Source: Clostridium rhizosphaerae (GTDB lineage Bacteria; Bacillota; Clostridia; Clostridiales; Clostridiaceae). From it: a DNA stretch of 64,000 nt. Below, piece by piece: positions 1 to 64,000 of the stretch. The DNA lies in assembly GCF_016765585.1 (NCBI RefSeq), contig NZ_JAESWC010000009.1:1-64000 (forward strand), in the 5' to 3' direction. Under the pieces are notes generated by a model. It ran no database searches, had not been told where the DNA came from, and saw nothing but the letters and a program-made list of their open reading frames with translations. Position 1 is the first letter of the stretch; each line of letters starts with the position of its first letter. The position numbers and the translations under genes are program-made.

Positions 1-228
1 TAAAAGTTCCAAGCCCTTTACGACCTTTACCGGCTAATTTATTATACCACTACACTATTACTCAATCATTCCATTTTCATTTATTGTGGCGATGAAGCCA
101 TCATGACTGTCTGTCTTAAAATAGAAAGTAATTTTTAGGGCGAGACAGCCCTTTTTTTATAATATTATAATAGAAAAAAAGTAACGTACTATGTTAATAT
201 TATTATAAAAAAACTAGGTGGTAAACAA
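1..228. other. Intergenic stretch upstream of yaaA
   Basis: I see no convincing gene here. A short open frame on the minus strand ends near position 70 but has no recognisable start or family. The stretch holds the small hairpin listed at 137-158. The last bases contain the AGGTGG ribosome binding site of yaaA. Anything upstream that the hairpin terminates lies outside the window. Confidence 0.4.
137..158 (+). terminator. Small Rho-independent terminator
   Basis: AGGGC pairs with GCCCT around a six-base loop, followed directly by seven T residues. The right arm lies within GAGACAGCCC. Its GACAG can alternatively pair with CTGTC near 107-115, so an attenuator is conceivable, but a plain terminator of an upstream transcript is simpler. 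Confidence 0.5.
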
Positions 229-1002
229 ATGATTACAATACTTTCTCCAGCAAAAACTTTAGATTTCAATAGAGATTATAAAATAGAAAAATATACTGAA
301 CCGTTATTTAAGAAAGAAGCCTTTCAGCTAATAAAAGAACTAAGAAGATATTCACCTGAAGAGTTATCAGGCCTAATGAAGATAAATCAGGAACTTTCAG
401 AACTGAACTTTTTCAGGAATATGGAATTTGATATAAATCATAATCTTTCTAACGCAAAACAGGCCGCATTAACTTTTCATGGAGCTGTTTATCAAGGCCT
501 TAGAGCGGAAGGTTTTAATGAGGAACAGTTTGATTATGCACAAGAGCATTTACGAATGCTTTCGGGACTTTATGGAGTGTTAAGGCCGCTTGATATAATA
601 GAAGCCTATAGATTGGAAATGGGTATAAAACTTAAAAACTCTAGGGGTAAAAATTTATATGATTTTTGGAGAGATAAAATAACGGATTACTTTAACAAAG
701 AAATGGGCAGTCAAAATAACAAAATCCTCGTTAATCTAGCATCAAATGAATACTTTACTGCAATAGACATTAAAAAATTTAAAAGTAATATTATTACACC
801 AGTTTTTAAAGAGTACAAGCATGGAACTTATAGGATTATCACAATTTATGCTAAAAGAGCACGAGGACTCATGGCAAAATATATAATTGAGAATAAAATT
901 GATAGTTGTGAAGGTTTAAAAAGTTTTGAAGAAGAAGGATATGCATTTCAGGAAGGAATGTCTAACGATAGAGAGCTGGTATTTACACGAAATAAATTTT
1001 AG
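229..1002 (+). CDS. yaaA: Peroxide stress protein YaaA (UPF0246 / DUF328)
   Basis: This 257-residue protein begins with the family signature ITILSPAKTLDF and has the expected full length (E. coli YaaA is 258 residues). In E. coli, YaaA is induced by OxyR and limits free intracellular iron and Fenton damage during peroxide stress; the fold binds DNA in vitro. Whether it does the same in an anaerobe is inference. The ATG start is preceded by AGGTGG at a normal distance. No membrane segment or signal peptide is visible. It stands alone, with over 200 bases to the next gene, so it is probably monocistronic. The family call is firm; the role is by analogy. Confidence 0.92.
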   Translation: MITILSPAKTLDFNRDYKIEKYTEPLFKKEAFQLIKELRRYSPEELSGLMKINQELSELNFFRNMEFDINHNLSNAKQAALTFHGAVYQGLRAEGFNEEQFDYAQEHLRMLSGLYGVLRPLDIIEAYRLEMGIKLKNSRGKNLYDFWRDKITDYFNKEMGSQNNKILVNLASNEYFTAIDIKKFKSNIITPVFKEYKHGTYRIITIYAKRARGLMAKYIIENKIDSCEGLKSFEEEGYAFQEGMSNDRELVFTRNKF

Positions 1003-1239
1003 CGTTAAGAGATGATTATAATATTTAATACTGAATAGTAATAAGAAAATTTAACTAAAAAGTAATATTTTTATAATAATAACTAAGATTTTACTATTAT
1101 TATTCTTTTATGTGAATAAACTTTGAATAAAAAGAAAAAATATATTTCATAGGCTGATTTTGTCTTGTACTACATTTAATGCAAGTTTATATAGGTTTAA
1201 GAGGTCACTCTATAAAAACTTGCGGGAGGAGCGGGCACT

Positions 1240-2487
1240 ATGAAATATATTTCCATATCAATATTTATGCTGATACAATTATATGTTCTTTTTCTAACTT
1301 ATTATTATAATGCTATTTCTATTTTTGGACTAAAAAAGGTAAAGGAAGAAGAAGATAAACTTCCGGAGAAAAGTTTTGCTGTGGCTATTGCGGCTCATAA
1401 TGAGGAAAAGGTAATAGGACAGATTTTGGATAATTTAAAGGAATTGGATTATCCTAAAGAATTATATGATGTATTTGTAATTTGTGATAATTGTGAGGAT
1501 AATACGGCAAAAATAGTTAAGGAAAAGAAGATAACCGCACTTGAAAGGTTTGATAGCGATAAGAGGGGTAAAGGCTATGCCTTAAAGTGGTTTTTTGATT
1601 TGATGTTTAAGATGAAAAGACAGTATGATGCAGTTGTTATTTTTGATGCTGATAACCTTGTGACAAAGAATTTTCTTACGAAGATGAATAACAATCTTCT
1701 TTCAGGAAAAGAAGTAATTCAAGGTTACTTAGACAGTAAAAACCCAGATGATTCCTGGGTCACTATTTCCTACGCTTTAGCATACTGGATTACAAATAGG
1801 AATTTTCAACTTGCAAGGAAAAGACTTAAATTAAATGCAGCTTTAGGAGGAACAGGATTTTGCTTGTCAACCAGAGTTCTTAAAGAATTCGGCTGGAATG
1901 CTATGAGTTTAACAGAAGATTTAGAGTTTACTATGATATGTACTTTAAATGACATTCCGGTTGTTTGGGAACACACTGCAAAAATTTATGATGAAAAACC
2001 TGTAACTATGAAGGCTTCTTTGAGACAAAGAATAAGATGGCTTCAAGGTCATTGGGACTGCTGCTTTAGGTATTCAGGACCATTATTAAGAAGAGCCTTC
2101 GGCAAGGGAAAGTTTGCCTGTTTTGATGCTTTCGTTTATCTGATTCAACCATCTAAAATGATACTGGATGCATTTTCTTTTACAATGCTTATGGCGAAGC
2201 TTGTTTTTCCTAGTGTACCAATACTAAAAATTGTGTTCCCTCTTTGGTTCTGGGTTCTGGCTTTATTCTTTAGATATGCAGTACCTGTAGCCGCACTGCT
2301 TTTAGAAGGAGTTTCTTTAAAGAGAATGATGGCTATAGTTATTTATCCTATTTACGGAGTAACATGGATACCTGTCAGCGTTATAGGATTATTTAAAAAG
2401 AATAAGAAAGAGTGGAACCATACACTACACGATAGAGTTTTAGAAGAAGAACATTTAGAAGCTGCTATTACTAAAAAGAAAATATAA
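1240..2487 (+). CDS. Membrane-bound family 2 glycosyltransferase (processive synthase type)
   Basis: The 415-residue protein has an N-terminal membrane helix (about residues 3-28), a cytosolic GT-A domain, and two to three C-terminal helices (about 295-385). The GT2 residues are visible: DNCEDNT (about 83-89) for nucleotide-sugar binding, FDADN (135-139) as the metal-binding DxD-like motif, TEDLE (225-229) with the catalytic Asp, and QRIRWLQGHW (263-272), the Q/RxxRW signature of cellulose, hyaluronan and poly-GlcNAc synthases. It therefore probably adds sugars to a growing exopolysaccharide or glycolipid at the membrane. The sugar cannot be told from sequence. The start follows GGGAGGAGC. 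It faces a convergent GT-C gene across a shared terminator and belongs to the glycosylation group of this region. Confidence 0.85.
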   Translation: MKYISISIFMLIQLYVLFLTYYYNAISIFGLKKVKEEEDKLPEKSFAVAIAAHNEEKVIGQILDNLKELDYPKELYDVFVICDNCEDNTAKIVKEKKITALERFDSDKRGKGYALKWFFDLMFKMKRQYDAVVIFDADNLVTKNFLTKMNNNLLSGKEVIQGYLDSKNPDDSWVTISYALAYWITNRNFQLARKRLKLNAALGGTGFCLSTRVLKEFGWNAMSLTEDLEFTMICTLNDIPVVWEHTAKIYDEKPVTMKASLRQRIRWLQGHWDCCFRYSGPLLRRAFGKGKFACFDAFVYLIQPSKMILDAFSFTMLMAKLVFPSVPILKIVFPLWFWVLALFFRYAVPVAALLLEGVSLKRMMAIVIYPIYGVTWIPVSVIGLFKKNKKEWNHTLHDRVLEEEHLEAAITKKKI

Positions 2488-2488
2488 T

Positions 2489-2534
2489 AAAAGCCATCGC
2501 GATATCTAGATAAGAAGATATCGCGATGGCTTTT
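2489..2534. terminator. Strong bidirectional terminator
   Basis: A perfect 19-bp stem (2489-2507 with 2516-2534) and an eight-base loop separate two convergent glycosyltransferase genes. The stem ends in A and T runs on either side, so it can stop transcription from both directions. Confidence 0.9.
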
Positions 2535-2542
2535 GTATAAGA

Positions 2543-3778
2543 TTAAACCACGAAATAATAGCCGTTAAAAAATCCAATTGTAATAAGCCCATTTAAAGCA
2601 GCAAAGAAATACAGATATCCAGAGAAAATATAATGTTTTTCTCTATATAATTCAACTATATATAAATACATTGGTACTGATACCATAAGATATCTAGGTA
2701 TACTTACTAAATCTGAGCCGAAATTGGAAAAAGGTACAACTATTATTAAGAATCCATAAATAAATAGTATCCATTGTTTTATATTAAGCTTTTTATAATT
2801 TCTTATAGCATAATATATAAATAACAGGATTACTAATGTTGCTATTGCAAAGCTTATTACACCATTATTCCACCCACCGCTGGAAAAAAAGTATGGATGC
2901 AGTATATAGTAAAAATAGCTTTTAAATGGGATGCTTAATTTTCGACCCCAGTTTCCAACATCATGAAGAGGGGCTAAAAAGTCTCCAGTTAGGTACTTCA
3001 TATAAGAAAAATATATTGTAAGTGGTATTATCGATATTATCATATTAGATAATACTTTTTTTATTTGTCCTTTATCCTGTAACTTAAAGTCCTGCTCAGA
3101 AATAAGCATAAAAAATAAATATGCTATATTAACAACTCCTGGAAACCGACTTATAGAGGATAGACCAGCAAATATAGCCGCTTTTAAAAAATCTTTTTTA
3201 GTTGCATAATATATTGTGGCTGCGGAAAGAAATAAAAATAGGCTTTCCGTGTAGGGTATAGAATAAAATATTGAATATGGATAGCATAGAATAAGTGCTA
3301 TTACTAAAGTTATTTCGTTCTTTTCAAAGCCTCTGTCCTCGCAGATTCTATATATATAATATAACGCAAGAACCAGTAAAAGATTTGATAGTATTAGTGA
3401 ATTAACAATATTGTTTGAACTAATATGTAAAAGCCTCATACTTCTTAATAGAATAGGATATAACGGGAAAAAGCTTATCCTTGTTGCAGAGCTGCTTTCA
3501 GACATATTTACCTTAGGATAACCTGAATCAGCTATTTGAAAGTAAAAACCGCTGTCAAATTTATTAAAATCCTCAAGTTTTAATTTATTTGAACCTCCTA
3601 TGCCTCCTGAAAGATTTATGAGAGTTGTATCTTTTGAAATTTTATTTTTAACGGCATCATACATAGGGAAGGTATTCATACCTAAATATCCTACAAAGCA
3701 TAAAGATAATCTTGATATAATAACAATAATTAATAATTTTAGTATTAAAGATAAATTGTTAGTAAAGTTTTTTTCCAA
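2543..3778 (-). CDS. PIG-V-like GT-C membrane glycosyltransferase (mannosyltransferase family)
   Basis: The 411-residue protein is almost entirely membrane helices (about ten). After the first helix there is an extracytoplasmic loop with FNKFDSGFYFQIADSGY, then FFPLYPILLR and PYSIFYSIPYTESLFLF, which match the bacterial PIG-V / mannosyltransferase family. Such enzymes take a sugar from a polyprenyl phosphate and attach it outside the membrane. The start is TTG at 3778, preceded by AAAGGAGA seven bases upstream; no better start exists. It is followed on the same strand, about 110 bases upstream, by the GtrB-like synthase that could make its lipid-linked donor (5' to 3' order: synthase, then this gene). 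The fold is confident; sugar and acceptor are unknown. Confidence 0.8.
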   Translation of the reverse strand: MEKNFTNNLSLILKLLIIVIISRLSLCFVGYLGMNTFPMYDAVKNKISKDTTLINLSGGIGGSNKLKLEDFNKFDSGFYFQIADSGYPKVNMSESSSATRISFFPLYPILLRSMRLLHISSNNIVNSLILSNLLLVLALYYIYRICEDRGFEKNEITLVIALILCYPYSIFYSIPYTESLFLFLSAATIYYATKKDFLKAAIFAGLSSISRFPGVVNIAYLFFMLISEQDFKLQDKGQIKKVLSNMIISIIPLTIYFSYMKYLTGDFLAPLHDVGNWGRKLSIPFKSYFYYILHPYFFSSGGWNNGVISFAIATLVILLFIYYAIRNYKKLNIKQWILFIYGFLIIVVPFSNFGSDLVSIPRYLMVSVPMYLYIVELYREKHYIFSGYLYFFAALNGLITIGFFNGYYFVV

Positions 3779-3852
3779 TGTAGGGTCTCCTTTCGTTGAT
3801 ATTTACATTGAAATAATTGCCAACTTATCTTGATAATATTCTTAATAAATAT

Positions 3853-3882
3853 AAAAAGGTTGTAAATATAATTTACAACCTT
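3853..3882 (-). terminator. Terminator of the GtrB-like gene
   Basis: A 12-bp perfect stem (3856-3867 with 3871-3882) and a three-base loop lie just after the stop codon on the minus strand and are followed by a T run. This argues that the GtrB-like gene and the PIG-V-like gene are transcribed separately or with partial read-through. Confidence 0.85.
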
Positions 3883-3890
3883 AAAGTTAT

Positions 3891-4964
3891 TTATGATTGA
3901 GTTGCTTCTTCGCTCTTACCTGCTAATTCTTTACTTAATTCATTGCTTACAAGATATAAAGGCTTTCTTAGACTTTTGTCAATGTGGATTCTTTTGCTAT
4001 GCAAATACAATGAGTTTGATAAATTGTTTTCAAGATTTATCTCTTTGTCTATTATGTATAAAGGTCTTTCCTTACTCTCGTCATAAATTCTAGCAATATA
4101 CTCGCCTACTATACCTATAGAAAGAAGTTGAATCCCGCCAAAAAAAGTGATAAAAGTTAAGGTTAGTGTCCAGCCTAGGGCAATTGATTTTAGGCCAATT
4201 GCTGAACTTATTATAGAATAAAAGATAATTGCGAGTGTTGCTAATATAGCTATAGAGCCTAAGTATTCTGCTAGTTTTAATGGCTTTACAGAGAATGAAA
4301 ATATTGCGTCAAGAGCAAATTTCAGCATCTTTTTAAGAGGATATTTTGTCTCACCTGCAAAACGTTCTTTTCTTTCGTACTCTAAAGCAATCTGTTTGTA
4401 GCCTACCCAACTGCACATACCCCTTAAAAATCTATTATGCTCAGGCATTTTCTTCAAAGCATCAATAACCTTTCTGTCTACCAGCCTAAAATCTCCTGTA
4501 TCAACAGGAATTTTTACTGTGCTCATTTTATCAAGAAATCTATAAAACATCTTTGCACTCGTAAGCTTAAACCAACTTTCTCCATCTCTCTTTTTTCTTT
4601 TTCCATAAACCACATCATAGCCTTGTTCCCACAGCTTTATCATATCAGGAATAAGCTCTGGAGGATCTTGAAGGTCAGCATCGATAATAACCACTGCATC
4701 ACCTTTGGCCTTGTCAAGGCCTGCAGTAACTGCGATCTGATGACCAAAATTTCTTGCGAAACTGACAACCTTTACATGAGGATCTTTTTCAGCTATTTGA
4801 GATAATAATTCTAATGTCTTGTCGGTGCTTCCATCATTTACAAAAATCAGCTCATAATTTAGTTCGTTATCAATTACCACATTTGATAATCTTTTATAGC
4901 ATTCCTCTACAACCTTTTCTTCGAAATACATAGGAACTACAATTGAAATAAGTTTTGAAGTCAT
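3891..4964 (-). CDS. GtrB/DPM1-like polyprenyl-phosphate glycosyltransferase
   Basis: The 357-residue GT2 protein begins ISIVVPMYFEEKVVEECY and contains FVNDGSTDKT, the IDADLQDPPEL metal-binding motif and GDFRLVDRKV, all typical of dolichyl-phosphate-mannose synthase-like and bacterial GtrB/CsbB enzymes. Two C-terminal membrane helices (about 230-295) anchor it. It should transfer a sugar from a nucleotide donor to undecaprenyl phosphate on the cytoplasmic face. The family usually ends soon after ESKERPLYIIDKE; here about 45 residues follow that repeat a PLY(I/L)-like motif, which is unusual. A GtrA-type protein encoded at 9023 and nearby GT-C enzymes complete a plausible three-component glycosylation pathway. 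The ATG start follows GGGAG. Confidence 0.9.
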   Translation of the reverse strand: MTSKLISIVVPMYFEEKVVEECYKRLSNVVIDNELNYELIFVNDGSTDKTLELLSQIAEKDPHVKVVSFARNFGHQIAVTAGLDKAKGDAVVIIDADLQDPPELIPDMIKLWEQGYDVVYGKRKKRDGESWFKLTSAKMFYRFLDKMSTVKIPVDTGDFRLVDRKVIDALKKMPEHNRFLRGMCSWVGYKQIALEYERKERFAGETKYPLKKMLKFALDAIFSFSVKPLKLAEYLGSIAILATLAIIFYSIISSAIGLKSIALGWTLTLTFITFFGGIQLLSIGIVGEYIARIYDESKERPLYIIDKEINLENNLSNSLYLHSKRIHIDKSLRKPLYLVSNELSKELAGKSEEATQS

Positions 4965-5119
4965 AATATGTTTCTCCCTTCATTAGGCATAATTCCGTAT
5001 TTTACAGCTAAAAATATTATTACCAATATATAGAATTTTATTCCTTACATAGAATGTTTTTGTTTTTAATGGTTATAATATACATGCTTTGTATTTATTA
5101 ACTTGACAGGAGCACTGAT

Positions 5120-6616
5120 ATGGACATTCATAGAACGAAAATATTTGATTCAATTATTAGCTTTGTAGAAAAAGGCTATTATTTTTTTCTAGCTATAATT
5201 ATGGCAATGACAATTTATAATGTGTTTCATAATTTGGGGCTTTCTCCTATAGAAAGCTTTGATGAGGCAAGACATGGAGTTAATGCATATGAAATGATTA
5301 AAAATAACAATTATATAGTTAGTACTTATGGTTATAAAAACGACTACTGGAATCTCAAACCGCCTGTAAGCTATTGGACTATAATTGCCGGGTATAAAGC
5401 AGCAGGTTTCAATGAATTGGGATTAAGAGCTGCTTCAGCGTGTGCAGCTGTATTGACTATACTCATTCTTGCCTTATTTATGTCGTATAAATATGATAAG
5501 CTGTCAGCACTGATTTCTGCTATTGTTTTAAGCACAACTACCCAATACATTACGGAGCATTGTGCAAGAACAGGGGATGCAGATTCTGTATTTGTATTGT
5601 TTTTTACAATATCTATGATTTGTTTGTCATTATCAAGTAAAAGCTTAAGATGGCTGTACGTTTCAGGGGTGGCTTTTAGCTTGGCTTTTTTAACTAAAAG
5701 CTTTCATGCATTAAATATAATACTTATAATTTGTATGTATCTAATTCTTTCTAAAGATATTTTTAGAATGAAATTTGTACAGATTATTTTGGTTATAGTA
5801 AATTCTTTTTTTCTAATTGCTATTTGGGGTTTTTACAGATACAAGCAGGATGGATTGAAATTCTTTCAGGCAATGATAAACTATGATCTTTTAGCAAGAA
5901 CCTCATCTACTGTTGAGAAGCATGGCGGAGATAGTTATTTTTATTTAGATAAGATTAGTAGTTCTTATTTTCATTGGATAATTGTATTGTTTGCTGTTGT
6001 AGCAGCAAATGTACTTTTGTTAAAGCATCGAAGAGAGAAGGAACAACTTATTGATAAGTCTTTGGTGCTGATTCTTTGGATAACTGTGCCTTTAATTCTT
6101 TATAGCTTAGCTAAAACGAAAATTCAGTGGTATATAATACCTGTATATCCTGCCTTAGCTGTAGTAATAGGTGCAGGGGCTAGCTCATACCTTAAGTGTC
6201 GTTATAGGAATTTAATATCACAACTGTTTCTAACTTTTCTGATTCTTCATTCTGCATACAGAAGTGAAAACTATATTTTGAATGTCATTTCTAAGACATG
6301 GACTGATCCTGGGCAAATAGTATTGAAAGAGTTGAAAAGTTATCCTCAATATACAGGAAAAAACATATATACAACTTTTTTTGGTTATTCAGCAGAAGAT
6401 CCCTACAGATTCAGGCAGAACTATTTGCTTTCAGCAGAGCTTTACGATGATTTAATACCGCTTGAAGGTGGTTTTGAAGGGTTTTTAAATGATAAAACTA
6501 ATAACCCTATAATCCTTTTAAAGAAAGATAAAAATATATTAGCACAAAAAGAAAAATACAGATTGAAGATACTACTAGAATATGATGACGCAGTTATATT
6601 AACTAAAGAAAAATAA
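5120..6616 (+). CDS. ArnT/PMT-like GT-C glycosyltransferase (family 39)
   Basis: The 498-residue protein has a first helix near 20-35, then ESFDEARHGVNAYEMIKNNN and WNLKPPVSYW, the acidic and KPP motifs of the first outer loop of ArnT-like GT83/GT39 enzymes. About ten further helices and a soluble C-terminal region of about 100 residues follow. These enzymes move a sugar from undecaprenyl phosphate to lipid or protein acceptors outside the membrane. The substrate is not predictable. It starts at ATG with GACAGGAGCAC upstream, diverges from the GtrB-like gene, and is closed by its own terminator. Confidence 0.85.
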   Translation: MDIHRTKIFDSIISFVEKGYYFFLAIIMAMTIYNVFHNLGLSPIESFDEARHGVNAYEMIKNNNYIVSTYGYKNDYWNLKPPVSYWTIIAGYKAAGFNELGLRAASACAAVLTILILALFMSYKYDKLSALISAIVLSTTTQYITEHCARTGDADSVFVLFFTISMICLSLSSKSLRWLYVSGVAFSLAFLTKSFHALNIILIICMYLILSKDIFRMKFVQIILVIVNSFFLIAIWGFYRYKQDGLKFFQAMINYDLLARTSSTVEKHGGDSYFYLDKISSSYFHWIIVLFAVVAANVLLLKHRREKEQLIDKSLVLILWITVPLILYSLAKTKIQWYIIPVYPALAVVIGAGASSYLKCRYRNLISQLFLTFLILHSAYRSENYILNVISKTWTDPGQIVLKELKSYPQYTGKNIYTTFFGYSAEDPYRFRQNYLLSAELYDDLIPLEGGFEGFLNDKTNNPIILLKKDKNILAQKEKYRLKILLEYDDAVILTKEK

Positions 6617-6647
6617 AGCTGTTTCATAATTGTGTAACATATATATT

Positions 6648-6688
6648 AAAGTCCTAAGGAATAGCAGATTCCGAGGACTTTATTTAAA
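6648..6688 (+). terminator. Terminator after the ArnT-like gene
   Basis: AAAGTCCT and GGAAT pair with ATTCC and AGGACTTT across a small internal bulge, followed by TATTT. It lies 30 bases after the stop codon. Confidence 0.75.
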
Positions 6689-6911
6689 TTTAAATAAATA
6701 GTGATGATTAAAATAAATTTAGCAAGTTGTAGAAAAATATGTAGAAATATGTTATTATATACTATGTTTTGTATAAAAAAGTAATTTAATAGACAATAAA
6801 ATACAAAATAATCTACAGCTATACAGAGAAAACTTCTATAACAAATTCAACTTTATGTGGAAAATATCGAAAAGAATAAGTGTGCAAAAGATTTAAAGGG
6901 GGGCATAAATT

Positions 6912-8912
6912 TTGAAAAGTATTAAGAGTAAGTTAACGTTATTATTTAGTTGTTTATTAATCATTGTTAGTTTGGGGTTTGGAATAGTTTCTTTTAAAGC
7001 TTCTTCTAACGCCTTGATATCTAATGTAAGTAAGACAATTCCAAAGATGGCTGATGAGGGAGCCAAGGTGGTTGAGGGTAGATTGCAAACACAGCTTGAA
7101 TCACTATCTGCTATGGCTGAGAATGATAGCATTAAGAATAGAAACACTTCTATAAGTAAACAAGTTGAAACATTGGATTTAGAGAAGAAAAGGAAAAACT
7201 ATATACACTTATTTATTATAGATAAAGATGGGAAAGCTCTTCTAGATGATGGAAGCACTCTTGATTTAAAAGATAGGGAATATTTTAAAAGAGCTATTGC
7301 GGGGGAGAATGCAGTTTCTGACCCTATGGTAAGTAAAGCAAAAGATGGAAGCAATTTAATAATTTCTTTTGCAGTACCCATAAAGTATAACAATGAAGTG
7401 GTTGGAGTCTTAGGCGGAACAAAGGATGGTAATCTTCTTAGTGAGCTTACCAACGATATAACCTTTGGAAAAACAGGAAAGGCTTTTATGTTAAGAAAAG
7501 ATGGTACTACTATTGCACATACAAATAAAGATCTAGTTATAAATATGGATAATGATTTTGAAAATGTGAAGAAAGATTCAAAGCTTGCGTCTTTAGTTGA
7601 AATTGAAAAGAAAATGGTTGCAGGTGGATCAGGTACTGGTGAGTATGTTTACGATGGTGTTTCAAAGTATGTTGGGTATGCTCCTGTAAAAGGTACTGGC
7701 TGGTCCTTAGCGGTGGTAATCGCAAAGGAAGAAATTTTATCAGAAACTTCTTCTTTAAAGAATTCAATAATTATAATTGCTTTAGTTTTTATAGCTCTTG
7801 GTATTCTGTTTGCTCAAATTATTTCAACAAGAATTGTCAAAGGTATAAAAGTAACTTCAGCATATTTAGAATTATTAGCAAATGGTGATTTTAGTAAAGA
7901 TGTGTCCGAGAAATATACTAATATGAAGGATGAAATCGGACAAATGTCTGGTTCTACCCAAAGATTGACGCAATCAATAAGAGCTATGATAAAGCAAATA
8001 AAAGACAGTTCAAGTTCTATAGAAAATCAGGCGGAAAATTTATCTTCTGTTTCAGAAGAAATTTCAACCTCTTCACAAAGTGTAGCATCTTCTATTCAGG
8101 ATGTAGCGCAAGGAACTTCTACCCAAGCAGAGGATTTAGTAGACGTAACTGGCACATTAAATCAATTTAGCGATAACCTTCAGGCTATAGTTGTTGAAAT
8201 TAAGGATATTGATATAAATGCAAAAGAAATAGGAAGTATGTCAGAGGAAAGTAATTCAAAAATGGAGGTTTTAATAAGTTCCATTAACAAAGTAAATGAT
8301 TCCTTTAATGAATTTATTAATAAGGCTCAAGGACTTGAAAAAAATGTATCTCAAATAAATCAGATAATTAATATCATAAACAGCATAGCTGATCAGACTA
8401 ATTTATTAGCATTAAATGCAGCGATTGAAGCAGCGAGAGTAGGGGAGGCTGGAAGAGGTTTTGCTGTAGTAGCTGAAGAAATAAGAAAGCTTGCTGAACA
8501 ATCAAAAACCTCATCAGAAACTATTGCTAAGCTTATATTAGATGTATCTAATGGTACAAGCAGTATGGTTAGTAACACTGAAGAATTAAACGAAGAGTTA
8601 AAGGGACAGCTTGAAATAATAAATAATACTTTAATTTCCTTTAAAAATATTACTAATGGAATAAATGAAGTGGTTCCTAAGATTGAGAGAGTTAATAGTT
8701 CTGCAATTATGATAGATGAAGACAAAACGTATATCCTCGAGAAGATAGAAAGTGTATCAGCAGTTGCACAGGAAACATCTGCCTCTTCCGAAGAAATTGC
8801 TGCTTCTGCAGAGCAAATGAATGCTTCTACAGAAGAAGTAGCAGCCTCAGCGGAAGTTTTAAGCGAAATGACAAAGGAAATGATGAAGCATATAAACAAG
8901 TTTGAGTTATAG
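6912..8912 (+). CDS. Methyl-accepting chemotaxis protein with extracellular dCACHE-type sensor
   Basis: The 666-residue receptor has an N-terminal membrane helix (about 8-30), an extracytoplasmic sensor of about 250 residues with the PAS-like core [22 protein letters not shown], a second helix (about 283-305), a HAMP segment and a long coiled-coil signalling domain. The signalling hairpin is the nearly invariant stretch from [18 protein letters not shown] to [17 protein letters not shown]. Repeated EEI.AS and E..AS patterns near the end are typical methylation helices. It should report an outside ligand to CheA/CheW; the ligand is unknown. The start is TTG at 6912 with AAGGGGGG eight bases upstream. 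It stands alone amid glycosylation genes, with no che genes in the window. Confidence 0.93.
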
Positions 8913-9000
8913 ACAAACAACAAAAAGCATTGAAGATTTGCTATTTTATTGTCTGTGAGTTAAGTTTACGTATTGTTTATCTTATATAGTAGTATAAAGT

Positions 9001-9037
9001 AAAAATGTCGCCTGATAACAAATCAGGCGACATTTTT
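9001..9037. terminator. Bidirectional terminator overlapping the end of gtrA
   Basis: A perfect 16-bp stem (9001-9016 with 9022-9037), loop of five, with A and T tails on both sides. It lies between the convergent chemoreceptor and gtrA-like genes. One arm contains the last codons and the stop codon of the gtrA-like gene. Confidence 0.9.
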
Positions 9038-9433
9038 ACTTATGCTGTTAAAAACGATAAGACGGCTGCCAATATAATTAGTTACAGTAGAAAAAGCTGT
9101 AGCTATAATTTGTGATAGCATACTGTCCAAATGAGACGCATCCACGAGCATATACATTGCTAAAAGATTTACTCCAAGTGAAATACCGTTAACCGCAATA
9201 AATTTCATAAGCTGAATAAAGATTTTATTATCATTATCTTTAAAGGTCCATTTCTTATTTAAGATGTAACTGTTTGCCATACCTGAGCCATAGGCAATTA
9301 CAGAACTTATCATATGGTTGATGCCTAATACTTTGTTTAATAAATAAAAAACAATTAAGGATATTAGGGTATTTATACCACCTACTATAAAAAATTTAAT
9401 TAGTTTAATCATTGTAAACACCAATGCTTTCAT
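9023..9433 (-). CDS. GtrA-family membrane protein
   Basis: The 136-residue protein has four membrane helices and begins MIKLIKFFIVGGINTLIS, followed by ANSYILNKKWTF, the classic GtrA pattern. GtrA proteins are thought to help translocate polyprenyl-phosphate sugars made by GtrB. The start is uncertain: the first ATG at 9433 has no clear ribosome binding site, and an ATG seven codons in (9412) gives the typical family N-terminus. Its likely partners are the GtrB-like synthase at 3891 and the GT-C enzymes nearby, though it is not in one operon with them. The stop codon lies inside the terminator arm. Confidence 0.88.
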   Translation of the reverse strand: MKALVFTMIKLIKFFIVGGINTLISLIVFYLLNKVLGINHMISSVIAYGSGMANSYILNKKWTFKDNDNKIFIQLMKFIAVNGISLGVNLLAMYMLVDASHLDSMLSQIIATAFSTVTNYIGSRLIVFNSISKNVA

Positions 9434-9478
9434 ATTTGTTTTAACATGTAGTATTTTTTACAAATATTTTAATTTTAT

Positions 9479-10024
9479 TCAACTGCATTGCGTTAAGGGA
9501 TGGTTAGTTATCAATCCTTCATAAATAAGTTCTTTATTGTGTACTAAGAATAAATCGCTTGGCTTAATAAGTTCAGGCATTTTTTGTGTATAATAAATTT
9601 CGCTTTTTATTAATATTTCTGATACAAATTGAGTACAAAAGTAGTGATCTTTTCTTTTTAGAGGCCTGTTAACTAAAACTCCAAAAAGGCCTAAAAAGTT
9701 ATATCTATATTTATCTTTTTCGCTCTGAAATAATTGAACTTCCTTTAATAAACAATCATACTGCTTGTCAGTTATTTTAACCTTATAAATTATACATTCG
9801 CTTAAGGGGTTGTTTTTATAAACTCCATCAAATAAGTTTTCTTCCACAAAGCCACCCGAAAATGGATTGCTAGGGTTTGTCCTGCCAAAAGAATACATCT
9901 TACTGAAGCTATCATCAAAGCTTATAGATGCATGTACATATTTTGTGTCTGAAAAAATATTCAAGGCTCTTGAAAGCCAAGTGCCTGTCTTTGAAAAAAT
10001 TAGATATACGTATATATAATTCAT
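9479..10024 (-). CDS. Putative papain-like (NlpC/P60 or YiiX type) hydrolase
   Basis: I chose the ATG at 10024 (about 181 residues). The frame extends to a TTG at 10069 that lacks a ribosome binding site, whereas AGGGAG lies 14 bases before this ATG. The protein reads YVYLIFSKTGTWLSRAL, then YVHASISFDD with a His, then FSFGR-like and HYFCTQFVSEIL with a Cys. A His followed later by a Cys in a helix start is the order seen in circularly permuted papain-like enzymes (YiiX/YaeF, C92-like). A peptidase, amidase or lipid-modifying role is possible. The substrate is unknown and the family call is tentative. No signal peptide is visible. Confidence 0.6.
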   Translation of the reverse strand: MNYIYVYLIFSKTGTWLSRALNIFSDTKYVHASISFDDSFSKMYSFGRTNPSNPFSGGFVEENLFDGVYKNNPLSECIIYKVKITDKQYDCLLKEVQLFQSEKDKYRYNFLGLFGVLVNRPLKRKDHYFCTQFVSEILIKSEIYYTQKMPELIKPSDLFLVHNKELIYEGLITNHPLTQCS

Positions 10025-10170
10025 AACGATTAAATCAACTCCCTGAAAGTTATAATAGAAACCCAACAAAATATAAACTACAATAAAGATATATATATTA
10101 TAGCTTAATATAAATATTCATAAATTGATACAGGAAATTATTAAATTATTAACCTGAAAGGAAAAAGTTC

Positions 10171-10929
10171 ATGGAGATTAGGAAGTTTTCAGAAACTGAT
10201 TTATGGAAGCCGGTAAGAGACTTCTTTGTTGATAAGGGATATACCGTAAGAAGTGAAGTAAAGGACTGTGATATAGTAGCTATTAAAGATGAAGAACTCA
10301 TAATAATTGAACTTAAAAAGAATCTAAGTGTGGAATTGCTCTCTCAAGCTGTAAAGAGACAAAAAAGTGCAGATTTAGTTTATATAGCTGTACCTAAGCC
10401 TAAAAAGCTTATAGGAAATTCTAAGTGGAAGGATATATGCCATCTTATAAGAAGACTAGAGCTTGGCTTAATATTAGTATCCTTTAAAGGAAATAACGGG
10501 ATAATTGAGATACCTATAAACCCAACCCCGTTTGACAGATGGAAAAGTATAAATATGGGTAAAAGAAAAAGAGAAAATATTATTAAAGAGGCCAAGAGCA
10601 GATATGAAGATTTTAATGTAGGAGGAAGCAAAGGTAAGAAGCTTGTTACAGCATATAGGGAAAATGCATTATTTATTGCTTGCTGCTTAGAAAGATTTGG
10701 AGAACTTTCTCCTAAAAAACTAAGGGAACTGGGCGCCGATGAGAGAAAAACTACTTCGATTCTTAGGGAGAATCATTATGAGTGGTTTTCAAATGTTAAA
10801 AGAGGGGTATATATAATATCGGATAAAGGTAGAGAAGCCTTAAAAGAATACAAAGAACTTTCAGATTATTATTATCAAAAGATAGATGATGCATTTAAAG
10901 GAAAAGTAAAGCAAATAGAAGAGAAATGA
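10171..10929 (+). CDS. DUF2161-family protein with PD-(D/E)XK nuclease-like N-terminus
   Basis: The 252-residue protein starts with a domain in which D34 (CDIVAI) is followed by E47-L-K49 (IIIELKK), the D...ExK core of PD-(D/E)XK phosphodiesterases. The rest (about 150-230) looks like a winged-helix region ending in GVYIISDKGREALKEY. DUF2161 proteins have this build and have no established role. DNA binding or cleavage is inference. ATG start with GAAAGGA upstream. It has no obvious operon partner. Confidence 0.75.
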   Translation: MEIRKFSETDLWKPVRDFFVDKGYTVRSEVKDCDIVAIKDEELIIIELKKNLSVELLSQAVKRQKSADLVYIAVPKPKKLIGNSKWKDICHLIRRLELGLILVSFKGNNGIIEIPINPTPFDRWKSINMGKRKRENIIKEAKSRYEDFNVGGSKGKKLVTAYRENALFIACCLERFGELSPKKLRELGADERKTTSILRENHYEWFSNVKRGVYIISDKGREALKEYKELSDYYYQKIDDAFKGKVKQIEEK

Positions 10930-10991
10930 AAGTAAAGAAAGGCCACTGCGGTAAATGGTATAAATTAACCCATAACAGTATAAAATATAAC

Positions 10992-11039
10992 TTTACTAAT
11001 GATTAGTAAAATCATATAATAAGATTATACTAATTAGTG
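10992..11039 (+). promoter_or_regulatory. Candidate promoter and palindromic operator
   Basis: TTTACTAATGATTAGTAAA (10992-11010) is a 19-base palindrome covering the region where a -35 and spacer would lie before TATAAT (11015-11020). A second, related palindrome ACTAATTAGT follows at about 11029. Two matching half-site sets around a promoter suggest control by a dimeric repressor. No regulator is identified. Confidence 0.45.
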
Positions 11040-11072
11040 TGATGTATTGAAAACTGTTAAGGGGGATTTATC

Positions 11073-11405
11073 ATGTTATTTACTTCACAGGCACTGCCCA
11101 CTATATTTGTTCATAATAAAACAAAGTCTGCTATTAATAATCTATATTTTACATATGAAGGGTATAGGTCTGATGATCCTGTAATTAAAAAATTAGAAAG
11201 CAGCAAAATTGATAGTGTATGCATGTACAGTAAAGGATATTGCGGAACCAAATCTTTAATAATGTATTATTATGATAATAATAAAAATAAGCATAAATAC
11301 ACTATTTTTGATAGATTGGGATTTGATTATATATCCAATATAATGATTGAAATACTATCACTTGAAGATGATGGAAGTTTTAAGATAAAAGTAGATGCTG
11401 ATTAA
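11073..11405 (+). CDS. Hypothetical protein (110 residues)
   Basis: I do not recognise this protein. It has no signal peptide or membrane helix and is rich in Tyr, Lys and Asp/Asn, with a beta-strand-like pattern (ATG start; GGGGGATTTATC upstream supplies the ribosome binding site). It contains three Cys, two within CMYSKGYC. It has its own promoter-like region with palindromes and its own terminator, whose stem includes the stop codon, so it is probably a single-gene unit. Codon use fits its neighbours. Confidence 0.65.
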   Translation: MLFTSQALPTIFVHNKTKSAINNLYFTYEGYRSDDPVIKKLESSKIDSVCMYSKGYCGTKSLIMYYYDNNKNKHKYTIFDRLGFDYISNIMIEILSLEDDGSFKIKVDAD

Positions 11406-11430
11406 GGCTATTGCCTTAATCAGCATTTTT
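11397..11430. terminator. Terminator after the 110-residue gene
   Basis: A perfect 12-bp stem (11397-11408 with 11413-11424), a four-base loop and then ATTTTTT. The left arm covers the final codons and stop of the preceding gene. It also lies between convergent genes and may serve both. Confidence 0.88.
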
Positions 11431-12137
11431 TAACTTGTCTTCCATATTGATATATAAACCCTTTTATCATCCACACTTGTTCTGATTTCAACAGGATATT
11501 TTTTTGTGTTTTTAAATTTTAAATCCAAGCTTCCATAATTCACCGCAGCATCTCTGCCTTTTGGAACATATCCAACAGTTTTACTGTGGTCATGTCTTTC
11601 TAATATCTGAAGGCCGGCTTTATCTGCTGCGTTAAAAATTGTGGTACTCAGTTGACATACGCCGCCGCCAAAACCTTCTTCATATTCTCCATTTACTATT
11701 ATTGCAGCAGTTCTAAACCCAGTTTCAGCATTTCTTTTTCCTACGACATCATTAAAGGAAAAGGTATCGCCAGGATTTAATTTATATCCATTAATTTTTT
11801 TTGCACCAAGTTTTATATTATATGTTCTATCTTTATCCTTGTTTAAGAGAACTGTACTGTATGATCCTAAACTGTATGATTCTAAAGGTTTTGGAGCGGG
11901 TTTCTTTTCAGTTTTTTTTGGAGCCGGAGCTGGTGTTGAAGGCTCCGCTGGCTCTGGTTTTGGAGTTTCAGCAGGAGGTGTTTCGGGCACTGACTGAGCA
12001 CTTCCTGGATTGATTTCTTTATACTCTATGTTTTTAGCAGGTGCTGGTTCTTCTTTATAGGGTTTAGGGTTGCTTCTGCAGGAGCTAAGTATAAGTATAA
12101 TAAAAGCACACAAAATAAATGAAATTATTTTTTTCAA
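11430..12137 (-). CDS. VanW-family lipoprotein
   Basis: I place the start at TTG 12137 because AGGAGG lies seven bases upstream and it gives a clean lipoprotein signal peptide ending ILILSSC (lipobox). An in-frame upstream ATG would add 19 residues without a ribosome binding site. The 235-residue product has a Pro/Ala/Glu-rich linker (about 30-90) and a C-terminal VanW domain with GDTFSFNDVVGKRNAETGF and GGGVCQLSTTIFNAA. VanW proteins occur in some vancomycin resistance clusters and widely in clostridia; their biochemical role is unsettled, probably at the cell wall. No resistance genes are nearby, so resistance is not implied. Confidence 0.88.
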   Translation of the reverse strand: MKKIISFILCAFIILILSSCRSNPKPYKEEPAPAKNIEYKEINPGSAQSVPETPPAETPKPEPAEPSTPAPAPKKTEKKPAPKPLESYSLGSYSTVLLNKDKDRTYNIKLGAKKINGYKLNPGDTFSFNDVVGKRNAETGFRTAAIIVNGEYEEGFGGGVCQLSTTIFNAADKAGLQILERHDHSKTVGYVPKGRDAAVNYGSLDLKFKNTKKYPVEIRTSVDDKRVYISIWKTS

Positions 12138-12292
12138 TTTAAAACCTCCTTTTAATATTAGTTTGTTTATAGTATTTGCTCTTTGATTAAGCATAATCCT
12201 AAGAAAAATATATATAGCTTATAACACTTTTCCACTAAAGGACTTTAATGTATAAAAAATTTTTAAATTAGTGTAGATTTTTTATCAAAGTA

Positions 12293-12310
12293 TTGTTATA
12301 ATATTAACAA
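12293..12310 (+). promoter_or_regulatory. Rex-like operator over the nox promoter
   Basis: TTGTTATAATATTAACAA matches the clostridial Rex consensus TTGTTAA-N4-TTAACAA at 13 of 14 defined positions and overlaps TATAAT (12297-12302), about 75 bases before the NADH oxidase start. Rex is a repressor that leaves DNA when NADH is high, so control of an NADH-consuming enzyme is logical. Confidence 0.7.
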
Positions 12311-12377
12311 CGGATAATTAATATTAAGTAGATAATTATACTAATTGATAAAAAATATACTTTAAGGAGAATTATAT

Positions 12378-13706
12378 ATGAAGGTAGCAGTTATAGGTTG
12401 TACTCATGCTGGTACAGCAGCAATAGTAAATACAGCAAAACTTTATAAAGACGCAGAAATAACAGTTTATGAAAGAAATGATAATATATCCTTTTTATCT
12501 TGCGGCATAGCTTTATATGTGGGCGGAGTGGTTAAAGATCCACAAGGACTTTTCTATAGTTCACCAGAAGCTTTAGCTGAACTCGGTGTTAAAACTAAGA
12601 TGTCACATGATGTTCTAAATATAGATTTTGATAATAAAAAACTTAAAGTTAAAAACTTAAAAACTGGTGAAGAATTTGAAGATAGTTTTGACAAGCTTAT
12701 AATAACTACAGGTTCTTGGCCAATAATTCCAAGAATAGAAGGAATAGATTTAGAAAATATTTTGCTTTCTAAGAATTTCTATCATTCCAATACAATTATT
12801 GAAAAAGCAAAGTCAGCTAAAAAAATAACCGTTGTCGGAGCAGGCTATATAGGTGTTGAACTTGTAGAAGCTTTTGAGATGAATGGCAAAGAGGTTACTT
12901 TGATAGACAGTATGGATAGAATCTTAAATAAATATCTTGATAAAGAATTCACTGATATAGCAGAAGAAACCTTTAAAGAGCATAAGATTAAGCTTGCATT
13001 AGGAGAAACAGTTTCAAAGTTTGAAGGTAAAGATGGAAAAGTAACAAAGGTTATAACAAACAAGGGAGAATATGAAACAGACCTTGTTATATTATGCATA
13101 GGTTTTAGACCAAATACGGAATTGTTCAAAGGAAAGCTTGATATGCTTCCTAATGGTGCAATTATAGTTGATGAATATATGAGAACAAGCCGAGAGGATA
13201 TATTTGCTGCAGGAGATAGTGCCACGGTAGTTTATAATCCAACCGGAAAGGTAGAATATATACCGCTGGCAACAAATGCAGTACGTATGGGTACACTTAT
13301 CGCTAGAAATTTAGTTAAACCCACAACAAAACATCTAGGAACTCAAGGAACCTCAGGAATAAAGATTTATGATTATAATATAGCTTCAACAGGATTAACT
13401 GAAGAATCAGCAAAATCAGCAGGACTAGAGGTTAAAACTGTAACAATTACAGACAACTATCGTCCGGAGTTTATGCCAACTTTTGATGAAGCAACAATCA
13501 AAGTTGTTTATGAAACTGAATCTGAAAGGATATTAGGCGCTCAGCTTATATCAAAAACAGATTTAACTCAGTTAATGAATACAATGTCTGTAGTAATTCA
13601 AAATAAAATGACTATAGATGAGTTGGCCTTTGTAGATTTTTTCTTCCAGCCGCATTTTAACAAGCCTTGGAACTTGTTAAATATCGCAGCATTAAGCGCA
13701 AAGTAA
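12378..13706 (+). CDS. nox: NADH oxidase / CoA-disulfide reductase family flavoprotein (Nox)
   Basis: The 442-residue flavoprotein has an FAD Rossmann motif at the start (VAVIGCTHAGTAA), an NADH-binding motif ITVVGAGYIGVELVEAF (about 155-171), the FAD motif DIFAAGDSA (about 275-283) and a C-terminal dimerisation domain. His10 and Cys42 (in SFLSCGIALY) coincide with the active-site His and redox Cys of water-forming NADH oxidases such as lactococcal NoxE. The likely reaction is four-electron reduction of oxygen to water with NADH, an oxygen-defence role in anaerobes. CoA-disulfide reductase is the main alternative in this family. AAGGAGA precedes the ATG. It is probably controlled by Rex. Confidence 0.85.
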   Translation: MKVAVIGCTHAGTAAIVNTAKLYKDAEITVYERNDNISFLSCGIALYVGGVVKDPQGLFYSSPEALAELGVKTKMSHDVLNIDFDNKKLKVKNLKTGEEFEDSFDKLIITTGSWPIIPRIEGIDLENILLSKNFYHSNTIIEKAKSAKKITVVGAGYIGVELVEAFEMNGKEVTLIDSMDRILNKYLDKEFTDIAEETFKEHKIKLALGETVSKFEGKDGKVTKVITNKGEYETDLVILCIGFRPNTELFKGKLDMLPNGAIIVDEYMRTSREDIFAAGDSATVVYNPTGKVEYIPLATNAVRMGTLIARNLVKPTTKHLGTQGTSGIKIYDYNIASTGLTEESAKSAGLEVKTVTITDNYRPEFMPTFDEATIKVVYETESERILGAQLISKTDLTQLMNTMSVVIQNKMTIDELAFVDFFFQPHFNKPWNLLNIAALSAK

Positions 13707-13742
13707 AACTATATGGAATATTGTACACAGCAATAAACATCC

Positions 13743-13997
13743 GCATGTTCTTTAAAGTTTAGGAAATCTTCGCTACACATTTTAAGACTAATAATTGTTT
13801 TTTATACAATTCCTAAATCCTATAAACTCGTTTCACTCAGTTCGGGGCAGTTTAGCTTACTCATAGCCATTCGTAAACTGCCCTTGAAAAGCCATTTAGG
13901 CTTTTCAGCAGTATAGGATTCTAAACGGACTTGTATAAAAAATAATTAAAGTCTTACTAATGTTCGCTCAATGTTTCTGCAACTTTAAAGAACATGC
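13743..13997. repeat. 255-bp imperfect inverted repeat containing a hairpin element
   Basis: GCATGTTCTTTAAAGTT at 13743-13759 is repeated in reverse complement at 13981-13997. Inside these ends, further matching segments (AAGACT...TTTTTTATACAA and AATCCTATA) pair imperfectly towards a centre occupied by element copy E. There is no open reading frame. The structure resembles a non-autonomous mobile element in which a smaller hairpin element sits. Confidence 0.7.
13844..13907 (-). repeat. Two-hairpin TAAAT element, copy E
   Basis: Read on the minus strand, TGAAAAGCC and GGCTTTTCA pair around the loop TAAAT. A second hairpin follows, GGGCAGTTTA pairing with TAAACTGCCC. This is the same two-stem plan as copies A-D but with different paired bases. 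Unlike the others, it is not followed by AGGAGG and a start codon. Confidence 0.75.
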
Positions 13998-14201
13998 TAA
14001 GTTTTTGCTATGATACAGTATTCCATTATAATTTTTTGAGCAGAATGATGCGATTATGTGCTATGATATACAGGTAAATATTATGAGAACTTAATTTATA
14101 TAGACTGAGAATATTAAGTTCTCAGTAGTTTTCAGTGGATATAAGTTAATACTCGAAGCCGCTTTTATATACATATTGTGAAACTTAAATAATATAATCA
14201 C

Positions 14202-14292
14202 AGGAGGTTGAAACTCTAAATGAGCTTCAACGGGCAGTTTGAGAGCGGAAACGAGCAAGTATAAACTGCCCAGTGTTCCGAGTAAAGGGAGG
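14202..14292 (+). repeat. Two-hairpin TAAAT element, copy A
   Basis: AGGAGG, then stem 1 (207-216 with 222-231 of 14 kb; one mismatch) with loop TAAAT, then stem 2 GGGCAGTTT/AAACTGCCC enclosing GAGCGGAAACGAG, then AGTGTTCCGAGTAAAGGGAGG. It is joined head to tail with copy B, sharing the GGGAGG between them. Confidence 0.8.
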
Positions 14293-14376
14293 CTAAAGTC
14301 CTAAATGGACTTTAGCGGGTAATTTACGAGTGGAACGAGCGCTCATAAATTACCCAGTGATCTGACAAAAAGGAGG
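14286..14376 (+). repeat. Two-hairpin TAAAT element, copy B, carrying the RBS of the next gene
   Basis: Stem 1 is a perfect 10-bp helix (14292-14301 with 14307-14316) with loop TAAAT. Stem 2 is GGGTAATTT/AAATTACCC. The element ends CAGTGATCTGACAAAAAGGAGG, and that AGGAGG lies five bases before the ATG of the phosphatase gene, so the element forms its 5' untranslated region. Confidence 0.82.
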
Positions 14377-14381
14377 ATACA

Positions 14382-14990
14382 ATGCTTAGATTATATATAA
14401 CAAGACATGGAGAAACTGAGTGGAACATACAGGGGAGAATGCAGGGTTGGAAAAATTCTAATTTGACAACTAAGGGGACTTCTAATGCAAAAGCTTTAGG
14501 AGAATCTTTGAAAAGTGTTGAATTTAACAAGGTATACTGCAGCCCTTTAGATAGAACCAGACATACTGCAGAATTAATACTTTCTGGAAGAGATATACCT
14601 GTAGTATATGACGAAAATTTAAGAGAAATTCATCTTGGTGAACTTGAAGGGTTGAATCAGGAAGAAATAAAAGAAATCTATCCGGAATTTGGAAGTCATT
14701 TTTGGGAAAATCCTCATCTTTATGAAGCAAAGTCTGGAGAAGACTTTTATCATGTAAAAGAAAGAGTTTTAAAGGTTTTAGACAGAATAATCTCTGAAAA
14801 TACTGAAGGCAACATACTTATTGTTACTCATGGGGTTGTACTGAAAACCTTTCATGCGTACTTTAAAAATCTTCCTATGGAGAGACTATGGGATCCGCCT
14901 TTTATATATGATACAAGTTTAACTATTGTTGAAATTGAAAATGGAAAGTCAGAGGTTGTAATTGAAGGTGATATTTCACACTTAAAGTAG
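14382..14990 (+). CDS. Histidine phosphatase family protein (phosphoglycerate mutase-like)
   Basis: The 202-residue protein starts RLYITRHGETEWN, with the catalytic His in the RHGE motif, followed by the conserved Arg in YCSPLDRTRHTAE, Glu in LREIHLGELEG and the second His in NILIVTHGVV. This is the complete active-site set of the branch-1 histidine phosphatases (cobalamin-independent phosphatases, GpmB/PhoE-like, alpha-ribazole phosphatase). The substrate cannot be assigned; no cobalamin genes are adjacent. Two tandem structured elements fill the leader, and the ribosome binding site belongs to the second. Confidence 0.88.
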   Translation: MLRLYITRHGETEWNIQGRMQGWKNSNLTTKGTSNAKALGESLKSVEFNKVYCSPLDRTRHTAELILSGRDIPVVYDENLREIHLGELEGLNQEEIKEIYPEFGSHFWENPHLYEAKSGEDFYHVKERVLKVLDRIISENTEGNILIVTHGVVLKTFHAYFKNLPMERLWDPPFIYDTSLTIVEIENGKSEVVIEGDISHLK

Positions 14991-15320
14991 ATTGCGAAAT
15001 AAAGATATCGCAGGCTATGCTTTAAAGTCCGTAGGGATTTTTGAGGAAAATAATATATAATCTTAGTGATTACTTTGCTACTGTTCTAAGGTTCGTAAAG
15101 TCATAAAACTAAGAGCCTCTAAGAATTCGCTTTAACTTTTGCTATCTTTAAAGCGAAGCTTCTAGAAGAAATTTTTATATCATATTGTACTCTTGTTAGC
15201 TCAGAAGAGACGCTCTAAGTTTTATGACTTTACTTCACCAAGAACATGGGCAAAGTACTCAATTAATCTTATTTATTATTTTCCACACTGCCCTACATAC
15301 TTTAAAGCAAGCCTATAACA
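14991..15320. repeat. Dispersed palindromic repeat (family R1), copy a
   Basis: This non-coding stretch is a long imperfect inverted repeat. GGCTATGCTTTAAAG near the left matches CTTTAAAGCAAGCC on the right. AAAATAATATATAATCTT pairs with AATCTTATTTATTATTTT, and AAAGTCATAAAACTAAGAGC with GCTCTAAGTTTTATGACTTT. It begins ATTGCGAAATAAAGATATCGC, a diverged form of the R1 terminus TTGTGAA.TAAAAT.GCCGC. The middle (15110-15210) is unique. No protein is encoded. Confidence 0.8.
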
Positions 15321-15595
15321 CTTTTGTTGCTCTTTAGTTAATCAGTTTAAACATTAAAAAGTTTAGCGTTATTTAATAATAGTGTAAATATAAGTATGTT
15401 CTTTGATATTGTAGAAAGCAAGTCTACCGCAAACTAGCATGGCTCAAGTAAATATTTAAATATTTTTATAGGTTTATATTTAAATATGTGAATTATAAAA
15501 ATGCCATTACTAGCTTTTAATAAAGCCAAAAGTTTTAATATAAATTAATCATTGAGTAAATGGTATAGATAATTATAATTGAGTATAAAAGATAC

Positions 15596-15922
15596 ATAGG
15601 CTGCCGTGTAAAGACCGAGAGCAGGTGTAGAAAATAATATTTTAATTTGATTGATAACTTTGCTCATGTTCTTGGCGAAGCAATGCTGAAAAGTTTAGAG
15701 CCTCTTTTCTGAGCAAGCAAAAGTATTTTAAGTTTGCTAAAGATGTTTTAAAGTCTGCGGCTATTAAAGTAACAAGAAGTCAAAGCGAATTCATAGAAGC
15801 TCTTAGCTTTTCAATATTGCAAGCCCTAGAACATACGCAAAGGAATCATGAAGTAAAATATTATTTTCTACACAAGGCTCTAAGGTCTTTGCGCCACAGC
15901 CTGCAGCTATTTTATTTCACAA
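15596..15922. repeat. Dispersed palindromic repeat (family R1), copy b
   Basis: This is the most complete copy of the family. The left arm contains ACCGAGAGCAGGTGTAGAAAATAATATTTTA, and the right arm contains its imperfect complement ending CCACAGCCTGCAGC and TTATTTCACAA. About 150 bases from 15612 are nearly identical in reverse orientation to 28510-28665, and the right arm is nearly identical to 61985-62080. It ends just before the ribosome binding site of the nucleotidyltransferase gene. The 275 bases between copies a and b are AT-rich with no gene that I can see. Confidence 0.85.
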
Positions 15923-15943
15923 TTTTATTAAGGGGTGATACTG

Positions 15944-16501
15944 TTGAATTTTAATGCTTTATCATATATAGCAGAGGAGCTTAACAAAAGCGAGGCTTTA
16001 TGGGCCGTTGGCGCCTCTGTGATGCTTTATTTCAACGGTCTTGTAGAAAAGCCTAACGATATTGATATATTAGCAACTGAAAAAGATATTGAAAAGGTGA
16101 AGGCTGTTTTGGATAGCCTTGGAGAAATGACTTTTGATGGCTGCAACGAAGGTAAGGATCCATATCTTACAAGATATTTTTATAAATATAAAGTTGATGA
16201 TACTGATATTGATTTAATAGCAGGCTTTAGAATTAAAAATGCGCAGGGAATATATGAAATGCCTTTTGATGAAAAGACTATAGCTTACTATGGAAAAGTA
16301 AATGATGTTTCCGTTCCTTTATGCTCCTTAGAGGACTGGTATGTGCTTTATCAGCTAATGGAAGGAAGAGAGCCAAAGGTTAAACTTATAGAAGACTACT
16401 TAGTTAAAAATGGTATAAATAACATGGAACTTTTGGAAAGAGCACTTAAGGAAAAATTACCCGACAGCGTGAAGTGTAATGTTAATAAATTAATTGACTA
16501 A
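15944..16501 (+). CDS. Nucleotidyltransferase-fold protein
   Basis: I start at TTG 15944, which has AAGGGGTG at good spacing; an earlier in-frame GTG at 15935 would itself be part of the ribosome binding site. The product (185 residues) contains WAVGASVMLYF, then PNDIDIL and later DTDIDLIAGF, the G.S plus paired-Asp pattern of the nucleotidyltransferase superfamily (AbiEii/MNT or aminoglycoside adenylyltransferase-like). It may nucleotidylate a small molecule or RNA. No antitoxin or antibiotic context is visible. The protein is soluble. Function unresolved. Confidence 0.72.
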   Translation: MNFNALSYIAEELNKSEALWAVGASVMLYFNGLVEKPNDIDILATEKDIEKVKAVLDSLGEMTFDGCNEGKDPYLTRYFYKYKVDDTDIDLIAGFRIKNAQGIYEMPFDEKTIAYYGKVNDVSVPLCSLEDWYVLYQLMEGREPKVKLIEDYLVKNGINNMELLERALKEKLPDSVKCNVNKLID

Positions 16502-16514
16502 ATACAATAATATT

Positions 16515-16555
16515 AAAAGCTATTGGCAAGTTCAAAACTTACCAATAGCTTTTTT
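16515..16555. terminator. Bidirectional terminator
   Basis: AAAAGCTATTGG and AAGTT pair with AACTT and CCAATAGCTTTT (one bulged base on each side), with T runs on both strands. It separates the convergent nucleotidyltransferase and VIT1-like genes. Confidence 0.88.
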
Positions 16556-16559
16556 AAGC

Positions 16560-17351
16560 TTATGCAACACCTGAAAGCAGTATTCCTATTAAATATGCAG
16601 CACTTGCAGCAAGGCCTCCAACTAAAAGCATTTCAAGTCCTGAAACTATCCAATTCTTGCCCGTAACTTTAGTTTTTAGAGCACCTAGTATAAATAAAGT
16701 AAATCCGGTTAGCACTGAGGATAGAGCAAACATATTAATACCTAGGTTTGGTATAAATCTTGAAAGTACATAAGTAAGTACAGGAATAAAACCAAATATT
16801 ATAAAGGAAGCAAAGGTCACTAAAGCGTTTTTTATTGGTGATTCTTTTTCCTGCAGTATTCCAAGCTCTTCAACCATCATTATATCAACCCAGGCTTCTT
16901 TATTTTTTGATATTATATCTGTAACAGTTTTTGCATCTGCTTCATTCATTCCTTTTTGGATATAAAGCTCCATAAGCTCTTGCTTTTCACCTTGAGGGAA
17001 ATGCTCAACTTCCCAGGCCTCTCTTTCTCTCTCTGATGCTTGAAACTCCATTTCAGCTTTAGTGCTTAAGTAATCGCCGATAGCCATAGAAAGACCATCG
17101 CCTACTAAGTTAGCAAAACCCATAATAAGTACGACTCCAGGTGATAAAGCAGCTCCAGCAACTCCGGCAACCACAGCGAAGGTAGTAATTATGCCGTCAA
17201 GTCCGCCATAGATTACGCTTTTTATATATTGTCCTGCAGAACTATGAGTTTCTTCTGCTTTAATAGAGCGATGCTGATGTGCTTTTATGGAAGCCTGCAC
17301 ATCTTTATTTTTATAAGCATTTCTTGCCTTGTCCAAATTTCTTGTAAACAT
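16560..17351 (-). CDS. VIT1/CCC1-family iron/manganese transporter
   Basis: The 263-residue protein has YGGLDGIITTFAVVAGVAGA in the first helix, GFANLVGDGLSMAIGDYLSTKAE in the second, and three C-terminal helices, the plan of VIT1/CCC1 (DUF125) carriers. A helical cytoplasmic segment rich in Glu (about 105-160) between helices 2 and 3 corresponds to the metal-binding domain of plant VIT1. Members export Fe(II) or Mn(II) from the cytosol. In this setting metal detoxification is likely, not proven. A clear GGAGG precedes the ATG. Monocistronic. Confidence 0.9.
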   Translation of the reverse strand: MFTRNLDKARNAYKNKDVQASIKAHQHRSIKAEETHSSAGQYIKSVIYGGLDGIITTFAVVAGVAGAALSPGVVLIMGFANLVGDGLSMAIGDYLSTKAEMEFQASEREREAWEVEHFPQGEKQELMELYIQKGMNEADAKTVTDIISKNKEAWVDIMMVEELGILQEKESPIKNALVTFASFIIFGFIPVLTYVLSRFIPNLGINMFALSSVLTGFTLFILGALKTKVTGKNWIVSGLEMLLVGGLAASAAYLIGILLSGVA

Positions 17352-17438
17352 TATGACCCTCCATTGTAAAAATATTACTTAAGTTTATTTTATCTTATGT
17401 TCATATATATTGTAAATATTTTAGGCTATGAAAAATTG

Positions 17439-17463
17439 AAAAGCTGCAAATATCTGCAGCTTT
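17439..17463 (-). terminator. Terminator of the DUF441 gene
   Basis: On the minus strand AAAGCTGCA pairs with TGCAGCTTT, followed by T-rich sequence. The stem touches the stop codon. Confidence 0.8.
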
Positions 17464-17917
17464 ATTTATGACCAAATATGAAGTTAATAAGCCTCACAAT
17501 TTCATAGGCTATACCTGATGCGATAAGCGGCCCCACAGGAACTCCGCCCAAAAGCGATACCCCTACTATTGAACCGAGAACTACGCCAGAAAGCACGTCT
17601 GCATTTCCCTTTGTAAAGCTGACGCCTTTTGCAGCAAGCATTGCTACGATAATACCCATAGTCAACGATACAATGCCGTTTACGCTTAGTAAGCTCTTTA
17701 TGTCAAAGGAGTTAGACCCTTGTTTAATAAGAGGTACGAGCATCCAAAGCATCAGAAAGATCATACCTATGTCCATACAATATTTTTCAACAAAATTTAT
17801 TGCTTTCTCGCTGTTAGTTAGAGATATAACGAAAATTATAAGAGCTGCTATACCCAAGTTCTTATTCTTTGTTATAAATGATAATATAACTAATATAAAT
17901 ATTATTATTTTATACAT
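17462..17917 (-). CDS. DUF441 membrane protein
   Basis: The 151-residue protein has four to five hydrophobic helices and the signature GVVLGSIVGVSLLGGVPVGPLIASGIAYE of DUF441 (UPF0756; Bacillus YtwI). The function of the family is unknown. AGAGGA lies upstream of the ATG. It faces away from the DUF2334 gene and appears to be a single-gene unit. Confidence 0.88.
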   Translation of the reverse strand: MYKIIIFILVILSFITKNKNLGIAALIIFVISLTNSEKAINFVEKYCMDIGMIFLMLWMLVPLIKQGSNSFDIKSLLSVNGIVSLTMGIIVAMLAAKGVSFTKGNADVLSGVVLGSIVGVSLLGGVPVGPLIASGIAYEIVRLINFIFGHK

Positions 17918-18116
17918 TGCTTTTAAGTCCTCTTAACTTATTTACAATTATTATAATATGCTGAAAATAATATTTTGGACTAAATTTCTTATACAATACT
18001 TTACATATGAATAATTACATATTTAGTTATTCATATTTCTGTAAAATTTGTATTGCTCATATACCCTTTCATCATATATTATTAAATAAAAGAGTAGGGG
18101 GATAAGCAAGATAAAT

Positions 18117-19517
18117 ATGGGAAGATTACTTATTAAAACTGCAATAGTAGCCTTAGCTTTTTCAATGCTTATATTCGTTTCAATAAAAATTAAAAATGAA
18201 ATTGAAGCTAGTAAATGGGAAAATAATATTGCTGTTGCTGCATTTAATGATAATAAAGAAACTTATAATGGAAACTTCTTAAAGTTAGGTTTTCAAGTAA
18301 AGCAAGATAGTATAGTTTCAAGTATAGATATTTTTTTAGAAAATAAGAAAGCTGAAATACAAAATAAAATTTTATGTGTAAATAATAGATACTACATTTC
18401 AGCAGAAGACATCGCTAGAAATTTTAATATGCAGGTTGAAACTTATAACGATGAAATACATTTTTATAAAATAGATAGAAACTTTAAAAAAGACGATAAA
18501 AAAGAGATAGTTATAGACTGCAAAAATGATACTTATAAAATATCAAGGGAAAACGATTTGAGAAATTCTCCGCTAAAAGTTAATAATAATTTTTATATAG
18601 CTCTTATAGACATTGCAGAAATATTTAATTTAAGAGCAAAATGGAACTATGAGACTAAAGAAATTAAATTTTATGAGGATAGAAATACGCTCTCTAGAGA
18701 ATCTAAAAGACAAAGGCAAAAGAGGCCGGCTTTAATAAGATTTGAAGATGTTGCTGCAGGAGAAGTTTATATGAACAGCGACAGTCTTCAGAAAATGAGA
18801 ATTATAGCAGACTTTATGTATTCACAAAGAGCGCCTTTTCATGTTGCTTGGATACCGAGGTATAAAAATCCTAAGGAAGGAATTGATAATGATCTTTTAA
18901 AGGTTGATTCCATGGCTAATGCAGATTTTGTTTATACCTTGGATTATATGATTAAAAAAGGTGCTATTATTGGGTTACATGGCTATACTCATCAATACGG
19001 AGAAGAACAAAGCATAGCAAATGCTGAATTTGGTGATTATGCTTCTTTGCAGGAAACTGAAATCAGAGTTAAAGCAGCAATAAATACGGCAAAAGAATTG
19101 AATATTCCTTATGAGTTCTTTGAAAGTCCGCATTATAAATCCACTGAAATGCAGCAGGCAATATTTGAAAAATATTTTAATTATATGTTTGAGCCTCAAA
19201 AGGGTGTATTTAATACTAAACCAGTATTAAGTAAAAGGAATAATAGAACTGTGTATGTTCCTGCACCTTTAGGATATGTTCACGACAATGATGTAGATGA
19301 TATGATAAAGAGGATAAAAGATAAGGGTAAGGATTCAATTGGAGCATTTTTCTATCACCCAACAAAAGAATTTGAAAGTATAACACTTGTAAAAAATAAT
19401 GATGATTATCCTGATTACGAGTATTCAAGTAGTTCTATGCTTCATAAAATGATAAAATGTTTAAAGGATGAAGGTTATGCTCCTGTGAAAATCCATGATA
19501 TAAAATTATTAAAGTAA
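18117..19517 (+). CDS. DUF2334 polysaccharide-deacetylase-like protein with copper-amine-oxidase-N-like repeats
   Basis: The 466-residue protein has an N-terminal membrane anchor or signal (about 5-24), then two segments resembling Cu-amine-oxidase N-terminal repeats (CVNNRYYISAEDIARNF at about 89, VNNNFYIALIDIAEIF at about 160), common cell-surface modules in clostridia. The C-terminal half is DUF2334: ALIRFEDVAAG, PFHVAWIPRY, IGLHGYTHQYG and FESPHYKST. These resemble the metal-binding Asp and His motifs of polysaccharide deacetylases. It is probably an extracytoplasmic glycan deacetylase; activity is inferred. The spacing of its ribosome binding site (GGGGG, 15 bases) is loose. The following VOC gene lies just downstream. 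Confidence 0.82.
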   Translation: MGRLLIKTAIVALAFSMLIFVSIKIKNEIEASKWENNIAVAAFNDNKETYNGNFLKLGFQVKQDSIVSSIDIFLENKKAEIQNKILCVNNRYYISAEDIARNFNMQVETYNDEIHFYKIDRNFKKDDKKEIVIDCKNDTYKISRENDLRNSPLKVNNNFYIALIDIAEIFNLRAKWNYETKEIKFYEDRNTLSRESKRQRQKRPALIRFEDVAAGEVYMNSDSLQKMRIIADFMYSQRAPFHVAWIPRYKNPKEGIDNDLLKVDSMANADFVYTLDYMIKKGAIIGLHGYTHQYGEEQSIANAEFGDYASLQETEIRVKAAINTAKELNIPYEFFESPHYKSTEMQQAIFEKYFNYMFEPQKGVFNTKPVLSKRNNRTVYVPAPLGYVHDNDVDDMIKRIKDKGKDSIGAFFYHPTKEFESITLVKNNDDYPDYEYSSSSMLHKMIKCLKDEGYAPVKIHDIKLLK

Positions 19518-19535
19518 ATGAAAGAAGGAATAATA

Positions 19536-19916
19536 ATGAACTATGGGTTTGTAACAATTAAAGTTAAAAACATGGAGGAGTCCTTAAAGTTTTATATAGA
19601 CTTTTTAGGGCTTAAAGAAGCAACAAGCTTTAGTCCTCAGCCAGGAGTAAAAATAGTATTTTTGACTGACGAAAAAGGAAACAAGATTGAACTTATTGAA
19701 AATAGTCATATGGATGTTAGTGAGGATGCTGGCTATAAATCATTATTATCCATAGGTTTTCCTGTGGAAAGTGTGAATGAAACTCTTAAGCTTGTGAATG
19801 AAAAAGGCTTCGAAGTAGTTTCGGGACCAGTTCAGCTGCCAAGTGGAATCAAGTTTTTATATATTAAGGATCCAAATGGAGTTGAAATTGAATTTATAGA
19901 GAATTTTAATATGTAA
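19536..19916 (+). CDS. VOC (glyoxalase/bleomycin-resistance) superfamily protein
   Basis: I start at ATG 19536, preceded by GAAGGA; an in-frame ATG at 19518, directly after the previous stop codon, lacks a ribosome binding site. The 126-residue protein has the two beta-alpha-beta-beta-beta halves of VOC folds: GFVTIKVKNMEESLKFYIDFLGLKE, and SIGFPVESVNETLKLVNEKG with a final KDPNGVEIEFIE. Metal-binding acidic residues at the strand ends are present. Members include glyoxalase I, fosfomycin and bleomycin resistance proteins and dioxygenases; no substrate can be assigned. Probably co-transcribed with the DUF2334 gene. Confidence 0.85.
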   Translation: MNYGFVTIKVKNMEESLKFYIDFLGLKEATSFSPQPGVKIVFLTDEKGNKIELIENSHMDVSEDAGYKSLLSIGFPVESVNETLKLVNEKGFEVVSGPVQLPSGIKFLYIKDPNGVEIEFIENFNM

Positions 19917-19937
19917 TATAAAAATTTCAGAAAATTG

Positions 19938-19966
19938 TTGACATTGTGATGCAGTGGGCATATAAT
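19938..19966 (+). promoter_or_regulatory. Sigma-A promoter of thrS
   Basis: TTGACA and TATAAT, both consensus, are separated by exactly 17 bases. Transcription would start just before the T-box leader. Confidence 0.9.
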
Positions 19967-19974
19967 AACAATAA

Positions 19975-20220
19975 ATAAAGACTGTGAAGAGGAAAAGTAA
20001 ATTAAGGGCTGTCAAAAGAGAGGGAGACTCATCGGCTGAAAGGTTTCCTAGATAAGTGATAATTGAAAAACCACCTCTGAGTTGAGTACTGAAACTATAG
20101 TAGGTATCTCCGCTTGCTGCGTTACAGCTTTCAAAGTGACAGTGATATTTTTATCTATTACTGTAAATTAGGTGGAACCGCGAAATACTCGTCCTATTCT
20201 TAGGAGGAGTTTTTTTATTT
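19975..20220 (+). ncRNA. Threonine T-box leader (stem I and first antiterminator/terminator)
   Basis: The leader carries the AGTA and AGAGAG features of stem I, a CTGAA-ACT-ATAGTAGG segment in which ACT (20094-20096) is the probable threonine specifier codon, the CCGC...GCGTTA region, and the T-box AGGTGGAACCGCGA (20170-20183). A terminator stem ACTCGTCCTA/TAGGAGGAGT (20187-20210) with seven T residues follows. Uncharged tRNA-Thr should stabilise the antiterminator and allow thrS expression. Confidence 0.93.
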
Positions 20221-20221
20221 A

Positions 20222-20325
20222 TTAAGGTTTTACTAGAATTTATAGTAATGCTTATTTGTATTATCTGTAATTTGGGTGGAACCGCGATTCTCTCGTCCCA
20301 TTTTTGGGGCGAGTTTTGTTTTTTT
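20222..20325 (+). ncRNA. Second T-box antiterminator/terminator module without its own stem I
   Basis: A second T-box, GGGTGGAACCGCGA (20274-20287), is followed by the terminator CTCGTCCCA/TGGGGCGAG (20292-20313) and a T run. Only about 60 bases separate it from the first terminator, too few for a full stem I. It is either a second decision point read by the same tRNA mechanism or the remnant of a second leader. Confidence 0.88.
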
Positions 20326-20361
20326 GAAAAGAAATTTTAATTGAAAAGGAGGATATTAATT

Positions 20362-22122
20362 ATGAAAATTATCGTTAAAGATGGAAGTATTATTGAAGTT
20401 AATGAAGAAGAAGGAAGAAGGGCTTTAAGACACACAGCTGCACATATACTTGCTCAGGCTGTTAAAAGGCTTTATCCAGAGGTTAAGCTTACAATAGGAC
20501 CTGCAATAGATAATGGATTTTATTATGATTTTGATATAGATAAACCAATAACTTTAGAAATGTTAAGCAGTATTGAAGAGGAAATGCAAAGGATAGTTAA
20601 GGAGAACCTAAAACTCGAAAGATCTGTACTTTCAAGAGAAGAAGCACTAAAGCTTATGGAGGAAAAGGGTGAAAACTATAAGGTTGAGCTTATAAATGAT
20701 TTGCCTGAGGATGAAGAGCTTTCTTTCTTCAGACAAGGAGAATTTATAGACCTTTGCGCAGGACCTCATGTTTTATATACTTCTCAAGTCAAGGCCATTA
20801 AGCTGACTTCTGTTGCAGGGGCTTACTGGAGAGGCAGTGAAAAGAATAAGATGCTTCAAAGGGTATATGGAACTGCTTTTGCTAAGAAGAGTGAACTTGA
20901 GGAATATTTAAATATGCTTGAAGAAGCTAAAAAAAGAGATCATAGAAAGCTGGGCAAGGAACTTAAATTGTTTGCACTTATGGAAGAAGGCCCTGGATTC
21001 CCATTTTTCCTTCCTAAAGGTGTAGTCTTAAAAAATATTTTGATAGATTACTGGAGAGAGCTTCATAGAAAAGCTGGTTATGTGGAAATTGAAACTCCTA
21101 TAATATTAAACAGACAGCTTTGGGAAACTTCAGGACATTGGGACCACTATAAAGAGAATATGTATACTGTAAATATTGATGAAGAAGAATTCGCAATAAA
21201 GCCTATGAACTGTCCAGGAGGAATGCTTGTTTATAAATCTGAGACTCACTCATACAGAGATTTGCCTATTAGAGCAGGAGAGCTTGGAAGAGTCCATAGA
21301 CATGAATTATCAGGTGCACTTCACGGACTTATGAGAGTTAGAGCTTTTACTCAGGATGATGCTCATATATTCATGCTTCCAGAACAGATAAAGGATGAAA
21401 TAAAGGGAGTAGTTAAACTTATAGATGAGGTTTATGGAAGATTTGGCTTTAAGTATAAGGTAGAGCTTTCAACTAGACCTGAAAATTCTATGGGAAGTGA
21501 TGAGGATTGGAGAATGGCAGAAGCTTCTCTAGAGGGAGCACTTCAAGAAATGAATATGCCTTTTAAGATAAACCCAGGTGATGGAGCTTTCTATGGACCT
21601 AAAATTGATTTTCACTTAGAGGATAGCTTAGGGAGAACTTGGCAATGCGGAACAATTCAATTGGACTTTCAGCTTCCGCAGCGCTTTGATTTAAGCTACA
21701 TTGGAAGAGATGGTGAAAAGCATAAACCAATAGTAATTCACAGAGTTATATTTGGAAGCATAGAACGCTTTATAGGAATTTTGATAGAGCACTTTGCAGG
21801 AAAATTCCCGGTTTGGCTGTCTCCAGTTCAAGTTAAGGTTCTTTCTATATCGGAAAAGTATAATAGCTATGCTGAAAGTGTAGTTAAAGCCTTAAAAGAT
21901 AAAAATATAAGAGTAGAATTTGACGACAGAGCAGAAAAAATCGGCTTTAAAATTAGAGAAGCAAGAAATGAAAGGGTTCCTTATATGATTATAGTAGGTG
22001 AAAAAGAGCAGCAGGAAGGAAAAATTACTGTTAAGAATAATAAAAATGGTGAAGAAGTAAGTTCTGTACTTTATGAATTTATTTCTAAGCTTAGAAAAGA
22101 AACTGAAGATAAAGTACTTTAG
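20362..22122 (+). CDS. thrS: Threonyl-tRNA synthetase lacking the TGS domain
   Basis: Charges tRNA-Thr. I use ATG 20362 (586 residues), nine bases after AAAGGAGG; an in-frame TTG at 20341 would precede the ribosome binding site. The editing domain has its zinc-type motifs HTAAH (24-28) and CAGPH. The class II catalytic core follows, with MNCPGG, RVHRHE and HRVIFGSIERF supplying the Cys-His-His zinc site and motifs 2 and 3, and then the anticodon-binding domain. In E. coli the first editing His is residue 73; here it is 24, so about 50 residues, the TGS domain, are missing. The in-frame sequence upstream is leader RNA, so this is not a start-site error. It is controlled by a T-box with two terminators. 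Confidence 0.97.
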   Translation: MKIIVKDGSIIEVNEEEGRRALRHTAAHILAQAVKRLYPEVKLTIGPAIDNGFYYDFDIDKPITLEMLSSIEEEMQRIVKENLKLERSVLSREEALKLMEEKGENYKVELINDLPEDEELSFFRQGEFIDLCAGPHVLYTSQVKAIKLTSVAGAYWRGSEKNKMLQRVYGTAFAKKSELEEYLNMLEEAKKRDHRKLGKELKLFALMEEGPGFPFFLPKGVVLKNILIDYWRELHRKAGYVEIETPIILNRQLWETSGHWDHYKENMYTVNIDEEEFAIKPMNCPGGMLVYKSETHSYRDLPIRAGELGRVHRHELSGALHGLMRVRAFTQDDAHIFMLPEQIKDEIKGVVKLIDEVYGRFGFKYKVELSTRPENSMGSDEDWRMAEASLEGALQEMNMPFKINPGDGAFYGPKIDFHLEDSLGRTWQCGTIQLDFQLPQRFDLSYIGRDGEKHKPIVIHRVIFGSIERFIGILIEHFAGKFPVWLSPVQVKVLSISEKYNSYAESVVKALKDKNIRVEFDDRAEKIGFKIREARNERVPYMIIVGEKEQQEGKITVKNNKNGEEVSSVLYEFISKLRKETEDKVL

Positions 22123-22131
22123 TACAAAATC

Positions 22132-22182
22132 AAATAAATAGAGAGCAGGAGATAAAAGTATACTCCTGCTCTCTATTTATTT
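22132..22182 (+). terminator. Terminator of thrS
   Basis: A stem of about 20 bp (AAATAAATAGAGAGCAGGAG with its complement, loop of 11), starting shortly after the thrS stop codon. Confidence 0.88.
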
Positions 22183-22292
22183 ATAAAGACTATTATTTTA
22201 TCTAATGAACTTGTCCATATAGCGGCTTTTGAATAAATTTATATATCTGGCATAAGACTATAAATACAAACTATATGTGAAGGTGATAAGTT

Positions 22293-23381
22293 TTGAAGGT
22301 AGCAATAATGGGTGCAGGACTTTCTGGATTATGCTGTGCAATTATACTAGAGCAAAATGGAATAGAGCCTGTGATTTTTGAAAAAAGAAATTTATGCGGT
22401 GATAGATTTATTAATGGCGAAGCAATATTTAATATAACAAATAGACCTATTAATAATTGTTTGGATTTCTTTAAAGATAAATACAATATAAACCTAAAAC
22501 CTATCAGCGAAGTAAAGGAGATAACAATTTATTCACCTAATTTTGAAAGTAATCTAAGCGGAAATCTAGGTTATACAAATTATAGGGGCAGGCATAAGGA
22601 TTCTTTTGAAAATCAGCTCTTTAATCAAGTAAAGTCTGAGATTATATTTAATTCAAATTATGATTATGAGGATTTAACAAAAGAATTTACTCATGTAGTA
22701 TTGGCAACTGGCGACTCAGCTTATGCTTCAAAACTGAATAATTTTAAAACTGATTTAACTGTTAATTTACGAGGTGCTACAGTAGAAGGAAATTTTGGAT
22801 TAAGTCATATTTCATCCTGGTATAATAATGAGTTTTCACCTAAAGGTTATTCCTACCTAATACCACTTAATGAAAGGGAAGCCAATATTTCAATAGGGTA
22901 TCCAGTTTACGAGGATACTAAGAAATATAAGATTGATGACTTATGGGATAAGTTCTATAAGCGTGCTCAAAAAGACACGGAGCAAAAGCTTAATATTATT
23001 GATAAATTCGAAGTGGAAAGATATATTATTGGTATTTGTCATAAAGCTAAGCTCGATAATACTTATTTTATCGGAAATTGTTTTGGGGCTATTTCTCCTG
23101 GTTTTGGACTTGGACAATTTGTTTCTGTTTTAACCGGGATATATGCTGCATTTGATATATGCAGCAAGGGAGATTATGAGGAGCTTGTTGTTCCTCTGCG
23201 TGAGACTTATGAAAATTCTTTGGTTTTTAGGAGAAGATTAGAAAAGTTAAGCAACAACCAGTTGGATTTCCTTATTGGAGGTATAAATGATAAGCTTATA
23301 AGTAAAATGTTTAGCGATGATACTGAAATTGATTTCTTTAAAATAGCAAGTAAATTATTAAAGCCATTTACAAAGCTATAG
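22293..23381 (+). CDS. FAD-dependent oxidoreductase (geranylgeranyl-reductase-like fold)
   Basis: The 362-residue protein begins VAIMGAGLSGLCCAIILEQNG and EPVIFEK, a textbook FAD-binding GxGxxG with the acidic residue closing the second strand. HVVLATGDS and the late FIGNCFGAISPGFGLGQF supply the other FAD contacts seen in lipid and flavin monooxygenase/reductase families. The start is TTG 22293 with AAGGTG upstream. The substrate is unknown. It is a stand-alone gene after the thrS terminator. The C-terminal 60 residues (LLKPF etc.) are helical and not assigned. Confidence 0.78.
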   Translation: MKVAIMGAGLSGLCCAIILEQNGIEPVIFEKRNLCGDRFINGEAIFNITNRPINNCLDFFKDKYNINLKPISEVKEITIYSPNFESNLSGNLGYTNYRGRHKDSFENQLFNQVKSEIIFNSNYDYEDLTKEFTHVVLATGDSAYASKLNNFKTDLTVNLRGATVEGNFGLSHISSWYNNEFSPKGYSYLIPLNEREANISIGYPVYEDTKKYKIDDLWDKFYKRAQKDTEQKLNIIDKFEVERYIIGICHKAKLDNTYFIGNCFGAISPGFGLGQFVSVLTGIYAAFDICSKGDYEELVVPLRETYENSLVFRRRLEKLSNNQLDFLIGGINDKLISKMFSDDTEIDFFKIASKLLKPFTKL

Positions 23382-23579
23382 TAGTATTATTTATTAGTCT
23401 TCTTTTTCATAGTTCAAGTATCTTGTTGGGAGTACATCAGGAAAAATTGATTATAGTTATTCTTTACCTTGTAAGTTATAGGATAAATATGGGATAATTT
23501 ACTTGACCGGTTAGTTTGGTAGTAAAGGGGTTGATAATTTTGATCATATTTAAGAGGTGGCTTAAAGCCTAAAGAATGT

Positions 23580-23606
23580 GAGGAGGTTATAAAAAACCTC
23601 CTCTTT
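23580..23606 (+). terminator. Hairpin with weak T tail
   Basis: GAGGAGGTT pairs with AACCTCCTC, loop of five, followed by TTTATA. The left arm looks like a ribosome binding site. It could terminate transcription from the FAD oxidoreductase side. Confidence 0.55.
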
Positions 23607-23639
23607 ATAGAGAATTTTGAAAGAGGTGGAAGAGAATGG

Positions 23640-23668
23640 TTGACATGAATAACATGTTTTTGTATTAT
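23640..23668 (+). promoter_or_regulatory. Sigma-A-type promoter
   Basis: TTGACA is followed after 17 bases by TATTAT. It lies inside a longer open frame that begins at 23636, which argues that the real transcript, and any real gene, starts downstream. Confidence 0.6.
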
Positions 23669-23707
23669 ATAGTTAGTGGTAAATTATTTAGAAGAGAAAA
23701 TCAGATG

Positions 23708-23824
23708 AAAGGAGTATTAAATAATGAATCTAAGAGTAGAGGTATTAATTCAATAACTAAATATCGGCGAGGAACAACAGCATCATTAGACGTTTTGTTA
23801 GTGCAATTATTCGCAAAACATTAA
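23708..23824 (+). CDS. Possible small protein (about 38 residues)
   Basis: The reading frame begins MKGVLNNESK and ends with the helical-looking DVLLVQLFAKH. I do not recognise it. The frame is open further upstream (to 23636), but a strong promoter lies within that part. A competing 10-codon frame starting at ATG 23724 has a better ribosome binding site (AAAGGAG). Either a small protein, a degraded gene or chance. Confidence 0.3.
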   Translation, partial: KGVLNNESKSRGINSITKYRRGTTASLDVLLVQLFAKH

Positions 23825-23909
23825 TTATCATCTGAGTTTTCATAAATATAATAGGGGTGTATGAAAATAGCAGGAGAAAGAACCTGTTTTTTTATTGCCC
23901 TTTTATAGG

Positions 23910-23941
23910 TCCCGTGGATGATTATCTTCCACGGGATTTTT
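23910..23941 (+). terminator. Terminator
   Basis: TCCCGTGGA pairs with TCCACGGGA, loop of nine, followed by TTTTT. Confidence 0.88.
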
Positions 23942-23974
23942 ATATTATTTAACAAATCGAAAGGAGATGTAGAA

Positions 23975-24085
23975 ATGATTATTAAAGTTTTTAATGAAGG
24001 TGAACAAGTAGAATTTAGAGTTTCTGGGAGGGCAAATGGATGCAGTATAAAAATGGGAAAGAAATATTACCGGCGGAGCTTTTAG
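23975..24085 (+). CDS. Possible small protein overlapping the CD3324-family gene
   Basis: A 36-codon frame begins MIIKVFNEGEQVEF with AAAGGAGAT seven bases upstream, a better ribosome binding site than that of the gene it overlaps in another frame. It may be a leader that couples translation to the regulator gene. The product matches nothing I know. Confidence 0.35.
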   Translation: MIIKVFNEGEQVEFRVSGRANGCSIKMGKKYYRRSF

Positions 24086-24351
24086 TAGAGCTTCAAAAAT
24101 ATATTCAAGGTGAATTAATATATATACCTAGAGAAGAAACCACAAGGAAAGCTTGGGGAGAAAATAACGGCACTAGGGAAAATATAAGAAAAAGAAACAA
24201 TGAAATATATAAATTTTATAAGGAAGGCTATACAGTAAGCGAATTAATGAGTTCTTATAATCTATCTGAAGACAGCATAAGAAAAATTATTAATAAGGTT
24301 AATAAGGATTTAAAAAGCTGCAATAGAGATAGAGAACTGGCTGCGGTATAA
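24040..24351 (+). CDS. CD3324-family (Mor-like) regulator
   Basis: The 103-residue protein contains LPAELLVELQKYIQGELIYI, PREETTRKAWGENNGTRE and IRKRNNEIYKFYKEGYTV, then a helix-turn-helix, SELMSSYNLSEDSIRKII. This is the layout of the CD3324 family, related to Mor-type transcription activators and common in clostridia. DNA binding is likely; targets are unknown. GGGAGG lies eight bases before the ATG. It ends before a strong terminator, so it is transcribed from the small upstream promoters only. Confidence 0.85.
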   Translation: MQYKNGKEILPAELLVELQKYIQGELIYIPREETTRKAWGENNGTRENIRKRNNEIYKFYKEGYTVSELMSSYNLSEDSIRKIINKVNKDLKSCNRDRELAAV

Positions 24352-24365
24352 GTTTTTGTATAAAT

Positions 24366-24423
24366 AAAAATGGCTGCTCTTAAAATACGCTAAGTTTAGG
24401 TGTTTTAAGAGCAGCCATTTTTT
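24366..24423 (+). terminator. Strong terminator after the CD3324-family gene
   Basis: About 19-bp stem (24366-24385 with 24403-24423) ending in six T residues. Confidence 0.9.
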
Positions 24424-24467
24424 ATGAACTTGTTTAGTTTATTCAAAGATTGTCCATACTAAAATAG

Positions 24468-24501
24468 TGTAACAAAACATATAGCTGTTACATAGTATAA
24501 T
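24468..24501 (+). promoter_or_regulatory. Inverted repeat next to a -10 box
   Basis: TGTAACA and TGTTACA, reverse complements 11 bases apart, lie just upstream of TATAAT (24496-24501). There is no good -35 hexamer, which fits either activator-dependent or repressed transcription of the small gene at 24546. Confidence 0.4.
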
Positions 24502-24545
24502 TAGAGAATTTTATAAGGAAATTTTTGAATAGATGGGGTGGAAAT

Positions 24546-24734
24546 ATGGTGGAACTAAATAATAATGAAAAAGATTTGATAGACAGAGGAACAAAAGCTC
24601 TAATAGAAGAGCTTGGATATTCAGGTTTTTTGAAGTATATATCTAGAGTTCAAATATGTAATGGAAATTACTTTAGAACTCAGGAAGTTGTTTACAAAGA
24701 TATAGCTGCAGATAAAGAAATAAGACAAGGATAG
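24546..24734 (+). CDS. Small protein (62 residues), unknown
   Basis: I start at ATG 24546 directly after GGGGTGG; the frame is open seven codons further. The sequence, MVELNNNEKDLIDRGTKALIEELGYSGFLKYI and on to DKEIRQG, is charged, soluble and helical at the start. I do not recognise a family, but the composition and ribosome binding site look genuine. It lies between two very small genes with separate signals. Confidence 0.6.
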   Translation: MVELNNNEKDLIDRGTKALIEELGYSGFLKYISRVQICNGNYFRTQEVVYKDIAADKEIRQG

Positions 24735-24852
24735 ATAGAACTATCCTTTTTTCGATTAAAAGAAAAATGGTACTGTCGAATAGGCATAGAAATAAATTAT
24801 TTACATCTTATCAATCAATTGGTAAAATTTGGTTAAGGGTGAGGTGATAAAT

Positions 24853-25017
24853 ATGTGGTTTGATGCAAAGACTTGGATGATTATTCTTACTGTAGGATTG
24901 TTTGTAGTCATTCCTATGATAGTTATTATATTTTCGTTAATGGTTGCAGCTGGACGAAGCAGCAGAATGCTTGAAAAATATATGGCAGAGGAAACTCTTC
25001 GAGAAATACATAAATAA
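24853..25017 (+). CDS. Small single-pass membrane protein (54 residues)
   Basis: ATG 24853 follows GAGGTGAT. Residues 9-31 form one hydrophobic helix (MIILTVGLFVVIPMIVIIFS), and a short charged tail (RSSRMLEKYMAEETLREIHK) follows. Small proteins of this build often modulate a membrane enzyme or complex. No known family or partner. Confidence 0.6.
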   Translation: MWFDAKTWMIILTVGLFVVIPMIVIIFSLMVAAGRSSRMLEKYMAEETLREIHK

Positions 25018-25032
25018 TATTTTATAGTTAAA

Positions 25033-25074
25033 AACCCAGCATCCAAGTTTATTTGGTTGTTGGGCTTTGTTTTT
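25033..25074. terminator. Terminator between convergent genes
   Basis: AACCCAGCATCCAA pairs imperfectly with TTGGTTGTTGGGCTT, with T-rich tails on both strands. Confidence 0.7.
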
Positions 25075-25786
25075 ATTTAATCGAAGGTAGAGTTTCAACA
25101 AAATTATAGAAGTCCTCGTAATTTCCATCATAGTCGGATATAATCTCTTCATTAGTTCTGTGAAGAAGACAATCTTTAATTAAGAAGGTTTTTATTCCAA
25201 GCTCTGAAGCTATTAAATCCTCCTGTACATCATTTCCAACCATCATACATTCTTCAGGTTTTCTTTTGATTTCACTTAAAATTTCCTCATAGTATTTTAC
25301 TTGAGGCTTACAATAATGATTTTTTTCATAGTGGGTAATATATTTGAATTCTGAAGGCTTAAAACCTGCCCATTCTATTCTGTGATGTATGGCCTTTAGA
25401 GGGAAAAGAGGATTAGTGGCTATAATTAACTCGTAGCCTTTTGCTTTTAGTAAATCTACGCTTTTTCTCATAAATTCATTTGGCTGAACAGCTTCTTTAG
25501 CTTTAAAAAATTCTGTATCGTAAAATTTATCAAAGCGCTCCTTGTAAATATCTATATTTCCGGTAATTCTACTGTTAAAATCCTCCATGAATACTTCTTC
25601 GTTAGTTCTGTATTCCAGATTTGAAACCATGGTCTTTGTGGATGCCCATATGTTATTTACTAAGTCTTTAGGAGATATTAAGTCTCCTAGATATGCTGAC
25701 ATAGCACCAAAATAAAGTTTTTCAAAGGCGTCCATATCCATTGGAAGAAGAGTACCATCAAGATCAAAAAGTATTGTATTTAACAT
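25073..25786 (-). CDS. HAD-superfamily hydrolase, subfamily IA
   Basis: The 237-residue protein has the four HAD motifs: FDLDGTLL with the nucleophile Asp, ELIIATNP (motif II), a Lys in YCKPQVKYY (motif III) and MMVGNDVQED (motif IV). A helical cap is inserted after motif I. Probably a phosphatase acting on a small phosphorylated metabolite; the substrate is unknown. The ribosome binding site AAGGAGG, about 13 bases before the ATG, is the 3' end of a two-hairpin element, so the leader is structured. Confidence 0.88.
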   Translation of the reverse strand: MLNTILFDLDGTLLPMDMDAFEKLYFGAMSAYLGDLISPKDLVNNIWASTKTMVSNLEYRTNEEVFMEDFNSRITGNIDIYKERFDKFYDTEFFKAKEAVQPNEFMRKSVDLLKAKGYELIIATNPLFPLKAIHHRIEWAGFKPSEFKYITHYEKNHYCKPQVKYYEEILSEIKRKPEECMMVGNDVQEDLIASELGIKTFLIKDCLLHRTNEEIISDYDGNYEDFYNFVETLPSIK

Positions 25787-25798
25787 AATAAAGTCGTT

Positions 25799-25896
25799 AC
25801 CTCCTTGAAGTCGGAAACACTGAGTAATTTAATACTCTCGCTCCGCTCGAAAATTACTCGTTAAAGTCCATTTAGGACTTTAACCTCCTTGAAGTC
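25799..25896 (-). repeat. Two-hairpin TAAAT element, copy D, flanked by 14-bp direct repeats
   Basis: On the minus strand: GACTTCAAGGAGGT, stem 1 GTTAAAGTCC/GGACTTTAAC with loop TAAAT, stem 2 GAGTAATTT/AAATTACTC enclosing GAGCGGAGCGAG, AGTGTTTCC, then GACTTCAAGGAGGT again. The two 14-base repeats are exact. The second supplies the ribosome binding site of the HAD gene. Confidence 0.85.
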
Positions 25897-26242
25897 TAAA
25901 AAATAATAAATATATTTTATCATATTAAAACTTTTTTTGATAATTTTTAATGACAATTCAATATATCAAAAATTAAAATAATATAAAAATATTTTAATAT
26001 GGAGCTATTTAAATATAAAAATATAAATATATTTAAATATTTACTTGTATAATGCGCTTTTTAATAAGAAGTCAATATAACAAGGAGTGAAATTATATAG
26101 TAAATTGTTTTTGTATTTTATATAAGCAACAATAAAAAAATACATGAATACATTTATTGCCAAACAAATCCAAGTCTTATATAATAACTTTATAAGTATC
26201 TGGAAGTTATATCTAATATTAATTATAGATTGGATGCGAGTT
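25897..26242. other. AT-rich intergenic stretch
   Basis: Nothing coding is visible. It contains runs of ATATTTAAATAT type and a TATAAT near 26055 that could be the -10 of the following lipoprotein gene, without a good -35. Confidence 0.4.
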
Positions 26243-26980
26243 ATGCTTAAAAAGAAAATATTGTGTGCATTACTTTTGTTAATGCTTTTAGTTTCTGCTC
26301 CTGCATGTGTTAAAAAGATAGATAAAGATGAGGCTTCAACAGAGCCTTTTAAGACACAGCCAACTGCTTTGAATATTGCTGAAGAAGACGTCTCTGCTTA
26401 CAATATCGGCGAGGATGAAATTAAAGAAGATAAATCAGCAGAAGATAAAGTTCAAGACACTATTTTAGTAGTAAAGATGAATAAGAATACTAATGCTGCA
26501 GCAAGTCCGGTAAATTTAAGAAAACAATCAAGCGTTCAAAATTCTCTTTATAAATATATGTCTAACAAAGCAAATCAAAATTCTGTTAATGCTTCTGCAA
26601 GAAAGTTAAATAACGGTAATAAGCATAACACTTGTGTTTATTTTGCAAGTGAATCTTTAAGAAGAGTGGGAATCAAGATGCCAAAGAGTATATCTAATAC
26701 AAGGCAGTTTATAGGCTATCTTAAAGCAAATGGTTGGAAGGTAAATTATAATCTTTCTGAGCTTAAACCTGGAGATTTATGTTTTACAACAAATGATTCC
26801 ACAGGGTGGCCGTCTCACGTTTACATTTTTATGGCTTGGACCAAAAGTGGAAGTATGGATTCGGCATATATAGTTGATAATCAAGCACATGATTATAATG
26901 ATAATGTGTATCATATAAGAAATGTAAAAAAGAAATTAAAGGATAAAGATGCGACAAAGTTTTTTATGTATAAATTATAA
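26243..26980 (+). CDS. Lipoprotein with CHAP/NlpC-like C-terminal domain
   Basis: I place the start at ATG 26243 (245 residues) because it gives a standard lipoprotein signal MLKKKILCALLLLMLLVSAP ending in AC (lipobox Cys). The frame is open 33 codons upstream but that part is not signal-like. A disordered acidic linker (about 25-110) precedes a domain with NTCVYFASESLRR (candidate Cys), GDLCFT, SHVYIFMAW (candidate His) and YIVDNQ, the Cys-His-polar order of CHAP/NlpC amidases. Probably a wall-bound peptidoglycan amidase or endopeptidase. The neighbouring murC is convergent. Confidence 0.7.
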   Translation: MLKKKILCALLLLMLLVSAPACVKKIDKDEASTEPFKTQPTALNIAEEDVSAYNIGEDEIKEDKSAEDKVQDTILVVKMNKNTNAAASPVNLRKQSSVQNSLYKYMSNKANQNSVNASARKLNNGNKHNTCVYFASESLRRVGIKMPKSISNTRQFIGYLKANGWKVNYNLSELKPGDLCFTTNDSTGWPSHVYIFMAWTKSGSMDSAYIVDNQAHDYNDNVYHIRNVKKKLKDKDATKFFMYKL

Positions 26981-26986
26981 AAAATT

Positions 26987-27017
26987 AAAAGAAGGAGTTT
27001 TTCTCCTTCTTTTTAAG
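26987..27017. terminator. Bidirectional terminator between the lipoprotein gene and murC
   Basis: AAAAGAAGGAG pairs with CTCCTTCTTTT; loop of five T. It abuts the murC stop codon. Confidence 0.85.
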
Positions 27018-28389
27018 CGTTAAGATAAATTTCTCCAACTCTATTTACATCTCCAGCACCTACAGTTAGAAGTAAATCTCCTTCCTCAAGGTTATCTTTA
27101 AGATAATCTACTATTTCTTCGAAGCTGTGAAAATTTTTGCAGTTTAAGCCTTGTTCTCTAATCTTATCTCCAAGCATATCAGAACTTACAACCTTGGTAA
27201 ACTTCTCCCTGGCAGCATAAATATCAGCCAATATTATTTCATCAGCATTAAAGAATGAATGTGCAAAATCGTCAAATAAAGTTAGTGTTCTTGTATAAGT
27301 ATGGGGCTGAAATACGCAGAAAATTTTTCTGTGGGGATAATTTTTAGCTGCCTCAAGAAAGGCTTTTATTTCTGTTGGATGATGCGCATAATCATCTATA
27401 ACTGTAACTCCATTTTTAACCCCTTTTAATTCAAATCTTCTGTGAGTTCCAAAGAAACTAGCTAATCCATCTATTATGTAGTTATAGTCAACCTTAAGAC
27501 TTAAAGCTACACAAATACTTGCTAGTGAATTAAGTACATTATGCTTTCCGGGAACATTTAAATTAGCTGTAAATAATTTTTCTGCATTTCTATAAACATC
27601 AAAAGAAGCACAGGCTTTATCGTTGTAACTTATGTTCTTTGCTGTTATTTCTCCTGAATTTAAACCATAGGTTAATACATTGCAGTCAGCATGTTCTATT
27701 ACTGCCTTTAGTCTGTCATCTTCTGCATAAGCTACTAAGTAACCATCCTGCGGTATTAGACTTACAAACTCAGTAAAGGTTTCTTGTATATGTTCTATAT
27801 TTCTATAAAAGTCTAAATGATCTGCTTCTATGTTTAATATAACACCTATATATGGGAAAAACTTTAAAAATGATGCCTTATATTCGCAAGCTTCAGTAAT
27901 GAAATATTCACTTTTGCCTGTTTTTACATTTCCGTTTATTGCATCAAGTTCTCCTCCTACAAGTATTGTAGGGTCTAAATCAGCATCTAAAAAAATGTGA
28001 GATACCATGGAAGTTGTTGTAGTTTTACCATGTGTTCCTGAAATAGCTACATTATATTTGTGACCTTTCATTATCTGGCCTAAGAATTCTGCTCTATCCA
28101 TAGTTGGTATGTTTAATTCCTTTGCTTTTAAGAGCTCTGGATTATCTTCAGAAACCGCGGCTGTATAAACTACTAAATCCACATCGTTAATATTATTTGC
28201 ATCATGGCCTATAAAAACTTCTGCGCCTTGTTTTATTAACTTTTCTATTATAGTTGAAGCTTTCATATCTGAGCCGGAAACTTTAAATCCATTTTCAAGC
28301 AGGATTTCTGCAAGACCGCTCATACTAATTCCGCCTATTCCTATAAAGTGTATCTTTTTATGTTTATCCTTTAAAAAATCGAATGACAA
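27013..28389 (-). CDS. murC: UDP-N-acetylmuramate--L-alanine ligase
   Basis: Adds L-Ala to UDP-MurNAc, the first amino acid of the peptidoglycan stem. The 458-residue protein has the N-terminal [17 protein letters not shown], the ATP P-loop [13 protein letters not shown], the central EACEYKASF, and the C-terminal [11 protein letters not shown] and FQPHTYTRT motifs typical of MurC. The start is TTG 28389 with AAGGAG upstream. It stands alone on this strand, divergent from purR across a 400-base repeat-containing gap. Full length with no missing catalytic motif. Confidence 0.97.
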
Positions 28390-28493
28390 AATATCAACTC
28401 CTTAATTAAATCCACTCTATTATATCATTATATACAAAATTATCGAAATGCAACACCCAAGGGGCAATATTTATTTGTTCAAACTATAAGTAG

Positions 28494-28670
28494 ATTGTGA
28501 ACTAAAATGACCGAAGGCTTTAAAACATCTTTAGTAAACTTAAGATACTTTTAGTTTGTTCAGATGAGAGGCTCTAAGCTTTTCAGCATCACTTTGCCAA
28601 GAACATGAGCAAAGTACTCAATCAAGTTAAAATAGTATTTTCTACACCTGCTCTCGGTATTCTATCACCA
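28494..28670. repeat. Dispersed palindromic repeat (family R1), copy c
   Basis: It begins ATTGTGAACTAAAATGACCG, the family terminus, and ends near CTGCTCTCGGTATTCTATC. Read on the minus strand it is nearly identical over about 150 bases to copy b from 15612. It occupies most of the murC-purR gap, and no gene is present. Confidence 0.85.
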
Positions 28671-28699
28671 AAACCTTTAGTTCGTAAAATTATTAACTG

Positions 28700-28728
28700 T
28701 TGCTAATATCCTAGAAATGGAATACAAT
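28700..28728 (+). promoter_or_regulatory. Probable sigma-A promoter of purR
   Basis: TTGCTA and TACAAT, spaced 17 bases, about 60 bases before the purR start. Confidence 0.6.
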
Positions 28729-28789
28729 ATGAATAATAAGTTAAAATACTATATGGAAAGTTCGTATTATTTTGTGTAGGGTGGTAAAA

Positions 28790-29605
28790 ATGGAGAAGTT
28801 TAGTAGAAATACAAGAATAGCAGCTATAACTAAAACGCTTATAGAAAATCCCAATAAAGTTATAAACTTAAGTACCTTTACTGAAGAGTTCAATGCTGCA
28901 AAATCTACAATTAGTGAGGACATCTTGGTTATCAAAGAGACACTTGTGAGGCAGAATATGGGAAGAGTTGAAACAGTAGCTGGAGCTGCCGGTGGTGTTA
29001 AATACGTTTGTGGAATGTCAAAAAAAGATAAAGATAAGCTTATTGATGAGCTTTGCACTATTCTGAGAGAAAAAGACAGAATAATTCCAGGGAACTTCAT
29101 ATATATGACTGATATAATGTACAATCCAGAAATAATAAGAAAAGCAGGATTAATATTAGCTTCTGCTTTTGTAGATAAAACTGTAGATTGTGTTGTTACT
29201 GTAGAAACAAAGGGTATTCCACTTGCTTATGAGGTTGCAAGGATGCTTGGAGTTCAGCTTGTAATAGTCAGAAGAGATAATAAGGTAACTGAAGGAACTA
29301 CTGTTAGTATAAATTATGTAACAGGATCTAATAAGAGAATACAGACAATGTCTCTGTCAAGAAAAGCTCTAAAAAGCGGCAGCAATTGCATATTCATTGA
29401 TGACTTTATGAAGGCTGGAGGCACTGCTTTAGGCATAATTAATCTGCTTAAGGAGTTCGACAGCAATCTTGTAGGCATTGGCGTATTAATTGAAGACGTT
29501 GAGGCGTCTAAGAAGTTGGTTGAAGACAGGGTATCTCTAATAGAGTTTAGTGGTTTGGATGAAAATGAAACAGCTGTAATTTTCCCCTCGAAATGTTTCA
29601 AATAG
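28790..29605 (+). CDS. purR: Purine operon repressor PurR (Bacillus type)
   Basis: ATG 28790 follows AGGGTGG; an in-frame ATG six codons earlier overlaps that site and is rejected. The 271-residue protein has a winged-helix N-terminus (RIAAITKTLIENPNKVI, KSTISEDI) and a phosphoribosyltransferase-fold effector domain with the PRPP loop CIFIDDFMKAGGTA. In Bacillus it represses purine genes unless PRPP binds. Its place before spoVG and glmU is the conserved order in Bacillus and Clostridium. Confidence 0.96.
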   Translation: MEKFSRNTRIAAITKTLIENPNKVINLSTFTEEFNAAKSTISEDILVIKETLVRQNMGRVETVAGAAGGVKYVCGMSKKDKDKLIDELCTILREKDRIIPGNFIYMTDIMYNPEIIRKAGLILASAFVDKTVDCVVTVETKGIPLAYEVARMLGVQLVIVRRDNKVTEGTTVSINYVTGSNKRIQTMSLSRKALKSGSNCIFIDDFMKAGGTALGIINLLKEFDSNLVGIGVLIEDVEASKKLVEDRVSLIEFSGLDENETAVIFPSKCFK

Positions 29606-29646
29606 TTAAATTTTCAAAAAAATAATAAATATTTTGAAAAATAAGA

Positions 29647-29671
29647 AGGAAAATTAAAAATAATGAAGAAT
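29647..29671 (+). promoter_or_regulatory. Sigma-H-type promoter of spoVG
   Basis: AGGAAAA is followed after 14 bases by GAAT, matching the sigma-H consensus AGGAWWW-N12-14-GAAT known for spoVG in Bacillus subtilis, about 35 bases before the gene. Confidence 0.75.
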
Positions 29672-29705
29672 ATATAGTTATAAGCATCGTGGAGGTGGTT
29701 TTTGT

Positions 29706-29990
29706 ATGCAAATTACAGACGTTAGAGTTAGAAAGGTTGCCGCTGACGGCAAAATGAAGGCTATTGTATCAGTAACTTTTGACAATGAGTTCGTTGTGCA
29801 TGACATAAAGGTTATCGAGGGACAAAATGGTCTTTTTATAGCTATGCCAAGCAGAAAAACTCCAGATGGAGAGTTTAAAGACATAGCTCACCCAATTAAT
29901 ACTCAAACTAGAGAAAAAATTCAAGAATCCATCCTAGCAGAGTATGAAAAAGTTAAGAATGATGAAACTACTGTTTCGGAAGAACAGTAA
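29706..29990 (+). CDS. spoVG: SpoVG, RNA/DNA-binding regulator
   Basis: The 94-residue protein begins [11 protein letters not shown] and contains [29 protein letters not shown] and a charged tail, the whole SpoVG pattern. SpoVG affects septation and sporulation in Bacillus and is a nucleic-acid-binding regulator in several Gram-positive bacteria. GGAGGTGG precedes the ATG. It has its own sigma-H-like promoter and a terminator. Confidence 0.98.
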
Positions 29991-29992
29991 GT

Positions 29993-30024
29993 AAAAAGGA
30001 GTTAAAGACTCCTTTTTATTTTTC
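29993..30024 (+). terminator. Terminator of spoVG
   Basis: AAAAAGGAGT/ACTCCTTTTT, loop of five, followed by ATTTTT. Confidence 0.88.
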
Positions 30025-30148
30025 GACAAATTATATGACAAGGTTGCAAATTAATGCTACATAAAATATAATATAAGAGGCGATTTTACGAACATTTGAT
30101 TTGAATATAGCAATTTATTATGAATAAATAGTAATTTATGATACATAA

Positions 30149-30305
30149 TTAAAAAAACAAATGAAGAATTAAGAATTAAGAATGAAGAATTAATGAAGTT
30201 TTTCCTGCGGAAAAACAAATTTTAAAAACTAAATTTAAGAATTCCGAAGGAATTTTATCCTTTCATTCTTCATTTTTCATTTCCTCATTCTTCATTAAAA
30301 AAACG
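30149..30305. repeat. AT-rich palindromic element with direct-repeat ends (family R3)
   Basis: Repeated GAAGAATTAAGAATT units on the left pair with CATTCTTCATT units on the right. Inside are two smaller hairpins, GTTTTTCC/GGAAAAAC and AATTCC/GGAATT. ATTAAAAAAAC occurs at both ends (about 30149 and 30295), as a target duplication would. It lies directly before the glmU ribosome binding site. No gene is present in this gap. Confidence 0.75.
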
Positions 30306-30316
30306 GAGGTTTTTTT

Positions 30317-31687
30317 ATGTATAAATGTGCTGCCATATTAGCTGCTGGTGAAGGTAAAAGAATGAAATCAGAAACTCCAAAGGTGCTTCACAAGGTTTGC
30401 GGTAAGGAAATGGTTAACCATGTTATTGACATAATGAGAAAGGCTGGAATGGAAGATGTTAATGTTATAGTTGGCAAGGGTGCTGAAAAGGTTAAGGAAG
30501 GCACTAAGACTAGAAATGTAAGCTATTCACTTCAAGAGGTTCAACTTGGAACTGGCCATGCAGTTATGTCTGCAAAGTCTTTTTTAAATGGCAAAAATGG
30601 TACAGTAGCAATTTTTACAGGCGATGCTCCCTTAATTAAAGAAGAAACCGTTAAGAAGTTTTTAAGCTTTCATGAAGAAGGAAGCTTTAAGGCTACAATA
30701 TTAACTTCTGTTATTGAAGAACCTGCACACTATGGAAGAGTTATAAGAAACACTCAAGGTGAAGTTGAAAAAATAGTTGAAGCTAAAGATTGTAATCCAG
30801 AAGAAGCTAAAGTAAAAGAAATTAATGCAGGTATGTACTGCTTTGACATAGAAGCATTATTAAATAGCTTAGATAAGCTTAAAAATAATAATGCTCAAGG
30901 TGAATATTATTTAACAGATGTTATAGGAATTTTAAAGAGTGAAGGCTTTAAGGTTGGAGCGATGATTACTGACTTTGAAGAAACAATAGGTGTTAATTCA
31001 AGAATCGAGCTTGCTGAAACTGAAAGGATTCTTAGAAACAGAACAAATAGAAAGCATATGGAAAATGGTGTTACAATTATTGATCCTAACAGCACATATA
31101 TAGGAAGCGATGTTGAAATAGGAAGAGATACAATAATATATCCTGGAAACGTGCTAGAAGGAAAGACAGTTATAATGGAAAACTGCATGCTTTATCCGAA
31201 TTCAAGAATTGCAGACAGTATTATTGAAGCTAATGTAGATATTCAAAGCTCAGTAATAGTTGAAAGCCACGTTGGAGAAGGAACAACAGTTGGACCATTT
31301 GCTTATATAAGACCAGAGAGTATTATTGGTAAACACGCAAGAATAGGTGATTTTGTTGAGATTAAAAAATCTACAATAGGCGATAATACGAAGGTATCTC
31401 ATCTTACTTATATCGGAGATGCTGAGGTTGGCAGTGGCTGCAATTTTGGCTGCGGAACTGTTGTTGTTAACTATGATGGAAAGAAAAAACATAAGACTGT
31501 TATAGGTGACAATGTGTTTATAGGCTGCAATACAAATTTAGTGTCACCTGTAGAAGTAAAAGATAACGCTTATACTGCTGCCGGTTCTACTATAACTTCA
31601 GAGGTTCCAAATGGAGCTTTGGCTGTAGCAAGAGCCAGACAGGTTAATATAGAAGGCTGGGTAGAGAAAAAAGGACTTAAAAAATAA
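30317..31687 (+). CDS. glmU: Bifunctional GlcNAc-1-P uridyltransferase / GlcN-1-P acetyltransferase
   Basis: Makes UDP-GlcNAc. The 456-residue protein has the pyrophosphorylase loop [11 protein letters not shown] (11-21), the sugar-binding QLGTGHAV and TGDAPL, and from about 250 the hexapeptide-repeat left-handed beta-helix acetyltransferase domain with [18 protein letters not shown] and the C-terminal AAGSTIT. Full length. CGGAGG lies upstream. prs follows 26 bases later, so the two are co-transcribed, as in Bacillus. Confidence 0.98.
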
Positions 31688-31713
31688 TAAATGTTTTTAA
31701 TGGAGGGAAACTT

Positions 31714-32673
31714 ATGATAACTCATGGCAAGGGCATTAAGATTTTTACAGGAAATTCACATCCAAAGCTTGCAAGAGAAATTGCAGACATTTTAGGGGCA
31801 CCTGTTGGAGCTTCCAATGTTGGAAAGTTCAGCGACGGAGAAATTTCTGTTGATATTAACGAGACTGTAAGGGGTGCTGATGTGTTTGTTGTCCAATCAA
31901 CAAATGCTCCGGTAAATGATAATCTTATGGAGCTATTAATTATGATCGATGCCTTTAAAAGAGCATCAGCAGGAAGAATAACTGCAGTTATTCCATACTA
32001 CGGCTATGCAAGACAGGACAGAAAAGCTAAGGCAAGAGATCCAATTACAGCAAAGCTTGTTGCAGACATAGTAACTGCTGCAGGAGCTGACAGAGTTTTA
32101 ACTATGGACTTACATGCCGCACAAATTCAAGGTTATTTCAATATACCAGTTGATCATCTTCTAGGTGTTCCAATATTAGCTAGGTACTTTGTTGAAAAGG
32201 GCTTTGGAGAAAGAGAAGATGTAGTTGTTGTATCACCAGACCTTGGAAGTGTAACAAGGGCTAGAAAATTTGCAGATAAGCTGCATGCCCCAATTGCTAT
32301 AATAGACAAGAGAAGACCTAAAGCTAATGTATCTGAAATAATGAATGTCATTGGAGATATTAAAGATAAGACAGTTATATTAATTGATGACGTTATAGAT
32401 ACTGCAGGAACAATATGCAACGGAGCTAATGCACTAAGAGATATGGGTGCTAAGGAAGTTTACGCTTGCTGCACTCACTCAGTTTTATCAGGACCTGCTA
32501 TCGAAAGAATTGAAGCTTCAGCAATAAAAGAGCTTGTTATGTTAAATACAATAGATCTTCCAGAAGATAGAAAGCTTTCTAAGTTTAACATGCTTTCAGT
32601 TGCTCCAGTATTTGCAGATGCTATAAGAAGAATTTATGAAGATATGCCTGTAAGCAGACTCTTTGAAGAATAA
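31714..32673 (+). CDS. prs: Ribose-phosphate pyrophosphokinase
   Basis: Makes PRPP from ribose-5-phosphate and ATP. The 319-residue protein contains [22 protein letters not shown] (ATP-binding flexible region), [11 protein letters not shown] and the PRPP loop [12 protein letters not shown]. Standard class I length. Ribosome binding site GGAGGG. Second gene of the glmU-prs unit; its product feeds purine synthesis and is the effector of PurR encoded nearby. Confidence 0.98.
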
Positions 32674-32686
32674 TTTATAAAAATAG

Positions 32687-32724
32687 CCGCAGAAGTTTAA
32701 TGCTATAACTTCTGCGGTTTTTTT
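32687..32724 (+). terminator. Terminator of glmU-prs
   Basis: CCGCAGAAGTT/AACTTCTGCGG with seven T residues. Confidence 0.92.
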
Positions 32725-32805
32725 ATTTTAAACGAAAATAATTTTCAGAAATTTTTAAGAATTATGAAATAAATTATTGAAAACATTATCATAGAGTTGT
32801 ATTAT
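32723..32805 (+). promoter_or_regulatory. Promoter region of the wall-sugar cluster
   Basis: TTGAAA (32777-32782) and TATTAT (32800-32805) are 17 bases apart. TGAAAACATTATCA over the -35 resembles a catabolite response element with two mismatches. Further upstream, TTATTTTAAACGAAAATAATT (32724-32744) resembles the palindrome before the ROK kinase gene. Confidence 0.55.
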
Positions 32806-32859
32806 ATATTTAAATATATATTTGATAATTTAATACTAGAAGAAAGGATGGCTTATATT

Positions 32860-33852
32860 ATGGAGATTGTAAAATTTAATGATTCCTATACAAGTGAAGT
32901 AGTTAAGCTTTGGAATAAAAGCTGCAGCACTGAGATACCGTACAAGCCTTTTACAAAGCAAAGTTTTAAAGAAAAGTTTATTAATAATACTCATTTTAGC
33001 TATGAAGGAACCTTTATTGCAATTGAAGATGAGAAAATAGTAGGCTTTGCCAATGGACTATTTAAAAAAGAGTTTCTCCCGGGGGAAACCTTTGAAAATA
33101 CTCCAGGCTATTTAACCTTTGTCCTAGTTGATAAAGAGTATAGAAATAGAGGATGTGGGAGCCGCCTTTTAAAAGCTGTTGAAGATTTTCTTATAAAGAA
33201 TGGGAAAAAGATGATTCAAATTATATTTTTTAATCCAATAAATCTTGAATGGTATATACCTGGTTCAGAAAATAGACATGATCATCCTAACGCACCGGGG
33301 GCTGATGTTGACGGATCTGGATTTGAGTTTTTTAAAAGGCATGGATATATTGTAAGGACCAACGAAGTATCTATGTATCTTGATTTGACTGAATTTGATC
33401 TTGATGAAAAGTCGATAAGAAAGATGGAAGAACTAAAAGATAAAGGTATAAGCATAGAATATTATGATGAGGATAAGCATCACGGTTTTGATGATTTATT
33501 TGATAATTTAAAAAATGAACTTTGGAGAAAGGAAATAAAGGATAACTTAGCTCTAAATAATCCGTTTCCTGTTATAGTAGCGTCTGATAATGGATATATT
33601 TGTGGTTTTACAGGTCCGGTTGAGATTCAAGAGAGCGGTAGGGGGAAGTTCTCAGGTATAGGAGTAGATTCAAAGCATCAAGGCCTTGGGATAGGAAAGC
33701 TTTTGTTTTTTAAGTTATGTGAAAGCTTCAAAAACGAAGGAGCAGGTTTTATGTCTTTGTTTACAGGAATAGATAATAATGCAAGAAGAATGTATGAAGC
33801 GGCAGGTTTTAATGTTGTTAAGACTTGGGCAGTAATGCGAAAGGAAGTGTAG
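32860..33852 (+). CDS. Tandem GNAT acetyltransferase
   Basis: I use ATG 32860, 11 bases after AAAGGA; earlier in-frame ATGs have poor sites. The 330-residue protein has two GNAT domains: the first with FVLVDKEYRNRGCGSRLLKAVEDFL (about 85-110), the second with GIGVDSKHQGLGIGKLLFFKLCESF and GFMSLFTGIDNNARRMYEAAGF near the end. Both carry the acetyl-CoA Q/RxxGxG/A loop. The placement at the head of a wall-sugar salvage cluster suggests re-acetylation of an amino sugar, or of a peptide amine, but this is inference. Confidence 0.82.
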   Translation: MEIVKFNDSYTSEVVKLWNKSCSTEIPYKPFTKQSFKEKFINNTHFSYEGTFIAIEDEKIVGFANGLFKKEFLPGETFENTPGYLTFVLVDKEYRNRGCGSRLLKAVEDFLIKNGKKMIQIIFFNPINLEWYIPGSENRHDHPNAPGADVDGSGFEFFKRHGYIVRTNEVSMYLDLTEFDLDEKSIRKMEELKDKGISIEYYDEDKHHGFDDLFDNLKNELWRKEIKDNLALNNPFPVIVASDNGYICGFTGPVEIQESGRGKFSGIGVDSKHQGLGIGKLLFFKLCESFKNEGAGFMSLFTGIDNNARRMYEAAGFNVVKTWAVMRKEV

Positions 33853-33855
33853 GTA

Positions 33856-34557
33856 ATGGAAAGAAAACAAATACACATAATGGCAATAGGAGCACACATT
33901 GGCGATATGGAGCTTACAACCGGAGGAGTTTTGGCACAGCATGCAGCTATGGGAGACAAAATTACAATAGTTAATATGACTCCAGGGGAAAAAGGAAATC
34001 CTCCTCATTTAACTGTTGAACAATATGCTGAGCAGAAAATCAGAGAAGCTAGAGAGTTTGCAGAAATGCTGGGTGGAAAGTCTATAGTTCTTGATTATAA
34101 GGATGGAGAGCTTCCGGATACTGACGAGCCAAGGTTTAAAGTTGCTGATTTAATCAGAGAATACAGGCCTGATATACTTATAACTCACTGGAAAAACAGC
34201 ATGCATAAGGATCACGGTATAACAAGCAGAATTGTTAAGGATGCTCAGTTTTATGCCGGAATAAGAGGCTTTGAGAGAGAAAATCCGGCACATTTTGCTG
34301 CAGGTCCTTACTTTGCTGAAAACTGGGAAGATCCATATGATTTTAAGCCATATACTTATATAGATATTTCAAGAGGATATGATTTATGGATGGAAGCTTT
34401 AAAGAAGATATGGTTTGTTACTAACAGTACTTCTTTTAAGTATTATGAATATTATGATGCCTTAAGCAAGGTAAGAGGCTGTGAAGCAAGAAAGGAAAGA
34501 GCACAAGCCTTTGCTGTAGATCCACTTTCAGTTAAGCAAGTTAGGGAAGGATTTTAG
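33856..34557 (+). CDS. PIG-L/LmbE-family deacetylase with altered motif
   Basis: The 233-residue protein has the PIG-L fold start IMAIGAHIGDMELTTGG, VNMTPGEKGNPPH, ADLIREYRPDILITHW and MHKDHGITSRIV. Canonical members read AHPDDE; here the motif is AHIGDME, so the metal-binding His and second Asp remain, but the first Asp, the usual general base, is Gly. It may use another base or bind rather than cleave. Candidate substrate: an N-acetyl amino sugar from the wall. The start overlaps closely with the GNAT stop (three bases apart), so translation is probably coupled. Confidence 0.85.
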   Translation: MERKQIHIMAIGAHIGDMELTTGGVLAQHAAMGDKITIVNMTPGEKGNPPHLTVEQYAEQKIREAREFAEMLGGKSIVLDYKDGELPDTDEPRFKVADLIREYRPDILITHWKNSMHKDHGITSRIVKDAQFYAGIRGFERENPAHFAAGPYFAENWEDPYDFKPYTYIDISRGYDLWMEALKKIWFVTNSTSFKYYEYYDALSKVRGCEARKERAQAFAVDPLSVKQVREGF

Positions 34558-34568
34558 GTGATGCTTTC

Positions 34569-35633
34569 ATGGCAATTAACAAAGAAAAATTAAACTATGC
34601 CTTTAGCCTTATTGAAGAAGGAGTAGCAAAGGGATTTTTTCCTTGTGCTGCTGCAGCTGTAGGAAATAAAAAGGGAATATGTAAAATAGAGTATTATGGA
34701 AACAGATGCTTAATTCCTGAAAAGCTTCCATTAGAAAAGAATAGTTTATTTGATATGGCATCCCTAACTAAAGTTGTAGCTGCTAATACTTTATTCATGG
34801 TGTTTTTAGATAAAGGTTTGATTTCTGTATTTGATAAGGTAAGTGATTACATAGAAGGCTTCAAGTGTGAGGAAAAGAAGGATATAACTATTTTCAACCT
34901 GTTAACTCATACAGCGGGACTTCCTGCTTTTGAAAAACTTTATAAGCTCTGCTCAGACTTTGAAGATGCCATTAAGTATATAAGCAGTGCGAAGCTTGTA
35001 TATAAACCAGGGACAAAAGTTATATATAGTGATTACAGCTTTATACTTCTTAAATATATTTTAGAAAAAATAGGTGGAGACAGCTTGAATAATTTATGCA
35101 AAAAATATGTTTTTGATCCTATGGAAATGCAAAATACTTGTTTTAATCCTAAGACAAGCAATGTGGCGGCAACAGAAATTGATATTGAAACGGGTAAACC
35201 ACTAATAGGGATATGTCATGATGAAAACGGAAGATTCTTTAATGGCATTTCAGGACATGCAGGATTATTTTCAAATATAGAGGACATGACTAAATTTGCA
35301 GCTATGCTTATAAATGAAGGAAATTATAAAGGAAAACAGATTATTTCAAAGGCAGCTTTTAAAGCTATGACAAAAAACTATACTGAAGATCTTGAGGAAA
35401 ATAGAGCCTGGGGATGGACAGTAAAAGGACGGGACTTATCATCCGGAGGAGATATAATTTCGCCTGAGGCTTTTGGACACACAGGTTTTACAGGTACATC
35501 AATATGGGTGGACATACCTAATGATATATATATGATTTTGCTGACCAACAGAGTTCACCCAACCAGAGATAATACTAATATCATAAGATTCAGAAGAGTA
35601 TTCCATAATACTGTGATGGCTGCAGTGGAGTAG
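34569..35633 (+). CDS. Serine beta-lactamase-like hydrolase (class C / PBP fold)
   Basis: The 354-residue protein contains SLFDMASLTKVVAANTLF with the SxxK nucleophile, YSDYSFILL in the YxN position (Asp in place of Asn) and FGHTGFTGTS as the KTG-equivalent HTG. This set is typical of EstB/AmpC-like esterases and D-amino-peptide hydrolases rather than true beta-lactamases. No signal peptide is visible, so it acts in the cytoplasm. In this cluster a role on muropeptides or lactoyl/acetyl esters is plausible. It follows PIG-L by 11 bases. Confidence 0.85.
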   Translation: MAINKEKLNYAFSLIEEGVAKGFFPCAAAAVGNKKGICKIEYYGNRCLIPEKLPLEKNSLFDMASLTKVVAANTLFMVFLDKGLISVFDKVSDYIEGFKCEEKKDITIFNLLTHTAGLPAFEKLYKLCSDFEDAIKYISSAKLVYKPGTKVIYSDYSFILLKYILEKIGGDSLNNLCKKYVFDPMEMQNTCFNPKTSNVAATEIDIETGKPLIGICHDENGRFFNGISGHAGLFSNIEDMTKFAAMLINEGNYKGKQIISKAAFKAMTKNYTEDLEENRAWGWTVKGRDLSSGGDIISPEAFGHTGFTGTSIWVDIPNDIYMILLTNRVHPTRDNTNIIRFRRVFHNTVMAAVE

Positions 35634-35646
35634 TAAAGGAGGCAAT

Positions 35647-36798
35647 ATGGAAAGATTGTTAGTTAAAAATGGTATCGACTGTATTGGAAAAAATAGTTAT
35701 CTTTTTGAGGGAAAGAGGCTTGGCCTTGTAAGTAGTCCTATGGGTGTTGATAGAAACCTAAGATCTACTATAGATATACTAAACGAAAAATTTAATCTAA
35801 CCGCACTTTATTCCCCTGAGCACGGAATAAGAGGAAATCTTCAAGCTGGAGCAGCCGTCGATACATATGTAGACGAAGCTACTGGTATTATTGTATACAG
35901 CCTTTATGGGAAGAATAAGAAGCCTTCACCTGAAATACTTGAGAATATTGATGTGCTTGTTATAGATTTGCAGGATGTAGGTTCAAGATACTATACCTTT
36001 CTTTACACAATGTCCTATTGCATGGAAAGCTGTGCAGAAAACAATAAAACCGTAGTAGTATTAGACAGGCCTAACGTAATTGGAGGAGAGTCTGTTGAAG
36101 GAAATATACTAGATGTGAATTTTAAATCCTTCATAGGCATGTATCCTATACCTCAAAGATTTGGACTGACTATAGGGGAGCTGGCGCAGCTTTTAAATAA
36201 AGAATTCAATATAAATTGTGACTTAAAAGTTGTGAAGCTTGAAGGCTGGTGCAGAGAGGCTTACTTTGATGATACAGACTTGCTTTGGATTAACCCTAGT
36301 CCTAATATTCCCTCTGTAAATACAGCAGTATTATACAACGGAACCTGTCTTTTTGAAGGTACAAATATTTCTGAAGGAAGAGGGACCACAAAACCTTTTG
36401 AATTTATAGGAGCTCCTTGGCTTGATGCGTATAAGCTTGCTGAAAAAATGAATAAAAAAAGCTTGGAGGGTGTACAGTTTAGACCTGTTTATTTTGAACC
36501 TGCTTTTTCTAAGCATAAAGGTGAATTATGTAAGGGAGTACAGATTCATGTGAAGGATAAAAGAAAGGTTAAACCTGTAAAGTTAGGAATAAATCTTTTA
36601 TATGAAGTAATGGATATGAACAAAGATAAATTTGAGTGGCTTCCTCCCTTTAAAGAAGGTGCAAATTACTTCATAGATCTTCTTACAGGTACTGATGAGG
36701 TAAGAAATAGGAAATTTGAAGCTAATATTTTTATAGAAAAATGGGAAAGAGAAAGTGAAGACTTTAAAAAGATTAAAGAAAAATATCATTTATATTAA
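35647..36798 (+). CDS. namZ: DUF1343 protein, NamZ-type exo-beta-N-acetylmuramidase
   Basis: The 383-residue protein has GLVSSPMGVDRNLRSTIDIL, LYSPEHGIRGNLQAG, DLQDVGSRYYTFLYTM, VLDRPNVIGG, NPSPNIPSVNTA and GTNISEGRGTTKPFEFIG, the conserved blocks of DUF1343. The Bacillus member NamZ releases MurNAc from the non-reducing end of peptidoglycan fragments (GH171). No signal peptide is seen here, so it would act on imported fragments. The next gene is nagZ, its usual partner: NamZ removes MurNAc and NagZ removes GlcNAc. Confidence 0.88.
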   Translation: MERLLVKNGIDCIGKNSYLFEGKRLGLVSSPMGVDRNLRSTIDILNEKFNLTALYSPEHGIRGNLQAGAAVDTYVDEATGIIVYSLYGKNKKPSPEILENIDVLVIDLQDVGSRYYTFLYTMSYCMESCAENNKTVVVLDRPNVIGGESVEGNILDVNFKSFIGMYPIPQRFGLTIGELAQLLNKEFNINCDLKVVKLEGWCREAYFDDTDLLWINPSPNIPSVNTAVLYNGTCLFEGTNISEGRGTTKPFEFIGAPWLDAYKLAEKMNKKSLEGVQFRPVYFEPAFSKHKGELCKGVQIHVKDKRKVKPVKLGINLLYEVMDMNKDKFEWLPPFKEGANYFIDLLTGTDEVRNRKFEANIFIEKWERESEDFKKIKEKYHLY

Positions 36799-36816
36799 TT
36801 TTAAGGTGGGGTTTTA

Positions 36817-38391
36817 GTGGATATTAAAAATATGACGCTTGAAGAAAAAATTGGACAAATGATAATAGCTGGGTTTCCATCAAAAGAATATGATGAGCAT
36901 TTAGATGAGATTATAAAAAATAAAATAGGAAATATAATACTTTTTACTCGAAATGTAGGCAGTAAAAAAGCTTTAGCAGAGCTTAACGATAAAATACAAA
37001 AGAGTATGCTTGAAAGTACAGGAATACCTGCGTTCATTACAATTGATCAGGAAGGAGGTATGGTAACAAGAGTATATGAAGGTGCTGCAGTTCTTCCGGG
37101 CAATATGGCTTTTGGTGCAGCCGGAGAAAGCAAGGCTGTTTTAGAGGAAGGTAAAATTATCGGAGAAGAGCTGAGAGCTCTTGGAGTAAACTTTGATATT
37201 GCTCCTGTTTTAGATGTAAATAATAATTCTAAAAATCCTGTTATAGGTGTTAGATCCTATGGTGATAATCCTGAAAAGGTAGCTGAATTTGGAGTAAATA
37301 TGATAAAAGGACTTCAAAGCATGGGGGTTATTGCAACAGCAAAGCATTTTCCAGGACACGGTGATACAGCGGTTGATTCACACTTGGCACTTCCGTTAGT
37401 TCCTCACACAATGGAAAGATTAGAAAAGATAGAGCTTTATCCGTTTAAAAAAGCTATTGAAAATAATGTGGAAGCAATTATGTCAGCTCATGTTTTATTC
37501 CCATCAATAGAAAGCGAAAAGCTTCCAGGAACACTTTCTTATAGAGTCTTAACTGGTTTATTGAGAAATAGGTTAGGCTTTAAGGGATTAATAGTAACAG
37601 ACTGCATGGAGATGAACGCTATAGCTGAGTACTATGGTACTGTTAATGCAGCTGTTATGGCAGTTAAAGCCGGAGCTGACTTGATTTGCGTTTCGCATCA
37701 TCTTGACTTGCAGCTTGGAAGTTTAAATGCAATAAAAGAGGTTGTATTAATGGGAGAAATACCAGAAAGCAGAATTGATGAGTCTGTTCATAGAATTCTA
37801 GCAGTTAAAGAAAAGTACAATCTATTTAATAGACCTTATTCGGATATGGACAAAGTTGAGACTTTAGTTGGCTGTAAAGAGCATCTAAGTTTTGCAAAAG
37901 CAATAAGTGAAAAAAGTATCACAGCCGTAAAGGATGAAAGAAATCTACTGCCTGTTAAATATAAAAATATAATGATTATATCTACAGAAGCAGTAATTTT
38001 AACAGGAGCAGATGATGACATAAAGAAGAAGGCTTCTTTTTCAGAAGCTGTAAAAGAAAACTTAGGAGGAGAGGCGTATACTATCAGCTTAAATCCGAGA
38101 ATGGAAGAAATAAATTGCTTGAAAGAAAAGGCTAAAGATAAAGAGTTAATTATTATAGGTACTTATAATGCATCGCTAAATAAAGGACAGGCGGAATTAG
38201 TAAATGAAATATTTAAGGTGAATAGCAATGTAATTGTTACAGCCCTTAGAAATCCATATGATATAAATATGTTTAACAATGTATCCACTTATATATGTGC
38301 TTATGAATATACTAAGCTTTCAGTTGATAGTGTAATTAAAGTTCTGTCTGGAGAAATAAAAGCTCAAGGAGCACTTCCTGTAGAACTTTAA
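36817..38391 (+). CDS. nagZ: Family 3 beta-N-acetylglucosaminidase NagZ
   Basis: The 524-residue GH3 enzyme starts at GTG (AAGGTGGGG upstream). The TIM barrel shows ITIDQEGGMVTR, the NagZ-specific KHFPGHGDTAVDSHL loop with its Asp-His acid/base dyad, and the nucleophile Asp in IVTDCMEMNAI. A second alpha/beta domain (about 370-524) follows, as in Gram-positive two-domain NagZ. No signal peptide. It should release GlcNAc from GlcNAc-MurNAc fragments in the cytosol. Last gene of the GNAT to nagZ operon. Confidence 0.93.
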   Translation: MDIKNMTLEEKIGQMIIAGFPSKEYDEHLDEIIKNKIGNIILFTRNVGSKKALAELNDKIQKSMLESTGIPAFITIDQEGGMVTRVYEGAAVLPGNMAFGAAGESKAVLEEGKIIGEELRALGVNFDIAPVLDVNNNSKNPVIGVRSYGDNPEKVAEFGVNMIKGLQSMGVIATAKHFPGHGDTAVDSHLALPLVPHTMERLEKIELYPFKKAIENNVEAIMSAHVLFPSIESEKLPGTLSYRVLTGLLRNRLGFKGLIVTDCMEMNAIAEYYGTVNAAVMAVKAGADLICVSHHLDLQLGSLNAIKEVVLMGEIPESRIDESVHRILAVKEKYNLFNRPYSDMDKVETLVGCKEHLSFAKAISEKSITAVKDERNLLPVKYKNIMIISTEAVILTGADDDIKKKASFSEAVKENLGGEAYTISLNPRMEEINCLKEKAKDKELIIIGTYNASLNKGQAELVNEIFKVNSNVIVTALRNPYDINMFNNVSTYICAYEYTKLSVDSVIKVLSGEIKAQGALPVEL

Positions 38392-38433
38392 GAAACAGAA
38401 AAGACTGAATTAGCATAAATTTTAAAATTATTT

Positions 38434-38481
38434 TTATTTTCGAAAATAATTGTTGAAAGTTTATGCCAAAATTGATATAAT
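38434..38481 (+). promoter_or_regulatory. Promoter and palindrome before the ROK kinase gene
   Basis: TTGAAA (38453-38458) and TATAAT (38476-38481) are 17 bases apart. Immediately upstream is the 16-base perfect palindrome TTATTTTCGAAAATAA (38434-38449), a good operator candidate. Confidence 0.6.
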
Positions 38482-38528
38482 TTATCTAAGGAAATATTTA
38501 GTTTTTAATCATCAAGGAGAACACTGCA

Positions 38529-39404
38529 ATGGGAAATTATTTATCATTTGATATAGGGGGAACTTTTATTAAATATGGAATATTTGATGAAAAAGCAAAT
38601 GAAATATTTAGTGATAAAGTACCCACTCAAAAAGAACCGAGGAAGTTTTTAGCTCAATTAATAGATATCATTAAGGTTCAAGAAAAGGTTTACGAGATAA
38701 ATGGAGTAACAATTAGTATGGGAGGGTTTATAGATCCCAAGACAGGAATTAATACTGATTTCAGTGTGGGTGAGAATTTTAGAGCCTATAATCTGAAAGA
38801 GGAGCTGAATAAAAGTACAGGCTATAGAATTTCTGTAGAAAATGATAGTAATTGTGCTGCATTGGCTGAAATGTGGAAGGGCAGCGGGGTTGAATGTAAA
38901 GATATATGTGTAATAACAATAGGTACAGGAATCGGAGGGGCCATAATTAATGATGGAAAATTGCTAAGAGGGCGAAACTTCAAAGCAGGTGAATTTGGAT
39001 TTATGTATGTTAATTCATCTAATCAAACAGGCAAAGAAGTTTTTGAAGCTGCAACAGCAACCTCTGGTCTTGTAAGGCAGGTAAGCAGCAAATTAGGAAG
39101 AGACATAGATGGGAAATACATATTTAAAAATCTTGATAACTGCGATGTTAAAAAAATTTACGATAGATGGCTTACTAAGTTAGCCATGGTAGTTGGAAAC
39201 GTAGCAGTATGCTTTGATCCTGAAAAAATACTGATTGGCGGAGGCATAAGCGAAGAACCGATATTTATAAATGATTTGAAGAAAAAAGTATATTCTATCT
39301 ATCAACATTTAGAAGAATATACGGCTATTGAGCCCTGTAGGCTGAAAAATGATGCAGGTAAAATTGGAGCTTTACTTAACTTCTTCATGGAATATGAAAG
39401 TTAA
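38529..39404 (+). CDS. ROK-family sugar kinase
   Basis: The 291-residue protein has the ATP phosphate loop SFDIGGTFIKYGIF at the start, ISMGGFIDPKTG, the sugar-binding ENDSNCAALAE and GTGIGGAII with the catalytic Asp in VENDSNC. The typical ROK zinc motif (GHx9-11CxCGxxGC) is degenerate: AGEFGFM replaces the GH region and no Cys cluster follows, as in some GlcNAc/MurNAc and mannose kinases. No DNA-binding domain, so it is a kinase rather than a repressor. In context the substrate is probably GlcNAc, MurNAc or a disaccharide. Confidence 0.85.
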   Translation: MGNYLSFDIGGTFIKYGIFDEKANEIFSDKVPTQKEPRKFLAQLIDIIKVQEKVYEINGVTISMGGFIDPKTGINTDFSVGENFRAYNLKEELNKSTGYRISVENDSNCAALAEMWKGSGVECKDICVITIGTGIGGAIINDGKLLRGRNFKAGEFGFMYVNSSNQTGKEVFEAATATSGLVRQVSSKLGRDIDGKYIFKNLDNCDVKKIYDRWLTKLAMVVGNVAVCFDPEKILIGGGISEEPIFINDLKKKVYSIYQHLEEYTAIEPCRLKNDAGKIGALLNFFMEYES

Positions 39405-39455
39405 TATTTATTGACTATATAGATTTCAAATTATGTACATAGGGGGTGAATTGCT

Positions 39456-40763
39456 ATGAAAAAAGGAATTAAGGTTGTTACTATAGGAGGAGGATCAAGT
39501 TATACACCTGAACTTATAGATGGCTTCCTTAAAAGATATCACGAATTACCTGTAGAAGAACTTTGGCTGGTAGACTGTGAAGAAGGCAAAAATAAGTTAG
39601 AAATTATAGAAAAATTAGCAAGACGTATGATTAAAAAGGCTGGAGTTCCAATAAAACTATTCACAACGCTTAATAGAAGAGAAGCATTAAAAAAGGCTGA
39701 CTTTGTAACAACTCAGCTTAGAGTTGGACTTTTGGATGCAAGAATTGCAGACGAAAGGATACCTCTTAGCCATGGAATGCTTGGACAGGAAACTAATGGA
39801 GCAGGGGGGCTGTTTAAGGCTCTTAGAACAGTTCCAGTTATTTTAGATATTTGCAAAGATATAGAGGAGCTTTGTCCTAATGCATGGCTGATAAACTTTA
39901 CTAATCCGGTAGGTATAATAACTGAAGCAGTGAATAGGTACAGCAATATAAAGAAAGTAGTTGGTTTATGCAATGTTCCTATAAATATGCATAAGGCTGT
40001 TGCTGAAATATTAAATGAGGAAGAAAAAAATGTAAGAATATCCTTTGGCGGATTAAACCATATGGGTTATGTTACAGGCGTATATGCAAATGGCGAAGAT
40101 AAGACAGAATATGTGCTTAGCAAATGGGGAAACCAAAGTATGCAGAATATAAGCGGTACAGAATGGAGTAATGCATTTGTTAAAGAATTAGGAGCAATAC
40201 CTTCTCCATATCTTAGATATTACTATATGGCTAAAGAGTCCTTAGAAGAAGCTATAGAAAAGTTTAAGGTTAATGGAACAAGAGCTGAAAGCGTTAAGGG
40301 AATAGAGAAAGATCTTTTTGAAATATATAAAGACGAAAGTATTGACGAAAAGCCAAAGCTTCTTGAGAAACGAGGAGGAGCTTATTACAGCGATGCAGCC
40401 TGCAATCTTATAGCGTCAATTTATAATGATAAACGTGATATTCAAGTTGTAAATACAGTAAATAAAGGTGTTATGCAGGAATTTGAATATGATGAGGTTG
40501 TAGAAATTACTAGTATGATCACAAAAAATGGTCCAATTCCAATGCCTATAGGCAGACTTCCAAAGGCAGCTAAAGGATTGGTTCAGGAGATAAAATCCTT
40601 TGAAATAGCGGCAGCTGAAGCGGCAGTATCAGGGGATTATAACAAAGCTCTTCTGGCAATGATGATAAATCCATTAGTTCATTCGCAAAGATATGGAAAA
40701 ATAGTATTAGATGAGCTTTTAGAAGCTCACAAAGAGCATTTGCCGCAATTCTATAGGTATTAA
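39456..40763 (+). CDS. Family 4 glycosidase (6-phospho-beta-glucosidase type)
   Basis: The 435-residue protein has the NAD-binding VVTIGGGSSYTPELIDGF, FVTTQLRVG, RIPLSHGMLGQETNGAGG, INFTNPVGIITEAV, GLCNVPINMH and FGGLNHMGYV, the GH4 blocks with the metal-binding Cys and His. GH4 enzymes use NAD and a metal to oxidise C3 and eliminate the aglycone from 6-phosphorylated glycosides. Its usual partners are PTS importers; here it sits with an ABC importer and a kinase, so the phosphate may be added inside the cell. The true substrate is uncertain. Confidence 0.9.
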   Translation: MKKGIKVVTIGGGSSYTPELIDGFLKRYHELPVEELWLVDCEEGKNKLEIIEKLARRMIKKAGVPIKLFTTLNRREALKKADFVTTQLRVGLLDARIADERIPLSHGMLGQETNGAGGLFKALRTVPVILDICKDIEELCPNAWLINFTNPVGIITEAVNRYSNIKKVVGLCNVPINMHKAVAEILNEEEKNVRISFGGLNHMGYVTGVYANGEDKTEYVLSKWGNQSMQNISGTEWSNAFVKELGAIPSPYLRYYYMAKESLEEAIEKFKVNGTRAESVKGIEKDLFEIYKDESIDEKPKLLEKRGGAYYSDAACNLIASIYNDKRDIQVVNTVNKGVMQEFEYDEVVEITSMITKNGPIPMPIGRLPKAAKGLVQEIKSFEIAAAEAAVSGDYNKALLAMMINPLVHSQRYGKIVLDELLEAHKEHLPQFYRY

Positions 40764-40817
40764 GAGAGATATTCAAAAAATATAATATATAAATTAAATT
40801 TTAAAGGGGGATATACA

Positions 40818-42239
40818 ATGAAAAATGTTAAAAAACTTATTGCAGTTGCAATGACAGTGTCTTTAGGCGTTACAGCATTAACAGGCTGTGGAAGCAAGCC
40901 CGCTGCAACTAATTCTGCAGGAAAAGGTTCGGATGAACCGGATACCATCACAGCATTGCTTCCACCAGTTTCACCAAATTATCAGAAAAATTTTGAACAA
41001 ATGTCTAAGGATTTCCATGAGAAATATCCTAACTTAACTCTTAAGATAGAACCAGCAAGCTGGGAAGATATGACTCAAAAGTTAGATGTTCAAGTTAATG
41101 CAGGAAGCCCTCCAGATATTGCTTTTATGGGCTCGGATGGAATATCCAAATATGCTGATTCAGGCATGGTTATGGATATAAGCAAGCTTGCTACAGATGA
41201 AATGGTTAATGATTTTGAAAAAGTTCCACTTGATTATATGAAGAATGCTAAAGGTTTATATGGTTTTCCAGCATATATGGAAATCCATGCGCTTGGCGGA
41301 AATAAACAATACCTTGAAGAGGCAGGAATCGACTGGAAGTCTATTCAACAAAATGGATGGACATTCGATCAGTTCAGAGAAGCTATTAAAAAGGGAGTTG
41401 TAACAGCTAACGGAAAACCTTCAAGATATGGTTTTGTGTTTGCTTGTTCAGGTGTTGCTGCAAAGGATTATTTAGGAATTCTTACTAAAGAAGCTGGAAT
41501 GCCTTCACCATTTACTAAAGACTTAAAATATGCGTATACAAGCAAAAACTTCCTTGAAGTTTTAAAGGGCATAAGAACTCTTATCGATGATGGTTCAATG
41601 CCTAAGGAATTAAGCTCAGTAAATGCAGGTATGCGTTGGAATATGTTCCTTACAGGTAAAACCATGATTACCGGTAAAGGGTTAGCTGTATTTGAAAACT
41701 CTGCTAATCAAAATAACAAAAAAATTGATGCTAAAGACGGTAGTGCAGTAAAAGATAGTATTAAGGTTGACTATATTGTTTTACCAGTTCCTACATTTGG
41801 AAGCAATAAACAGCAAGCTACTCCTGCTGTAGATGGATATGTAACCTTTAAAGGAAAGAACAGTAAAAATGCAGAACATGATAAAAACGTTGTTAAAGCA
41901 GCTTATTTCTTAGCTTCTGGCAAGGTTGCGGCAACAACTAATAATGATTTGTTTGTTGCACAAATTACTAAAAGTGGAGCAGAGGCTGCAAAGAGCATGA
42001 CAATTACAAGAAATCAAGATAACGCAAAAGCTGTTGAAAATCTTATAAAAAGTGCCGCTGAAGCTAGACCGGACATCCCAACTGAACTTGGTGCAAAACA
42101 TATTAAACTTGAAGACCAGGTTATAGTACCAAAACTTCAGGCATTACTTGCTAATGAAATTACTCCTCAGCAAATGTATGATGCTGTTAAGGCTGCAGCT
42201 ATAGAAGCCTTTGGTGAAGACAAAATAGTAAAAGATTAA
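40818..42239 (+). CDS. ABC transporter sugar-binding lipoprotein
   Basis: The 473-residue protein has a lipoprotein signal peptide ending ALTGC, then an extracellular solute-binding protein family 1 fold (ITALLPPVSPNYQKNFEQMS, WEDMTQKLDVQVNAGSPPDI, GLYGFPAYMEIHAL). It should capture an oligosaccharide or amino sugar for the two permeases downstream. Ligand specificity is not readable. AAAGGGGG precedes the ATG. It is larger than average for the family. Confidence 0.92.
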   Translation: MKNVKKLIAVAMTVSLGVTALTGCGSKPAATNSAGKGSDEPDTITALLPPVSPNYQKNFEQMSKDFHEKYPNLTLKIEPASWEDMTQKLDVQVNAGSPPDIAFMGSDGISKYADSGMVMDISKLATDEMVNDFEKVPLDYMKNAKGLYGFPAYMEIHALGGNKQYLEEAGIDWKSIQQNGWTFDQFREAIKKGVVTANGKPSRYGFVFACSGVAAKDYLGILTKEAGMPSPFTKDLKYAYTSKNFLEVLKGIRTLIDDGSMPKELSSVNAGMRWNMFLTGKTMITGKGLAVFENSANQNNKKIDAKDGSAVKDSIKVDYIVLPVPTFGSNKQQATPAVDGYVTFKGKNSKNAEHDKNVVKAAYFLASGKVAATTNNDLFVAQITKSGAEAAKSMTITRNQDNAKAVENLIKSAAEARPDIPTELGAKHIKLEDQVIVPKLQALLANEITPQQMYDAVKAAAIEAFGEDKIVKD

Positions 42240-42249
42240 ATATAAATAA

Positions 42250-42287
42250 AATATATCTCACCTATTATTAAACAGGTGAGATATATT
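42250..42287 (+). terminator. Hairpin between binding-protein and permease genes
   Basis: AATATATCTCACCT pairs with AGGTGAGATATATT, loop about nine, with only a weak T tail. Such hairpins commonly allow more binding protein than permease to be made, by partial termination or mRNA stabilisation. Confidence 0.7.
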
Positions 42288-42350
42288 ATTTAACATTGAT
42301 ACGTAAATGTATGATTGGCTGTTCTATAATGAGATTATTAGGAGGAGCAT

Positions 42351-43247
42351 ATGGAGATTGGAAATAAAAAGAAAAATCGAATAAAAGGCGATTATATTTG
42401 GGGATATATATTCATTGCAGTTGCACTAATTATATTCTGTATGTTTACGTTATATCCTGTAATTAGCGCTCTTATTATTAGCTTTCAAAAATACAGACCT
42501 CTTGGATCTACATGGATAGGTTTAGATAATTATAAAGGCTTGTTAAAAGACAAGCTATTTGTCAAGGCAATAAAGAATACATTGGTTTATACTGTGTTTA
42601 CAGTACCTGTTTCATTAGTAATTTCTTTTACTATTGCAGTATTAATATTTCCTTTAAAAAAATGGATGCAGACTATGTTTAAAGCTATATATTATTTACC
42701 GGCAGTTGCATCAGGGGTTGCTTTATCAGTAGTGTGGCTTTGGATTTATGATCCTATGCCTGAAGGTTTATTTAATAAGCTGATAGGCTTCCTTGGTATA
42801 AGTAATCAGAATTGGCTGGGTTCAAGTAAGACTTCAATGCTGTCACTTTTGCTTATGTCCTGGCTTTCTGGACATGGAACAAGTATTATAATATACATTG
42901 CAGCGCTTCTAGGTATACCTGAAAGTTATTTTGAAGCTGCCGACTTAGATGGAGCAACTTTTTTCAAAAAACTTAGGTATATAGTAATACCACTTCTTAA
43001 GCCCACAACATTATTTTTACTTGTAACAGGAGTAATTGGTTCTTTCCAAGTATTTATGAATGCTTATATGATGACTGGAGGAGGACCAAATAATTCAACA
43101 ACAATGGTTGGATTATTGATATTTAATAACGCGTTTGTATATGCAGACTTTGGTAAAGCGGCGGCTCAATCATTAGTATTAGCAGCTATAATTGCGGTTA
43201 TTTCTATTTTCCAATTTAAGTTTTTGGGTGACGATGTTACGTATTAA
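42351..43247 (+). CDS. ABC sugar permease (MalF/UgpA type)
   Basis: The 298-residue inner-membrane protein has six helices and the EAA loop YFEAADLDGATFFKKLRYIVIPLLKP that docks the ATPase. It belongs to the carbohydrate uptake 1 (CUT1) family. The start follows TTAGGAGGAGCAT. The second permease follows 22 bases after its stop. Confidence 0.93.
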   Translation: MEIGNKKKNRIKGDYIWGYIFIAVALIIFCMFTLYPVISALIISFQKYRPLGSTWIGLDNYKGLLKDKLFVKAIKNTLVYTVFTVPVSLVISFTIAVLIFPLKKWMQTMFKAIYYLPAVASGVALSVVWLWIYDPMPEGLFNKLIGFLGISNQNWLGSSKTSMLSLLLMSWLSGHGTSIIIYIAALLGIPESYFEAADLDGATFFKKLRYIVIPLLKPTTLFLLVTGVIGSFQVFMNAYMMTGGGPNNSTTMVGLLIFNNAFVYADFGKAAAQSLVLAAIIAVISIFQFKFLGDDVTY

Positions 43248-43269
43248 TTAAAGAAGGAGGCTGCTGTAA

Positions 43270-44130
43270 ATGTCATTTTATAGTAACTATAATAAAAACA
43301 ACAAAAGTATCATGATACGTAAGGCTATATCTATAATTATTTTGATAATTTTTGCTGCGTTTACATTATTCCCTATATATTTTATGATTATTTCTTCTTT
43401 TGCAGACCCTATTGAAGCAGGAGCTGCGAGTTATTCTCTGCTTCCGCAAAAGCTGACTTTAGATTCTTATAAATTTTTCTTTAAATTTAGTCCACATTCT
43501 TTACGATGGATATTAAATTCATTGATTGTTGCAACAATAGTGACTTTATCAAATGTTATATTTGCAGGTATGGCAGGTTATGCGTTTGCAAAGATCAAGT
43601 TCCCAGGAAAGAATGTATTATTTACTATGTTCCTTTGCTCAATGATGATTCCTTATCAAGTTGTGCAGGTTCCTCTTTATATTCTTGTTGTTAATACTTT
43701 TAGGATATCAAACACATATGCATCATTAGTTCTTCCGGGACTATGCGGGGTGTACAATATCTTTTTAGCAAAACAGTTCATGTCAACTTTACCTTATGAA
43801 ATAATTGAAAGTGCAAAAATAGAAGGCTGTAATCAACTGCAGATATTTACTAAAATTATTTTTCCGCTTTCTAAGACTATCTTAGCTGTAATGGCAATAC
43901 TTACCTTTATGGATAACTGGAATACATTCTTCTGGCCTTTCCTTGTTACTAGTAACGCAGCAATGCAGACTATACAAGTTGGACTTAAGAGTTTCCGTTT
44001 TGCCAATACAACTTATTTTGCACCAATGATGGCTGGTGCTACAATTGCAGCACTGCCTATGTTCATACTATTCTTCTCTCTGCAGAAATACTTCCTAGAG
44101 GGCGTTGTAGTAGGTGCGGTTAAAGGCTAG
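43270..44130 (+). CDS. ABC sugar permease (MalG/UgpE type)
   Basis: The 286-residue protein has six helices and the EAA loop EIIESAKIEGCNQLQIFTKIIFPLSK, then WNTFFWPFLV. Together with the preceding permease and lipoprotein it forms a CUT1 importer. No ATPase gene follows, so a shared MsmK-type ATPase encoded elsewhere must energise it. AAGGAGG lies upstream of the ATG. Last gene of the cluster. Confidence 0.93.
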   Translation: MSFYSNYNKNNKSIMIRKAISIIILIIFAAFTLFPIYFMIISSFADPIEAGAASYSLLPQKLTLDSYKFFFKFSPHSLRWILNSLIVATIVTLSNVIFAGMAGYAFAKIKFPGKNVLFTMFLCSMMIPYQVVQVPLYILVVNTFRISNTYASLVLPGLCGVYNIFLAKQFMSTLPYEIIESAKIEGCNQLQIFTKIIFPLSKTILAVMAILTFMDNWNTFFWPFLVTSNAAMQTIQVGLKSFRFANTTYFAPMMAGATIAALPMFILFFSLQKYFLEGVVVGAVKG

Positions 44131-44160
44131 AGGGAAAGATAATTGGGTTATGTTTTAAAG

Positions 44161-44204
44161 TAGGGTGGAGAAGCTGAGTTTGGATTCTCCACCCTATTTT
44201 TTTA
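44161..44204 (+). terminator. Terminator of the ABC importer operon
   Basis: TAGGGTGGAGAA pairs with TTCTCCACCCTA, followed by seven T residues. The remaining bases up to 44340 hold a short AT-rich TTCTTCATTATTGATTCTT fragment of the R3 type and no gene. Confidence 0.9.
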
Positions 44205-44340
44205 ATTCTTCATTATTGATTCTTAATTATGCTCTATAAGTAAATTATTTGTAACTTTTTACTCATACTATATATAAATACAATGCTTTTATGATAAATT
44301 ATAGTTAGACTAGTGAAACGTTAAAGAATTGTATCTAATT

Positions 44341-44432
44341 AGGAGGTTAAAGGTCTAAATGACCTTTAACGAGCAATTAGCGAGCGGAAGCGAGTAATCT
44401 TTAATTGCTCAGTGTTTCCGACTAAAAGGAGG
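44341..44432 (+). repeat. Two-hairpin TAAAT element, copy C, carrying the RBS of the response regulator
   Basis: AGGAGG, perfect stem 1 GTTAAAGGTC/GACCTTTAAC with loop TAAAT, stem 2 GAGCAATTA/TAATTGCTC enclosing GAGCGGAAGCGAG, then AGTGTTTCCGACTAAAAGGAGG. The final AGGAGG is eight bases from the response regulator ATG. The stems differ in sequence from copies A, B and D but conserve pairing. Confidence 0.85.
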
Positions 44433-44440
44433 AATTATAT

Positions 44441-45127
44441 ATGGAAGGAACTATAGGAAAGGTTTTAGTTGTTGACGATGATGAGAATATATGTGAAGTA
44501 ATAAAAATGTATCTTGAAAGTGCAGGTTACTCTACCAGGTTATGTCATGACGGCAGAAGTGCTCAAGAAGCTTTTACTGATTATAAGCCGGATTTAGTGT
44601 TTTTAGATATAATGCTTCCACATGTTGACGGGATAGATGTTTTAAAATGGATAAGAAGAGATTATGAAACTCCAGTTATTATGCTTACTGCAAAAGGAGA
44701 AACTTTTGATAAGGTATTGGGACTAGAATTAGGTGCAGATGATTATATCGTAAAACCTTTTGAACCAAAGGAACTTCTCGCAAGAGCTAAGGCTGTGCTT
44801 AGAAGATATAATACAGAAAATACGAATAAAGAAGTTATAAGCTTTGAAGATTTGGTCATAGATATAAATTCTTATAATGTTTTATATAAGGGACAAGAAA
44901 TCAAAATGCCTCCAAAGGAGTTTGAACTGTTATATTATCTTGCAAATAATAAAAATAGGGTTTTTACAAGAGAACAGCTTCTATGTGAGGTTTGGGGTTA
45001 TGATTATCCTGGAGACTCAAGAACTGTTGACGTACATGTTAAGAGACTTAGAGAAAAACTTGCAGGAGGAGCTAACTGGCAGCTTGAAACCGTATGGGGT
45101 GTAGGATATAAGTTTGAGGTGAAGTAG
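44441..45127 (+). CDS. OmpR/PhoB-family response regulator
   Basis: The 228-residue protein has a receiver domain (VLVVDDDENI acidic pocket, phospho-acceptor Asp in FLDIMLPHVDG, conserved Thr in VIMLTAKGE, Lys in YIVKPFEP) and a C-terminal winged helix (KEFELLYYLANNKNRVFTREQLLCEVWGYDYPGDSRTVDVHVKRLREKL). It should be phosphorylated by the kinase encoded directly after it (its stop codon abuts the next ATG) and probably regulates the downstream htrA. Its leader is a two-hairpin element. Confidence 0.95.
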   Translation: MEGTIGKVLVVDDDENICEVIKMYLESAGYSTRLCHDGRSAQEAFTDYKPDLVFLDIMLPHVDGIDVLKWIRRDYETPVIMLTAKGETFDKVLGLELGADDYIVKPFEPKELLARAKAVLRRYNTENTNKEVISFEDLVIDINSYNVLYKGQEIKMPPKEFELLYYLANNKNRVFTREQLLCEVWGYDYPGDSRTVDVHVKRLREKLAGGANWQLETVWGVGYKFEVK

Positions 45128-46576
45128 ATGAAATTCTATCACAGACTAAAAAAAGGACTGTTTTCTAAGATGGTTTTTACCTACACTATAATTATAGCTT
45201 TAAGCTTCATAATTATAGCGGCTTTTCTTTCAGTTTGGTTCCAGAACTACTATTTTAATCAAAGAAGACATCAGCTTGAAAAAGAGTCTTTATTTATCAA
45301 GCCCTATGTATTTGATTTTTTTAAAAATAGAGAAGATGATAGGGAATACTCAGCAGCTCAGAGAGATGAGGCACTTAAGTTTTTCAGCGCTTATAGCTCC
45401 GCAGATATTTGGCTTGAAGACAAAAGTGGATATGTTTATGCGGTTTCAGACGAAAAATATCAGTCGCTTATTGCCAGACAGATTTTCACAAAAGGTCTTG
45501 AGGAAATGAGGTTTAATAAAATATATGAGATGACAGGAACCTATGGAGATATAATTAAAAATCAATCTCATATATATGGAATACCGGTTATTGACAGTGA
45601 TTCGACTTTTTATGGAGCGATTATAATGAGTACTCCTTTAGACGAGATAAGAAGTCCTCTTAAAAATGTTTATAGAATTATATGGATTACTGCAATATTC
45701 GCAATAATAATATCTTGCTTCATAATATACTATTTTTCAGAAAGAATATTGATAAAACAGCTTGCAGCTATAAATGCAGTTGCTAAAAAAATATCCAAAG
45801 GCGATGTACGAAAAAGAGTCGAGATAAACTCTAATGATGAAATTGGAGAGCTGGCAGAGTCGTTTAATTATATGGCAGACAGCCTTGAAAAGGTTGAGAA
45901 AGCAAGACGAGAGTTTATATCCAATGTATCACATGAAATTCGTTCGCCTATAACTTCTATAAAGGGCTTTATAGGAGGAATACTAGATGGTGTCATACCA
46001 AGGGATAAAGAGAACTATTATTTAAGCATAACTTATGAGGAGATTCAAAGATTAACAAGGCTTGTAAACGACTTGCTTGACCTTTCTGCAATTGAAGCAG
46101 GCCAATTTAAACTTAGAATAGACGAATTTGATATAAATGAAATTATAAGGCTTACAGTAATAAAATTCGAAACAAAAATTAAAGAAAAGAAGCTTGATGT
46201 GGATGTATGCTTTAACTTGGAGCACCAATATGTAGCAGGAGACAGAGATAGGCTTATTCAAGTTATGACTAATCTTATTGACAACGCAATAAAATATGTC
46301 AATGAAGGTGGGAAAATATACATTTGTACGAAAGTAAAAGGTGAAAAAGTACTTGTTTCAGTGTTTAACAGTGGCCCTTTAATAGCTAAAGAAGATTTGC
46401 CTCATATTTGGGATAGATTTTATAAGTCTGATAAGTCAAGAACACAAAAGATTAGTACGGGGCTTGGACTCCCTATTGTAAGAAATATTTTAACACAGCA
46501 TGGTGAAGACATTTGGGTAGAAAATAAAGAAGGTGAAGGTGTAACTTTTATCTTTACATTAAAAAGAATTAAATAA
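45128..46576 (+). CDS. Sensor histidine kinase with HAMP domain
   Basis: The 482-residue protein has two membrane helices (about 15-38 and 182-205) around an extracytoplasmic sensor of about 145 residues, then HAMP (AVAKKISKGDVRKRVEINSNDEIGELAESFNYMA), the H box FISNVSHEIRSPITSIKGF, the N box VMTNLIDNAIKYV, and the G boxes HIWDRFYKSD and STGLGLPIVRN. The signal is unknown. The arrangement with htrA recalls the CssRS secretion-stress system of Bacillus, but orthology is not established. Confidence 0.94.
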   Translation: MKFYHRLKKGLFSKMVFTYTIIIALSFIIIAAFLSVWFQNYYFNQRRHQLEKESLFIKPYVFDFFKNREDDREYSAAQRDEALKFFSAYSSADIWLEDKSGYVYAVSDEKYQSLIARQIFTKGLEEMRFNKIYEMTGTYGDIIKNQSHIYGIPVIDSDSTFYGAIIMSTPLDEIRSPLKNVYRIIWITAIFAIIISCFIIYYFSERILIKQLAAINAVAKKISKGDVRKRVEINSNDEIGELAESFNYMADSLEKVEKARREFISNVSHEIRSPITSIKGFIGGILDGVIPRDKENYYLSITYEEIQRLTRLVNDLLDLSAIEAGQFKLRIDEFDINEIIRLTVIKFETKIKEKKLDVDVCFNLEHQYVAGDRDRLIQVMTNLIDNAIKYVNEGGKIYICTKVKGEKVLVSVFNSGPLIAKEDLPHIWDRFYKSDKSRTQKISTGLGLPIVRNILTQHGEDIWVENKEGEGVTFIFTLKRIK

Positions 46577-46671
46577 TTAATCATATTTTATTCATAGGTT
46601 TGTAAAAGTGTTGTATTAGAATATATATAGATAAATAATATGGAGTTTTGTTTGTAGGAGGAAAATCTTGA

Positions 46672-47937
46672 ATGGATAGCAACCAATATAATGAATATAA
46701 TGATGCATCTTGGAGACATGTAAGTCGTGATGGTCATCTCGATGACTGTTCAACTATAAAATTTAGAAATAATAAAAGAAATGCCAGATTTAAGGGCTTT
46801 TTAAAAGGTGTTGCCTTTATTCTTGTTGCCGCTGTTTCAGGAGGTACGGTTGCTTATTATGTTGTTGATACAAAATATTCCAAGTTATCTTTAGTGTATG
46901 GGCAAAACAACCCATCTATGTTAGAACAGGCTAAAACAAATACTCCTACTACCGATATACCCAAGAATTCAATAACAATGGTTGCAGAAACTGTAGGTCC
47001 AACTGTAGTTGGAATCAGCAATAAGCTTGAGACCTTTTTTGGAGAAAAAACCAATGGAAGCGGTTCTGGAATAATTTTTGATAAAAAAGGATATATAGTA
47101 ACTAATTATCATGTTATTCAAGGCGCGGAAAAGGTAACAGTAAAGCTTCCTAATACAAGCAAAATTTTTGAGGCCAAGTTTATAGGTGCTGAAGCAAGCA
47201 GGGATATAGCCGTTATAAAAATTGATGCAGACAGCTTGCCGGTTGCAAAGTTCGGGGATTCATCTAAGGTTAAAACAGGGGATCTTTCAATTGCTATTGG
47301 TAATCCTCTTGGAGATGAGTTTGCAGGAAGTGTTACGGCGGGTATAATAAGTGCTGTAAATAGAAATATAAGCATACAGGATCGAACCGGGAAAGTAACA
47401 ACAAGATATAAAGTTCTTCAGACAGATGCAGCAATAAATCCGGGCAACAGCGGCGGAGCGCTTTGTAATGAGGCTGGAGAAATAATAGGAATAAATAGTT
47501 TAAAACTTGGTTCTGATGACAATGTAGAAGGTATGGGGTTTGCTATAACTATAAATGATGTTAAGGATATAGTTAGTAAAATAATGAGCGGAGTAAATGC
47601 AACTGCACAGAGCAGCACTCCTGATAAGCAGCCCACTTCTAAGGAACAGCCCAATGTTCTTATTGGAATACAAGGAAGAAGCGCAGTTCCTGAAGCAGAC
47701 AGTGGAGTAAAAGGGGTTTATGTTGAAGAAGTTACACCTAATTCGGGCGCTTCCGCAGCAGGAATAAAGCCAAGCGATATTATTGTTGAAATAGATAAAG
47801 TTAAGATAGATAGTATGCAACAGCTTCAAGAACTTCTTAAAAAGTATAAAGCGGGCGACTCTGTAAGCTGTAAAATATGGAGAAATGGGAAAGCATATCA
47901 AGCAAAAATAACGCTTTCGGAGAAAAGTTTAAAATAA
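46672..47937 (+). CDS. htrA: HtrA/DegP-like membrane-anchored serine protease
   Basis: The 421-residue protein has a cytoplasmic tail (1-45), one membrane helix (about 46-66), a trypsin-like domain with catalytic His (TNYHVIQGA), Asp (RDIAVIKID) and Ser (NPGNSGGAL), and a C-terminal PDZ domain (GVYVEEVTPNSGASAAGIKPSDII). It should degrade or refold misfolded proteins outside the membrane. It lies 95 bases after the kinase gene, with its own possible promoter (TTGTAA-N17-ATATAT). AGGAGG precedes the ATG. Confidence 0.95.
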   Translation: MDSNQYNEYNDASWRHVSRDGHLDDCSTIKFRNNKRNARFKGFLKGVAFILVAAVSGGTVAYYVVDTKYSKLSLVYGQNNPSMLEQAKTNTPTTDIPKNSITMVAETVGPTVVGISNKLETFFGEKTNGSGSGIIFDKKGYIVTNYHVIQGAEKVTVKLPNTSKIFEAKFIGAEASRDIAVIKIDADSLPVAKFGDSSKVKTGDLSIAIGNPLGDEFAGSVTAGIISAVNRNISIQDRTGKVTTRYKVLQTDAAINPGNSGGALCNEAGEIIGINSLKLGSDDNVEGMGFAITINDVKDIVSKIMSGVNATAQSSTPDKQPTSKEQPNVLIGIQGRSAVPEADSGVKGVYVEEVTPNSGASAAGIKPSDIIVEIDKVKIDSMQQLQELLKKYKAGDSVSCKIWRNGKAYQAKITLSEKSLK

Positions 47938-47968
47938 AGAGACTTTTAAAGTCTCTTTATTATTTTGT
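47936..47968 (+). terminator. Terminator of htrA
   Basis: AAAGAGACTT pairs with AAGTCTCTTT, loop TTA, followed by a T-rich tail. Confidence 0.85.
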
Positions 47969-48098
47969 TTTTTTCGGGTAAGATAAAGAAGTAAAGTGCT
48001 GTGTTCTTTACTTAATGAAGAATTAAATTTTCATTAGAAACAAAAAATATTTGTAGACCTTTAACTAACACAAGATGATGCGGAGGTAGATGTAAGAG

Positions 48099-48668
48099 AT
48101 GTACTTAATCGTTGGACTAGGAAATCCAGGTGATGAATATAGACATACAAGGCATAATGTTGGTTTTGATATAGTAGATTTTATGGCTGATAAGTATAAG
48201 ATAACTCCTAACAGGACAAAATTTAAAGGAGTGTGCGGAGATGGTACAATAAATGGAGAAAAGGTACTTTTGTTAAAACCATCTACATACATGAATTTGA
48301 GCGGTGAGAGTGTAATCGAAGCTGCAGGTTTCTATAAAATTCCAAAGGAAAATATAATAGTTATATATGATGATGTAAGTCTTGAAGTTGGAAGGCTTAG
48401 AGTTAGACCTGAAGGAAGTGCAGGAGGTCATAATGGTATAAAAAATATTATTCTTCACTTATCTTCTGAGGTTTTTCCGCGTGTGAAAGTAGGAGTAGGA
48501 CAGCCAGAACATGGACTTATTCCGCATGTACTGGGAAGGTTTCCAAAAGAAGAGAGAGATACCTTGGAAAAAGTCTTTCCAGCTGCTGTGCAGGCAGTTG
48601 AAGCTATTATAACAAATGGAGTTACAGAGGCTATGAACAGGTTTAATGGCTTTAAAGTTAATGAATAA
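48099..48668 (+). CDS. pth: Peptidyl-tRNA hydrolase
   Basis: Recycles peptidyl-tRNA released from ribosomes. The 189-residue protein has LIVGLGNPGDEYRHTRHNVGF with the catalytic His, KPSTYMNLSGESV, VIYDDVSLEVG and RPEGSAGGHNGIKNII, the complete Pth set. CGGAGG upstream; mfd follows 31 bases after the stop, the conserved order in this phylum. Confidence 0.98.
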   Translation: MYLIVGLGNPGDEYRHTRHNVGFDIVDFMADKYKITPNRTKFKGVCGDGTINGEKVLLLKPSTYMNLSGESVIEAAGFYKIPKENIIVIYDDVSLEVGRLRVRPEGSAGGHNGIKNIILHLSSEVFPRVKVGVGQPEHGLIPHVLGRFPKEERDTLEKVFPAAVQAVEAIITNGVTEAMNRFNGFKVNE

Positions 48669-48699
48669 TGAATAATGCAGGAAATACAGAGGTGTTACA

Positions 48700-51600
48700 A
48701 TGAGATTAAAGGGCTTAATGCAGCCTTTAAAACAGAGTAAAGAGTTTGAAGAGATTATAAATGCTGTAGAAAAGCGCAGATACCCAATTGGTGTATTTGG
48801 GCTTTCTGAGTCTGCCAGAGGTTATCTAATACATGGAGTGTATGATGAATTAGACAAGCCGTTTCTTATTTTAACTCACAACGACGTAGAGGCTAAAAAT
48901 TTATATGAGGATTTAAATCTATATATTCCAAATGTATTCTATTTTCCAACTAAGGAAGTAGTGTTTTATAACATTGATGCTATATCTGGAGATTTAAGGT
49001 GGGAAAGACTTAAAGTAATAAGAGAAATGAGCAAGAAGAGCAAGAAAATTATAGTTGCTTCAATTGAGTCTTTAGCACAAAAATATATTCCATTTGAACT
49101 CTATAAGGAGTATACCTTTAAATATTCAGTTTCCGATACTCTTAATATAAATGAACTTAATGAAAAGCTTATTCAAGCAGGCTATGAAAGGGTAGATGTA
49201 GTAGAAGCAAAAGGACAATTTTCTATAAGAGGAGGAATAATGGATATATATCCTCCTCTTGGGGCACTTCCTTACAGAATAGAGCTTTTTGGAGATGAAA
49301 TAGACTCCATAAGAACTTTTAATACTGAATCCCAAAGAAGTATAGAGAAGGTTAAGAGTATTGAAATATTTCCTGCCAAGGAAATGATTTTAAATAGAGA
49401 AAATATATTAAAAGCTTCAGCTGATATAGAAGAAGATTTGAAGCTTGTTTTAGCATCCCTTAAATCTAAAAAGAATAAGGAAGCTATGGAAAAGATAAAC
49501 TCTATAATTAAAGGCAATTTAGAATCATTAAAGGAAAGCTGGAGTTTTGAAACTATAGAAAGTTATCTGCCTTATTTTTACAACAATACTTCAAGTTTTT
49601 TAGACTTTTTCCAAGATGGTTTTGTTGTTATAGATGATGTTCAAAGATGTCAGGGAAAGCTTGATAGTGTTTACTTTGAGTTTGAAGAAAACTATAAAAG
49701 CTTTCTTCAGCTTGGAAATATTCTTCCTAAACAGGGCAATCTTCTTGTTCCTAAGGAAGAGTTGTTAGAAAAATTGACTTACAGCAATGTACTTACTTTA
49801 AATTCTATACCTAAATCAACTAAGATACTTGCTCCAAGAGCTATTATAAGTTTTACACAAATAACTCTTCACAATTATCATGGGCAGTTAGATCTTTTGA
49901 TTGAAGACATTAAAGATAAAAAGGCTAGGGGCTTTAGAACAGTTATACTTTCAGGTACAAGACCTAGAGGAGAAAGGCTGGTGGCTACACTTAGGGATCG
50001 AGGAATAGAAAGCAGCTACAGCGATATAGTTAACGATATAGCTTTGGGACAGGTGGTTATAACCTTTGGCAATCAGCTTAGAGGCTTTGAATATCCTGAT
50101 TTAAAGGTTTGCGTAATATCTGACAAGGAAGTTTTTGGCGAAGCAAAAAGAAAGAAAACCTCTAAACCTAAAAAAGGAGTAAGTAAGATTAAAAGTTTTA
50201 CTGAGCTTAAGGTTGGAGACTATGTAGTTCATACTAATCACGGTATAGGTGTTTATAGAGGTATTAAGCAGCTTGAACTTCAAGGGCATATAAAGGATTA
50301 TCTGCAGTTAAGCTATGATTCAGGAGATATGCTCTATGTGCCAGTTGACCAGCTTGATTTAGTTCAAAAATATATTGGACAGGAAGGGAAAAATCCTAAA
50401 ATAAATAAGCTTGGAGGAACTGAATGGGCTAAAGCAAAGAGTAAGGTTAAGAAATCTATTGAAGAGATTGCTGAGGATTTAGTCAAGCTTTATGCAGTTC
50501 GTGCAACTTTAAAAGGCCACAGCTTTTCGAAGGATACTGTTTGGCAGAAACAATTTGAAGAAGAATTTCCATATGACGAAACACCAGATCAAATAACAGC
50601 TATAGAAGACATTAAAAGAGATATGCAGTCAGATAAGCCTATGGACAGACTTCTTTGCGGCGATGTAGGTTATGGTAAGACTGAGGTAGCAATTCGTGCG
50701 GCCTTTAAGGCGGTTATGGATGGAAAGCAGGTGGCTTTCCTTGTGCCTACGACTATACTTGCAGAGCAGCATTATAATAATTTTGTACAGAGATTTTCTG
50801 ATTTTCCTGTAAAAGTTGATATGGTAAGCCGATTTAGAACTGCGGCTCAGCAAAAGGCTACATTAAAGGCAGTAAAAGAAGGCAACGTAGATATACTTAT
50901 AGGGACTCACAGGCTGCTCTCAAAGGACCTTCAGTTTAAGGACTTAGGACTTTTGATTATAGATGAGGAGCAGCGTTTTGGTGTTACACATAAGGAAAAA
51001 TTGAAAGAGTTTAGAAAGAATATAGACGTGTTGACCTTATCTGCTACACCTATACCAAGAACTCTTCATATGTCTCTTGTAGGGGTTAGAGATATCAGCG
51101 TTATAGAAACTCCGCCTGAAGAAAGATATCCTATACAAACCTATGTGGTGGAGTTTAATGACCAGCTTATAAGAGATGCAATAATGAGAGAGATAAACAG
51201 GGGCGGTCAAGTATATTTTGTTTATAATAGAGTTGAGACAATAAGGGATACGGCTTCCTATCTTCATAAGCTAGTACCTGAAGCTAGAATTGCTGTGGGT
51301 CATGGACAAATGAGTGAGAAGGAGCTTGAAGGAGTAGTAATAGGTTTTGTAAAAAATGAATATGACATACTGGTTTCAACAACTATAATTGAAACAGGTA
51401 TGGATATTCCAAATGTAAATACAATAATAATTAATGATGCGGATAAGATGGGCCTTTCTCAGCTTTATCAGCTAAGGGGAAGGGTAGGGCGTTCAAATAG
51501 AATTGCTTATGCATACTTAACTTATAGAAAAGATAAAATTTTAACTGAAGTGGCTGAAAAGAGACTTAAAGCGATTAAAGAGTTTACAGAGCTTGGGTCA

Positions 51601-52218
51601 GGCTTTAAAATCGCTATGAAGGACCTTGAAATAAGAGGGGCCGGAAATATGATGGGTTCTGCTCAGCATGGACATATGGCTGCCATAGGTTATGACCTTT
51701 ACTGCAGAATGCTTGAGGATATGGTTAAGCTTATTAAAGGTGAAATCGACAAGGAGCCTATTGAAACAACAGTTGAGCTTAAGGTTGATGCCTTTATACC
51801 AGTTGACTATATAAGCGATGAAATGCAAAAGATAGAAGTTTATAAAAAGATTGCGGCAATCAGCTCCTTTGAAGATATGATAGAAATTCAAGATGAGCTT
51901 ATAGATAGATTTTCAGATATTCCTCCTTCAGTCGAAAATCTTATTAATATAGCTTATATAAGAAGTATAGGAAAACAATTTGGAATAGAAGAGATTAAAC
52001 AAAAAGGAAATGAGCTTTTATTTCAATTTGAAAGCAATGATTATATAAAAGGTGATTTAGTAAATGCTTTAATTGGTAAATATAATAGAAATATAAGCTT
52101 TAAAAATGATAAAAAGCCTATTATTGCATTTAAGCTTGGAGATTTAAAACAGGAAGAATTAATTGCTAGGAGCAGGGAAATAATGGAAAATATTAAAGCT
52201 GGTGTTGCAATAAGTTAA
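48700..52218 (+). CDS. mfd: Transcription-repair coupling factor
   Basis: The 1172-residue ATP-dependent translocase removes RNA polymerase stalled at lesions and recruits UvrA. It shows the UvrB-like N-terminal domain (SIRGGIMDIYPP), the RNA-polymerase-binding CarD-like domain (LKVGDYVVHTNHGIGVYRGI, about 505-525), Walker A LLCGDVGYGKTEVAIRAAF, DEEQRFG, and the helicase motifs TATPIPRTL and QLRGRVGRS, then the C-terminal UvrA-interaction domain. Full length. AGAGGTG upstream. Confidence 0.98.
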   Translation: MRLKGLMQPLKQSKEFEEIINAVEKRRYPIGVFGLSESARGYLIHGVYDELDKPFLILTHNDVEAKNLYEDLNLYIPNVFYFPTKEVVFYNIDAISGDLRWERLKVIREMSKKSKKIIVASIESLAQKYIPFELYKEYTFKYSVSDTLNINELNEKLIQAGYERVDVVEAKGQFSIRGGIMDIYPPLGALPYRIELFGDEIDSIRTFNTESQRSIEKVKSIEIFPAKEMILNRENILKASADIEEDLKLVLASLKSKKNKEAMEKINSIIKGNLESLKESWSFETIESYLPYFYNNTSSFLDFFQDGFVVIDDVQRCQGKLDSVYFEFEENYKSFLQLGNILPKQGNLLVPKEELLEKLTYSNVLTLNSIPKSTKILAPRAIISFTQITLHNYHGQLDLLIEDIKDKKARGFRTVILSGTRPRGERLVATLRDRGIESSYSDIVNDIALGQVVITFGNQLRGFEYPDLKVCVISDKEVFGEAKRKKTSKPKKGVSKIKSFTELKVGDYVVHTNHGIGVYRGIKQLELQGHIKDYLQLSYDSGDMLYVPVDQLDLVQKYIGQEGKNPKINKLGGTEWAKAKSKVKKSIEEIAEDLVKLYAVRATLKGHSFSKDTVWQKQFEEEFPYDETPDQITAIEDIKRDMQSDKPMDRLLCGDVGYGKTEVAIRAAFKAVMDGKQVAFLVPTTILAEQHYNNFVQRFSDFPVKVDMVSRFRTAAQQKATLKAVKEGNVDILIGTHRLLSKDLQFKDLGLLIIDEEQRFGVTHKEKLKEFRKNIDVLTLSATPIPRTLHMSLVGVRDISVIETPPEERYPIQTYVVEFNDQLIRDAIMREINRGGQVYFVYNRVETIRDTASYLHKLVPEARIAVGHGQMSEKELEGVVIGFVKNEYDILVSTTIIETGMDIPNVNTIIINDADKMGLSQLYQLRGRVGRSNRIAYAYLTYRKDKILTEVAEKRLKAIKEFTELGSGFKIAMKDLEIRGAGNMMGSAQHGHMAAIGYDLYCRMLEDMVKLIKGEIDKEPIETTVELKVDAFIPVDYISDEMQKIEVYKKIAAISSFEDMIEIQDELIDRFSDIPPSVENLINIAYIRSIGKQFGIEEIKQKGNELLFQFESNDYIKGDLVNALIGKYNRNISFKNDKKPIIAFKLGDLKQEELIARSREIMENIKAGVAIS

Positions 52219-52275
52219 TATTATGATAAAATAAATCTATGTGTATTAAATAAAAGAAAGAGCGGGGGAATTAGA

Positions 52276-53271
52276 GTGAAGAACATGAGAAGATTAGCGG
52301 CAGTTGCACTTATAAGTGTGTTTGCCATAAGTGTTGCAGGCTGTAATATGATATCAAAAACAGAGGCAGGAATTAAAAAGAGCCCTGTTGCAAAGTTCGA
52401 TAATGAAACTATAACAAAAGGACAGCTTGATGAGAGAATGGCAGGACTGCAGCAAAGTTTTATACAACAGTACGGCAATGATTACCTAAAAAATTCAGAT
52501 GCTAAAACTCAGTATGTAACTCAGGAAAAAAGTATGCTTGATAACATGATAACTGAGAAGATTCTTTTAAAGAAGGCTGATGAGCTTAAGGTTATGCCTA
52601 CAGATGAGAAAGAAAAAACTGATCTTATAAACAAAAAGATGGATGAACTTAAAAAGGCTTATACTGAAGATCAAATAAAGCAGGCAGGTTTTAGCGGCGG
52701 TTATAATGATGCTAAGTTTAAAGATTATGTAAAAGATCTTACTGTAATGGATAAGGTTTATGAAAATATAACTAAAGATATTAAGGTAGATGATGCTAAG
52801 GCTCAGGATTATTATACAAAAAATCAATCTCAGTATACAGAAAAGCCAAATATGATTAAACTTGCACATATACTTGTAGCTACTAAAGAAGAAGCTGACA
52901 AAGTTGAGCAAAGATTGAAAAATGGTGAAGACTTTGGAAAACTAGCTAAAGAGCTTTCTACTGACACAGGTTCAAAGGACAATAATGGAGAATATGAAGT
53001 TCCTTTTGTAGGTTCAGGTTTTGATGAAACCTTTATGAGCACTGCATTAGCACAGGCAGAAGGAAAGATATCAGCGCCAGTACAAACTCAATATGGGTTC
53101 CATATAATTAAAACTATATCAAAAACAAATTATCCTGTTAAAAAGTTTGAAGATGTAAAAGAAGATATTAAAAAGACGCTTTTAGATCAAGAAAAACAAA
53201 CTAAGTATACTGATACAATGACAAAATGGAGAACAGACGCTAAGATTAAGACTTACGAAGAAAACTTATAA
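52276..53271 (+). CDS. PrsA-like foldase lipoprotein (PpiC parvulin)
   Basis: The 331-residue protein has a lipoprotein signal ending SVAGC, a SurA-type N-terminal helical region (about 35-190) and a parvulin PPIase domain (NMIKLAHILVATKEEADKV to YGFHIIKTI, about 195-290). It should assist folding of exported proteins outside the membrane. The start is GTG 52276 after GGGGG; an ATG three codons later is the alternative. It follows mfd by 57 bases, as in clostridia and bacilli. Confidence 0.92.
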   Translation: MKNMRRLAAVALISVFAISVAGCNMISKTEAGIKKSPVAKFDNETITKGQLDERMAGLQQSFIQQYGNDYLKNSDAKTQYVTQEKSMLDNMITEKILLKKADELKVMPTDEKEKTDLINKKMDELKKAYTEDQIKQAGFSGGYNDAKFKDYVKDLTVMDKVYENITKDIKVDDAKAQDYYTKNQSQYTEKPNMIKLAHILVATKEEADKVEQRLKNGEDFGKLAKELSTDTGSKDNNGEYEVPFVGSGFDETFMSTALAQAEGKISAPVQTQYGFHIIKTISKTNYPVKKFEDVKEDIKKTLLDQEKQTKYTDTMTKWRTDAKIKTYEENL

Positions 53272-53272
53272 T

Positions 53273-53309
53273 AAAAATGCGGTGAAATTATTCGCCGCAT
53301 TTTTTATTT
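53273..53309 (+). terminator. Terminator of the mfd operon
   Basis: AAAAATGCGG pairs with CCGCATTTTT across a bulged loop, then a T run. Confidence 0.82.
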
Positions 53310-53454
53310 TTTAATTCATATTTACTTCTTTATTTCCAATAATAAAAATTAATAGGAATTATCTGTGTATAAATTTGCTTAATTGGAAAGATAATAATAA
53401 CACAAACAGATTTTATAAGTTAATTTTTAAGTACATATAAGGAGGTACACATTT

Positions 53455-54009
53455 ATGAAGGCAACTGGAATAGTTAGACGTATAGACGACCTTGGAAGAG
53501 TTGTTATTCCAAAGGAAATAAGAAGGACTCTTAGAATAAGAGAAGGAGATCCACTTGAAATATTTACTGACAGAGAAGGTGGAGTAATACTTAAAAAATA
53601 TTCGCCTATAGGGGAACTAAGTGATTTTTCAAAAGAATATGCAGAATCACTTCAGCAGTCAATAGGAAATATAGTTTTAATAGCAGATAAAGATGCTATA
53701 ATTTCAGCAAGTGGTGCACCAAAGAAAGATTTTGTGGAAAAGAAAATAAGCAATGAGCTAGAAAAGTGCATGGAAGACAGAAAAACTGTTTCCTTAGGAG
53801 AAGGAGCAGGAAAGCTTATACCATTGTATGATGATGAAGAAGTAGAAGGGAAGTATAATTCCCAAGTAATATCCCCAATAATATCAGAAGGCGATGCTAT
53901 AGGGGCAGTTATCATACTAGCAAAGCAGCCAGGAGAAAAGCTTGGAGAACTAGAAATGAAACTAGCCGAAACAGCATCAGCCTTTTTAGGAAAGCAAATG
54001 GAACAATAA
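53455..54009 (+). CDS. spoVT: Stage V sporulation regulator SpoVT
   Basis: The 184-residue protein begins with an AbrB-type swapped-hairpin DNA-binding domain (ATGIVRRIDDLGRVVIPKEIRRTLRI) and continues with a GAF-like domain (about 60-180). In Bacillus it modulates forespore sigma-G genes. The AGGAGG site is strong. The upstream DNA has no promoter that I can assign with confidence; a GTATAA with a weak downstream box near 53365 could be sigma-G. It has its own terminator. Confidence 0.96.
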   Translation: MKATGIVRRIDDLGRVVIPKEIRRTLRIREGDPLEIFTDREGGVILKKYSPIGELSDFSKEYAESLQQSIGNIVLIADKDAIISASGAPKKDFVEKKISNELEKCMEDRKTVSLGEGAGKLIPLYDDEEVEGKYNSQVISPIISEGDAIGAVIILAKQPGEKLGELEMKLAETASAFLGKQMEQ

Positions 54010-54021
54010 TGGCAACATGTT

Positions 54022-54051
54022 AAATGGCAGCATGTCTGCCATTTGTTTTTT
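54022..54051 (+). terminator. Terminator of spoVT
   Basis: AAATGGCAG pairs with CTGCCATTT, loop of five, then GTTTTTT. Confidence 0.88.
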
Positions 54052-54170
54052 GCTTCAACTGAATTATTGACTATATCTTTGTAAAGTATTCAATACTTTC
54101 TCAAAAAGTAATAAATTTCCTATAATTTAAATAATTATAAACATAACAATTTTGGAGGATTTTTTACTTT

Positions 54171-55706
54171 ATGAGAAAACAATCATTAATAAAAGGTACT
54201 TTAATACTAGGAGCATCAGGGATTGTTGCAAAAGCTATGGGTATACTCTTTAGGTGGCCTCTAATAATGCTTATTGGAGATGAAGGCGTTGGCTACTATC
54301 AAATGTCTTATCCTCTATATACCTTTTTTATAGCTATAGCATCAGGGGTGCCTATTGCCATTTCTAAAATGGTATCAGAGAGAAATGCTGTAGGTGATAA
54401 GAGCGGTGCGGTTCAGGTGTTAAGAAATGCAGTATTCCTAATGATTATATTAGGAGGAGGCTTTTCTGCTTTTTTATTTATATTTTCAAAACAGCTTGTA
54501 GATATTTTCAGGTGGAACGAAAAATCTTATTATTCATTGGTTGCTATTTCCTTTGCACCCTTTATTATTTCTATAATGACCTGTATTAGAGGATTCTTCC
54601 AAGGGATGCAGAACATGTACCCAACAGCTGTATCTCAAATTATAGAGCAGTTTGGAAGGGTTTGCATTGGAGTTGGACTTGCCTATCTGCTTCTTCCTAA
54701 GGGAATTGAGTACTCTGCTGGAGGTGCTGCCTTTGGAGCTGCTGCAGGTGGATTATTAGCCGGTACATATTTAATCATTAAATACTTTAAATCAAGAAAT
54801 GATTTTACTATTATTAAGGCGAAAAGAGATAAAAATATTTTAGGAAAGCTTCTACATATTGCTATACCTATTTCTCTAGGTGCAACAGCAAGCTCAATTA
54901 TGGGGCTTTTAGATTCTCTTTTGGTACCTACTAATCTATACAAAGCAGGTTTCAATTCAGCGCAGGTAGCCACGTTGTTTGGTCAGCTTACGGGAAAGGC
55001 TATGGTACTTGTTAGCGTTCCTTTAACCTTGTCTATGGCTCTTTGTATGTCCCTTGTACCTGTAATTTCAGAAGCTAACATTAAAGGAAAAAGAGATGAA
55101 GTAATAAGCAGGGTAAACACGGCAGTAAGGTTATCCTGGGTTATAGCTATGCCTTGTTTTCTAGGTCTTTATTTTATGGCTCCTCAAATTTTGGGACTCA
55201 TTTTTCCAGGACATGCAGATGGCTATAAAATACTTCAGCTTCTATCATTTACTATACCGTTTATAATAACATCTCAGGCGAGCACATCGATACTTCAAGG
55301 AGTCGGGAAGATTTATATTCCTGTGTTTAACCTTGGTTTAGGATGCCTCGTTAAGGTTATAATAACCTATAGTTTAGTAAGAATGCCTCAGATAAATATA
55401 TATGGTGCAGCTTTAGGGAGCATAGGCGGTTATATTACAGCTTCTATGCTTAATATGAGCGCTATGAAGAGAAGTTTGAAGGTAAAGATTAATTACTATG
55501 ATGTGTTAATAAAACCAGCCTTTGCAGCAATATTAATGATAATTTCAGTTGTATTTATTTATATGTATGTCTATAATTATACAGTAAGTAATGGTATTTC
55601 TACCTTGCTTGCTATAGGAATCGGAGGAATAATATACATTATTTTAATTATTGTTTTCGGAGTATTTAAATATAGTTATGTAAGAAGTAAATTTTTTAAA
55701 AAATAA
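54171..55706 (+). CDS. SpoVB/YabM-like polysaccharide flippase (MVF/MurJ superfamily)
   Basis: The 511-residue protein has about 14 membrane helices and begins LIKGTLILGASGIVAKAMGILFR, with RGFFQGMQNMYPTAVSQIIEQ and STSILQGVGKIYIPV, typical of stage V sporulation protein B-like exporters. These move lipid-linked wall precursors across the membrane. Its position between spoVT and mazG matches Bacillus yabM. Whether it serves the cortex or the vegetative wall is unknown. GGAGG precedes the ATG. Confidence 0.9.
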   Translation: MRKQSLIKGTLILGASGIVAKAMGILFRWPLIMLIGDEGVGYYQMSYPLYTFFIAIASGVPIAISKMVSERNAVGDKSGAVQVLRNAVFLMIILGGGFSAFLFIFSKQLVDIFRWNEKSYYSLVAISFAPFIISIMTCIRGFFQGMQNMYPTAVSQIIEQFGRVCIGVGLAYLLLPKGIEYSAGGAAFGAAAGGLLAGTYLIIKYFKSRNDFTIIKAKRDKNILGKLLHIAIPISLGATASSIMGLLDSLLVPTNLYKAGFNSAQVATLFGQLTGKAMVLVSVPLTLSMALCMSLVPVISEANIKGKRDEVISRVNTAVRLSWVIAMPCFLGLYFMAPQILGLIFPGHADGYKILQLLSFTIPFIITSQASTSILQGVGKIYIPVFNLGLGCLVKVIITYSLVRMPQINIYGAALGSIGGYITASMLNMSAMKRSLKVKINYYDVLIKPAFAAILMIISVVFIYMYVYNYTVSNGISTLLAIGIGGIIYIILIIVFGVFKYSYVRSKFFKK

Positions 55707-55738
55707 GAATTTGATATACATGTAAGGAGGCAAAACAA

Positions 55739-57196
55739 ATGATTAGAATTGTTGGACTGGGTCCTGGCGATAAAGATGCTATAACTCTTGGAACCTTAGA
55801 AGTTTTAAAAAGTGGCGGAAATGTTTTTTTAAGAACTTATAAGCATCCTAATGTAGAGTATTTAGAGCAGCTTGGAGTAAAGTTTGAAACTTACGATGAA
55901 ATATATGATAATGCAGAAAACTTTGATGAAGTTTATAGTTCTATTGCTGAGAAGCTTATGAACGAACAGAAATCATATGGAGATATAGTTTATGCAGTAC
56001 CAGGGCATCCTCTTGTTGCAGAAAAGTCTGTAAGCAATTTGATTAAGCTTTGTGAGAAGCAGGGAGTAAAATATGAGATTTATCCTGCTGTAAGCTTTAT
56101 AGATGTTATTATGGAAAGTCTTCAAATTGATCCCGTAAACGGGTTAAAGGTAATAGATGCTTTTGATATACATAACCAGCTCTTTGATAAAAGAATAGGA
56201 ACAATAGTAACTCAGGTTTATAACAACTATATAGCATCAGAGGTAAAGCTTGCACTGAGTGAATATTATAAAGATGATACTGAAATTTATTTTATTCGTG
56301 CTGCAGGGGTAAAGGGTATGGAGAGCATAAGAAAAATACCTCTCTATGAGCTTGACAGGCAGGAGGACGTAGATCATTTAACTTCGGTGTATATTCCTAA
56401 GGATTTAAACAATACATATGATTTTAAGGATTTTATAGATATAATGGGTACCTTAAGAGGCGAAGAGGGCTGCCCATGGGATAAGGAGCAGAATCATGAG
56501 TCTTTGAAAAGGTACCTTATAGAGGAATGCTACGAGGTTTTAGAAGCTATAGATGCAAATGATGAAGACATGATGATAGAAGAGCTTGGAGACGTGCTGC
56601 TTCAAGTGGTATTTCATGCTCAGATTGGAAAAGAAGAAGGCTATTTTGATATAACTGATGTTATAAAGGCAGTCAGCACGAAAATGATAGAAAGACATCC
56701 ACATATTTTTGGAAATGTTAAGGCTGATACTTCTGAAGAAGTTTTAGCTAACTGGGATGAAATAAAGAAAAAAGAAAAAGGTTTTGAGAACTTTACAGAA
56801 GAATTAAGACATATTCCTAAGAATTTGCCGGCGCTTATGAGAGCAGAAAAAGTTCAAGCTAAAGCAAAAAAGACAGGATTTGACTGGGACAAAGTTGAAG
56901 ACGCATTAAATAAGGTTTTAGAGGAATATGAAGAGGTAAAAGATGTATATAAAGGTGAAAACAGGGCAAGAATACTAGAAGAACTGGGAGATTTAATATT
57001 TGCTTCAGTAAATGTGTGCAGATTCCTTGACATTGAGCCTGAAAATGCATTAAATTATACTATAGACAAATTTATAAATCGCTTTGAATACATAGAGAAA
57101 ACTGCATTAGGCAAGGGAGTAAAGCTTACTGATATGACCTTAGAACAAATGGATATTCTTTGGGAAGAAGCTAAGCATAAGAAAAATTTGTCATAA
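55739..57196 (+). CDS. mazG: MazG nucleotide pyrophosphohydrolase with tetrapyrrole-methylase-like domain (YabN)
   Basis: The 485-residue fusion has an N-terminal SAM-dependent tetrapyrrole methylase-like domain (IRIVGLGPGDKDAITLGTLE, VPGHPLVAEKSV; 1-215) and two MazG units, the first with the metal-binding EECYEVLEAID and EELGDVLLQVVFH, the second with EELGDLIFASVNV. It probably hydrolyses aberrant nucleoside triphosphates; the role of the methylase-like domain is unknown. AGGAGG upstream. Conserved place before hup. Confidence 0.95.
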   Translation: MIRIVGLGPGDKDAITLGTLEVLKSGGNVFLRTYKHPNVEYLEQLGVKFETYDEIYDNAENFDEVYSSIAEKLMNEQKSYGDIVYAVPGHPLVAEKSVSNLIKLCEKQGVKYEIYPAVSFIDVIMESLQIDPVNGLKVIDAFDIHNQLFDKRIGTIVTQVYNNYIASEVKLALSEYYKDDTEIYFIRAAGVKGMESIRKIPLYELDRQEDVDHLTSVYIPKDLNNTYDFKDFIDIMGTLRGEEGCPWDKEQNHESLKRYLIEECYEVLEAIDANDEDMMIEELGDVLLQVVFHAQIGKEEGYFDITDVIKAVSTKMIERHPHIFGNVKADTSEEVLANWDEIKKKEKGFENFTEELRHIPKNLPALMRAEKVQAKAKKTGFDWDKVEDALNKVLEEYEEVKDVYKGENRARILEELGDLIFASVNVCRFLDIEPENALNYTIDKFINRFEYIEKTALGKGVKLTDMTLEQMDILWEEAKHKKNLS

Positions 57197-57236
57197 AAGA
57201 AGGAATTTCCGTATTTATGAAGAACTAATTAAAGGA

Positions 57237-57353
57237 CAATTAATAATGAATAATGAATAATTGATAATTAAAGCAAGTTTTGCTTTGCAAAACTTAAGTA
57301 CAATTCGAAAATCCCGTAATTATTAGTTATTAATTTTTAATTATTAATTAACA
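57237..57353. repeat. AT-rich palindromic element (family R3), second copy
   Basis: AATTAATAATGAATAATGAATAATT on the left pairs with AATTATTAGTTATTAATTTTTAATTATTAATT-type sequence on the right (only short parts quoted exactly). An inner hairpin is AAGTTTTGC/GCAAAACTT. The layout resembles 30149-30305 with a different sequence. No gene. Confidence 0.6.
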
Positions 57354-57420
57354 AAACTGTTTAGTAATATTTTATATATATACTAAAAGAAAAATGGGCT
57401 GAAAATAAATTTATATTTTT

Positions 57421-57510
57421 AGGAGGTGAAGAACCCTGGTTTGCGGTTAGAATTAACCTATCTTTCTGGCCCGGTAAGGTAAAATCAATTGATTTAAAAA
57501 ACCAGGATAC
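57421..57510 (+). promoter_or_regulatory. Structured leader of hup burying its ribosome binding site
   Basis: CCTGGTTT (57435-57442) pairs with AAACCAGG (57499-57506), and the latter includes the AGGA that serves hup. Between them lie GGTTA-GAAT-TAACC and AAATCA/TGATTT hairpins. A strong unused AGGAGG at 57421 precedes an 18-codon GTG-initiated frame (from 57426). Translation of that frame or ligand binding could open the stem. Confidence 0.55.
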
Positions 57511-57514
57511 AAAA

Positions 57515-57793
57515 GTGAACAAAACAGAATTAGTTGCAAGTATGGCTGAGAAAAGCAGCTTAACAAAAAAAGATGCAGAAGCGGCATTAAAAGCTTTCAT
57601 AGATAGTGTTCAAGAAGCACTAGCAAAAGGAGAAAAAGTTCAATTAGTTGGATTTGGAACTTTCGAAGCTAGAGAAAGAGCTGCTAGAGTTGGAAGAAAT
57701 CCAAGAACTAAAGAAGAAATTACTATACCAGCATCAGTAGTTCCAGTATTTAAAGCTGGTAAGGAATTCAAAGAAAAGGTTGAAAATAAATAA
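57515..57793 (+). CDS. hup: HU-family DNA-binding protein
   Basis: The 92-residue protein has NKTELVASMAEKSSLTKKDAE, VQLVGFGTFEARERAARVGRNP and the DNA-arm region, with the full HU length. HU compacts and bends DNA. The start is GTG 57515 with AGGA seven bases upstream, inside a predicted leader helix. Conserved place between mazG and rqcP. Confidence 0.97.
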   Translation: MNKTELVASMAEKSSLTKKDAEAALKAFIDSVQEALAKGEKVQLVGFGTFEARERAARVGRNPRTKEEITIPASVVPVFKAGKEFKEKVENK

Positions 57794-57805
57794 TACTTTT
57801 TCTAT

Positions 57806-57842
57806 AAAAGCCTGGATTTTAATTAATCTAGGCTTTTGTTAT
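57806..57842 (+). terminator. Terminator of hup
   Basis: AAAAGCCT with GGATT pairs with AATC and AGGCTTTT, followed by GTTATA; it lies 13 bases after the stop codon. Confidence 0.8.
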
Positions 57843-57863
57843 AATAAAGATTGGGGTGTTTTT

Positions 57864-58133
57864 ATGAGATTAGACAAATATCTAAAAGTTTCAAGAATAA
57901 TAAAAAGGCGTACCGTTGCCAAAGAAGCATGTGAAAATGGCAGAGTAAGTATAAATGGCAAGATAGCCAAACCAAGTACTGATATTAAAGAAAACGATAT
58001 AATTGAAATTCAATATGCTACAAAATCCTTAAAAGCAAGAATAACTAATGTAGCAGAGCACGTTAGGAAAGAAGAAGCAAAGGACATGTATGAAATACTG
58101 GTTGGAGAAGAGGATACAGACGAGGAAGAGTAA
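57864..58133 (+). CDS. rqcP: S4-domain ribosome quality control protein RqcP (YabO)
   Basis: ATG 57864 follows GGGGTG; the frame is open upstream only because it runs through the hup terminator. The 89-residue S4 domain reads MRLDKYLKVSRIIKRRTVAKE, RVSINGKIAKPSTDIKENDII, with an acidic tail. Bacillus RqcP/YabO binds the stalled 50S subunit with RqcH during alanine tailing. Conserved position between hup and yabP. Confidence 0.93.
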   Translation: MRLDKYLKVSRIIKRRTVAKEACENGRVSINGKIAKPSTDIKENDIIEIQYATKSLKARITNVAEHVRKEEAKDMYEILVGEEDTDEEE

Positions 58134-58159
58134 TATATCTTACCCCTCAGGCATATATT
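58131..58159 (+). promoter_or_regulatory. Sigma-E-type promoter of yabPQ
   Basis: TAATATA (58131-58137) and CATATATT (58152-58159) are 14 bases apart and match the sigma-E consensus KMATATT-N14-CATACAHT at 6 of 7 and 7 of 8 positions. The -35 contains the rqcP stop codon. In Bacillus, yabPQ depend on sigma-E. Confidence 0.65.
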
Positions 58160-58207
58160 AGATACAAGAAGGATAACGAAATTAATAGGTGTACCTGGAG
58201 GGATAAG

Positions 58208-58501
58208 ATGGAGATAAAGAAAGAGATAAAAATTGAAGATAAAAAGAGCAATCTAATCCTTGAAAACAGAAAAAGACTTGCATTGACTGGCGTGCTGGAA
58301 GTTATAAGCTTTAATGACAATGTTATAATGCTTAATACAAACTTAGGCTCTATGACCATAAAAGGTGAAGGGCTTAGAATGAATAAGCTTGATGTTCAAA
58401 ATGGAGAAGTAATGATTGTTGGGACAATTAATTCCTGTATTTATTCTGGAACAGAAATTAAAAAAGATGATGAAAGCATATTTAAAAAGCTTTTCAAATA
58501 G
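58208..58501 (+). CDS. yabP: Spore coat assembly protein YabP
   Basis: The 97-residue protein has ENRKRLALTGVLEVISFNDN, VIMLNTNLGSMTIKGEGLRMNKL and GEVMIVGTINSCIYS, the YabP/YqfC beta-sandwich pattern. It acts in the mother cell. GGAGGG upstream; yabQ follows nine bases after the stop, so the two are an operon. Confidence 0.95.
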   Translation: MEIKKEIKIEDKKSNLILENRKRLALTGVLEVISFNDNVIMLNTNLGSMTIKGEGLRMNKLDVQNGEVMIVGTINSCIYSGTEIKKDDESIFKKLFK

Positions 58502-58510
58502 GGAGAGATT

Positions 58511-58939
58511 ATGTTATCTACAGTAGCTTCCCAATCTAATCTTTTACTTTTCAGTATGCTTGCAGGGGTACTAACAGGAATGCTTTTCGATCTTTACAGA
58601 GTTTTAAGAGGATTTGAAAATCCTAATAAAATACTAACCTTTATAGAAGATACATTATTTTGGATACTTACGAGTATAATTGTATTTATATTTTTACTTA
58701 AAACCAACTATGCATACATGAGAGAATATGTATACATAACTATAGCTTTAGGAATATTAATTTACATTTTTGTTTTAAGTAAATCTTTTATAAAGGTTGA
58801 ATATAAAATCATAGGAATTATTATCAAGTTTACCAGAATTATATTTAATTATGTGTTTTATCCAATCAATTTAATATTTTATAGATTAAAAAGAAAAAAT
58901 AAACAAAAAATCCTAAAGAAAAAACTTGAAGAAAACTAG
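58511..58939 (+). CDS. yabQ: Spore cortex protein YabQ
   Basis: The 142-residue protein has four membrane helices after the family opening LLFSMLAGVLTGMLFDLYRV, and a basic C-terminal tail. In Bacillus it is a mother-cell sigma-E protein of the forespore membrane needed for cortex formation. GGGAGAG precedes the ATG. Confidence 0.93.
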   Translation: MLSTVASQSNLLLFSMLAGVLTGMLFDLYRVLRGFENPNKILTFIEDTLFWILTSIIVFIFLLKTNYAYMREYVYITIALGILIYIFVLSKSFIKVEYKIIGIIIKFTRIIFNYVFYPINLIFYRLKRKNKQKILKKKLEEN

Positions 58940-59001
58940 AATAGAACTTAAAATATAGTTGATAGTATATTTTTTACTGCTGTTTTAATGAGAGGTAACT
59001 G

Positions 59002-59271
59002 ATGAAAAAAAAAGTTAGTCTGAAAAAGGTTCTTATAGTTTTATTTTCGGCATATGTGTGCTACATTATTGGAAGCACTCAAATTTCCATGACTAAAATT
59101 AGAAAAGAATTAAATGTTAGACAACAGGAACTTACTAAACTGCAGGAAAAGAATGAGAAATTACAGGATGAAGTAAAAATGTCCAAAACTGATGATTATA
59201 TTGAAAAGTTAGCCAGAGAAAGGCTTGGTATGATTAAGGATGGCGAGACTCCTGTAATACCCAAGAAATAA
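59002..59271 (+). CDS. divIC: Septum formation initiator DivIC/FtsB
   Basis: The 89-residue protein has a short cytoplasmic start, one membrane helix (about 9-26), a coiled coil (RQQELTKLQEKNEKLQDEVKM) and the family ending DYIEKLARERLGMIKDGE. It is a divisome scaffold working with FtsL and DivIB. GAGAGG upstream. Same order as in Bacillus. Confidence 0.94.
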   Translation: MKKKVSLKKVLIVLFSAYVCYIIGSTQISMTKIRKELNVRQQELTKLQEKNEKLQDEVKMSKTDDYIEKLARERLGMIKDGETPVIPKK

Positions 59272-59354
59272 CATTGAAATATAGGGGTTCCTAAACAGCA
59301 TATGAATTTCAAAATAAACCTGATGTTTGAACTTTTCAAATATCTATTTATTAT

Positions 59355-59382
59355 TTGAAACTATGTAGTAGGACTCTATAAT
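59355..59382 (+). promoter_or_regulatory. Sigma-A promoter of the S1-domain gene
   Basis: TTGAAA and TATAAT with 16 bases between, about 40 bases before the gene. Confidence 0.7.
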
Positions 59383-59421
59383 ATATAACATATTTAATTT
59401 TTAAGGAGGAGTCTTTTTAAT

Positions 59422-59832
59422 ATGACCTTACAAACAGGAAGTATCCTTGAAGGCACAGTAGTAAACATCACTAATTTTGGAGCGTTCGTTGAAGTGGATG
59501 GAAAAACAGGTTTGGTCCACATATCTGAGGTTTCAGATACATTCGTAAAAAATATTAGAGATTATCTTAAAGAAAAAGACAAAGTAAAAGTTAAGGTGAT
59601 TTCAGTTGATGATAATGGAAAGATAAGTTTATCCATTAAACAAGCTTCACCACCAAGAAAATCTGTAAAGCCTATGGAGATAGATTGGAACCAAGAAAAG
59701 GGTAAAGTAAATACAGCTTCTTTCGAGGATAGACTTTCAAAGTTCTTAAAGGAAAGTGAAGAGAAGGTACAGGAACTTAAGAAGCACCAGGATTCCAGAG
59801 GTCGTGGTTATAGAAAAAGTTCAAATTATTAA
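59422..59832 (+). CDS. yabR: S1 RNA-binding domain protein (YabR-like)
   Basis: The 136-residue protein is one S1 domain (GSILEGTVVNITNFGAFVEVDGKTGLVHISEVSDTFV to GKISLSIK, 6-75) with a charged C-terminal tail. It belongs to the YabR/general stress protein 13 group; it probably binds RNA or ribosomes. AAGGAGGAG upstream. Conserved after divIC. Confidence 0.93.
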   Translation: MTLQTGSILEGTVVNITNFGAFVEVDGKTGLVHISEVSDTFVKNIRDYLKEKDKVKVKVISVDDNGKISLSIKQASPPRKSVKPMEIDWNQEKGKVNTASFEDRLSKFLKESEEKVQELKKHQDSRGRGYRKSSNY

Positions 59833-59840
59833 TATATAAT

Positions 59841-59870
59841 AGGAATCGAACTTTCGGTTCCTTTAATATT
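59841..59870 (+). terminator. Weak terminator of yabR
   Basis: AGGAATCGAA pairs with TTCGGTTCCT (one G-T pair), followed by TTAATATTTTT. Confidence 0.6.
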
Positions 59871-59883
59871 TTTAAAAAAGATG

Positions 59884-59912
59884 TTGACATTGCACAGTAT
59901 ATATAATATAAT
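59884..59912 (+). promoter_or_regulatory. Sigma-A promoter of the tRNA operon
   Basis: TTGACA (59884-59889) and TATAAT (59907-59912), both perfect, with 17 bases between; about 25 bases before the first tRNA. Confidence 0.9.
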
Positions 59913-59937
59913 TATTTTTGTCGCAAGAGAGTGACTT

Positions 59938-60026
59938 GCTGGAGTGGCGGAACTGGCAGACGCACAGGACTTAAAATCCTGCGGTGGTTGAACACCGTAC
60001 CGGTTCGATTCCGGTCTTCAGCACCA
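59938..60026 (+). tRNA. tRNA-Leu (anticodon TAA), copy 1
   Basis: Class II tRNA of 89 bases with acceptor GCTGGAG/CTTCAGC, anticodon loop CTTAAAA, a long variable arm and an encoded CCA. Confidence 0.97.
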
Positions 60027-60031
60027 AATAT

Positions 60032-60107
<76 letters not shown>

Positions 60108-60124
60108 ATTAAATTAAATAATAT

Positions 60125-60201
60125 GGCGGAATAGCTCAGTTGGCTAGAGCAATCGGTTCATACCCGATGTGTCGTAGGTTCAAGTCCTATTTCCGCTACC
60201 A
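60125..60201 (+). tRNA. Elongator tRNA-Met (anticodon CAT), copy 1
   Basis: 77 bases, acceptor GGCGGAA, anticodon loop TTCATAC, CCA encoded. The body resembles elongator Met rather than the lysidine-modified tRNA-Ile. Confidence 0.9.
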
Positions 60202-60206
60202 ACTCA

Positions 60207-60295
60207 GCTGGAGTGGCGGAACTGGCAGACGCACAGGACTTAAAATCCTGCGGTGGTTGAACACCGTACCGGTTCGATTCCGGTCTTCAGCACCA
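60207..60295 (+). tRNA. tRNA-Leu (anticodon TAA), copy 2
   Basis: Identical to the copy at 59938, 269 bases downstream, as part of a tandem duplication. Confidence 0.97.
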
Positions 60296-60300
60296 AATAT

Positions 60301-60376
60301 CGCGGGGTGGAGCAGCTGGCAGCTCGTCGGGCTCATAACCCGAAGGTCGCAGGTTCAAGTCCTGCCCCCGCAACCA
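60301..60376 (+). tRNA. Initiator tRNA-fMet (anticodon CAT), copy 2
   Basis: Same as copy 1 except one pair of the T stem: T-A in copy 1 is C-G here, a compensatory double change. Confidence 0.96.
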
Positions 60377-60394
60377 ATTAAATTTAAATATTAT

Positions 60395-60471
60395 GGCGGA
60401 ATAGCTCAGTTGGCTAGAGCAATCGGTTCATACCCGATGTGTCGTAGGTTCAAGTCCTATTTCCGCTACCA
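60395..60471 (+). tRNA. Elongator tRNA-Met (anticodon CAT), copy 2
   Basis: Identical to the copy at 60125. Last tRNA before the terminator. Confidence 0.9.
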
Positions 60472-60474
60472 GGT

Positions 60475-60511
60475 AATCCCTATAGATTTTCTATAGGGAT
60501 TTTATGATTTT
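60475..60511 (+). terminator. Terminator of the tRNA operon
   Basis: AATCCCTATAGA pairs with TCTATAGGGATT, loop TTT, followed by T-rich sequence; it also faces the convergent PHP gene. Confidence 0.88.
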
Positions 60512-61856
60512 ATAAACTAATATCCTGTACAAATAAAGCAGAAGATATTCCTACCTTACCGTCCGCATGAATAACTTTAACAACATACCATTTATATTCA
60601 TCATCAATAGGAGTTCTTAAATTCCACTCACACTTATACCCCTGACCAAAAATCTTTTCGTGAGCTATTTTTCCCTCATTGGTTATAACCTGAAGTTTCT
60701 CGATAGGGCTTATATTATCTTCAGCCAAAATATGAATGTCTAAAACGTCACCCTTTTTTAAATTAAGTACGCTGCCCATCCATTTTCCGTTTCCTTTTAC
60801 TGCAAGCTTTAAGCTTTTAGATTCTGTTGAATAAACGCGCCTCAGTTTAATGGCGTTTATTATTGAAGCCTTTGAGAGCTCTTTACATATAGCAGCGGTA
60901 ACGTTATTTGATTCTCCCCAGTCATCTGAATGATTATCTTGCCCGTTTATGGCAGCAATATGCCAGCCGTAATCTAAGGCTTTATAATAATTTTCTTCTG
61001 TACGGGTATAGATTCTTGTAGTAGATCCATTGCCAACTTCATATAAATTAACAAAGTTATCAAGGTTGTGGGTAAAAGGTAAGGTTTTTGGAGAACGATG
61101 TGGATGATTTATAGATAAAAGTATATTTTCTTCCATGCAAAGCCATGTATACAACTCATCAATAGAAGATGGTTTCTTAGTTATTATAGTATTGCTGTTA
61201 ATAATGTTAATATGTCCCCAAAAGGTTGTGCTTAATTCGAAGCCGTATAGTGCAGCAAAATTAGTATATCTAAAATTCATAGATTCGGCCTCAAGTTTTA
61301 GCATTTCCCATTTCGGAGCTGTTTCTCCAAATAATGAAATACTTCTATCATAGTTAAAATTTCCTTTCGCAAGTTTACCTTGATGATCTGTAATAACCAA
61401 AAAATCAAGACCTTTGCTTTTTGCCTTTTCATAAGCCTCTGTTGGAGTACCTACGCCGTCTGAATAAGAAGTATGAGAATGAGGTATACCGTAATAGAAA
61501 TTGTAATCTAAAAGCTCATCCTCAATTATAAAGCTCCAGTGAAATTCTTGAATATCTTCATTTGATAAGATAACCACAATTTTAATATAATGACAGCCAT
61601 AGTCTAAAGGATTATTAGTAATGCTTCTAATAGTAAAATTATTTATTCTGCTTGGTATTTCTTCATCATCTAAAAAGAGCCTAGCTGTTGAAAAGTTAAT
61701 AAGCTCCCGACCTTCCTTTAGAAATGCCAAGATAGGAATACATCTATTTGACGTTGAACTAAGATTACCAGGAGAAAAATAAAATAGTACTGAAGAATCA
61801 CTGTTCTTAATCCTGTATTCACTGCGGCACATATTACTTAATATATATTCTTCCAA
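60510..61856 (-). CDS. PHP-domain metallohydrolase (CehA/McbA-like)
   Basis: The 448-residue protein has an N-terminal beta region (about 1-115), then a PHP domain: GIPHSHTSYSDGVGTPTEA, FLVITDHQGK, ALYGFELS, GHINIIN, SINHPHRS and INGQDNHSDDWG provide the metal-binding His and Asp residues. A C-terminal beta domain (about 345-448) follows. CehA-type enzymes act on phosphoesters or other esters; the substrate is unknown. The start is TTG 61856 with GGGTGG nine bases upstream. It is convergent with the tRNA operon. Confidence 0.85.
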   Translation of the reverse strand: MEEYILSNMCRSEYRIKNSDSSVLFYFSPGNLSSTSNRCIPILAFLKEGRELINFSTARLFLDDEEIPSRINNFTIRSITNNPLDYGCHYIKIVVILSNEDIQEFHWSFIIEDELLDYNFYYGIPHSHTSYSDGVGTPTEAYEKAKSKGLDFLVITDHQGKLAKGNFNYDRSISLFGETAPKWEMLKLEAESMNFRYTNFAALYGFELSTTFWGHINIINSNTIITKKPSSIDELYTWLCMEENILLSINHPHRSPKTLPFTHNLDNFVNLYEVGNGSTTRIYTRTEENYYKALDYGWHIAAINGQDNHSDDWGESNNVTAAICKELSKASIINAIKLRRVYSTESKSLKLAVKGNGKWMGSVLNLKKGDVLDIHILAEDNISPIEKLQVITNEGKIAHEKIFGQGYKCEWNLRTPIDDEYKWYVVKVIHADGKVGISSALFVQDISL

Positions 61857-61917
61857 AAATTTTCACCACCCGATAAAAATAATATCTAAAATATATAATA
61901 TTCAAAGTTTAATAAAT

Positions 61918-62094
61918 TTGTGAAGTAAAATGGCCGCAGGGCTTTACGTGGAAAATAATATATAATCTTATATATTATTTTCCGCATTGCAAGCCATAGA
62001 ACATACGCAAAGGAATCACAAAGTAAAATATTATTTTCTACACTAGGATCTACGGTATTTACGCCACAGCCTACGTCAGTTTACTGCGTCCTCT
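61918..62094. repeat. Dispersed palindromic repeat (family R1), copy d
   Basis: Starts TTTGTGAAGTAAAATGGCCGC (the family terminus) and contains GAACATACGCAAAGGAATCA and AGTAAAATATTATTTTCTACAC, nearly identical to the right arm of copy b. A short palindrome around ATATAATCTTATATATTATTTTCC takes the place of the left arm, so this is a shortened form. It fills the spoIIP-PHP gap. Confidence 0.8.
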
Positions 62095-62106
62095 GGTTAT
62101 AATATA

Positions 62107-62136
62107 AAAAAGCTGACAGATTTGACCCGTCAGCTT
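62107..62136 (-). terminator. Terminator of spoIIP
   Basis: On the minus strand AAGCTGAC pairs with GTCAGCTT, followed by TTTTATA, just after the stop codon. Confidence 0.82.
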
Positions 62137-62142
62137 ATGCTG

Positions 62143-63261
62143 CTATTTAGAATTTATATATTCTGCTATTATCCTTGATAAGTAAAGCCCTGAGGCTTTT
62201 GCTTCATCAAGGGTATTATTTTGTGCGCCTAGTTCAATTAGTATTGCATTACCGCTTTTATGCTGATTAAATCTAGCACTCTCATAATAATGAATACCAT
62301 AATCTGCACCACCGTTTCCTGGACGGATTAAACCTGGAAACAGACTTTGGGATATACTGGATACTTTCTTTGCAACAGCAATATTGGAACTCTTATTTTT
62401 GTTTCCCGTACCTATTACAATCATATATCGGGCTAAATTAGTTTTATTAAGGTTTGTTTCAAATACAGAAGCAGCAGTGTTATCAGGCAAGCCGTCTCTG
62501 TGTAGATCTATTATAAGCTTAAAGTCTTTATATTTATTAAGGTACTTGTCTACAAGTGCACCAGAATTTTCATAGGAGTGATAAAAGTTTCCTATATTGT
62601 TATAGGTTTTATCGTGTATTGTAGCTATACCGTAGTTTTTCTCCAAATCATTAGCAATAACATCTCCTACTGCGTTCATGTTTGTATTGTCTTCATACAT
62701 ATTTTCTTTATAAGGTTTATAACTTTCAGTTGTATGTGAATGATAAATAAGTACTTCAGGTTTTGCGGAGTTTAATGTTTTCTTAATCTTTGGATTATAA
62801 ACTTGAGCAATATTGATATTCGGCGGATTTACATTTTGATTATTACTATTATTTGTATTAGGGTTTTCGGTATTTTTATTAATAGTACTTTCACTTAATT
62901 TAAATGGATTTATAAAAAAAGATGTTTTTGTTTCATGCTGAGTTTCTTCACTATTCATGGCGTTTATAAAGCCTAGTTCTCTTTCTACTATTGAAAGAGG
63001 ATTTCCTACATCTAATCCAACAAACTGAAGAAGTTTGTTTTTTATTGAATAGTTGTATTCTGCTACTTCATCTTCATTAAGAGCTACGGATTTTACAAAG
63101 GGCATTGTGTAATTAATAACCTCCATGTAAAATAGGTTTTTCTCCGGCGATGAGGTTTCATCTCCAACAGCTCTAGAAATAATAGGAATTGATAAAGTAA
63201 GCAGAAGTGATAATGACAGCGAGGTATAAAATTTCCCTTTTGTAAATTTGTGCTTAACCAA
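62143..63261 (-). CDS. spoIIP: Stage II sporulation protein P
   Basis: Engulfment amidase/endopeptidase of the DMP complex with SpoIID and SpoIIM. I start at TTG 63261, six bases after GGAGGGG; the ATG at 63276 lies within that ribosome binding site. About 372 residues: an N-terminal membrane helix, an Asn-rich linker (about 125-155), and the amidase domain with VLIYHSHTTESY, LIIDLHRDG and ILIELGAQNNT, holding the catalytic Glu and zinc-binding His residues. A CATATACTT about 20 bases upstream could be a sigma-E -10, but the -35 is weak. Confidence 0.95.
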   Translation of the reverse strand: MVKHKFTKGKFYTSLSLSLLLTLSIPIISRAVGDETSSPEKNLFYMEVINYTMPFVKSVALNEDEVAEYNYSIKNKLLQFVGLDVGNPLSIVERELGFINAMNSEETQHETKTSFFINPFKLSESTINKNTENPNTNNSNNQNVNPPNINIAQVYNPKIKKTLNSAKPEVLIYHSHTTESYKPYKENMYEDNTNMNAVGDVIANDLEKNYGIATIHDKTYNNIGNFYHSYENSGALVDKYLNKYKDFKLIIDLHRDGLPDNTAASVFETNLNKTNLARYMIVIGTGNKNKSSNIAVAKKVSSISQSLFPGLIRPGNGGADYGIHYYESARFNQHKSGNAILIELGAQNNTLDEAKASGLYLSRIIAEYINSK

Positions 63262-63326
63262 GTTTATCCCCTCCATATAAGTAAGTATATGGACATGCAG
63301 TTATAGTTATTACTGAATTTAATAAT

Positions 63327-63372
63327 TTTACAAACTAAAATGGCCACAGACTGCGGCAATTTATTTAGAAAT
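63327..63372. repeat. Fragment of family R1, copy e
   Basis: TTACAAACTAAAATGGCCAC resembles the R1 terminus seen at 28494 and 61918; nothing recognisable of the rest remains. The rest of 63262-63581 is AT-rich and shows no gene. Confidence 0.5.
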
Positions 63373-63581
63373 CTACCTTTTTGACGACATATTTTGGTAA
63401 TATGCTGCATAAATTAATTAGTTGTAGTTTTAAGTTATATATAAAAAAATATAGTAATAATAGCTTGTGCTCAATGTTTACAAAAGATTTAGGAATAAAA
63501 ATACACTTATAAGCATATGGTAATTATTTGAAGGAAATAATAGAACAATGTCCTACGAAAAATATAAAACGCCCCTAGTAA

Positions 63582-63614
63582 GTGACAATAATTTCCATAA
63601 CCCTCTGCTATAAT
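63582..63614 (+). promoter_or_regulatory. Spo0A-type promoter of spoIIE with 21-bp spacer
   Basis: GTGACA (63582-63587) and TATAAT (63609-63614) are 21 bases apart. Its complement over the -35 reads TTGTCAC, close to the 0A box TTGTCGA. Bacillus spoIIE and spoIIG have the same over-long spacing and are activated by phosphorylated Spo0A. Confidence 0.6.
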
Positions 63615-63695
63615 TTAGACGAGACTTAAGAAAAGTTATATTTTCAGAAAATAAACGGGGTTATCCCATTATTATAAACTTAGGGGGAATAAATA

Positions 63696-64000
63696 ATGCA
63701 GTACGGAGCTAAATTATCTACTTACGAGCGAACATTAAAAGCTAAGAAAAAAGAAGTTAAGAAAACAGTTGATGGGCAGCTGGTTATAAAACTGCTAATT
63801 TATTTTATAAGCTCTATACTTGTGAGTAGGGTTTTACTAATAAACTATATAGCACCCTTTGGCATAGCTTTTTTGATTGCCGTGCTTATATATGGAGAAG
63901 AAAAAGTGCATCTTGTGGCTGGAGGAGGTACCTTAATTGGATATGTAAGTCTTATTGGAAGTATAGATGAACTTCCATCATATATGGTTCTTGTTGCGGT
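63696..64000 (+). CDS. spoIIE: Stage II sporulation protein E (N-terminal part)
   Basis: Incomplete at the window edge (101 codons visible). A basic cytoplasmic start (RTLKAKKKEVKK) is followed by hydrophobic helices (VLLINYIAPFGIAFLIAVLI and more), matching the membrane-embedded N-terminal domain of SpoIIE, a PP2C phosphatase that activates sigma-F in the forespore. AGGGGGAAT precedes the ATG. Position after the tRNAs and its promoter fit spoIIE; the phosphatase domain itself lies outside the window. Confidence 0.88.
   Translation, partial: MQYGAKLSTYERTLKAKKKEVKKTVDGQLVIKLLIYFISSILVSRVLLINYIAPFGIAFLIAVLIYGEEKVHLVAGGGTLIGYVSLIGSIDELPSYMVLVA

Follow-up and report, generated by a model that had tools for sequence, protein, structure and literature searches.

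A structured repeat of about 85 nt in Clostridium rhizosphaerae that probably inserts after GGAG and carries its own Shine-Dalgarno sequence

Repeat units of the window and their fold

The window, that is the whole 64-kb stretch of C. rhizosphaerae DNA that was analysed, contains a tandem pair of structured repeat units, two single units and a fifth, diverged one (Table 1). The first four had been listed in the original prediction and all of them are present; the fifth, which was not listed, lies away from any ribosome binding site (RBS). The pattern CTAAATG-N10-30-GAGYGGA, which links the two hairpins of a unit, occurs in the window exactly in the four, against 0.01 expected in shuffled sequence, and bears out the two-hairpin plan that they were said to share. 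The tandem units (14202-14292 and 14287-14376) have the middle GGGAGG in common. As for the 3′ AGGAGG, which had been read as the RBS of unrelated genes, this holds at three sites, since the tandem pair counts as one: the ORFs concerned begin at 14382, 25786 (minus strand) and 44441, and their Pfam assignments differ. A T-box leader was also located in the window by Rfam, at 19975-20199 on the plus strand (118.8 bits).

Table 1. Repeat units of the window and the genes behind them (positions are those of the window; scores in bits are given where available)
Feature	Position	Strand	Remarks
Unit 1 of tandem pair	14202..14292	+	5′ AGGAGG, hairpin 1, hairpin 2, 3′ GGGAGG; 92.8 bits
Unit 2 of tandem pair	14287..14376	+	98.6 bits; 3′ AGGAGG serves the ORF at 14382 as RBS
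AGGAGG ending unit 2	14371..14376	+	Present Shine-Dalgarno (SD) sequence of the phosphatase gene
Histidine phosphatase superfamily gene, downstream of tandem pair	14382..14990	+	ORF; Pfam PF00300 (His_Phos_1)
Single unit before HAD hydrolase gene	25800..25889	-	103.9 bits
HAD-like hydrolase gene, downstream of unit	25073..25786	-	ORF; Pfam
Single unit before response-regulator gene	44341..44432	+	108 bits
Response regulator gene, C-terminal DNA-binding domain, downstream of unit	44441..45127	+	ORF; Pfam
Fifth, diverged unit, another subfamily	13826..13913	-	59 bits; between inverted arms GAATCCTATA/TATAGGATT (arms by sight); no RBS there

The unit of ~85 nt folds into two hairpins followed by a tail, TTCCGACTAAA-AGGAG: hairpin 1 has ~10 bp and the loop TAAAT, and hairpin 2 has 9 bp and contains a small upper hairpin. 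Alignment A2 was built from 28 chosen units among the 57 genome-wide matches to a short pattern, at least one of which (L024) is no unit; L002, L005, L007, L009, L012, L020 and L024 were omitted. On this alignment, and unguided, RNAalifold returned hairpin 1, hairpin 2, the small upper hairpin and a three-pair TCC:GGA contact with the 3′ SD. Both stems of the original description were recovered, with two additions: the upper hairpin GY-GGA(A)-RC within the second stem-loop, which had been missed, and a weak third pairing of TCC with the GGA of the 3′ SD itself. In the named structure the 28 units had 98.2% of 610 cells paired, with two-sided changes at 13 of 22 pairs; slid versions of the alignment reached at most 42.4%. 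For 136 matches (133 distinct), in an alignment (A5) fitted to the structure of the model, which favours pairing, 96.4% of 2,841 cells were paired, two-sided changes occurred at 21 of 22 pairs, and 493 cells were two-sided against a shuffled mean of 141. These values agree with the claim that the bases vary among copies and the pairing is kept. Base 6 is G in 140 of the 150 units listed, and it is paired with base 30 in 27 of the 28 aligned units. Strong constraint acts on the structure of the unit, whether because the moving form has to fold or because the RNA is used.

Copies, placement and boundaries in one genome

The covariance model R1 had at least 150 matches in the 4.85-Mb genome of C. 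rhizosphaerae (G000), every candidate scored being a match, so that the search for further copies suggested by the original prediction was productive; a local scan of 61 stretches gave the 136 matches mentioned above, including diverged units outside the 150 listed. The units are both dispersed and tandemly repeated, with four in tandem at one RBS site (C1:381906-382255); those of unrelated loci can have as few as 2 differences in ~90 bases, and tandem neighbours can be identical. With Rfam, no family was placed on any unit of the 64-kb window at the gathering threshold, and only GIR1 (E = 8.3) appeared at a lenient threshold in 14150-14420, consistent with the earlier statement that no described family was recognised. 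No description of such an element was found in the open-access literature and, as far as this literature shows, the element is undescribed. Phages, plasmids and viral contigs gave no unit; a single 29-base match, common to the two phage records, was judged to be chance.

Concerning placement, 112 of the 150 listed units end a site and 38 precede another unit (tandems merged). By a loose criterion, which asks that an ORF of at least 40 codons have its start codon 3-14 nt behind the unit, 103 of the 112 site-ending units stand at an RBS; most of the other nine are composites, several of them visibly running on into an RBS. Under the same criterion, positives were 1,711 of 20,000 random positions (8.6%) and 428 of 1,472 non-unit AGGAG[G/A] motifs (29%); the enrichment before start codons that had been proposed as a check is therefore present. 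The spacing from GGAG to the start codon peaks at 8-9 nt. Among 21 additional, weaker or diverged rows of this genome, picked by eye as missing from the list of 150, 9 stand at an RBS, another 2 lie close to one, and the remaining 10 lie elsewhere. Elsewhere, 14 of 20 units in 800 kb of a genome of the same genus (G001) are at an RBS by the loose criterion, and in genome G148 an SD and a start codon follow 24 of 25 full-length cores examined; the latter come from 18 stretches around high-scoring matches, with 10 short matches omitted, and were judged by a criterion (SD within 100 bases, then a start codon) looser than that used for C. rhizosphaerae.

The 109 proteins encoded downstream are diverse, both by sight and in an all-against-all BLAST, with no evident regulon, and the idea of a regulon was set aside for this reason; by sight they include asparaginyl- and glutamyl-tRNA synthetase, FabD, RecR, CarB and thymidylate synthase, and the sole cluster above two has seven members, ABC ATPases by sight. 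Units have a predicted probability of 0.458 (n = 102) that the SD is unpaired, and native sites one of 0.472 (n = 794; p = 0.68); sequestration of the SD by the unit was rejected, given this equal predicted accessibility.

As for the boundaries, the five bases 5′ of the unit have GGAG as their last four at 73 of the 112 sites and GAG as their last three at 90, the left flank being other than GGAG at 39. The base after the 3′ [AG]GG[AG]G is G at 37 of 37 tandem junctions, and G (71) or A (35) in 106 site-ending units; seven motif-less units were dropped from this count (one of the 38 tandem units, with 106 of the 112 site-ending units kept). A junction base that is always G in tandems, with G or A in site-ending units, would be expected of a unit that starts with G. 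None of the 106 site-ending units has T or C at this base, compared with 85 of 451 native sites, and the next two bases are A in 100 and 88 of the 106, compared with 184 and 188 of the 451; since these A-rich bases exceed the native level, the unit may extend further on the right, its target may be narrower, or the spacer may be under selection. The simplest reading is that the unit begins with G, ends in AGGAG and is inserted after GGAG. At nested sites and tRNA (loop) sites, 2-5 nt of the target appear by eye to be lost, so the boundary rule is not uniform.

Sites that lack the unit were looked for in the same 800 kb of G001; of the best 22 matches, the 10 with an alignment longer than 500 bases that starts within 64 bases of the unit were counted. 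The unit is absent at eight of these ten, including all three sites of the window. A single xGGAGG at RBS distance was found at six of the eight: exactly AGGAGG at C27:44341, C12:916809 and C1:197691; CGGAGG at C6:117350, equal to the CGGAGG found 5′ of the C. rhizosphaerae unit there; and GGGAGG at C27:14287 (the tandem pair of the window) and C25:59969, which may be a paralogue because two other units match the same G001 gene. The exceptions are C7:38272, with only TGGAG, and C27:25800, without GGAG. A unit is present in G001 at C7:18633 (decayed) and C6:315920 (partial; C. rhizosphaerae has further units there). It had been proposed that empty sites would contain one AGGAGG: this was seen to the letter at three of the eight, and as a single xGGAGG at six.

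Relatives and the search for a mobilising gene

A core model, R2, was made from 23 diverse sequences (two-sided changes at 14 of 19 pairs) and applied with strict filters, scoring the best 25 candidates per genome in the family and the best 17 in a sample of the phylum. Matches occurred in 42 of 206 family genomes, C. rhizosphaerae included, with per-genome counts that are lower bounds (at least, up to ~25). The phylum sample gave one genome of 299, C. rhizosphaerae itself, and none of the 298 others, which is weak evidence of absence because few candidates were scored per genome. Five genomes from a second family in the same order also had matches to R1. Units of the RBS type, with the tail TTCCGACTAAAAGGAGG, are present in several genera, and G129, G131, G132 and G135 appear to have one insertion site in common.

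The family is not confined to RBSs; other subfamilies occur in tRNA, 5S and rRNA-spacer sequences and in other repeats. Some lie in the 16S-23S spacer and beside 5S genes, one relative being antisense to the 5S 3′ end (by sight). In three genomes, ~20 first bases of 5S rRNA (by sight) and then a unit stand upstream of a complete 5S gene (L068, L074, L075, L085, L086). By sight, units are found in a tRNA-Asn sequence in Clostridium oryzae DSM 28571 (G034; L203:1315) and G158 (L267), and in tRNA-Ser 3′ sequence in C. rhizosphaerae (L136:13746-13814) and G212 (L268), in or near the T arm. An intron in tRNA was considered and rejected: intact tRNA genes, tRNA-Ser(CGA) and tRNA-Asn, lie near interrupted copies in C. 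rhizosphaerae, C. oryzae and G158, and the C. rhizosphaerae tRNA-Ser copy is, by sight, a 3′ part only. Units are also nested in or beside the upper loop of other units, following GAG or TAG by eye; in G148 one nested composite occupies nine loci, all before start codons, and composites therefore seem to spread as wholes.

Further arrangements were noted. The subfamily with arms like GAATCCTATA/TATAGGATT is also found at L100:19471-19558 and L124:11675-11765, both intergenic and with no RBS; L123:10680-11138 is a six-unit array of a further subfamily, with a GGGCGGAGCC linker, before an ORF; and a long CRISPR array (CRISPR-DR2 repeats) lies at L190:1030-3901 in C. oryzae, ~400 bases from a unit.

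No gene that mobilises the units was found. Of the four families tested, only Y1_Tnp occurs in each of the nine genomes that had more than 20 matches to R2; it is absent from G007, which nevertheless has 7-10 units. No unit was found in flanks of up to 1.5 kb at 32 Y1_Tnp loci searched with R1 and 52 searched with R2 (overlapping sets), and from one high-copy genome to another the Y1 proteins vary in both length and surroundings. Linkage of Y1_Tnp to the units was thus not seen at these loci, and the family is compatible by presence alone. The intact Y1_Tnp gene of C. rhizosphaerae (326 aa; L031, G000:C6:81877-82215) is flanked, by sight, by inverted GGGACGGTTAAC repeats. At L315, L314 and L230 a Y1 transposase-like gene (~190-210 aa) adjoins, by sight, a comM-like gene, and a CCCCAGGGGTG palindrome lies upstream of the one at L315. 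The other three families, compared by presence, were discarded, each being missing from some high-copy genomes: IS110 (the transposase of bridge-RNA elements) had no match in G000, G001, G034, G148 and G162, RVT_1 (reverse transcriptase) none in G001 and G150, both unit-rich, and TnpB none in G001, G034 and G162. A longer autonomous form in C. oryzae was dropped as well, since the flanks common to copies were read by eye as other repeats.

Interpretation and comparison with known systems

Taken together, the unit is probably a non-autonomous structured mobile repeat of ~85 nt, with GGAG as the word after which it inserts and a GGAG of its own. The original idea, that the element enters ribosome binding sites and restores them, gains support from the many copies, their position before start codons, the lack of an Rfam match and the unit-less sites with a single xGGAGG. 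With the G that follows (A)GGAG as its first base and AGGAG as its right end, the unit would insert whole and without target duplication; because it ends in AGGAG, insertion between the SD and the start codon would leave a working SD. The preference for RBSs would reflect in part a true specificity for GGAG and in part survival, since insertion does little harm at an SD. The unit probably works like a single-strand element recognised through its hairpins. An enzyme supplied in trans would recognise the folded strand and move the unit; among known mechanisms, an HUH (Y1)-type single-strand transposase comes closest, none being tied to the unit. Any effect of the unit on translation would be secondary. 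Against this boundary and target rule stand the 39 of 112 left flanks that are not GGAG and the two of eight unit-less G001 sites without GGAGG.

The other explanations differ in which of these elements they give up. Insertion could be indifferent to the SD, so that the units at RBSs are what selection has left over, the AGGAGG at the right end making only that position harmless. The subfamilies in other contexts, the left flanks that are not GGAG, and the 10 of 21 extra diverged rows without a close start codon (with 2 more only near one) point in this direction; yet at 90 of 112 sites the unit follows GAG or GGAG, a copy that translation no longer requires, and nested units, too, follow GAG or TAG (by eye), and we consider this explanation somewhat unlikely. 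The unit could instead be a REP-like or PATE-like element moved by a Y1 enzyme (RAYT or IS200/IS605 TnpA), its recognition word being GGAG by chance: a flanking word, hairpins, chromosomal dispersal and the lack of target duplication would all be expected, and the distribution of Y1_Tnp over the nine high-copy genomes fits. The examined Y1_Tnp genes, however, have no unit near them, the intact one of C. rhizosphaerae is flanked by the other, GGGACGGTTAAC repeats, G007 has units without Y1_Tnp, and the proteins vary in length, so that this account seems unlikely.

A cis-acting translation regulator, spread because it is useful and with a folded leader that binds a protein, an RNA or a metabolite and governs how accessible the SD is, was the second option of the original prediction. 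It would explain the very strong compensatory conservation of the stems, small upper hairpin included, the TCC that RNAalifold pairs with the SD, and the exact placement before start codons; of this reading, only the conserved fold was upheld. The targets look functionally unrelated and predicted SD accessibility is the same as at native sites; moreover, presence differs between two species of one genus, four tandem units stand at one RBS site and six in the array of another subfamily (L123), and relatives are found within tRNA, 5S and rRNA-spacer sequences as well as inside one another, all of which makes such a regulator improbable. Finally, movement at the RNA level, by reverse splicing into SD-bearing RNAs followed by reverse transcription, would suit the RNA-like fold and targets that are often transcribed sites entered in sense orientation; it is scarcely credible given unit-rich genomes (G001, G150) without an RVT_1 match, a relative antisense to the 5S 3′ end (by sight) and the lack of a match to any known Rfam ribozyme family.

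If the insertion of a mobile repeat after GGAG is taken further, the unit might represent a class of mobile element that targets the SD word, carries a replacement SD and moves as a folded single strand by an enzyme not yet described; in one genome it would have reached about a hundred sites before unrelated, partly essential genes, with sister lineages entering tRNA loops, rRNA-operon sequences and their own hairpins. This wider proposal is tentative, and we hold it with less than even confidence. The unit suggests a route by which a repeat can come to stand in front of many important genes, that is by entering the RBS and bringing a spare. Since mobile DNA forms the leader at about 100 sites of one genome, annotation, RBS models and clostridial genetic engineering are affected. 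Same-genus species with and without the unit are natural pairs for measuring the effect of a structured leader on translation, and the missing enzyme would be a candidate tool for insertion at SD sites.

As for known systems, the unit is not filed as REP, MITE or PATE, because not all of the defining features tested were found. PATEs derived from IS200/IS605 have hairpin-bearing ends without a transposase, a fixed target word and no target duplication. The unit resembles them in its left GGAG (73 of 112 sites), its AGGAG right end, the extent of which is uncertain, and the one xGGAGG at six of eight unit-less sites; it differs in that no Y1 enzyme is tied to it and in that the target word recurs at its right end, where it acts as an SD. 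No full TnpA-encoding element with the ends of the unit was seen in the parts of genomes examined. REP/BIME sequences with their RAYT (TnpA-REP) are likewise dispersed, short and palindromic repeats, with a short conserved word beside them. In PMC3733652, which also names the palindromic elements of Rickettsia and in the main text of which the string "clostridi" does not occur, the tag is GTAG or CGTC. In REP/RAYT systems it stands at one end of a palindrome of 20-40 bp, whereas the unit has GGAG on its 5′ side, is ~85 nt long and has two to three hairpins read in one direction. A Y1 (RAYT) gene flanked by the repeat, as in those systems, was not found at the Y1_Tnp loci examined (32 with R1, 52 with R2, overlapping).

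MITEs are similar to the unit in being short, non-autonomous, structured and of high copy number. The text consulted of PMC3049150 gives terminal inverted repeats and target duplications as their features; by sight, the ends of the unit, GTTAAAG and AAAAGGAG, are not inverted copies of each other, and the right end is [A/G]GGAGG even where the left flank is CGGAGG or AAGAGG, which is not a target duplication. The pneumococcal BOX elements, compared by description only, are presented in the same text as modular structured repeats near genes, with variable tandem modules and proposed effects on expression; they resemble the unit in these features, and that description mentions no SD-bearing end. 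Among clostridia, Clop-1 of C. perfringens and Clot-1 of C. tetani are stem-loop families of 93 and 74 nt in the account of PMC2267715. Like the unit, they are intergenic structured clostridial repeats, compared here by description. The palindromic elements of Rickettsia enter coding sequences in frame. These elements are like the unit in that they insert where the function of the host survives; the units enter SD sites instead.
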